From the IMG/VR virus record IMGVR_UViG_3300048924_000223, positions 1 to 29,935 of that record: a DNA stretch of 29,935 nucleotides; one strand, written 5' to 3'. The DNA is from a virus. The stretch's first letter is position 1. The number at the start of each line of letters is the position of its first letter. Position numbers and translations under genes: made by a program. Below, piece after piece: positions 1 to 29,935 of this stretch. Under the pieces are notes generated by a model. The model worked only from the letters and a program-made list of their open reading frames with translations, searched no databases and was not told where the DNA came from.

Positions 1-188
1 TACTGACCGCCGGCCCGATGCCCGCAGTGGATAGCAACGATCCCGGTGCGGCTGGCTTTAGCGGTTCTACGGTCATTGCGGAGTTTGAATCGCTGGAAGC
101 TGCACAGTCCTGGGCCGAAGCAGACCCATACGTCGCGGCAGGGGTTTATGAGAAAGTGACGGTAAGACCGTTCAAGAAAGTGTTTTGA
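1..188 (+). CDS. yciI: YciI family protein, 3' end only (host gene)
   Basis: The open frame runs from base 3 to the TGA at 186-188 and gives 61 residues ending in [14 protein letters not shown]. That matches the C-terminus of enterobacterial YciI, a small ferredoxin-like (dimeric alpha/beta barrel) protein of about 98 residues and unclear function. The start lies before the window. A strong terminator follows ten bases after the stop, so the gene looks complete at its 3' end and is not disrupted by the prophage. It marks chromosomal DNA flanking the prophage. The identification rests on remembered similarity of the tail of the protein; the neighbouring host genes cannot be seen. Confidence 0.88.
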
Positions 189-198
189 GGTGAGGGGG

Positions 199-220
199 AA
201 GGCTCCCGCAGGAGCCTTTT
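199..220 (+). terminator. Rho-independent terminator after yciI
   Basis: An 8-bp perfect stem (199-206 with 211-218) closes a CGCA loop and runs into T residues. It lies ten bases after the yciI stop on the same strand. Confidence 0.8.
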
Positions 221-237
221 GAAACACTTCAACACAA

Positions 238-280
238 TGAAATAAAAGGATTTATTTCAGGTCATGTCCACAGATTGACC
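238..280. repeat. Two short inverted repeats between yciI and the prophage
   Basis: TGAAATAAA at 238-246 and TTTATTTCA at 251-259 form a perfect 9-bp inverted repeat around AGGA. Directly after it, GGTCA at 260-264 pairs with TGACC at 276-280. No gene covers them. They could be structured RNA, protein-binding sites at the attachment region, or chance in an AT-rich spacer. Confidence 0.5.
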
Positions 281-290
281 ACATCGATAG

Positions 291-316
291 AAGAAGCCCT
301 GTAAATACGGGGCTTT
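291..316. other. Candidate attachment-site core (attL)
   Basis: The stretch contains AAGCCC (294-299), a 10-base AT-rich spacer and GGGCTT (310-315). It lies between host yciI and the first phage cargo gene, where one att site must be. It resembles the P2 attP core as I remember it (AAGCCCGTGTAAGGG), sharing AAGCCC, TGTAA and a G run. The second att copy is outside the window, so the core cannot be proved here. It could instead be a weak hairpin belonging to the host transcript. Confidence 0.35.
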
Positions 317-379
317 GACCTAACCAAATGAGAGGATCCTGCTCTTTTATTAAACTGAACAATGGTACAGCCTTCAGTT

Positions 380-401
380 AAAAACCCGCATTTAAGCGGG
401 C
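380..401 (-). terminator. Terminator of the OLD-like operon
   Basis: CCCGC (385-389) pairs with GCGGG (396-400) around ATTTAA. Read on the minus strand the stem is followed by five T residues (380-384). It lies about 40 bases beyond the stop of the leftward OLD-like gene. Confidence 0.65.
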
Positions 402-443
402 CTGACAATAGGAATCAACAGAAAGTACAACTTAGCTCTCTTG

Positions 444-2441
444 TTATTTACTAGATGACATTCTTTTATTAATAAGTTCAAATAATTTTTCAAACCTACC
501 AAGTTCTTCTTCTAACAGAGGGCATTCCTTTCCATCTTTCATACTATTAAGAAATGTTCTCGCTGGTTTTGCTTTTACAAATGTCTTATTTATTCCAGAA
601 AGATAATTTTCGAATTGTTTCACTACACGAGGAATATGGTCATTTAATGACAATGATTCAACATCAATGTCATAGCTTTTGCAAACATAATTAATATAAT
701 TGACTCTATTGAATAAATCCTCTATATCACATTCATTTCTGGACTCTTCAAGAGCATCAGAGACAAATATTATATTTTTCTTGTTTAGCATCCCCTGCTG
801 GTGTAGTTCTTTTGAAGTTTCTCTGCTCTGTTTCTCGTCATCAAGTAGTACTACCACATTGAGATTTTGAGAAGATAAAAGTGACACCATGTATGAAACC
901 CGCTGAGCACCTCCAGCAGGAGTGATTGTAATTTTATTGTTTAACCCTTTCCGTCCCATTGAGTTCAAATAATCAGAAATTGAACTGAGATACCAAAAAT
1001 CGGTCACTCCTTCTACTATCAAATTACATGTGCCTATAAATAGCGATTGAGCTATATCATATCCCAGGGCCGCTTGTAATGGAAAAAGAGTTGTTGAATC
1101 ACCACTTGGATCATTTGTGACAATAGTTCCTCTTTCCTCATCAATTGAAACAGTCTTCACTGCCGAAATATTTTTGAGGGGCACTAAAAATGGTGAATGC
1201 GTTGTGTAAATTATTTGATTGATGAAATCATTAGATAAGTGACTGAGGAGGTCTGTTTGAGATTTCGCATGTAAATATAATCCCGGCTCGTCTAAGAGAA
1301 TAATGGCATTCTCCGCAGAACCACCCTTAGTGTCAGCGACAAAACTGATGTAGAACGAGAAAAACCATTTGAAGCCACGACTCCTTTCATCGAGGTTGAC
1401 TTCAACGTCGTAGGAGTGACTAGAATCCGATACGTAAGTATCAAAGAAATCACCGTCGACATTGAAACGGATTTTCAATGAACGGTCTTTCCATAACCGC
1501 TTTATTTCACTGGTTACAACAGCGCCACTACGGTTAACCAGTTGATTTCGTATCTCAGAATTTGCCCTATGCTCAATTAACTCTGCAGGTTTGATTCCGG
1601 CAACTTTACATAATTTTTCAAAATTGATATCGGCAGGAGTTTTTTGATTATTAGCTTGTCTCTGCAAATAAGAAGCCATATTGTGATGGCCATTTATCTC
1701 TGGATATTCGTCTACCAGTACAAATATGGGCATAGTTTTAAAAATCCACTCTTTTGCAAGCTTGCATTTTTCGGAATCATTGAGTACTTCAGAAACTTTA
1801 TTATCAATTAATAACAACGAATCCTCAAGTTCATCCTTCAGTTCGATATTATTTTTCAGAAGAAGCTTTCTAAGCTCTTGTGGTTTTTCTTTAACATTGA
1901 CTGCCCACTGCTGATAACTTTCTGAAGGAGAACCAATACTCTCACAAAGAGACTTAATAATCGCAAAGTCAGCATTATTTTGTTCTGCACTACGCTCTGC
2001 CCCCTCAAAAAAAACCTCACATTGAGTTAATATTTTCTTTAGATCTTTCTGTATTCTTGGTGTGTCAATTTCAAAATCATCTAACTCGTGAAACTCGATA
2101 TTCCTATCGTTATAGCTACGATTAATAGATACTGTAGTTACATTTTTTGCGCGAGGATACAATTTCGAAAGCTGAGAACACTCATTAGCCGTTAAAGTCC
2201 AATTACTCTCTACGACAGGTGTATTAGGAGTGCAGTCATCAAGCAGACGATTTCGGGGGAAGTCTTTTACTTTATTTAGCTCTCCAAAACCCTCTGCCGG
2301 ATTCAAACTTTTTAGTGCTAACAATAAATTAGTTTTACCACTTTCATTCCTACCAAGAATTGCAGTTAATCTGTCTATAGTAATGAGGCCACTATCAAAG
2401 ACTGATCTAAAATTTTTTACGCGAAAAGAGATAAGTTGCAT
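444..2441 (-). CDS. OLD-family ATP-dependent endonuclease (ABC ATPase + TOPRIM)
   Basis: The 665-residue protein has an N-terminal ABC/SMC-type ATPase with Walker A GRNESGKT (30-37). A long helical insert follows, then a signature-like DERSRG (351-356), Walker B IILLDEPGLYLH (380-391) and an H-loop TTHSPFL (413-419). The C-terminal TOPRIM domain has LIVEGVTD (474-481, metal-binding Glu), VVLLDDEK (529-536) and a late acidic CDIEDLF (571-577). This is the layout of P2 Old and of GajA. P2 Old is a nuclease that blocks lambda and kills recBC hosts. Here the gene is at the ogr/att end, not at the P2 old position. It starts at ATG 2441 with AAGGA six bases upstream, overlapping the stop of the partner gene, so the two are co-transcribed. 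An anti-phage role is inferred; the family call is firm. Confidence 0.9.
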   Translation of the reverse strand: MQLISFRVKNFRSVFDSGLITIDRLTAILGRNESGKTNLLLALKSLNPAEGFGELNKVKDFPRNRLLDDCTPNTPVVESNWTLTANECSQLSKLYPRAKNVTTVSINRSYNDRNIEFHELDDFEIDTPRIQKDLKKILTQCEVFFEGAERSAEQNNADFAIIKSLCESIGSPSESYQQWAVNVKEKPQELRKLLLKNNIELKDELEDSLLLIDNKVSEVLNDSEKCKLAKEWIFKTMPIFVLVDEYPEINGHHNMASYLQRQANNQKTPADINFEKLCKVAGIKPAELIEHRANSEIRNQLVNRSGAVVTSEIKRLWKDRSLKIRFNVDGDFFDTYVSDSSHSYDVEVNLDERSRGFKWFFSFYISFVADTKGGSAENAIILLDEPGLYLHAKSQTDLLSHLSNDFINQIIYTTHSPFLVPLKNISAVKTVSIDEERGTIVTNDPSGDSTTLFPLQAALGYDIAQSLFIGTCNLIVEGVTDFWYLSSISDYLNSMGRKGLNNKITITPAGGAQRVSYMVSLLSSQNLNVVVLLDDEKQSRETSKELHQQGMLNKKNIIFVSDALEESRNECDIEDLFNRVNYINYVCKSYDIDVESLSLNDHIPRVVKQFENYLSGINKTFVKAKPARTFLNSMKDGKECPLLEEELGRFEKLFELINKRMSSSK

Positions 2442-2450
2442 AGGATTTCC

Positions 2451-2933
2451 TTATTTTAGTAGCGCGGTAGCAATAGCTGTTCCAGCGGAAATAAAAGCCA
2501 ATATCAGTGCAGACCATATTTTGATGTTATTATTCTTTATTTCGACTCCTAATCTTTTATTCTGCTCTTCAACACCAATCATCTTAGTCACTAAATCAAG
2601 AAGTATCCCCATTTCAGCTGAACTGACCGGAGGCGATTCGTGTGTATCAGTCTCAGCATTTTTTTTACGCCGTGCATAACGGAGATGAATCATAAAAAGT
2701 GGCTCCCCCTGCGTACTTAGGTTGCTTGAACGCCGGAAAAATGCAGGGTAGGACATAAGTACACGCTCAACATTTTCAATATCCATACCCAGACTATCAG
2801 CTATATTACGAGGAGTGCGGCTACTCCAGCGCTCATGAGCGCCAAGATGCTGGATCATTGCTGTTAAGTAATGAAAATCGTCAACAAAGGATAACGAGCG
2901 TTGATTTACCTCAGCTCTAACTGGATTCAACAT
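2451..2933 (-). CDS. Small wHTH-like protein with C-terminal membrane anchor, OLD partner
   Basis: I do not recognise a named family. From ATG 2933, which has AAGGA five bases upstream, the product is 160 residues. Upstream in-frame ATGs at 2951 and 2960 lack a good Shine-Dalgarno. The first ~90 residues look like a small helical, possibly winged-helix domain (RSLSFVDDFHYLTAMIQHLG, then RTPRNIADSLGMDIENVERV, then a strand pair). A polar linker with a coiled-coil-like stretch (VTKMIGVEEQNKRLGVEIKN) follows, and the protein ends in one hydrophobic segment (WSALILAFISAGTAIATALL) at the extreme C-terminus. It is the first gene of a two-gene operon, nine bases before the OLD-like gene. That suggests a sensor, anchor or regulator for the nuclease, which is inference. 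Confidence 0.75.
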   Translation of the reverse strand: MLNPVRAEVNQRSLSFVDDFHYLTAMIQHLGAHERWSSRTPRNIADSLGMDIENVERVLMSYPAFFRRSSNLSTQGEPLFMIHLRYARRKKNAETDTHESPPVSSAEMGILLDLVTKMIGVEEQNKRLGVEIKNNNIKIWSALILAFISAGTAIATALLK

Positions 2934-2973
2934 ATTCTTCCTTAAATTCATATTTAGCATTTAAAACAAAGCC

Positions 2974-3001
2974 ATTTTACCATGGGATTAATCTTACTCA
3001 A
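2974..3001 (-). promoter_or_regulatory. Predicted sigma70 promoter for the OLD-like operon
   Basis: On the minus strand TTGAGT (2996-3001) and TAAAAT (2974-2979) are separated by 16 bases, about 40 bases upstream of the preferred start at 2933. It lies between the ogr terminator and the operon, so the cargo has its own promoter independent of phage late transcription. Confidence 0.5.
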
Positions 3002-3039
3002 CTATACATTTGAAAGATCCCTTTCTGATTATTTGATAC

Positions 3040-3061
3040 AAAAAGCCCCGCATTTGCGGGG
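3040..3061 (-). terminator. Terminator after ogr (end of the late tail operon)
   Basis: CCCCGC (3046-3051) and GCGGGG (3056-3061) form a perfect stem around ATTT. On the minus strand five T residues follow (3040-3044). It lies 12 bases past the ogr stop and insulates the cargo operon from phage late transcription. The other strand also has a T-rich tail, so it may work both ways. Confidence 0.85.
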
Positions 3062-3072
3062 ATTTCTTTTGG

Positions 3073-3294
3073 TCACTGCCAGTGGATTTGCTGCTGGCCG
3101 GATGATGTAGGATGCGGTGCCGCTGGTACTACTACCCCCGGCGATACGATAAAGCGCTCTACAGTTTCGGTGGTCACAAACGTCGCGCTGCAGTTGATGT
3201 TCGTGCACTGGTGATACCGCTCTTTGGTCGTGTCAGTAAAATAGCGACTTGTGCGGGCGTGAGCGGCGAAATGGCATTTTGGACAGTGAAACAT
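3073..3294 (-). CDS. ogr: Ogr/Delta zinc-finger activator of late transcription
   Basis: The 73-residue protein matches P2 Ogr (72 residues) almost throughout, including ARTSRYFTDTTKERYHQC and the Gly-Gln-Gln tail. The four zinc ligands are C4, C7, C30 and C35 (C-X2-C-X22-C-X4-C). Ogr binds dyad sites near -55 of the P2 late promoters and contacts the RNA polymerase alpha subunit to switch on head, tail and lysis genes. I chose ATG 3294, with AGAGGTG seven bases upstream, over the in-frame GTG at 3303. It is the last gene of the leftward D-side operon and looks intact, so it could also serve a P4-type satellite. Confidence 0.95.
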   Translation of the reverse strand: MFHCPKCHFAAHARTSRYFTDTTKERYHQCTNINCSATFVTTETVERFIVSPGVVVPAAPHPTSSGQQQIHWQ

Positions 3295-3373
3295 GTCGGG
3301 CACCTCTTTTAATTTCTGATGCGTTAATTTTACTCACTTTATCCTTATATAACAGATAGTTAAATATATTTCA

Positions 3374-4540
3374 CTACGTTAATTCTTCGCTTTCGCACTC
3401 CACATCCGAAACCTTAACCTCAAGCTCTAAGCCCGTCGTGTAGCCGCTCCCGTTGAGGTTATGCACCACCCGGCTGATTATCCACGCCTGATCGTCTATG
3501 ACGCGCTAAAAGCCTTTCACCGCGATTGGCGTTTCTGGAAATAAATCTGCCCGGCCAATCGCCAGCGAGATTGAAAACTCCGCAACGCCGCGCTGCAGCT
3601 TGTCCCACTTCGCCTGCGCGGCGCGCATGGCCTGCGCCTTTGTGGCGTAAATGGTCGTCAGCTCCAGCACGTTATCTGCCTCGCCGGCCATATACTCACC
3701 CTCGCGCGCTTCCTGCTCTTTTTTAGCTTTGGCATTTGTTGTGGCTTTGGCCGCTTTCGGGTGCTGCAATGCGCGGAGGTGTTGCTCTTTCGGTTTACGC
3801 CTGAGCTTCACCTTTTGCTTTTGCGGCTTCGGGTCTTTGGTGTGCAGCCATTTTGCCGTCACGCCGGTGTAGGCTTCCCGGTCAACAATGGCGAACTGAT
3901 GACGATCGCCGCCCCCGCGCTCAAGCGTCATCTGCGGAATGGGCTTTCCGCTGGCCGTCTTACCGCTCCCCGCTTTCAGGAATAACAGTTTTCCCGTTTT
4001 GACAGAAACCGACGCACCGTTTCGGTCAGCCAGTCGGGAAAGAAACGCCGCGTCGGATTCCTGTGACTGGTCGATATGCGGCACGGCGATCGCTTTCAGG
4101 GTCTCAGCGACGCTGGCCGTGAGTTTGTTACGCTGCGCGATGGTATCAACAATTACCCCGAGCGTGGTGTCATGCCATGACTGCTCGCGGCGTGAGTTCA
4201 GCGTCCCGCGAAAATCCGCACTACGCCCCCGGATGGTCAGCGTATCGGGCGCGCCCCGGTGCTCGATTTCATCGACCGTGAACGTCCCTTTTTTTATCAG
4301 CGCGGAATCCTGCCACCCTAACCACAGCGTCAACGTAGCTCCGCGCGGCGGCATTGCTATCTGGCCGTCAGTGTCATCGAGCTCGATATCGAGCTGGTCA
4401 GCCTCGAATCCGCGATTGTCGGTCATGGTCAGCCCGATGAGCCGGTCGCTGAAATTCTGCGTGATATCCGCGCCATCGAGCATGAGCATATACGCAGGGG
4501 CGATGCGCGCCCCGGCCTGCACGTTCATTCCCGTTATCAT
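3374..4540 (-). pseudogene. D: gpD, tail/baseplate late protein, interrupted by an amber codon
   Basis: The frame from ATG 4540 encodes 344 residues and stops at TAG 3506-3508. After that TAG the same frame stays open for 43 more codons to TAG 3374-3376. Those codons encode QAWIISRVVHNLNGSGYTTG and LELEVKV, the conserved C-terminus of P2 gpD (387 residues). P2 has a Lys at the amber position, so a single AAG to TAG change explains it. gpD is the hub-like protein joining tube/baseplate to spike, and belongs to the phage late control D/VgrG-like family. The start overlaps the U stop (ATGA). The truncated form lacks the last strands and may be inactive unless the host suppresses amber. Confidence 0.88.
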
Positions 4541-5001
4541 CCCGCCAGCCCCCCCAGCCAGTTACCAGCAGACGTGACCAGACTGTCAGCCTGCGTTTGC
4601 AGGTCGCCATAAATGGCTGCGAGCGAATCATCGATACGTTTCAGCGACAGGCTAAACTCGATTTTGCGCGCCTGGCCATCGCTGAAAAGCTCGGTGTGGG
4701 TATGGGTCACTTTCTCGATGACATACATCCCGTGGATCATGCCGGTGCCGTCAATCAGCGGCCACGCGCGCCCCTCATTAGCCATCAATTCGATGGCCGT
4801 CAAAGACAGGCGACCGCCGGTGATTTCAGGGTAAAGCGTGCCCGACAGTGTGCGGGAGGTTTCCCCCTCCCCGAGAAACTGATACGCCGGTGGCTTGCCG
4901 ATGCGGTCATTAGACGCCCAGCGGTAATCCTTCGAATATTGCATAGACTGATACGGCAGGGTATGCCGTTCAAACACAAAAAAGCCCAGCACCATTAGCA
5001 T
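4537..5001 (-). CDS. U: gpU, tail terminator/tail completion protein
   Basis: The 154-residue product is close in length and sequence to P2 gpU: PEITGGRLSL, AWPLIDGTGMI, then KIEFSLSLKRIDDSLAAIYG. It acts in tail assembly in the cytoplasm, joining the tail tube to the head end or stabilising it. ATG 5001 is preferred because AGGAGG lies seven bases upstream; a second in-frame ATG follows at 4995. The gene begins 12 bases after the T stop and overlaps the D start by four bases. No lesion is seen. Confidence 0.93.
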   Translation of the reverse strand: MLMVLGFFVFERHTLPYQSMQYSKDYRWASNDRIGKPPAYQFLGEGETSRTLSGTLYPEITGGRLSLTAIELMANEGRAWPLIDGTGMIHGMYVIEKVTHTHTELFSDGQARKIEFSLSLKRIDDSLAAIYGDLQTQADSLVTSAGNWLGGLAG

Positions 5002-5013
5002 GTGTTTCCCTCC

Positions 5014-7434
5014 TTAATCGTGTCTCATGCTGGAGCGCTGGCGCGCCCGTTTCTCACGGTCGAGTTTTTCGACGGCCTCGCGCAGCTGGCGGTCGAGGTC
5101 ACTGCCCGGCGCGCCCCCACCCTGCAGGGTGATGTTGTACTCACTTTTGCTCTGGTCGATATAGAACTGCCCGGCAGAGGCCGTCACTGGCCGGTAAGCC
5201 TGATAACCACCATACCGTGCGGTCTGCGGGATGTACCCGCCACCCGGCGCAGCCTTGTCTGCTTTCGCCGCCGTCTGGTCAAGGTTGCTGGATTCCTTTT
5301 TGATAACGCCCAGCTTTTCCAGCAGCCAGCCGACCTTGCCGCTCAGGCTGTTAAAGATATTCAGAGGAGCCATCAGCGCATCGGCCAGCCCCTTACCAAA
5401 GGCCACCCCGACATTTTTGCAGCGCTCGAAAATATCCTGCAGGGATTTAACCGGCGCAAACAGGTCTGTAAACCACTTCCAGACAGCACCGAGCTTTTCC
5501 GCGATAGCGTCAAACACCGGCGAAAGCGAGGCAAAGGCCGTTTTAATCCCTGCCACCACCTCCGAGAAAAAGGCGCTGATTGGCTCCCAGAATTTATAGA
5601 TAAGCAATGCAGCACCCACGACAGCCGCCACCACAGCCACCACCGGCAAACTGATTGCAGTAATGGCCGTGACAATGGCCGTCCCGGCAGTGGTAAAAAT
5701 CACACTCAGCAGACCAGCAGCGGCGATGATGCCGTTTATCCCGGCGATGACCGGCCACGCAATAAGGCCAATCCCGCCCAGTACGCCGACCAGCGCCAGC
5801 GCACCGGCAGTCACACTGAAAATGGTTTGCGTGAGCTCAGGATTCGCTTTCGCCCATGCAGACACCTTGCCGAGCATCTCGGTCGCGGAAACCGTCAGGC
5901 GACGCAGCGCGGAGTTCTCTTTATCGAACACCTGAATTTGCAAATCTTCATAAGCCGACTGCAGGTTTTTCAAATCCCCGTCGAGGTTGTCGGTCTGGAT
6001 TTTGGCTATCCGCTCCGTGGTTCCCTTCGAATCCCCGATTTGCTGGCGTTTGCTGGCAAGCGAACCATCACCGGCAGCAGCGACGAGCTTAATTGCGCCC
6101 TTCATTGCCTCTTCACCAAAGATGACTTTCAGGTATTCGCCCTGCTCCGCCGTGCCGAGCTTGTTTTTCACAAAGGATTTATGAATATCTTTGAGGATTT
6201 TCTCGACCGGCAGCATGTTCCCTTTGCCGTCGCGGGTTTTCACGCCCAACTCTGAGATAGCATCGACCGCTTTACCCATCGGTGCCTGCAGGCGGTTGAA
6301 AATAGCACTTGCCCCGGTCCCGGCCATCGAGCCTTTAATCCCGTTATCCGCCAGAATACCGAGCATCGATGTCGTGTCTTCAATGCTCGCTCCAGCCGCT
6401 TCTGCAATTGGCGCGACATATTTCATCGCCTCGCCCAGCTCGACAAGGCCGGTATTGGATGACGTAAAGCCTTTGGTCATCACATCCGCGACGCGCTCAA
6501 TCTCAGTGGTCGACAGGTTAAACGCCGATTGCATGTTGGTGATGATGTCCGCGGCTTCTGCGATATCCACGTCAGCCGCAAGGCTCAGGTTGACGGTCGA
6601 GCCGGTCGCGGCCAGAACATCGTCGGCGTTATAGCCTGAGCGTGCGAGCGTGGTCTGCGTACGCGCCACATCACCCGGTGAAAAGGCCGTGGTTGCACCG
6701 ATATCACGCGCCTGTTTGCGGATGGCCGCGAGTTTGTCCTCGCCCTTATCGAGACCGAGGATCGCCTGCGTGCCTGACATCTGTTTATCAAAACCGATAC
6801 CCGGCGCGATAAACCGTGATGCGCCATAAAGCCCGGCGGCCGCCACCCCCACGCCGACCATCCCGGCATTGCGCGCACCGGCGGCGAGCTGTTGCCCGGA
6901 TTCATAGCGTTTTTTTACCGCACTCAGTCTGGCCTGTTGCTGACTGACCCGCGCCAGTGCGTCGCGCTGACGGTTAAGCTGTGCGGTTGTCTCGCTGATG
7001 CGCGACTTAAGCCCCCGCTCATCGGTCGACAGCTTGCGGGTATTTATCCCGGCCTGTGCGAGCTCCGTGCGCTGGCGCTGCACCGAGTGCCTGAGCCCGT
7101 TATATTTGAGCTGCAGGTCAGCAGCGGATTTCTTTGCCGCTTCCAGCGCGCGCGCCTGCGCACGTGTCGGGGTCTGGGTATTTTTAAACTGGACGGCCAG
7201 CGCAGCCGCTTCCTGTTTCGCCTTATTGAGTGACTGGCCGGTCACGCCGAGCTGCGCGCTGGCTTTCCTGAATCCGTCAATGCGGGACGCCTGCGCGTTA
7301 AGCTCGCGCAGGTTTCTCTGTGAATTACGGATATCGCCCGACAGGGATTTGCTGGCGTTCTGGATAGCCTTAAGCGGTCGGCTTGCGCGGTCGACCGCGT
7401 TCAGCAATACCTCAAGTCTGACGTTATTGCTCAT
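5014..7434 (-). CDS. T: gpT, tail tape-measure protein
   Basis: At 806 residues it is near the P2 gpT length of 815. An N-terminal helical/coiled-coil region (about 1-190, rich in Arg, Gln and Ala) is followed by the TP901-type tape-measure core, including TTAFSPGDVARTQTTLARSG and TSMLGILADNGIKGSMAGTG. A long hydrophobic block (roughly 520-605) is the probable membrane-spanning part, and the tail is polar. The protein sets tail length and is ejected with DNA. ATG 7434 overlaps the end of the E' frame by 11 bases, the translational coupling also seen in P2. It is intact, but its partners FI, H, V and D are damaged. Confidence 0.95.
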   Translation of the reverse strand: MSNNVRLEVLLNAVDRASRPLKAIQNASKSLSGDIRNSQRNLRELNAQASRIDGFRKASAQLGVTGQSLNKAKQEAAALAVQFKNTQTPTRAQARALEAAKKSAADLQLKYNGLRHSVQRQRTELAQAGINTRKLSTDERGLKSRISETTAQLNRQRDALARVSQQQARLSAVKKRYESGQQLAAGARNAGMVGVGVAAAGLYGASRFIAPGIGFDKQMSGTQAILGLDKGEDKLAAIRKQARDIGATTAFSPGDVARTQTTLARSGYNADDVLAATGSTVNLSLAADVDIAEAADIITNMQSAFNLSTTEIERVADVMTKGFTSSNTGLVELGEAMKYVAPIAEAAGASIEDTTSMLGILADNGIKGSMAGTGASAIFNRLQAPMGKAVDAISELGVKTRDGKGNMLPVEKILKDIHKSFVKNKLGTAEQGEYLKVIFGEEAMKGAIKLVAAAGDGSLASKRQQIGDSKGTTERIAKIQTDNLDGDLKNLQSAYEDLQIQVFDKENSALRRLTVSATEMLGKVSAWAKANPELTQTIFSVTAGALALVGVLGGIGLIAWPVIAGINGIIAAAGLLSVIFTTAGTAIVTAITAISLPVVAVVAAVVGAALLIYKFWEPISAFFSEVVAGIKTAFASLSPVFDAIAEKLGAVWKWFTDLFAPVKSLQDIFERCKNVGVAFGKGLADALMAPLNIFNSLSGKVGWLLEKLGVIKKESSNLDQTAAKADKAAPGGGYIPQTARYGGYQAYRPVTASAGQFYIDQSKSEYNITLQGGGAPGSDLDRQLREAVEKLDREKRARQRSSMRHD

Positions 7435-7887
7435 GGTGGTTTCCGCTACGTTGCAGCGCTTTCTCGCGCCATGTCAGGATGTCGGTCACGCTCAGGGCAT
7501 TCAGCTCTGATGGCGGCCAGTGAAAAACCACCGCGATATCCGCCATCAGGTCATCGACCGACAGTTTTTCGGGAAATTCTAGCGTTCCGAAACAGGCGAC
7601 AAAAAACCGACCACCTTACCGGCGAGCGAAATCAGGTCGGACACAGCCAGACGCGAGACCTCATGCTCGGTGAGTGACGGAAAGGTCATGCGCGGCAGCA
7701 CCTTAATCGGCGCATCGACGTCAGACTGCGCCAGCGCCGCCAGCGACACACCGCGCAGGGTTCCCGCGTTCGGTTTGGTCAGGGTGATTTGCCCGATTTT
7801 CTGCTCGCCGCGCATCAGTGGCGTATCGAGGATCACAACGTTCGGGTTTTCAGTTTCGGTGGTGGCGGTTTCGTTGATGTTTTCCAT
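7424..7887 (-). CDS. E': gpE+E', tail assembly chaperone made by -1 frameshift
   Basis: The E frame contains the slippery heptamer T TTT TTG at 7606-7600. A -1 slip there moves into a frame open to TAA 7424-7426, adding about 57 residues that include KLSVDDLMADIAVVFHW. That segment is the conserved E' sequence of P2. The G/GT-like arrangement (short protein plus frameshifted long protein just before the tape measure) is conserved in tailed phages. Both forms coat gpT while the tail tube polymerises. The fusion would be about 152 residues. The heptamer is seen directly; efficiency is unknown. Confidence 0.85.
7579..7887 (-). CDS. E: gpE, tail assembly protein
   Basis: The 102-residue product matches P2 gpE (91 residues) over its core: TLTKPNAGTLRGVSLAAL, LPRMTFPSLTEHEVSRL and DLISLAGKVVGF. 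It is the unshifted product and ends at TAG 7579-7581, seven codons after the slippery site. With E' it acts as a chaperone for the tape measure. It lies 56 bases after FII, with a strong hairpin in the gap, and is followed by T. Confidence 0.92.
   Translation of the reverse strand: MENINETATTETENPNVVILDTPLMRGEQKIGQITLTKPNAGTLRGVSLAALAQSDVDAPIKVLPRMTFPSLTEHEVSRLAVSDLISLAGKVVGFLSPVSER
7600..7606 (-). promoter_or_regulatory. -1 ribosomal frameshift heptamer TTTTTTG
   Basis: In the E frame the codons read GGT TTT TTG, so the heptamer T TTT TTG has the X XXY YYZ form. Slipping gives TTT TTT and continues into E'. It is the same type of site that P2 uses at this position. Confidence 0.85.
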
Positions 7888-7914
7888 GATGTTTATCTCT
7901 TCAAAGTTAAGTGA

Positions 7915-7935
7915 CCGGCCAGCCTTGCTGACCGG
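7915..7935 (-). other. Intercistronic hairpin between FII and E
   Basis: The arms 7915-7923 and 7927-7935 form a 9-bp stem with one G.T wobble and a 3-base loop. No T run follows, so it is more likely an mRNA-stability or attenuation element than a full terminator. Confidence 0.5.
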
Positions 7936-7943
7936 GTCAGGGG

Positions 7944-8462
7944 TTACAGGCCAATCGCCTTGCGGTGCTCCGCCAGACGGTCGACGCCGTCCACTTTCAG
8001 CACCATGTTAATCACGTCAATCTCGATGACTTCTTTCCCGTCAATCGTGAGCTGGTAATAGCTGCATTCGGTCGACATTTTGGTCGTCCCGCTTTCGCCC
8101 TGCTTGTTTTCGCCGCCGTCGTACTCTTTGTGACGGCCACGCATCACCACCTCAACGGCAGAAATCGCACCGGTGTCGTCGCGCTGATACGAGCCGGTAA
8201 AACGCAGCGGCACGCTGTCAGCACCCGGCGAGGCGTACTGTGCCCACAGGTCGACGTCGGGCAGACCGCCGAGCGTCCACTCCAGCGACAGCGCGTCGTC
8301 ATCGAGACCGAGGTCAATCGATACCGAGCCCGGCATCCCGCCGCCGCGATACTTCTCAAATTTGCGGGTCAGCTTTGGCAGGGTGACGGATTCCACGACG
8401 CCCATGTAACTGAGGCCGTCGTTGAACATGTTCAGATATTTAAGTTTGCGCGGTAATGCCAT
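7944..8462 (-). CDS. FII: gpFII, major tail tube protein
   Basis: The 172-residue product has exactly the P2 gpFII length. Sequence matches run throughout: MALPRKLKYLNMFNDG, RKFEKYRGGGMPG, and MRGRHKEYDGGENKQG followed by DVINMVLKVDG. It polymerises into the inner tube of the contractile tail. It follows the FI remnant by 12 bases and precedes E. Intact in sequence, but without a whole FI sheath a contractile tail cannot form. Confidence 0.96.
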   Translation of the reverse strand: MALPRKLKYLNMFNDGLSYMGVVESVTLPKLTRKFEKYRGGGMPGSVSIDLGLDDDALSLEWTLGGLPDVDLWAQYASPGADSVPLRFTGSYQRDDTGAISAVEVVMRGRHKEYDGGENKQGESGTTKMSTECSYYQLTIDGKEVIEIDVINMVLKVDGVDRLAEHRKAIGL

Positions 8463-8474
8463 GCTTTCAGCTCC

Positions 8475-9178
8475 TTAGCTGTTAACCGAGTCCGACAGGT
8501 TCGCCAGATAGGTATCGGTGATGCGCTGGCGCAGGGTCAGGTTTTCCAGCGGCGGGACGGGGGTGTAGTCGTAATCGATATACAGTTTCCCCACTTTGAG
8601 GGTCGCGGTGTCGTTCGACTCCGGGTCGTACCAGCAGGAGCCATCGACGATATAGCCGTTGTTTTTCAGCTCGCGGAATTTGGCATTGATACCGGCGACG
8701 ATGTCGCGGATAAGCGTCGGGGTAATGGGTTTATCCATCGCCCACGCGTGCGCCTCCGCCATGGTGTCGGCCAGCACCTGCGCGGTACGGGTGTAGTTCT
8801 CAAACAGGAAAAGCGGGTCATCCGAACAGGTGCGGTTGCCCCAGAACTTAAAGCCGTCGTTGCGAATAAGCGTCGTCACACCAGCCTGATTAAGCAGGCT
8901 GGCGTCGGTCGCTGGCTCCTGCAAATCCCACGACACCGAAGCGCTGACGCCAGTGACGCCATTCACGCCGACGTTTGACAGGGTTTTGTGCCAGCCGGTC
9001 GTCTGGTCGATTCTGGCACGCAGACCCAGCGCGCGCGCCGTCGCCCAGGCGGTTGAGGTTTCATTCGCCGTGGTGTCCCACGCCAGAAAATCAGGGAAGA
9101 TGACCATCAGCTCGCGCTGGCTGAAATTCTTGCGGTAGTCGATGGCTTCGGAAATGGTTTTGCAGCCCCACGCACTTC
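8475..9178 (-). pseudogene. FI: gpFI tail sheath, N-terminal ~160 residues deleted
   Basis: The frame begins abruptly at [12 protein letters not shown], which in P2 gpFI (396 residues) lies near residue 162. It then matches to the C-terminus ([44 protein letters not shown]). About 233 sheath residues remain, mainly the C-terminal domain that contacts the tube and neighbouring subunits. Upstream sequence is the interior of H, in another frame, so this is a deletion joint at about 9177-9184. An ATG inside the H part (9185) could give a short product, but it would lack the N-terminal sheath domain. Confidence 0.95.
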
Positions 9179-10988
9179 CATCCATTGCGTTTCAATACAA
9201 TCGTTCCCGGGCTCCCCTGACGAACGTCAATCACCGTTGCGGTTTTTAGCGGATAGCGCCCGTCGCTTTCGGCTTTGTTGTAAGAGTCTCCCGCTTTAGC
9301 CAGCACGACTACTGCATCACTGGCCGTATGGCGCAGGTAAGGACGCGAAGCGTCACCCGAAACAAACCCGCCAATATGAGAGCCGTCACGCGCTATACAA
9401 TTGACATTATCCGGGGTTGGTCTGTTGTTTGGTCCGTACATCTCAACCCATGGAGACCACGGACCTGAGCCAGTCCATGCCCCTTGTACCGCCCTGAGAA
9501 ATAAACGCCCATTGAAGGTGATATACATTTGCTGGCAGCCATAAGCTGATTGTGTCACAAACAGTGTGCCTGCAATCGTTACAGGATAGTGATAAGCAGC
9601 CGTTGCGCCTGCATTGGATGGCTGATAGTAAACACCATGATTAACCCTGTCACCCAGGGTATTTAAGTCTACTGCAAGGGCATTTGGCGATGCCGGTAGC
9701 GCCCCTATATCATTAGGAGTGGGTTTGTTTAGTGGCCCCCAAAGCTTTTGTGTGCGCTGGGAAGCAATTGTCCCATCAGACTTTTTGATCGCAAGCCATT
9801 CAACAGATAAATTACCGTAAGAGTCGACAAACAAATTGGCACTCAGAGCCTGAGAGCCATCGCCACTACTGCCGTAATTGATATGGACACCGCACCCATA
9901 ACCGCCAAAATGAATGCTGTTTGACCCGCCGCCCTGGTTGAACATCATTGATACCAGACCGTTCTTATCAGCAAGATTGGCATCTGTCACTGAAAGAGCC
10001 TGACCTAATAATCCCCCGTCACCAACTTTGGTGATTCGTCCGGGGGTTGGGTCGCTTGTTGAAGTGGTGACATCTGCTTTTGCCGCCGTTCCCAGACTCT
10101 TTTTAAAGCCGGTCAGGTCATCATTCACGGCTTTCACCGCTTTTGGCGTCGCGGCGAGAGTCTCAGACGCGCTGTCGGTCGCGCTACTGAGCTGAACAAT
10201 CCCCTTCTGTGCTGTGGTCGCGTCCTGAGCCGTATATTTACCCTTAGCAAGGTCATACGCCGCCTTAACCGCGTTCGGCGTCGCGGCGAGCGTCTCAGAC
10301 GTGCTGTCGGTCGCACTGCTTAACTGCACAATGCCCTTCTGCTTTGTGGTGTCGTCCTGAGCCGTATATTTCCCGTCAGCGAGGTCATATGCCGCCTTAA
10401 CCGCTTTCGGCGTCGCGGCGAGCGTCTCAGACGTGCTGTCGGTCGCATTGCTTAACTGCGTGAAACCTTTTTCTTTCAGCGTGGCGTCAGGATGGCGACG
10501 TGATTGCTCATGCTCTGCGAGCCTGTCGTCGACGTAATCCTGCGTTGCCATCACCAGCGTGGTATCGATGGACAGCTCAACCGTATCGATGTCGCTCACC
10601 ATGATAACCATGCGCAGCGTCTGCGCGCGTCCTGACCCTTCCGCCAGCTCGGGCTTGTAGCTCTCCGCCATGTTACCGACCACAATCAGCGTGCCGGTGT
10701 CGTCGTAAAGTCCCATTTCACGCAGCCAGAAACCGCCGGTCTCGGGCGGAATAACCAGCTCGGCGACGACATAGTTTTTGTTTTTTTGTCCTGGCTGATT
10801 TTATTCAGCGCATGACGCCAGACCTCATTGACCAGCTTTGTCTGGCTGGCGTTCGGTTCGGGCAGTTTGCCGGCGCCATCCCCGACGGCCATCGCCGTAA
10901 AATTCACTTTCTTGCCGTTCGGCATGGTCGCCGCCGCCAGCTTTTCCGCACCGGCTTTGGTGATAACGGTTTTATATTTTACTGTCAT
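9178..10988 (-). pseudogene. H: gpH tail fibre, frameshifted and C-terminally deleted
   Basis: The N-terminus from ATG 10988 matches P2 gpH. It leaves frame after KISQDKKTK at a seven-A run (10781-10787), where P2-like sequence needs eight, and would stop at 10686. From about 10770 the correct frame continues in phase -1 with VVAELVIPPETGGFW and GLYDDTGTLIVVGNMAESYK, then tandem repeats, then fibre-shaft and tip-like sequence to [15 protein letters not shown]. There it joins FI. About 600 codons of H remain. The receptor-binding end and chaperone gene G, normally next, are gone. gpH is the host-recognition fibre fixed to the baseplate through gpI. Confidence 0.93.
10133..10470 (-). repeat. 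132-bp tandem repeat in the H fibre shaft
   Basis: Two full copies (10339-10470 and 10207-10338) and about half of a third (to 10133) repeat with a 132-base period. The marker GGCGTCGCGGCGAG occurs at 10145, 10277 and 10409. Each unit encodes 44 residues around DSTSETLAATPKAVKAAYDL. Such shaft repeats are common in P2/Mu/lambda-type fibres and can change copy number by recombination. Confidence 0.9.
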
Positions 10989-10999
10989 TGTGCTCTCAC

Positions 11000-11530
11000 T
11001 TATCCGGGGTAAACCGTGGTGATATCGCCGTCATAGGTCAGGGCGCCGTAATACAGATGCCCCGGAATATCCTGAATAATATTCAGGCCGATAAGATGGC
11101 GGCTCGCGGGTTTGGCGTCGGCAATCAGCCGCTCCATTTCGTAATACATTTCCTCAGTGATGCCGGTTTCCAGCACACCGATATCGAGGCGGAATGTGCC
11201 GGGCGGGTCGTTGGTTTCCCACCATTCTGTGACGTTAATCAGATACCCGAGCGGCTCGACCACCCGGCGCACCGCGCCTATCGTCCCTTTGTGCGCATGG
11301 ATAAACCACGCCGCGCGGATCACATCGCGTTTGGTTTCTTCCGGCCAGCTCTCATCCCAGCGGTCGACCGAAAACGCCCACGCAAGCCATGGCAGCAGGT
11401 TTGCCGGGCAGGTGTCGGCGTTCCACAGACGGCGCAGCGGAACGGGGGTATTTTCGATATCTGCGCAGGCACGCGCCGCCGCCACCTCAAGCGGCGAGGA
11501 GCCAACCGGCAGCAGTCGATTATTACTCAT
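11000..11530 (-). CDS. I: gpI, baseplate/tail protein carrying the fibre
   Basis: The 176-residue product equals P2 gpI in length and matches it, for example ACADIENTPVPLRRLWNADT, AWAFSVDRWDESWPE and AKPASRHLIGLNI. It belongs to the phage tail protein I family and forms the baseplate wedge tip to which the H fibre attaches. Its start overlaps the end of J by eight bases and its stop is 11 bases before H. No damage is seen. Confidence 0.95.
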   Translation of the reverse strand: MSNNRLLPVGSSPLEVAAARACADIENTPVPLRRLWNADTCPANLLPWLAWAFSVDRWDESWPEETKRDVIRAAWFIHAHKGTIGAVRRVVEPLGYLINVTEWWETNDPPGTFRLDIGVLETGITEEMYYEMERLIADAKPASRHLIGLNIIQDIPGHLYYGALTYDGDITTVYPG

Positions 11531-12434
11531 CGTTTCCCCCGACCGTCACGCTGTACGCGGTGCAGAAAGAGGCCTGCGTATCATCGAGCACGATGTCGGC
11601 AACCGGCGCGGCCAGCTCGACACGCTGCACCCCCTCGACGTGGAGCGCGGCATATATGGCTGACTTGCGGATATCCCGCCCGAGCCGGTGCTGCGTGCTG
11701 ATATAGGTCTGCAGCTTCGCTTTTGCGGCACTGAGTACCGGCTCGCTCTCGGGGCCGGGGTAAAGGTAAAGCGCCGCATCGATGGTGTAGTCGACAATGG
11801 TCGCTGACTGGACGGTCACACGGTCAGTGACCGGCCGCACGTCCTCATCATTGAGAGCCGCGCGCACCACGGCGAGCAGCTCGTCGCACGCTGCGCCGTT
11901 ATTCTCACGGGACAATACCGACACAGTGACGCAGGCCGGTTCCGGGCTGATAACGGAAATATCTGCGACCCGCCCGTCGGCGCTGCGGCCATGAAACTGA
12001 TATGCCCCGGTAGAGCCTGCGGTACTCAGTCCCTCGGGGGCTTGCTGGATACGCAGGCGATAGTCGGTGTCCGATTCCATCACCGCAGGTGTCGGCGGCA
12101 GCGTGGTCTCGTCTGCAGGTGTGATAACGAGGCGCTCAACGCTGGAATTCGCCCCTATCTGGTCGAGGTCAGCACCGGCGGCATAGGCCAGCATGACCGC
12201 ACGCGCGGCCTCGTTGACGCGCTGACGCCAGATGACTTCACGATAAGCGTTCTCCTGCAGCAGCTTCACAATCGGCTCAGATTCAAGCGCCAGCGTGCGC
12301 GCGACCGCCTCCTGCTGGTCTGCAGGGTAAAGCGAGACGAACGTCGCCTTGCGTTCGCTCAGGATGGTTTCATAATCCAGCGTTTCCACGACATCGGGCG
12401 CGGCGAGCTGGCTCAGGTCAACAATGGTCGCCAT
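11523..12434 (-). CDS. J: gpJ, baseplate wedge protein
   Basis: The 303-residue product matches P2 gpJ (302) and the wider J/Mu gp47-like baseplate family: ATIVDLSQLAAPDVVETLDY at the N-terminus, NEAARAVMLAYAAGADLDQI in the middle and AALHVEGVQRVELAAP near the end. It builds the baseplate wedges with W and I. It starts five bases after the W stop and overlaps I, a tight V-W-J-I-H operon. It appears intact. Confidence 0.95.
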   Translation of the reverse strand: MATIVDLSQLAAPDVVETLDYETILSERKATFVSLYPADQQEAVARTLALESEPIVKLLQENAYREVIWRQRVNEAARAVMLAYAAGADLDQIGANSSVERLVITPADETTLPPTPAVMESDTDYRLRIQQAPEGLSTAGSTGAYQFHGRSADGRVADISVISPEPACVTVSVLSRENNGAACDELLAVVRAALNDEDVRPVTDRVTVQSATIVDYTIDAALYLYPGPESEPVLSAAKAKLQTYISTQHRLGRDIRKSAIYAALHVEGVQRVELAAPVADIVLDDTQASFCTAYSVTVGGNDE

Positions 12435-12439
12435 AGCGT

Positions 12440-12790
12440 TTAACTCAGTGGAATAGTGAGTGAAAAGGGCTGCGCAGACATCGAGCGCGTCCCGGTGATA
12501 TCGACATACAGCGCGCCGTCAGCCTCGCCGCGTTCAAAGGTGATGGTCGACAGACTGACGCGCGGCTCCCATTTCTGGATCGCCGAGTAGCACGCGGCCA
12601 TAATCTGCAGGCGCAGCGCCGGGGTCTGCGGCTGGTCAATCAGCGCCGACAGCAGCGAGCCGTATTCACGGCGCATCACCCGCGAGCCAACCGGCGTGAC
12701 CAGAATGTCGCGCACGCTTTGCCTGATATGGTCGGCCTCAGAAATCGCAAGCCCGGTCTGGCTGTTCATTCCCAGATAACGCACCGTCAT
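12440..12790 (-). CDS. W: gpW, baseplate wedge protein (gp25/lysozyme-like family)
   Basis: The 116-residue product is close to P2 gpW (115) and carries the gp25-family core SVRDILVTPVGSRVMRREYG and LSALIDQPQTP. It is the inner baseplate wedge that nucleates the sheath. It is a structural relative of T4 gp25 and has no lysozyme activity as far as known. The start ATG overlaps the V stop (ATGA), so its translation may depend on ribosomes finishing V. The V frameshift could therefore lower W expression. Confidence 0.95.
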   Translation of the reverse strand: MTVRYLGMNSQTGLAISEADHIRQSVRDILVTPVGSRVMRREYGSLLSALIDQPQTPALRLQIMAACYSAIQKWEPRVSLSTITFERGEADGALYVDITGTRSMSAQPFSLTIPLS

Positions 12791-13427
12791 TTTGTGCCCA
12801 CCGTTCTGTCATCACCGCGCTTCACCCCGCCGTGGTCGTGGTCATCCACCTGCACGCCGTTAGAGGTCAGTTTCCCGCCGCTGTGCTCGATATTCCCTTT
12901 CATCGTCCCGCCCTTCTGCACTTCGAGTGAGCCGGTGATGAGCTTGTTAGTGCACACCACCTCGGGGGTATCGAGCGTGATGCGGGTTTCGGCTTTCACC
13001 AGCACAAGTGGCCGGTGGCGGTAATAGATTCCGACGCGGTGACGTCAGCGGTTTTAATCCCGGACACGGTGAGCGCCCCGCTTTCGGGCTCGTATTCGAT
13101 GACCGCCCCGTCAGGAAAGGTAATGTGAAGCGCATCCGGCGAGGCAGACGGCGCGGGGTGGTCATCCGAGAAAATGGAGGGCAGCACAAACGCGGTGTCG
13201 AGTTCGCCACCGATGGCAAGAATCAGCACCTGCTCACCAACGGATGGAGCCCACCACACCCGCGAACGACCGGCGCGGGAGGTCAGCCAGTTAAGCCAGG
13301 TGGTTTGCATCCCGCCGGTCTGGACACGACAAAGACCCTCAACATGGTCGACGTCGGTCACGATGCCAGTGCGGATAAGGTTGCGGATCGCACGGGCGAT
13401 GTCCTGCAGAGAATTTAAATTATTCAT
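12787..13427 (-). pseudogene. V: gpV baseplate spike, one-base deletion
   Basis: Residues 1-139 from ATG 13427 match P2 gpV (LNWLTSRAGRSRVWWAPSVG, GELDTAFVLP, AVIEYEPESGALTVSG). The frame then goes off at ITATGHLCW and stops at about 13003. The matching C-terminus (VKAETRITLDTPEVVCTNKL to VDDHDHGG) continues in another frame to 12787. Total length, 641 bases, is one short of a whole number of codons. Comparison with P2 places the missing base near 13012 (GG where GTG is expected). gpV is the trimeric membrane-piercing spike; the lost part is the beta-helix with the HxH iron-binding tip (HDH is still encoded). Confidence 0.92.
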
Positions 13428-13438
13428 AGGGAAAGGAT

Positions 13439-13460
13439 GCCGCCGGGCAAGCCCAGCGGC
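13439..13460. other. Strong hairpin in the leader of V
   Basis: GCCGCCGGGC (13439-13448) and GCCCAGCGGC (13451-13460) pair with one mismatch around AA, 12 bases upstream of the V start. No T run follows on either strand. It may be a remnant of the boundary between the S-side and V-side late operons, and it marks the right edge of P2-like DNA before the AT-rich insert. Confidence 0.5.
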
Positions 13461-13555
13461 AAATGATGAGGGTTGGATGATCTATGAGACAACAAGTCAC
13501 GAAAGAAATATCAATTATGTAGACAGAGCAACTTCCCCCTCCGTATGAATGAAAA

Positions 13556-15352
13556 TCAAAATAAATTGATGTTGTCGTTACTGGTGAGGGCTGAGGATAT
13601 TTTCTTCAAACACCATAATAAAAAGGCGGTAAGTATAGCCCCAACACCACCCAATATAATCGTATTATCACTTGAAGATTCCCATAGGGTTTTATTTTGA
13701 CGGAGATTATTTTTATAAAAAAGGCTGGCCCTGCCATTAATCACTAGGTTATTTCCAGATGATATTGACGCGTAAATGTCATCACCCGTAACCATTAAAT
13801 TATCCATTTTGCTTGAATCTACGCTTTTCCCATCAAAAGATAGTTTATCGAAAGAATGTAGAATAAAACCATCAATGTAACCATCTTCAACATAGTCACT
13901 TAGGAATTTGACTTGGGGAACATCTGAAGCCTGAAAGTGAAGAACCCCACCACTTATATCAATTCCATTACTGGAGTGATTTACAATAGAGAAGTATTCA
14001 TCTTTGCTTTCGGGTTCTATTTTCATCAATAAGCCGACATAAACAGACTCACCTGCCTCTATAGTAATGTTTTTTTCGTGGAAATCAAACGGGGAAACCT
14101 TACAAACAAGAGGCTTATCCTGGTTGCTGGAACGCAACCTTTCAGATTTCAAAGTGATAACTTTTTCCTCCCCATTAATATTAAATTCATAGTTTATATT
14201 TCTTTTAACCTGTCCTTCACTGAATTCAATAACTGGATTACCTATAAAAAAACCGCCATCTGCATCTGAAGGATAATAAGTAATTGTTCCTTTATTGACT
14301 TTAGTAATCTCATACATATTATTTTTATTGTTTTTTACATCAAACGTATTGACAATTCCATTGCTACTTTTTACATATCCGGAATTGTCATTTAAGCGAA
14401 TCATACTCAATGATTCAGATAGTTTAAGGTGAAACTTTTTTACATTTTTAAAAATCAGGGGTTTATATGAGCGGACATTTATTGCATGTTCATCCAAGCA
14501 GTTAAGAAGAGGGTACAAGCTTATCTTGTAGGATTTATCATCATTAAAATGAGATCTTATTGAATTTACTCCTCCAGAAATTTCAAATCCCTTTTTTATC
14601 TCGACAGGATTTCCCATCAAAGAGAACAAAGTACGCTTTTCCCTAACTACTTTTTTGTTGATATCGGACTTTTTATTAATTATGAAATAATCGCCTGAAA
14701 ATTGCTGTGAAGTTGAAACTGAAAAATTTATACTGGTAGGCCTATAAAAATAGCAAACCGTGTAATACCCAACAATAAGAACCATAAAGCTAACCAGGGA
14801 GTAACACACATAAGTTGCCATAAAACACAAAACATTATTCATTCCACTTAATTCAAATAGCTTTTTCTTAATATAAAAAAGCATAATAACAAAAGCAGCA
14901 ATGAAAGGAGAACCAATAATATTTGCCATAATGCATTCAACGGCAGTTTTTAATGTTAATGAATTTGTGAAGAAATAAAAAACCAAGTCTGTAGTTGTCA
15001 ACGCGATCACAGAACTAACTATGCAGACAATGAAAATATGAATGGCAACTTGAAAAAACAGTGCGCAGAAGACTATAAAGAATGCAGCCAAAAAATTATA
15101 GTTACTGGTTATGGAATAAGCCCCCGACAAATAACCATTTAACGTGGGGATTTTTGCTACAGCATCCTCAAAGGCACTACCATAAAGCGTTGAACTATCA
15201 CTACCAATAAATTTAAATAAATAGTATTGTATATCAGAACCAACAGAGAGTAATGTCCAAACACAAACAAATAAGAAGAAAAAGTCCAAATAGAATGACT
15301 TTGTTCTAAAGTTAATATTGCACCCACTTAGAAAATTCATATTCATAGCCAT
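13556..15352 (-). CDS. Unrecognised membrane protein inserted between S and V
   Basis: From ATG 15352 the product is about 598 residues; GTG 15361 is an alternative start. I do not recognise the family. Hydrophobic segments lie near residues 21-38, 88-130 (probably two helices), 143-162 and 175-203, and a last one near 566-586. Between them is a soluble region of about 360 residues (205-565), rich in Asn, Ser, Asp and Lys and apparently beta-rich, followed by a short lysine-containing tail. The gene is far richer in A+T than its neighbours and separate from the flanking operons, so it is a moron acquired by transfer. P2 also has an extra gene (orf30) at this place. A role in lysogenic conversion or superinfection exclusion is inferred from position and topology only. 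Confidence 0.8.
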   Translation of the reverse strand: MAMNMNFLSGCNINFRTKSFYLDFFFLFVCVWTLLSVGSDIQYYLFKFIGSDSSTLYGSAFEDAVAKIPTLNGYLSGAYSITSNYNFLAAFFIVFCALFFQVAIHIFIVCIVSSVIALTTTDLVFYFFTNSLTLKTAVECIMANIIGSPFIAAFVIMLFYIKKKLFELSGMNNVLCFMATYVCYSLVSFMVLIVGYYTVCYFYRPTSINFSVSTSQQFSGDYFIINKKSDINKKVVREKRTLFSLMGNPVEIKKGFEISGGVNSIRSHFNDDKSYKISLYPLLNCLDEHAINVRSYKPLIFKNVKKFHLKLSESLSMIRLNDNSGYVKSSNGIVNTFDVKNNKNNMYEITKVNKGTITYYPSDADGGFFIGNPVIEFSEGQVKRNINYEFNINGEEKVITLKSERLRSSNQDKPLVCKVSPFDFHEKNITIEAGESVYVGLLMKIEPESKDEYFSIVNHSSNGIDISGGVLHFQASDVPQVKFLSDYVEDGYIDGFILHSFDKLSFDGKSVDSSKMDNLMVTGDDIYASISSGNNLVINGRASLFYKNNLRQNKTLWESSSDNTIILGGVGAILTAFLLWCLKKISSALTSNDNINLF

Positions 15353-15395
15353 TTCAATCACATTCCATCATGAAAATACCACCTAAACCATAGCC

Positions 15396-15424
15396 ATTAT
15401 ATTAAATGGCAATAAAAACACTTA
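15396..15424 (-). promoter_or_regulatory. Possible promoter of the membrane-protein moron
   Basis: On the minus strand a perfect TATAAT (15396-15401) lies about 44 bases upstream of the start. The -35 place (15419-15424, TAAGTG) is poor. An activator or an alternative -35 would be needed for strong expression. Confidence 0.35.
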
Positions 15425-15494
15425 AATTAACCTTTATCAATTCTTAAAATCACTTAACTTTTAATATTGACTAATGAAAGGTGTATAAAAGCAG

Positions 15495-15605
15495 CCAGAG
15501 CCAAATGTTTTACACCCCCTTAATTTTAAAGCAATCCTTATCAAGGACAGTCCAACTATAAAGATAATGCAATATAATGATGTCCTTGGATAAACTCAGC
15601 TCTGG
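15495..15605. repeat. Nested inverted repeats upstream of the moron
   Basis: TTATCAAGGACA (15538-15549) pairs with TGTCCTTGGATAA (15581-15593) with a single bulged base, around a 31-base AT-rich loop. Outside it CCAGAGC (15495-15501) pairs with GCTCTGG (15599-15605). The loop holds a TATAAT on the plus strand (15573-15578). The rest of the 341-base gap between the moron and S shows no gene that I can support. Confidence 0.6.
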
Positions 15606-15693
15606 AAAAGTCATCACATATTGAAACTGTTAAATACCAACATAAACTTCTTTTTTTTGATTATTCTTTAAAGTAAATCACGCAACAATCGTT

Positions 15694-16140
15694 TTAGTTC
15701 AGAGAGTTAAGAATCAACTGCTCAATCAGCATTTTATCATCTCCATTGAATCCAACAAGCGGTCGGGCTTCATACTTTACGAGTTTAGTCTCTCGGTTAG
15801 GCTTATCCTTCAACCCGAACTGATGAACACGCGCTATGCGTTGCACCTTGCCGGTAAACTCCACCACAGCCGCATCACTGCGGCCACTGGCTTTCATATA
15901 ACGAGCAGTGCGCAGCTTCTGAAACATCGCGCGCTTGATTCGCCCCGACTTTGCCCTGAGCGGCTGGCGCTTCCTTGCCTGATACGGTGTGCCATCAGGC
16001 GCTTTTTGCAGTTTAATCCGTTGCTGTTGCGATTTGCGCAGCTCTTTCGCAATCTCTGCGGCAAGCTTACGCCGCCCCGCCGGTGATATGGCCGCAATCA
16101 GCCCGGCCAGCTTATCGTCAAAGGGCTTTAACTCATTCAT
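15694..16140 (-). CDS. S: gpS, tail completion protein
   Basis: The 148-residue product is close to P2 gpS (150) and to Mu G-like tail-completion proteins: DDKLAGLIAAISPAGRRKLA, basic PDGTPYQARKRQPLRAKSG, then IARVHQFGLKD. It completes the tail after tube polymerisation, probably at the head-proximal end. Its start overlaps the R stop by eight bases. It is the last gene of the leftward O-to-S late operon; the moron follows after 341 bases. Confidence 0.93.
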   Translation of the reverse strand: MNELKPFDDKLAGLIAAISPAGRRKLAAEIAKELRKSQQQRIKLQKAPDGTPYQARKRQPLRAKSGRIKRAMFQKLRTARYMKASGRSDAAVVEFTGKVQRIARVHQFGLKDKPNRETKLVKYEARPLVGFNGDDKMLIEQLILNSLN

Positions 16141-16600
16141 CCCATTTGCTCACCAGCTCGCCATTGATATAGAGCTCTGTCGGACGTGTGACCGGCTCGG
16201 GCAATGGCGGCTCAGGCGCATAGCTAACATGCAGCGCGCCGTTCTCATCCCTGACGAGGGTACGCTCGGTGAGCTGCAGGCTGATACTGATATCAACACT
16301 TTCACCGTCGTTCAAATCCATCTGGAATCGATAACCCTTTTTGCGCCCCCCATCCGTGGTGCAGATATCCGGCTGATTCTCTCGCAGCCACACGGCCACC
16401 GGCACGAAAATCAAATCGGGGTCGCCAACAAAATCACAGACGATCACATTCAGCGTGTAATTCTTTTCGTGGGACAGCGAGGCCGCAAGCCGCGCGTCAA
16501 TATTCCCCTCGTCGGCAAAGATGCGCATCATTTCGGGATTCGTTTTTAGCTGCGGTACGGCGTCAGTTAACGCCTTGCGCAGGCTGTGTGCTTTCTTCAT
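16133..16600 (-). CDS. R: gpR, tail completion protein
   Basis: The 155-residue product has the P2 gpR length. It shares SLRKALTDAVPQLKTNPEMM, YTLNVIVCDFVGDPDL, WLRENQPDI and the C-terminal PTELYINGELVSKWDE. With S it is needed for tail completion and joining to heads. It overlaps the end of lysC by 38 bases and S by eight. No lesion is seen. Confidence 0.95.
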   Translation of the reverse strand: MKKAHSLRKALTDAVPQLKTNPEMMRIFADEGNIDARLAASLSHEKNYTLNVIVCDFVGDPDLIFVPVAVWLRENQPDICTTDGGRKKGYRFQMDLNDGESVDISISLQLTERTLVRDENGALHVSYAPEPPLPEPVTRPTELYINGELVSKWDE

Positions 16601-16853
16601 CGAGTTTGTCCTGACAGTCTTTGATGGTTTCGACCTTGAGCGCGCAGGCAGTCAGCGCGCCCTCAAGTCTGCGAATATCGGCGCTCAGGTCGCCGTTAGT
16701 GACGGGTTCGCTTCCCGGCATCGGGCAGAGGCTCACCTTCGGGCAGGCGTTGTAAACAATGACCGGCGGAGGCGCAGGCGGTGCGGGTGTGCAACCGGCG
16801 CACAGCATCAGGCAAGTCAGCGCGATACCAGCGGCGCAGCTCTTCATTTTCAT
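16563..16853 (-). CDS. lysC: LysC, Rz1-like outer-membrane spanin lipoprotein
   Basis: The 96-residue product has a signal peptide (MKMKSCAAGIALTCLMLCAG) with lipobox LCAGC, so lipidation is expected at Cys21. A proline-rich stretch (PAPPAPPPV) follows, as is typical of Rz1. Its reading frame starts inside lysB and runs on past its stop, the embedded spanin arrangement of P2 lysB/lysC. It pairs with LysB across the periplasm to fuse inner and outer membranes in the last step of lysis. A second ATG at 16847 could also be the start. Confidence 0.92.
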   Translation of the reverse strand: MKMKSCAAGIALTCLMLCAGCTPAPPAPPPVIVYNACPKVSLCPMPGSEPVTNGDLSADIRRLEGALTACALKVETIKDCQDKLDEESTQPAQGVN

Positions 16854-17121
16854 TCATCAGCCTCGTTATCGTTTCTTCACGTCTTGCCGCCAGTTCACCG
16901 GCAGCGGTCAGTTCATCCGCGAGCCTGACCTGACCGGCTTCATTCGTCCTGGCAATGCGTTGCGACACAGAAATCTGATTTTTCAGCATCCCGATCGTCG
17001 TCTTTTGCTCACTGGCGACCCGGTTCGCTCGCTCAAAGGAGCGGGATAAATTCGCGTTATCGTGGCGCAGCCACAGCACCACGGCGAGCAACCCGGCCAG
17101 CAGAATAATTAGCGCTTTCAT
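16696..17121 (-). CDS. lysB: LysB, Rz-like inner-membrane spanin
   Basis: The 141-residue product equals P2 LysB in length. It has an N-terminal membrane anchor (KALIILLAGLLAVVLWLR) and then a long coiled coil (about 25-100) rich in Glu, Arg and Ala, as expected for an i-spanin that reaches across the periplasm to LysC. It starts four bases inside the end of K (ATGA-type overlap). P2 lysA, the antiholin-like gene normally just before lysB, is absent here, as in many relatives. Confidence 0.92.
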   Translation of the reverse strand: MKALIILLAGLLAVVLWLRHDNANLSRSFERANRVASEQKTTIGMLKNQISVSQRIARTNEAGQVRLADELTAAGELAARREETITRLMNENEELRRWYRADLPDAVRRLHTRTACASAGHCLQRLPEGEPLPDAGKRTRH

Positions 17122-17627
17122 TGCATCCCCTTAACGCAGTAAACCCTTTCCCGCGCACGGCGGTTCTCAAGCCCTTTGTTTCTGACGCCATTCACGAACA
17201 CCCAGCGGGTGAGCTGGTCGCACGCCTGCCACCATTGATGACGCTTGATAAACGAGACCAGTGTCGAGCGACACGCCGCGCCGGTACCCACGTTGAATGA
17301 GAAACTCACCAGCGCGTCATATACTTGCTGCGGCATTTCAACCGGCACGCAAACGGCGAGACGCTCCTCGACGTTCAGCACATCCGCGACAAGGTTCGCC
17401 GCCGCCTGTCGCTCGGTAATTTCCCCTTTTGGGATGACACCGGCAGTGTGGCCGATGCCTGACGTCCACACTCCCGCGCTGCACTGGTAAGGCGTCAGGC
17501 GACATCCTTCGAGGTCGGCAATCAGCGCCAGCCCCTCGGGCGAGGTGTTAAGCAGACGAAAGTCAGGCATCAGTGCGGCCAGCGCCAGCACCGCGGCCAC
17601 ACTGCAGCGTTTAATGATTGAGCTCAC
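17118..17627 (-). CDS. K: GH24 SAR endolysin with Glu-Cys-Thr catalytic triad
   Basis: From GTG 17627, with AAGGGGG six bases upstream, the product is 169 residues. The upstream TTG at 17645 is less likely. The GH24 motif reads E40-x8-C49-x5-T55, so Cys replaces the usual Asp, followed by SGIGHT. The N-terminal hydrophobic stretch rich in Ala and Leu (about 9-20) fits a signal-anchor-release segment and contains or adjoins Cys8. Cys42 is seven residues before Cys49. That is the cysteine layout of P1 Lyz, whose active-site Cys is held in a disulfide until the SAR domain leaves the membrane. It is a lambdoid-type lysozyme, unrelated to P2 gpK. It cleaves the glycan strands of peptidoglycan. Confidence 0.9.
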   Translation of the reverse strand: MSSIIKRCSVAAVLALAALMPDFRLLNTSPEGLALIADLEGCRLTPYQCSAGVWTSGIGHTAGVIPKGEITERQAAANLVADVLNVEERLAVCVPVEMPQQVYDALVSFSFNVGTGAACRSTLVSFIKRHQWWQACDQLTRWVFVNGVRNKGLENRRARERVYCVKGMQ

Positions 17628-17820
17628 GTATCGCCCCCTTATCAATTCCGAGCGAGGTCAGGTAGCGATAGGTTTTGCGCTTAAACCAGAAATTGGTCAG
17701 CGCGGTAAAGATGGCGCAACCACCACCCACATAGAGCGCCATTTTCTCCGGCGACATCGCCCCGAAATACGCCAGCCCCACGGCCAGCCAATAGGCGATA
17801 AACGTCGTGATTTTTTCCAT
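17611..17820 (-). CDS. HP1-type phage holin
   Basis: From ATG 17820 the product is 69 residues; the in-frame ATG at 17832 overlaps the end of X and is an alternative. It has two hydrophobic segments (about 5-22 and 27-46) and a basic C-terminal tail (FKRKTYRYL). That matches the small class II holins annotated as the HP1 family. It is at the P2 gene Y position but is not similar in sequence to P2 gpY. The K frame starts 17 bases before its stop. With a SAR endolysin, a pinholin that only depolarises the membrane would be enough; which type this is cannot be told. Confidence 0.85.
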   Translation of the reverse strand: MEKITTFIAYWLAVGLAYFGAMSPEKMALYVGGGCAIFTALTNFWFKRKTYRYLTSLGIDKGAIRELNH

Positions 17821-17822
17821 GC

Positions 17823-18026
17823 TCAGTCCCATAGATTCACCGTTTCGGTTTTCGGCGCGCTGTCGGTCTCAGGCAGCTCTAACGCCGTGCCGTGCGGCAG
17901 AATGACGCCCAGCTCAGACAAACCGGGGTTAGCCTGCAGCACCGTCTCGACAACGCCCTCGGTGCGCCCGTAATAGCGCGCACACATCGCGTCGAGGGTG
18001 TCGCCCTGCATCGCATAGACCTTCAT
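17823..18026 (-). CDS. X: gpX, tail protein X (LysM-like)
   Basis: The 67-residue product has the P2 gpX length and sequence (QGDTLDAMCARYYGRTEGVV, LPHGTALELP, TVNLWD). It is a small LysM-like tail protein of unclear exact role. The start ATG 18026 overlaps the L stop (TGATG); the longer in-frame upstream region is an L shadow. Intact. Confidence 0.95.
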   Translation of the reverse strand: MKVYAMQGDTLDAMCARYYGRTEGVVETVLQANPGLSELGVILPHGTALELPETDSAPKTETVNLWD

Positions 18027-18532
18027 CAGATTTGACCCACGATACAGCGCGCCTTGTCCTGAATACGCGCCACTGACCAGCGCATATCCCGCCACATTTC
18101 ATCGATGGTGCTGTCGATGCTGTCGGCCTTTTTGTCACCCTTGCTGGTCGCATCCACGCCGCGATAACGCTCATACAGCGTGGCGGTCGTCATCGAGCAC
18201 ACGGCGTTAAAGTAGTGGAAGCAGCGCACGCTCTCACCGTCGAGTTCGTCGGTCGGGACATCCGCCAGAGTGGTGTGACCGGCGTCGAGCTGGCGGTCGC
18301 GCCAGTCGCGCAGCTCCGCGTTAGTCTCCGCGATGGCGGTCTTAATCGCCCGGCGCAGTCGCACAGGGGACACGGTCTGCTCCAGTCGCATTTCTTCGCG
18401 CACGCGCTGCGGATCGACATCAGGAAAAAAGCCCGTATTTTTAATCACCGGCTCACTCTCGCACGGTGGCGGTATCACCACGCCCGGCACGTCCTGCGGC
18501 GTTGTTTTGGGCTCAATAATCAGTGTCGTCAT
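18026..18532 (-). CDS. L: gpL, head completion protein
   Basis: The 168-residue product matches P2 gpL (169), with RLRRAIKTAIAETNAELRDW, VRCFHYFNAVCSMTTATLYE and DEMWRDMRWSVARIQ. It stabilises the DNA-filled head at the connector. The start has GAGG five bases before it. A 99-base gap separates it from M. Intact. Confidence 0.95.
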   Translation of the reverse strand: MTTLIIEPKTTPQDVPGVVIPPPCESEPVIKNTGFFPDVDPQRVREEMRLEQTVSPVRLRRAIKTAIAETNAELRDWRDRQLDAGHTTLADVPTDELDGESVRCFHYFNAVCSMTTATLYERYRGVDATSKGDKKADSIDSTIDEMWRDMRWSVARIQDKARCIVGQI

Positions 18533-18631
18533 GACAACCTCAAAAAATAGGTGGGCGGTGGACGCCGGTCGCAGTCAGGGCAAGTGATACCCGCGTTGAC
18601 CGGCGTGCCGCCCGGCTCGGGGAGCGTTCGG

Positions 18632-19387
18632 TTAACCTGCGGCTTTTGCCGCCTTTGGTGGACGCCCGCGCCGGGCCGCCGGTTTAGCGGCAGGTTTGCG
18701 CGTGCGGGGTTTATTCGTTTTCGGTGTGGGTTCGGGTTTAGGCTTGAGCTGGCGCTCAATCTGTTCGATATCCTTTTTCACGCCGATGGTTCGCTCCAGC
18801 TGAATGGCGCGCTGCAGGTGTGTCAGTGCGTCGGGCAACTGGCCTGCGTCGCGCAGCACATAGCCGGTGATTTTGTGCAGCTTCGCGCGCACGATATCGG
18901 GCATATCTGCACGCTCAGTCAGCGCGAGAGTATCGAGCAGGTTCGCCAGTTCGACCAGCTGATTAGCATCGCGCAGGCGTTGCGCGGCAAGCGCCACCTC
19001 TTCGGCCAGCAGATACGGCGTGGTGCGGCGATGACCGCCGACCGGCATCGTAAGTCCCCACGTCATCGCGTACCGGGCAATTTCCAGCGCACCGGCGATA
19101 TCATCCGCATCGAGGCGCCAGAGCATGACGGTCATTACAATGTCATCCTGTGCGCCCTTGCCATTCGCAAGGACACCCGCCACCCACGGCAGATAGAACG
19201 GCAGCAGCTCACGCTTTTTATCTGCCTTGCGCTCTTTGGATCGGATTTGTTTTAACGTGCGAGAGTCTGCGGCCAGCTTAACGAGCATCTGCTCATAGGC
19301 AGTTGCATTGCGCAGCGGAGCAGCAGCCCGCCGCGCGGTTTCAGAGGCCGAGATCCGCATCATGTGAAGCGCTGCGGGGCTCGTCAT
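18632..19387 (-). CDS. M: gpM, terminase small/endonuclease subunit
   Basis: The 251-residue product matches P2 gpM (247): RSKERKADKKRELLPFYLPW, VMTVMLWRLDADDI, MTWGLTMPVGG. With gpP it recognises cos and makes the 19-base staggered cut. The C-terminus is a basic Pro/Lys/Arg/Ala tail (about 210-251) ending in RRGRPPKAAKAAG. The RGRP core is an AT-hook-like minor-groove motif. It starts three bases after the N stop. Confidence 0.95.
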   Translation of the reverse strand: MTSPAALHMMRISASETARRAAAPLRNATAYEQMLVKLAADSRTLKQIRSKERKADKKRELLPFYLPWVAGVLANGKGAQDDIVMTVMLWRLDADDIAGALEIARYAMTWGLTMPVGGHRRTTPYLLAEEVALAAQRLRDANQLVELANLLDTLALTERADMPDIVRAKLHKITGYVLRDAGQLPDALTHLQRAIQLERTIGVKKDIEQIERQLKPKPEPTPKTNKPRTRKPAAKPAARRGRPPKAAKAAG

Positions 19388-19390
19388 GGT

Positions 19391-20458
19391 TTACTCTCCG
19401 CCGTTCTCATCTGCAGGTGCAGCGAATTTGCCGAGGGTAATATTTTCAATCAGGCAACCGGCGGCATACGCTTCGACCACGTAATCAACATTCATTGATT
19501 CGTAGTTTTCGATGCGGTCTTTCTTCGGCTCCTCGATGATGGCGCGGCGGTGTGCGTCGTCCATGAAGTAAATCGACAGGTTATCGAGGCGTGTCACCAT
19601 CAGCGCATTTGCCGGGAAGTAAGGCACGCGCACGGCAGGCAGGTTGCCGATGCGTTTCTGGCTGATGATGATGTCAGCGGCCAGTGCCTCGCTGTTTTCC
19701 TGCGTCTTGTTGACGATCGGGAAATATTTGTCAGCGAGCAGCTTGCGACCGGTAATGACGACGAGCTCCGGGTCATCCTGATAAATCTCGTCAATCAGGT
19801 TGGTCGTGGCATCCATCACCAGCGCGTCGAGGTTTTGATAGTCACCGTTCTCCCCCACGCGGATCACATCAGAAATGACCTTGCCGTCTGCGTCGGTGAT
19901 TTTCGACATCACGCGCGCCGGTGCTTCATTGCGGTACTTCTGCAGCCAGCCCACAGCGACATCCTGCAGCATCGGATTGTTTTTGCGGTTGGAGGTTTCC
20001 GCGCGCTCGATACCGTTGAAACCGACCATGATGAAGTCGAGCGACTGGCGCTTGATGATCGCGTCACGGATACGGGTCTGAAAGTCCTGGAATCGCGCCC
20101 ACAGGTCGAGCTGTTTGTAGCGAATATGGAAATCAAAGTTGATTTGCGCGCATTCGTACTTGTTGGATTCGAGCGCCGTAAAATCGGCGGTCTTACGCTC
20201 GTCATCACCGGCGGTGTCAGCGGTGCTCGCAATGGTGCCGTTAACGCCCACACCGACCTTTTCGCCTTTCAGCTCATCGACCGGCACGATGTTAATCTGG
20301 GTCAAAAACGCGGATGACAGCTGCAGGGTGTTCATCAGCGTCTGCGTCACGGATGGCTCGACGGTGAATTTCTTCGCCACGTCGTCGGTTTCGACGCCGT
20401 TCAGCTCCGCCACGCGGGACAGGTAGGCATTAAATTTAAAGCGGGTTTCTTTACGCAT
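19391..20458 (-). CDS. N: gpN, major capsid protein precursor
   Basis: At 355 residues it is near P2 gpN (357). Typical stretches are ETRFKFNAYLSRVAELNGV, SAFLTQINIVPVDELKGEKV, QAWARFQDFQ-like LWARFQDFQTRIRDAI, and PSLMVTRLDN-like NALMVTRLDNLSIYFMDDAH. It has an HK97-type fold. In P2 the first ~31 residues are removed by the gpO protease during maturation. It lies 56 bases downstream of O. Intact. Confidence 0.96.
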   Translation of the reverse strand: MRKETRFKFNAYLSRVAELNGVETDDVAKKFTVEPSVTQTLMNTLQLSSAFLTQINIVPVDELKGEKVGVGVNGTIASTADTAGDDERKTADFTALESNKYECAQINFDFHIRYKQLDLWARFQDFQTRIRDAIIKRQSLDFIMVGFNGIERAETSNRKNNPMLQDVAVGWLQKYRNEAPARVMSKITDADGKVISDVIRVGENGDYQNLDALVMDATTNLIDEIYQDDPELVVITGRKLLADKYFPIVNKTQENSEALAADIIISQKRIGNLPAVRVPYFPANALMVTRLDNLSIYFMDDAHRRAIIEEPKKDRIENYESMNVDYVVEAYAAGCLIENITLGKFAAPADENGGE

Positions 20459-20514
20459 TGTTATTCCTGTTTTTCGAAATAGGGTTCTGGCCGGGCAGCG
20501 CGCCCGGCGCGTTA

Positions 20515-21369
20515 TCAGCAGTTGGTCAGCAGCTCGTCGCCGGTTCCGCCTTTCGAGAGTTCACGGCGCGGCTGGCGCTGGCTTTCGGTGTTATCGAGGG
20601 AGTTTTTCAGCGAGGTAAACGCCTGCGCGTTTTCTTCGGTCTGGCGGGTCACATCCTGTTGCAGCTGCGCGAATGCGGTTTCCATGTCCTTCACTCGGGT
20701 CTCGGTCGTGCTCAGGCTGGTCTGCACCTGCTCAGAAACCACAGTCACCGCTTCATGCACATCAGCAAAACGCGCGTCGTCGCTCACCTGCTTGCGGCTG
20801 AAAATGGCTTTAACCTTGTCGGTCAGGCTGTTGAGCACGGTGTCGGGAAGGTCCTCAAATTCCAGCTCCGCCAGCGAGGCAACGGAAAAGAGATCATCGG
20901 GATGGGCTTTTTTACCGGCCAGCGGGTTCTGGCTCGCACGACTACAAAATTCGAGGTATTCGGTGCCGAGGCTTGCCGGGTCATCGGTGACAGCCAGACC
21001 GACGAGGTAACATTTACCGCTGTTGGCAAAGTTCGGGCGGATCTCCATCGAGGTGTAAACCTTCTGACCGGCACGCACCATGCTCACCAGTTCATCGAGC
21101 GGCGCGATTTTGCCAAACAGCGCTTTTTTGCCGTTCAGCGCAGAGTCATCGCTGATGATTTCGGCTTTGACTTCGGTCACGTCGCCATAACGTTTGAGCA
21201 CGCTGTCGGGCAGAATGCCGCGCAGATGTTCGAGGTTGATGCGACAGCCATAGACACGCGGGTCAAACGTGTCGGCCATATCCTGAATATCATCCCCGCT
21301 GATGACACGGCCATCGCAGGTGTCACCCTCGACGCCAATGCGAAACCATTTAGAAACTTTCTTTGCCAT
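20515..21369 (-). CDS. O: gpO, capsid scaffold and maturation protease
   Basis: The 284-residue product equals P2 gpO in length. The serine-protease triad reported for P2 (Asp19, His48, Ser107) is fully conserved in GDTCDGRVIS, NLEHLRG and VYTSMEI. The C-terminal half (about 160-270) is helical and coiled, the scaffolding part, and ends DELLTNC as in P2. It guides assembly of the N shell and cleaves N, Q, L and itself. It is the first gene of the leftward operon, divergent from P across 166 bases. Confidence 0.97.
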   Translation of the reverse strand: MAKKVSKWFRIGVEGDTCDGRVISGDDIQDMADTFDPRVYGCRINLEHLRGILPDSVLKRYGDVTEVKAEIISDDSALNGKKALFGKIAPLDELVSMVRAGQKVYTSMEIRPNFANSGKCYLVGLAVTDDPASLGTEYLEFCSRASQNPLAGKKAHPDDLFSVASLAELEFEDLPDTVLNSLTDKVKAIFSRKQVSDDARFADVHEAVTVVSEQVQTSLSTTETRVKDMETAFAQLQQDVTRQTEENAQAFTSLKNSLDNTESQRQPRRELSKGGTGDELLTNC

Positions 21370-21448
21370 TGTTCAGGTGTCCTGATGTTGGGTTTTCGGT
21401 TCAGGTGTAGTTTCCCAACTCCGCCCCGCATCAGCCACCGCTTGCGGA

Positions 21449-21473
21449 AGTGCAACCCCTGACACAACAGGGG
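21449..21473. promoter_or_regulatory. Candidate Ogr-binding dyad in the O/P divergent promoter region
   Basis: The O-P gap (21370-21535) must hold divergent late promoters. AGT-N12-ACA at 21449-21466 differs by one base from the TGT-N12-ACA dyad known for P2 Ogr/Delta sites. An overlapping palindrome, CCCCTG-ACACAA-CAGGGG, spans 21456-21473. The centre is about 79 bases before the P start and 88 before O, compatible with sites near -55. The -10 boxes are not obvious. Confidence 0.4.
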
Positions 21474-21535
21474 CTTAGCGATAATCGCCGCCCATTTCCT
21501 TAGCCTTGCCCCGTATTCACCGACACGAGGCAACC

Positions 21536-23305
21536 ATGACCATCTCGACCGACCTCTCCCTTCTGCACGACCCGCGACGACAGGCGCGCCTGCTGTTCTG
21601 GCAGGGCTTTTCTGTGCCACAAATCGCCGACACGCTGCAGGTAAAGCGCCCGACAGTGCAGAGCTGGAAGCAGCGCGACGGGTGGGAAGAAACCGCGCCG
21701 CTCAACCGCGTGGAAACGACGCTTGAGGCGAGGCTCATTCAGCTCTACGCAAAGCCAGACCTGACGCCGCATGACTTTAAGGTCGCTGATTTTCTGTCGC
21801 GCCAGATGGAACGGTTCGCGCGCATCAACCGCTACGGCCAAACCGGAAATGAAGTGGATTTAAATCCCAACATTGCGAGCCGTAACAAAGGGGATCGCAA
21901 AAAGCCGAAACGTAACTATTTCAGCGAGGAGGCTATCGAAAAGCTGGAGGAGATTTTCCTCGACCAGTCGTTTGAGTATCAGCTCAACTGGCACAGGGCC
22001 GGGCTTGAGCACCGTATCCGTCACATCCTAAAATCGCGTCAGATTGGCGCGACGTTCTACTTTGCGCGTGAGTCTTTGCTGCGCGCCCTGAAAACCGGGC
22101 AAAACCAGATATTTTTGTCGGCGAGTAAAACACAGGCCTATGTGTTCCGTAAGTACATCATCGCCTTTGCGCGGCTGGTCGACGTCGACCTGTCAGGCGA
22201 CCCGATTGTCATCGGTAACAACGGCGCAGAGCTGATTTTCCTCGGCACCAACTCCAACACCGCGCAGAGTCACAACGGCGACCTGTATGTCGATGAAATT
22301 TTCTGGATACCTAACTTTCATCGGCTGCGCAAAGTGGCATCAGGGATGGCGTCACAATCGCACCTGCGCACCACCTATTTTTCAACACCCTCAACGCTGG
22401 CGCACGGCGCTTATCCGTTCTGGTCTGGCGATCTGTTTAACCGGGGGCGCAGCAGCCGCGACGAACGTGTGGACATCGATATCAGCCACCAGGCGCTCGC
22501 CGGTGGCGTGCTGTGCCCGGATGGTCAGTGGCGACAGATTGTCACCATCGAGGACGCACTCGCCGGGGGCTGCACCCTGTTCAATCTGGATCAGCTGAAA
22601 CAGGAAAACAGCGCCGACGATTTCCGCAATCTGTTCATGTGCGAGTTCGTCGACGACAAGGCGTCGGTGTTCCCGTTCGAGGAGCTGCAGCGCTGCATGG
22701 TCGATGCGATGGAAGAATGGGAAGACTTTGAACAATATGCCGACCGTCCGTTTAACTGGCGCCCGGTATGGATTGGATATGACCCGTCACACACCGGCGA
22801 CAGCGCAGGCTGTGCGGTACTGGCTCCGCCACTGGTCGCCGGTGGCAAGTTCCGCATCCTTGAGCGTCACCAGTGGAAAGGCATGGACTTTGCGGCGCAG
22901 GCCGAGGCCATTCGTTCACTCACTGAAAAATACACCGTCGACTATATCGGCATCGATGCGACCGGCATCGGCCAGGGTGTTTACCAGCTCGTGCGTTCAT
23001 TCTTCCCGGCGGCGCGCGCCATCCGCTACACGCCTGAAATGAAGACCGCGATGGTGCTGAAAGCAAAAGACACCATCCGACGCGGGTGTCTGGAATACGA
23101 CGCCGGTGCAACCGACATCACGCAGTCGTTTATGGCCATTCGTAAAACCATGACCAGCAGCGGGCGCAGCTCGACCTATGAAGCCAGCCGTAGCGAGGAA
23201 GCCAGCCACGCGGATATTGCGTGGGCGACCATGCACGCCCTGTTAAACGAACCGCTTTCCGCCGGGAGCGGGATGCACTCCAATTCAATTCTGGATATTA
23301 ACTAA
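21536..23305 (+). CDS. P: gpP, terminase large subunit (ATPase/nuclease)
   Basis: From ATG 21536, preceded by GAGG, the product is 589 residues against 590 in P2; ten upstream in-frame codons are not conserved. Residues 12-50 form a helix-turn-helix (GFSVPQIADTLQVKRPTVQSW). Residues 166-173 (SRQIGAT) are the Walker A-type motif and 250-254 (LYVDE) Walker B. The RNase H-like nuclease half begins at WIGYDPSHTGDSAG, with Asp416, and IGIDATG, with Asp474. It packages DNA from cos with gpM through the Q portal. The stop is one base before the Q start. Intact. Confidence 0.97.
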   Translation: MTISTDLSLLHDPRRQARLLFWQGFSVPQIADTLQVKRPTVQSWKQRDGWEETAPLNRVETTLEARLIQLYAKPDLTPHDFKVADFLSRQMERFARINRYGQTGNEVDLNPNIASRNKGDRKKPKRNYFSEEAIEKLEEIFLDQSFEYQLNWHRAGLEHRIRHILKSRQIGATFYFARESLLRALKTGQNQIFLSASKTQAYVFRKYIIAFARLVDVDLSGDPIVIGNNGAELIFLGTNSNTAQSHNGDLYVDEIFWIPNFHRLRKVASGMASQSHLRTTYFSTPSTLAHGAYPFWSGDLFNRGRSSRDERVDIDISHQALAGGVLCPDGQWRQIVTIEDALAGGCTLFNLDQLKQENSADDFRNLFMCEFVDDKASVFPFEELQRCMVDAMEEWEDFEQYADRPFNWRPVWIGYDPSHTGDSAGCAVLAPPLVAGGKFRILERHQWKGMDFAAQAEAIRSLTEKYTVDYIGIDATGIGQGVYQLVRSFFPAARAIRYTPEMKTAMVLKAKDTIRRGCLEYDAGATDITQSFMAIRKTMTSSGRSSTYEASRSEEASHADIAWATMHALLNEPLSAGSGMHSNSILDIN

Positions 23306-23306
23306 G

Positions 23307-24320
23307 ATGAAAAAACGACAGAAAAAAACAACTACCATGGCCGCCAGCGCACCGCAAAAGATGGAGGCGTTTACCTTTGGCGAGCCCTCTCCCGTACTGG
23401 ATCGTCGTGACATCCTCGACTATGTCGAATGTATTCATAACGGGAAATGGTACGAGCCGCCGGTCAATTTCTCGGGGCTGGCGAAAAGCCTGCGCGCCGC
23501 CGTACACCACAGCTCGCCGATTTACGTCAAACGTAACATTCTCACGAGCACCTACATCCCGCACCCGTTGCTGTCACGTCAGGATTTTAGCCGCCTTGTG
23601 CTCGATTATCTGGTCTTTGCCAATGGCTATCTTGAGAAGCGAATGAGCGTCACCGGCCAGCTTTTTAAACTGGAAACCTCCCCGGCCAAATACACCCGCC
23701 GTGGTGTCGAGGATGGCGTTTACTGGTACGTGTCGAGCTTTACCCACCCGCACCAGTTCGCCCCCGGTTCGGTGTTTCACCTGCTTGAGCCTGATATCAA
23801 TCAGGAGCTCTACGGGATGCCGGAATACTTGAGCGCGCTCAATTCCGCCTGGCTGAATGAGTCCGCCACGCTGTTTCGTCGCAAGTATTACCAGAACGGC
23901 GCGCATGCGGGTTACATCATGTACGTGACCGACGCGGCGCAAAGCAGCACCGACGTCGAGTCGCTGCGTGATGCGATGCGTAATTCAAAGGGACTGGGGA
24001 ATTTTAAGAATCTGTTTTTCTACGCGCCCAACGGAAAACCTGACGGCATCAAGATCGTGCCGCTGAGTGAAGTCGCCACGAAGGATGATTTTTTCAATAT
24101 CAAAAAGGTGAGCGCCGCTGACCTGCTCGATGCGCACCGCGTGCCGTTCCAGCTGATGGGCGGCAAGCCCGAGAATATTGGCTCGATGGGGGATGTCGAG
24201 AAGGTGGCGCGGGTGTTTGTGCGTAACGAACTGACGCCGCTGCAGGAAAGATTTAAAGAGATTAACGACTGGCTCAGAATGGAGGTGATCCGCTTTAAAG
24301 ATTACAATCTCGCAGAATAA
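23307..24320 (+). CDS. Q: gpQ, portal vertex protein
   Basis: The 337-residue product matches P2 gpQ (344): EAFTFGEPSPVLDRR, AAVHHSSPIYVKRNIL, PDINQELYGMPEYLSA, LFRRKYYQNGAHAGYIMYVT, then MGDVEKVARVFVRNELTPLQ. It forms the dodecameric portal through which DNA enters and leaves the head. It is the second gene of the rightward P-Q operon, and cos and a terminator follow within 210 bases. Intact. Confidence 0.97.
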   Translation: MKKRQKKTTTMAASAPQKMEAFTFGEPSPVLDRRDILDYVECIHNGKWYEPPVNFSGLAKSLRAAVHHSSPIYVKRNILTSTYIPHPLLSRQDFSRLVLDYLVFANGYLEKRMSVTGQLFKLETSPAKYTRRGVEDGVYWYVSSFTHPHQFAPGSVFHLLEPDINQELYGMPEYLSALNSAWLNESATLFRRKYYQNGAHAGYIMYVTDAAQSSTDVESLRDAMRNSKGLGNFKNLFFYAPNGKPDGIKIVPLSEVATKDDFFNIKKVSAADLLDAHRVPFQLMGGKPENIGSMGDVEKVARVFVRNELTPLQERFKEINDWLRMEVIRFKDYNLAE

Positions 24321-24332
24321 ACCCCGCCAAAA

Positions 24333-24352
24333 ATGCCGCCTCCGGGTGGCAT
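24333..24352 (+). other. Hairpin just after Q
   Basis: ATGCCGCC (24333-24340) and GGTGGCAT (24345-24352) form an 8-bp stem with one G.T pair around TCCG, 12 bases past the Q stop. It has no T run and may protect the 3' end of the P-Q mRNA. Confidence 0.5.
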
Positions 24353-24487
24353 CACCACAGAATGCCTCAGACGCCCCACACACAACGCAAAAACTACGCG
24401 TGAACTTCATCGACCGTCACACTATGAGCGCCATCAGGACGCTCAGAGGCGCGCGAAATTAAATGCTGTCACCGCATCTGGCGCGCA

Positions 24488-24506
24488 ATGCTTTCCCCGC
24501 CACGCC
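24488..24506. other. cos site, 19-base cohesive-end sequence
   Basis: The complement of 24488-24506 reads GGCGTGGCGGGGAAAGCAT. It matches the P2 cohesive end as I remember it (GGCGAGGCGGGGAAAGCAC) at 17 of 19 bases, and the 186 end probably at all 19. It lies about 170 bases after Q, the P2 position. Terminase M/P would cut here. P4-type satellites use the same sequence. Confidence 0.85.
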
Positions 24507-24509
24507 TGC

Positions 24510-24529
24510 CCGCTTGATAGCGGTTTTTT
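24510..24529 (+). terminator. Terminator after Q and cos
   Basis: CCGCT (24510-24514) pairs with AGCGG (24519-24523) around TGAT, followed by six T residues. It ends rightward P-Q transcription immediately before the AT-rich cargo. Confidence 0.85.
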
Positions 24530-24535
24530 CATGCA

Positions 24536-24565
24536 TTGCAACAGAGTAGGTATGCTACCAATTAT
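24536..24565 (+). promoter_or_regulatory. Weak candidate promoter for the GHKL ATPase operon
   Basis: TTGCAA (24536-24541) and AATTAT (24560-24565) are 18 bases apart; each matches the consensus at four of six positions. The 147-base leader downstream holds several TGCAT motifs (24600-24616) and no ORF. A promoter is required somewhere here because of the terminator before it, but this assignment is uncertain. Confidence 0.25.
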
Positions 24566-24711
24566 GTGGTCTAACATTGTGAGCTATTTGCTTTTTTTTG
24601 CATGCATTTTGATGCACACTTGCCAAGTTTTCACGGAATCATCCGCAAAAATTTTGTAGTCCTGCACGCCCCTGTTATTAATTTTAGAAGTTGCTTAAAA
24701 AAGGAAAATTT

Positions 24712-26136
24712 ATGGCATCGCCAAACGTTAAAATCAAAGCTTTCCCAGCCAAACGTTTTTTTGTAGAAATGCTAACCCGAGATATTGAGCTGGCTGACTC
24801 AATTTTGGATCTTCTTGATAACTGTCTAGATGGAGTGTTAAGAAAAAACAACTTCACCCCCGAGCAAACATTCGGAAAATCAGATGTTTACAAAGGATAC
24901 CATGCTCATATTGAATTTGACGAAAACGGTTTTAAGATTACCGATAACTGTGGCGGCATACCAGGAAAACTTGCCGAAAATTATGCCTTTAGGCTAGGAA
25001 GACCTTCAGAGAGAGAGGCAGAAGATTTGCCAACGATCGGGGTGTATGGGATAGGCATGAAGCGCGCAATTTTCAAGATGGGGACGTCCGCTAGAATATT
25101 AAGTAAAACTGACCATGAACAATTCAGTGTTAATATATCCCCCGAATGGATGGAAAACGATGACGATTGGGCGTTAGAATTAGAGAGAAGCAATGTCGAC
25201 CTCAAAGAAACAGGTGTAAGCATCAATATCATTAATTTGAGAAAAGACATCAAGGCTTCACTTACAAAGGATCGTGGTTTCGAAGCTGACCTAATCAACA
25301 TTATCGCGAATCACTATAGTCTAATAATAAAGAAAGGGTTTGAAGTAGTAATAAATGGGACAGCTGTTAAGCCTAATAGTACTAATTTGATTTTTGATGA
25401 ATCCTCGATTAAAGATAATACTGACGGCATTGCACCTTACGTATATAAAAATGAGTCAAACGGCGTATCAATAAAAGTCGCTGTTGGATTTTACCGCAAC
25501 TTGCCAAGTGAAGAAGAAGAGGAAAATCTTTTATCTGGACGTTCCACCACTGAGAAAGCCGGTTGGACAATTATATGTAATGACCGCGTAGTATTGCATG
25601 CAGATAAATCGAAACTAACTGGCTGGGGTGAAGCTGGGCTTCCTCAATATCATACGCAGTTCATCGGCATCGCCGGAGTTGTCATATTCACATCATCGAA
25701 TGCAGAACGCTTACCAATTACAACAACTAAAAGAGGTGTTGATGGTAACTCCGAGCTATACCTTTCGACCAAGGATTTCATGAGAGAAGGCCTAAAATTC
25801 TTCACCGACTTTACGAATAAATGGAAAAGTAATGCAGACGAGAGAAGACAAATCGTTAGCACCGCTACCAATATGGTTTCAACCACTGAGACTGATTTTA
25901 CAAAATCAATACCACAAGAGAAATGGTCTACAGTTCGACGCTCAATCGGAGGCCAAGTATTTAAACCTAGATTGCCACTACCTCGTGATACAGACCCTTT
26001 ACGCCAAATAAAATTTAGCCGTAGACATAGCGAGATAAAATTAGTCTCAGAGCTAATTTTTGACGATGCCACGCAGCCACCAACTGAAGTAGGCCAGTTT
26101 TGTTTCGATGAATTTTTGAAAAAGGCTAAACAATGA
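24712..26136 (+). CDS. GHKL (MutL/MORC-like) ATPase of a cargo module
   Basis: From ATG 24712, with AAGGA seven bases upstream, the product is 474 residues. The Bergerat-fold ATP site is clear. The N-box is DLLDNCLD (33-40), with Asp33 where most GHKL proteins have the catalytic Glu. The G1 box is DNCGGI (78-83) and the G2 box GVYGIGMKRAIF (110-121). A transducer-like domain follows, and the conserved-Lys loop appears to be ITTTKRGVDG (336-345). The C-terminal ~100 residues are charged and helical. GHKL ATPases of this kind have been described in prokaryotic restriction-modification neighbourhoods as relatives of eukaryotic MORC. Its stop overlaps the next gene (ATGA), and a C5 methyltransferase lies beyond. 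I infer an ATP-driven clamp in a DNA-modification or defence system. Confidence 0.85.
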   Translation: MASPNVKIKAFPAKRFFVEMLTRDIELADSILDLLDNCLDGVLRKNNFTPEQTFGKSDVYKGYHAHIEFDENGFKITDNCGGIPGKLAENYAFRLGRPSEREAEDLPTIGVYGIGMKRAIFKMGTSARILSKTDHEQFSVNISPEWMENDDDWALELERSNVDLKETGVSINIINLRKDIKASLTKDRGFEADLINIIANHYSLIIKKGFEVVINGTAVKPNSTNLIFDESSIKDNTDGIAPYVYKNESNGVSIKVAVGFYRNLPSEEEEENLLSGRSTTEKAGWTIICNDRVVLHADKSKLTGWGEAGLPQYHTQFIGIAGVVIFTSSNAERLPITTTKRGVDGNSELYLSTKDFMREGLKFFTDFTNKWKSNADERRQIVSTATNMVSTTETDFTKSIPQEKWSTVRRSIGGQVFKPRLPLPRDTDPLRQIKFSRRHSEIKLVSELIFDDATQPPTEVGQFCFDEFLKKAKQ

Positions 26137-27125
26137 GTACTGGCGGAAGCATTCCATACCACTTAAGGCAAAACAAAGCTATTGAAAGGAATCTGTTCAT
26201 GGAATCCTTAAGAAGGCTTAATAACTATACAAACATATCCGAATATGTTTATATTGGATTTGGTGGTCCATTCCTCGAAGATTTCAAACAAGTTCACAAC
26301 TTATTGAAAGTCAATAACATGATTTCAATCGAAGGGGATGAAAATGTACATCGTAGACAACATTTCAATAAACCACTTTCTTGTATAAATTTAGGCATCA
26401 CACCAGAAATGAGTGGTGATTTTATTAATCGTTATAATTTTGACGATAAAACAATAATTTGGTTAGATTATGCGATGCCTTCAGGGTTGAACTCACAGCT
26501 AAATGAGACTGTTAACTTAATCACTAAGCTAAAGCCAAAGGATATTTTTAAGATCACTTTGAATGCTAATCCGGAAGGTCTTGGAAGAGACCCAAATGAG
26601 CGAGATCCTCGACCATACAGATATGGCAAGATAAGTGAGATTTTGACTGAAAACTTTTTACCAACCAATGCTAAAGAGGAAGATGTTGGATTCAAAAAAT
26701 ACCCATATCTACTTGTCAATGCTTTGAAACGAGCTATTGAGCATGGTTTGAAAGGTAGGAATGATATTAGAATCCATCCTTTAACATCTTTCGTTTATAA
26801 AGATGGTCAACAAATGGTAACTTTAACAGCCATTGTTCTTGATAATTCGGATGAAGAAGAGGCTAAATTCATAGACTGTTCAAGGATTAGAAATTGGCCA
26901 TTTTATGACGGGGAATGGCGAGAGCCTAAAAATATAAACGTACCTGTCATGTCCTTAAAAGAGAGAATTCACATTGAATCTCTATTGCCTGAAGCATCTG
27001 TCGATAATATTCATGAAGACTTAGGTTTTTACATTGGCTCCAATTCTTCTGGAGCCAATACAGATCTTAGTAACTTTATCGAATACTATAAGGTCGTTCC
27101 ATGGTATTCAAAGGTTCATTTTTAA
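26133..27125 (+). CDS. Rossmann-fold, methyltransferase-like partner of the GHKL ATPase
   Basis: The 330-residue product starts at ATG 26133, overlapping the ATPase stop by four bases, so the two are translationally coupled. I do not know a named family. Residues 38-50 (YVYIGFGGPFLED) look like motif I of a class I SAM-dependent methyltransferase. An acidic end of the next strand (SIEGDE, 65-70) and IIWLDYAMPSG (108-118) resemble motifs II and IV. The N-terminus is helical (YHLRQNKAIERNLFMESLRR). The C-terminal third is acidic and variable. It could modify DNA or protein, or be a catalytically changed Rossmann domain used for target recognition. No nuclease motif is certain. The last 50 bases overlap the convergent methyltransferase gene. 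Confidence 0.7.
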   Translation: MSTGGSIPYHLRQNKAIERNLFMESLRRLNNYTNISEYVYIGFGGPFLEDFKQVHNLLKVNNMISIEGDENVHRRQHFNKPLSCINLGITPEMSGDFINRYNFDDKTIIWLDYAMPSGLNSQLNETVNLITKLKPKDIFKITLNANPEGLGRDPNERDPRPYRYGKISEILTENFLPTNAKEEDVGFKKYPYLLVNALKRAIEHGLKGRNDIRIHPLTSFVYKDGQQMVTLTAIVLDNSDEEEAKFIDCSRIRNWPFYDGEWREPKNINVPVMSLKERIHIESLLPEASVDNIHEDLGFYIGSNSSGANTDLSNFIEYYKVVPWYSKVHF

Positions 27126-28227
27126 CCTTCACACAATAATCATATAAAGGCAATAGCATAGCCTCAGCGACAATGGGGCTAACGCTATTGCCTATCTGCC
27201 TAAAACTATGCCATTTAGTTGGATGGAACCGGAACCAATCAGGAAATCCTTGCAGTCGCGCAGCTTCACGCGGAGTTATCACTCTAGAATCTGTCGGGTG
27301 AATCGGTCTCACCGCTTGATAACTACCTTTGTCGCTTCCTGTACCTGCTCTTAAGGTTGGGCAAAAGCCATCGGGATTGAGGCGCTGAGATCTCGAAATT
27401 TTATCAGTTTCACCAAATGAAAGTTGACCATATCTTTTAATTATTTCATCATTATGAACTGTACCAAGAAATCCAGAAACTAACCCTTTTTTTAGATTAT
27501 CAATCGACTCAACATCACCTACGTTATTTGGGATATTGCCCCAGAGCCTTTCATAATAGTAACCATTTCTGTCCATTTTAACAGAACGCCAACCCTGCTC
27601 CTCAGTCTGCCATTCTTTTTCAATAGTGGATGGAAGCCCATAAAGTGCGTCTTTGACAAGAGTCGGCTCCATTGTTTTTTTGGGAAAGAAATCAGACTCT
27701 TTTAATTGATAAACTAAATCTTTTCTGAAACCAATGAAAAATATACGAGTTCTCGTTGTTGGAGCACCGTAGTTTGATGCATTAACTTTGATTGGATGTA
27801 ACAAACAGTAGTCATTATTAACTAAGGAAAAGGCTTCCTCTCTTACACCATTGTATTTTTCATTCATGATTCCTGGAACATTTTCAGCCAAAAAACAAAT
27901 TGGTGAAAGTTCGCTTACTAATCTAAAAAAATGTATATATAATTCATTTCTTACATCATCAGCGTTCCCTTTTCCCATAGTACTGAAACCTTGGCAAGGT
28001 GGACCGCCTACAACACAATCAATATTGTTTACGCCACATGCCGACAAAATATCATTTGCCGTAAGCGAGCTAACATCACGTTGTAAATGTGTTGATTTGG
28101 GAAAATTTAACTCATGTGAAAAAATAGCATGTTTATCTATCTCAACTGCTCCAGACAAGTCAAAGCCTGCACGCGCCGCCCCTAAACTTAAACCGCCAAC
28201 GCCAGAGAATAAATCAACTACATTCAT
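27076..28227 (-). CDS. DNA (cytosine-5) methyltransferase
   Basis: The 383-residue product contains all main C5-methyltransferase motifs in order: I DLFSGVGGLSLG (5-16), IV GGPPCQGFS with the catalytic Cys, VI ENVPG, VIII RTRIFFIGFR, IX RLQGFPDWF and X QIGNSVSPIVAEA. The target-recognition region lies between VIII and IX (about 185-290). It transfers a methyl group from SAM to cytosine C5; the target site cannot be read from sequence. It begins directly with motif I, so it has no N-terminal regulator domain. It is transcribed leftward, against the ATPase pair, from its own promoter with an inverted-repeat operator. It probably protects host DNA or supplies the mark read by the partners. Confidence 0.95.
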   Translation of the reverse strand: MNVVDLFSGVGGLSLGAARAGFDLSGAVEIDKHAIFSHELNFPKSTHLQRDVSSLTANDILSACGVNNIDCVVGGPPCQGFSTMGKGNADDVRNELYIHFFRLVSELSPICFLAENVPGIMNEKYNGVREEAFSLVNNDYCLLHPIKVNASNYGAPTTRTRIFFIGFRKDLVYQLKESDFFPKKTMEPTLVKDALYGLPSTIEKEWQTEEQGWRSVKMDRNGYYYERLWGNIPNNVGDVESIDNLKKGLVSGFLGTVHNDEIIKRYGQLSFGETDKISRSQRLNPDGFCPTLRAGTGSDKGSYQAVRPIHPTDSRVITPREAARLQGFPDWFRFHPTKWHSFRQIGNSVSPIVAEAMLLPLYDYCVKVKNEPLNTMERPYSIR

Positions 28228-28240
28228 ATTCAGATAACCA

Positions 28241-28298
28241 TGCTAAAGATTCAACTAATGATCGTTCATTCTACCATTAGTTGTGCAGCTTGCTAAAG
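28241..28298 (-). promoter_or_regulatory. Methyltransferase promoter with inverted-repeat operator
   Basis: CAACTAATG (28252-28260) and CATTAGTTG (28275-28283) are a perfect 9-bp inverted repeat with a 14-base spacer, so the half-site centres are 23 bases apart. On the minus strand the spacer contains TAGAAT (28268-28273), a good -10. TTAGCA lies 17 bases upstream as -35 (28291-28296). The octamer TGCTAAAG flanks the repeat on both sides (28241-28248 and 28291-28298), exactly 50 bases apart. The layout fits a repressor that controls the methyltransferase. The regulator is not visible in the window. Confidence 0.6.
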
Positions 28299-28585
28299 TC
28301 CTCGTTGCGTTTCAAATCAACCACAACCCAATCAAAAACATATCAGATCATTGATATTAATAGAAAAATAGTCACAATGAACATCTAAACCATCTTTCAT
28401 GGTGATAGCAGGACATTAGAGCTAACTAACGCTGCAACATTTGACCAAGTTGAATCATCTCTTAAAAGTAATCTTTGCTCCAACAGCACAAATCAATGCG
28501 ATTTTGTCGACCTAAATCTTTTCACTTACAATCATCCTACCAGCATCCTGTTCAAACTCTTCTTTCCCATTATGAAGTTTGGGGG
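28299..28585. other. AT-rich spacer without a supported gene
   Basis: Between the methyltransferase promoter and the end of A there is no convincing ORF or hairpin. In P2 this side of A holds orf91, tin and old; they are absent. No terminator for A was found. Confidence 0.6.
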
Positions 28586-29935
28586 TTACTGATTACCTTC
28601 AAAATTATTGGTATTTAGCACCGCTGCAGCTTGCTCAGACGGCGTGGGTGTCATAACTGGATCGTCACCGCTGGTGAGCTTTCCACAGTTATTGACAGGA
28701 CTCCGAGGCGCGGCAATGCCGCTTTTTAAAGTCAAAGGCTCAACGGCCAAAAGCTTTGGAACGATGCGCCATTCGGCTGTCCGGGTCACATGTACCAGCT
28801 CAGAGCCCAAGTGCGGGGCGTAGATGCCCACGACTCTCTCTATATCCTCTTCGTAGGCGTTGACCTCGTCAGTCACGTTACGAGCTACACGGACGGTCTG
28901 ACTATCACGTGGAACATTCGCCCCACCCTGCGCGGCGATATAAAGGTCAAATTCACCTTCATCAGCTGCAGCTCTAGCCGCTTCGACGCGCTCATCAAAT
29001 TCATCAGCAATGCTCTCCCCACGAGGTAGTTTGCGCAGCTCGCGATAAGCGCCCATCGTTGGCAGACCAATAGATTTGAATTGCGGGATGCGCCACGTTG
29101 ACGCCCAAGCGGTTACAGCTGCGGCTGTATCGGCGAGAGGCTTGCCGGTGTCGTGATCGACCTGACCATCGAGCGCGTAACCATCGATATTCTTCGCAAT
29201 GTACTTTGCAATGTAACCGGCTGCGCCACCTTGATTGAGATGCTTCGCTTCAAACCGCTGTGCTGCAGCGCCCTTTTCATCACCATCCTCTTTCAAGGCA
29301 TAACGGCGCATGATTTCGGTGATGTGTTTGCGCTGCTCAGGTTTGCAAAAAAGCATCATGTGCCAGTGTGGTGTCCCGTCATGATGCGGCTCAACAACGC
29401 GCATCCCGTAGATCTGCAGATCGTTATCTTTAAAAGCTGTGCGCATCAGACTCCAGATACGGCACAAATACCGCTGTCCATCCTTAGGCGTAAAGGCGGC
29501 TTCATTCCATCCATGATTGAGTTGCACCGTTTTTTTATCGCCCTTTCCGACCTGACGTGTCGGGTGATACTTCGATGGCGTGGTGATAGTGATAAACATA
29601 CCGACGTCACCCTGACCGGCCGCGTAGCGCTCAATCCCGGCGATAGTGTTCATCAGTTCCATACGACGAATTTCGGGGTTTGAAATACTGCCCATGACTT
29701 TGCTGATGAGATCGATGCGTTCGCCGGTTACTTTGTTTTCCAGTTCGCATGATTTGAGGTATTCGAGATTAGCCAGGCGGCGATAATGAACGTAGCGGAT
29801 CGCCGTTTTGCTGGCGTATGGAGAACGGTCTTTATTTACCTCACCGGCTGCAATCAGCAATGCCTCGTGCCAGCGCATACGCTGCGCCTTAAACTGGTTA
29901 ATCCACCATTCATCGTTAATCAGACGAGCAATAGC
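28586..29935 (-). CDS. A: gpA, rolling-circle replication endonuclease, C-terminal part
   Basis: The frame is open from the window edge to TAA 28586-28588 (449 residues). P2 gpA is about 760 residues, so the N-terminal third is outside. The HUH metal motif is HWH (residues 190-192 of this fragment) in EPHHDGTPHWHMML. The two catalytic tyrosines are Tyr241 and Tyr245 in GYIAKYIAKN, equivalent to P2 Tyr450 and Tyr454. gpA nicks the phage origin, which in P2 lies within gene A, and acts in cis. ATG 29878 is internal, not the start. The C-terminal ~150 residues are divergent. No damage is seen in this part. Confidence 0.95.
   Translation of the reverse strand, partial: AIARLINDEWWINQFKAQRMRWHEALLIAAGEVNKDRSPYASKTAIRYVHYRRLANLEYLKSCELENKVTGERIDLISKVMGSISNPEIRRMELMNTIAGIERYAAGQGDVGMFITITTPSKYHPTRQVGKGDKKTVQLNHGWNEAAFTPKDGQRYLCRIWSLMRTAFKDNDLQIYGMRVVEPHHDGTPHWHMMLFCKPEQRKHITEIMRRYALKEDGDEKGAAAQRFEAKHLNQGGAAGYIAKYIAKNIDGYALDGQVDHDTGKPLADTAAAVTAWASTWRIPQFKSIGLPTMGAYRELRKLPRGESIADEFDERVEAARAAADEGEFDLYIAAQGGANVPRDSQTVRVARNVTDEVNAYEEDIERVVGIYAPHLGSELVHVTRTAEWRIVPKLLAVEPLTLKSGIAAPRSPVNNCGKLTSGDDPVMTPTPSEQAAAVLNTNNFEGNQ

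Follow-up and report, generated by a model that had tools for sequence, protein, structure and literature searches.

What does the large AT-rich gene lodged in the S–V gap of a P2-like prophage encode, and what might its product do for the lysogen? The window, a virus record of 29,935 bases analysed over its whole length, has its genes in the order typical of P2-like prophages, and between gpS (15694-16140) and the first frame of gpV (12996-13427) it carries an intact open reading frame of 601 codons counted from a GTG (Table 1). The GC content of this gene is about 32% (31–36%), against about 58% (55–63%) in both flanks, and the initial annotation of an AT-rich membrane-protein gene of about 600 residues in the S–V gap is thus borne out. 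In-frame ATG codons lie at 15352, 15346 and 15340. We number the protein in its 594-residue form because the relative in Escherichia coli A15 (described below) begins at the position aligned to 15340, which appears the likely start from the sequence comparison; the ATGs at 15352 and 15346 are also possible. No promoter above chance was found in the leader (15362..15693). The neighbouring gpV (baseplate spike) is split near 13005 into two frames (12996-13427, then 12787-13005) and its E. coli A15 counterpart is intact; the split is due either to disruption of an essential gene or to an error in sequencing.

Table 1. Features of the S–V cargo gene and its borders in the window.
Feature	Position	Strand	Remarks
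S–V gene	13556..15361	-	594-601 aa depending on start
N-terminal membrane region, residues 16-200, about five predicted helices	14741..15295	-	hydropathy segment count and comparison with relatives
Large soluble domain, residues 203-558, inferred periplasmic, probably beta-rich	13667..14734	-	
Invariant Cys281 codon, first of conserved pair	14498..14500	-	
Invariant Cys413 codon, second of conserved pair	14102..14104	-	
Motif G-x-A-x(5)-N-x(2)-R-x(3)-T-x-W-E, residues 536-554, directly before last helix	13679..13735	-	
Predicted C-terminal membrane helix, residues 560-578, then short basic tail	13607..13663	-	
AT-rich leader between S and S–V gene	15362..15693	-	
gpS, upstream border of cargo slot	15694..16140	-	
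gpV, downstream border of slot	12787..13427	-	frame broken near 13005

The place itself is already known, because the S–V gap is one of three moron regions described in P2-like phages, and it is indeed where P2 carries orf30, as had been noted at first (PMC2771037, PMC6823313). Around gpS we surveyed 38 bacterial and 80 viral loci, in which 114 S–V gaps could be measured. The gap is short in 24 of the 114 (about 75 bp in most), and the remainder hold cargo of up to about 4.2 kb. The open reading frames of the filled gaps (loci L006-L123) fall into 70 mostly unrelated clusters, largely of 31–41% GC and divided evenly between the strands, many of them of defence type. PtuA-, AriA-, GmrSD-, SIR2-, STAND- and PIN-type proteins are among the 25 commonest families listed for 65 cluster representatives, and so is non-defence cargo (GGDEF with MASE4, alkyl sulfatase, a hexapeptide protein and Hcp). 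Like P2 orf30 and R18C ORF16, the gene studied here is a single AT-rich gene at the gpS–gpV site that is dispensable for the phage cycle (PMC2771037, PMC6823313). The short gaps of 24 loci and the unrelated cargo of the others mark it as a non-essential, variable gene absent from relatives, and it is a moron (lysogenic-conversion gene) in a known slot: an ordinary place for an unusual protein. Unlike its position, the protein has no counterpart in orf30 or elsewhere in the phage collection searched, of which P2 is a part (AF063097; no tblastn match at E ≤ 1).

Two other regions, A–Q (PMC9122126) and the fun locus (PMC9519451), are presented as P2 defence hotspots in the accessible text of these papers. 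The S–V gap resembles both in holding hypervariable AT-rich cargo, with many candidate anti-phage genes, amid conserved P2 genes; it differs in being a third site, which the accessible text of the two papers does not treat as a defence hotspot.

The protein belongs to no family represented in Pfam, PHROGs, PADLOC, NCBIfam or PDB sequences, where nothing rose above chance, in agreement with the first impression that it matched no known family. The best profile matches, to SUZ12 (PDB, E 0.25) and to DUF2070, phrog_8224, Lsr2 and LigXa_C (E 0.1–0.8), were dismissed as chance, and remote-homology searching gave no confident match to a transporter or enzyme family. No model of PADLOC-DB 2.0.0 matches the protein at E ≤ 10, or its Rhizobium relative at E ≤ 0.01.

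Relatives were nevertheless found in three bacteria. Whether the gene occurs at the same site in other prophages had been raised at the outset, and it does in E. coli A15 (an otter strain), where WP_201489199.1 is 52% identical over its full length and lies between a V and an S of its own. This strain is the only one of 5,426 E. coli genomes with a relative in a sensitive DNA search, which reaches only about 65–70% identity, so that the rarity of the family is an estimate. A tblastn search of plasmids gave a sole match, WP_327208007.1 on plasmid pRlX2 of Rhizobium johnstonii (22% identity over 586 aligned positions). Both proteins are annotated only as hypothetical; both are full-length relatives with the same topology and the same cysteine pair. 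A two-sequence profile then recovered a 632-residue protein in the gammaproteobacterial genome G952 (E 2.7e-8), with pairwise tblastn matches to the window protein (weak, E 7e-4) and to the Rhizobium protein (E 4e-5). The four proteins are similar over their full length and share one topology, the G-x-A...W-E motif and a pair of invariant cysteines. No further member was detected in partly overlapping groups of genomes: 392 from the Enterobacter family, 385 from the class of G018, 369 from the class of G014, 297 and 76 near G952, 61 from the genus of an Enterobacter genome and 398 from across the phylum. Peptide-pattern, C-terminal and motif scans of IMG/VR yielded no relative (one motif match, L128, was unrelated), and none was found among genome contigs with the window protein, among phage records by tblastn with two family members, or among plasmids with the G952 member. 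Judged by sequence, the S–V protein belongs to a rare and so far undescribed family of predicted integral inner-membrane proteins.

Comparison of the two prophages indicates that their cargo genes have a different history from their backbones. When the window is compared with E. coli A15, J, W, V, R, K, M, N and the tail tube give dS values of 0.39–0.68. The value is 1.45 in S, which adjoins the slot, and reaches 3.9 (saturated) in the cargo gene, with a dN of 0.37. The far greater divergence of the cargo copies suggests separate arrivals or exchange at the slot boundary; the two copies probably reached the same slot separately, with boundary exchange as the other suggested course. For the cargo gene, pN (0.29) is well below pS (0.75), and therefore selection acts on the protein. 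Together with the 52% identical full-length protein in the same slot elsewhere, this makes the gene more than a chance open reading frame.

Hydropathy gives all four members a basic N-terminus, a helix-rich stretch of the first ~200 residues, a soluble stretch of 360–395 residues (~360 in the window protein) and a single final helix with a basic tail. The soluble domain of ~360 residues and the final membrane helix of the initial annotation were thus recovered. Its count of about five N-terminal segments held in part: the N-terminus is membrane-rich and five segments are seen in the 52% identical relative, whereas the cut-off used separates four in the window protein. The tail that follows the last helix (KKISSALTSNDNINLF) and a KKK loop before the last N-terminal helix would both be cytoplasmic by the positive-inside rule, which places the large domain in the periplasm. 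A periplasmic domain of ~360 residues with a short cytoplasmic C-terminus is well supported as a prediction from hydropathy and charge. The stretches left in the cytoplasm are short (about 16 residues in the window protein, up to about 29 in relatives), too short to accommodate an enzyme or a signalling domain inside the cell.

Three members have exactly two cysteines in the domain and the G952 protein has four; C281 and C413 align in all four; an invariant pair and even counts are compatible with a predicted disulfide in the oxidizing periplasm. The remaining invariant residues of the domain are mainly glycines and those of the G-x-A-x(5)-N-x(2)-R-x(3)-T-x-W-E motif, and in the four-member alignment the domain shows neither an invariant histidine nor a catalytic-type cluster. 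Conserved polar residues (D118 and N140) lie inside the multi-helix membrane part. A beta-rich fold, as proposed at first, is plausible and weakly supported: single-sequence AlphaFold models, of low pLDDT (34.8 for the whole protein, 32.6 for the domain), have strands only in the domain, with almost no helix there, which is a hint of such a fold.

The surroundings of the copies differ. In Rhizobium, the gene has Xre/RES genes on one side and an HTH/PIN pair on the other (toxin–antitoxin type) and lies about 6 kb from a HerA-type ATPase gene preceded by a SIR2 gene; SIR2 and HerA form a known anti-phage pair. Near this copy, a protease-like protein with an LmuA match (1.1e-9) and an uncharacterised 260-aa protein (L002:10187-11825) perhaps constitute a two-gene defence system in their own right. 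Around the G952 copy the GC content is 54%, against 63% in the flanking sequence. IS remnants lie next to this copy, as does a gene for a filamentous-haemagglutinin-type protein with a deaminase-type C-terminus; no recognised defence island was found around it. Upstream (L126:9911-12575, minus strand) stand three consecutive genes, for a YydG-epimerase-like radical SAM protein, a protein of 354 aa whose N-terminus is signal-like and a membrane protein with a PH domain. We do not rely on an operon of these genes with the G952 copy because an IS3-type orfA remnant lies between.

The prophage of the window has cargo elsewhere too. Beyond ogr, an OLD/Gabija-like ATPase–TOPRIM protein of 665 aa is encoded at 444-2441 (minus strand), beside a 169-aa open reading frame with no Pfam or PADLOC match; this region (444-2960) is a further cargo site. 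The A–Q region (24691-28227) holds an HATPase_c_3 protein and a PF20553 (Methyltransf_35) protein, neither with a PADLOC match, and a C5 DNA methyltransferase on the opposite strand, and is possibly an undescribed modification-linked defence system.

On the strength of the slot and this genomic company, we consider an anti-phage role for the S–V protein somewhat probable. It is supported by the hypervariable slot with its defence-type families and by the relative in the same E. coli A15 slot, by the SIR2–HerA and toxin–antitoxin type genes near the Rhizobium copy, and by the OLD/Gabija-like protein and methyltransferase cassette in the same prophage. As all soluble mass is predicted to lie outside the cytoplasm, the protein would have to act in the periplasm or membrane. 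The predicted topology alone points to genome entry as the step attacked, because every soluble part appears periplasmic and there is no sign of an enzyme. About five N-terminal helices would anchor the ~360-residue, probably disulfide-bonded domain in the periplasm, and the last helix would return the short C-terminus to the cytoplasm; the domain might then meet the incoming DNA-delivery apparatus and stop passage of the genome across the inner membrane. That the moron encodes such a disulfide-bonded periplasmic-domain protein, protecting the lysogen from phages at genome entry, is our preferred reading, which we hold as quite possible and short of probable.

The nearest precedent is SieA of P22, an inner-membrane prophage protein of 162–164 residues with three to four predicted helices and a conserved FxRYPxEAxxFNK motif, which is proposed to disturb the conduit for DNA delivery in the periplasm (PMC10883804). 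The S–V protein resembles it as a prophage-encoded, predicted inner-membrane protein without a signal peptide that may act on the periplasmic step of DNA delivery (PMC10883804). Unlike SieA, it has 594 residues, about six predicted helices and a 360-residue predicted periplasmic domain; its translation contains no RYP and it has no PHROG match above chance. By analogy, the protein may work like SieA, though by sequence, size, topology and motif it is not SieA. The far smaller size and unrelatedness of SieA count against exclusion at entry, as do the S–V cargo that is not defence-like, the position of the G952 copy and the lack of a recognizable promoter.

Some of the same observations bear on other readings. 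The protein might change or maintain the envelope (surface, stress tolerance, colonisation) and so help the lysogen without acting on phages. Its membrane and periplasmic topology, the plainly non-defence cargo of other S–V gaps (GGDEF/MASE4, alkyl sulfatase, hexapeptide protein) and the haemagglutinin-type neighbour of the G952 copy agree with this; the defence-like company of the Rhizobium copy, the wealth of defence-type families in the slot and the rarity and mobility of the family, unlike stable fitness genes, do not, and we regard such a role as unlikely, if a serious contender. Abortive infection seems rather unlikely: here the periplasmic domain would sense entry or envelope damage and the helices would permeabilise the inner membrane, killing the infected cell. 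The joining of a large predicted periplasmic domain to a multi-helix part with conserved D118 and N140 would suit such a mechanism, and other killing-type defence families occur in the slot, but PADLOC contains no pore-forming defence effector to which the protein is similar.

That the gene is chance cargo for an ordinary transporter or envelope enzyme is very improbable, since despite several membrane helices the protein matches no family of either kind, its domain offers no invariant histidine or catalytic-type cluster and the gene is never a core gene among the genomes sampled. Entry exclusion directed at conjugative plasmids or other mobile elements instead of phages would fit the inner-membrane location and the conjugative plasmid that carries the Rhizobium copy; with two of the four copies in prophages and no conjugation genes adjoining any copy in the stretches covered, we consider it highly unlikely.

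What is new here is the cargo family; the P2 moron region that holds it was already known. Returning to action against phages, and more guardedly for the family as a whole, its members may be rare membrane-anchored periplasmic proteins, found both in prophages of the P2 type and in a defence island on a rhizobial plasmid, which either intercept incoming genomes in the periplasm or kill the cell upon sensing entry there. Since the gene is a single open frame and easily cloned, its role is directly testable. The S–V gap is less studied than the A–Q and fun loci, yet it carries many candidate defence genes and deserves to be surveyed systematically as a third defence hotspot of P2. If protective, this protein would represent a family absent from current defence catalogues, and its site of action would be outside the cytoplasm, a location for which few anti-phage proteins are known.
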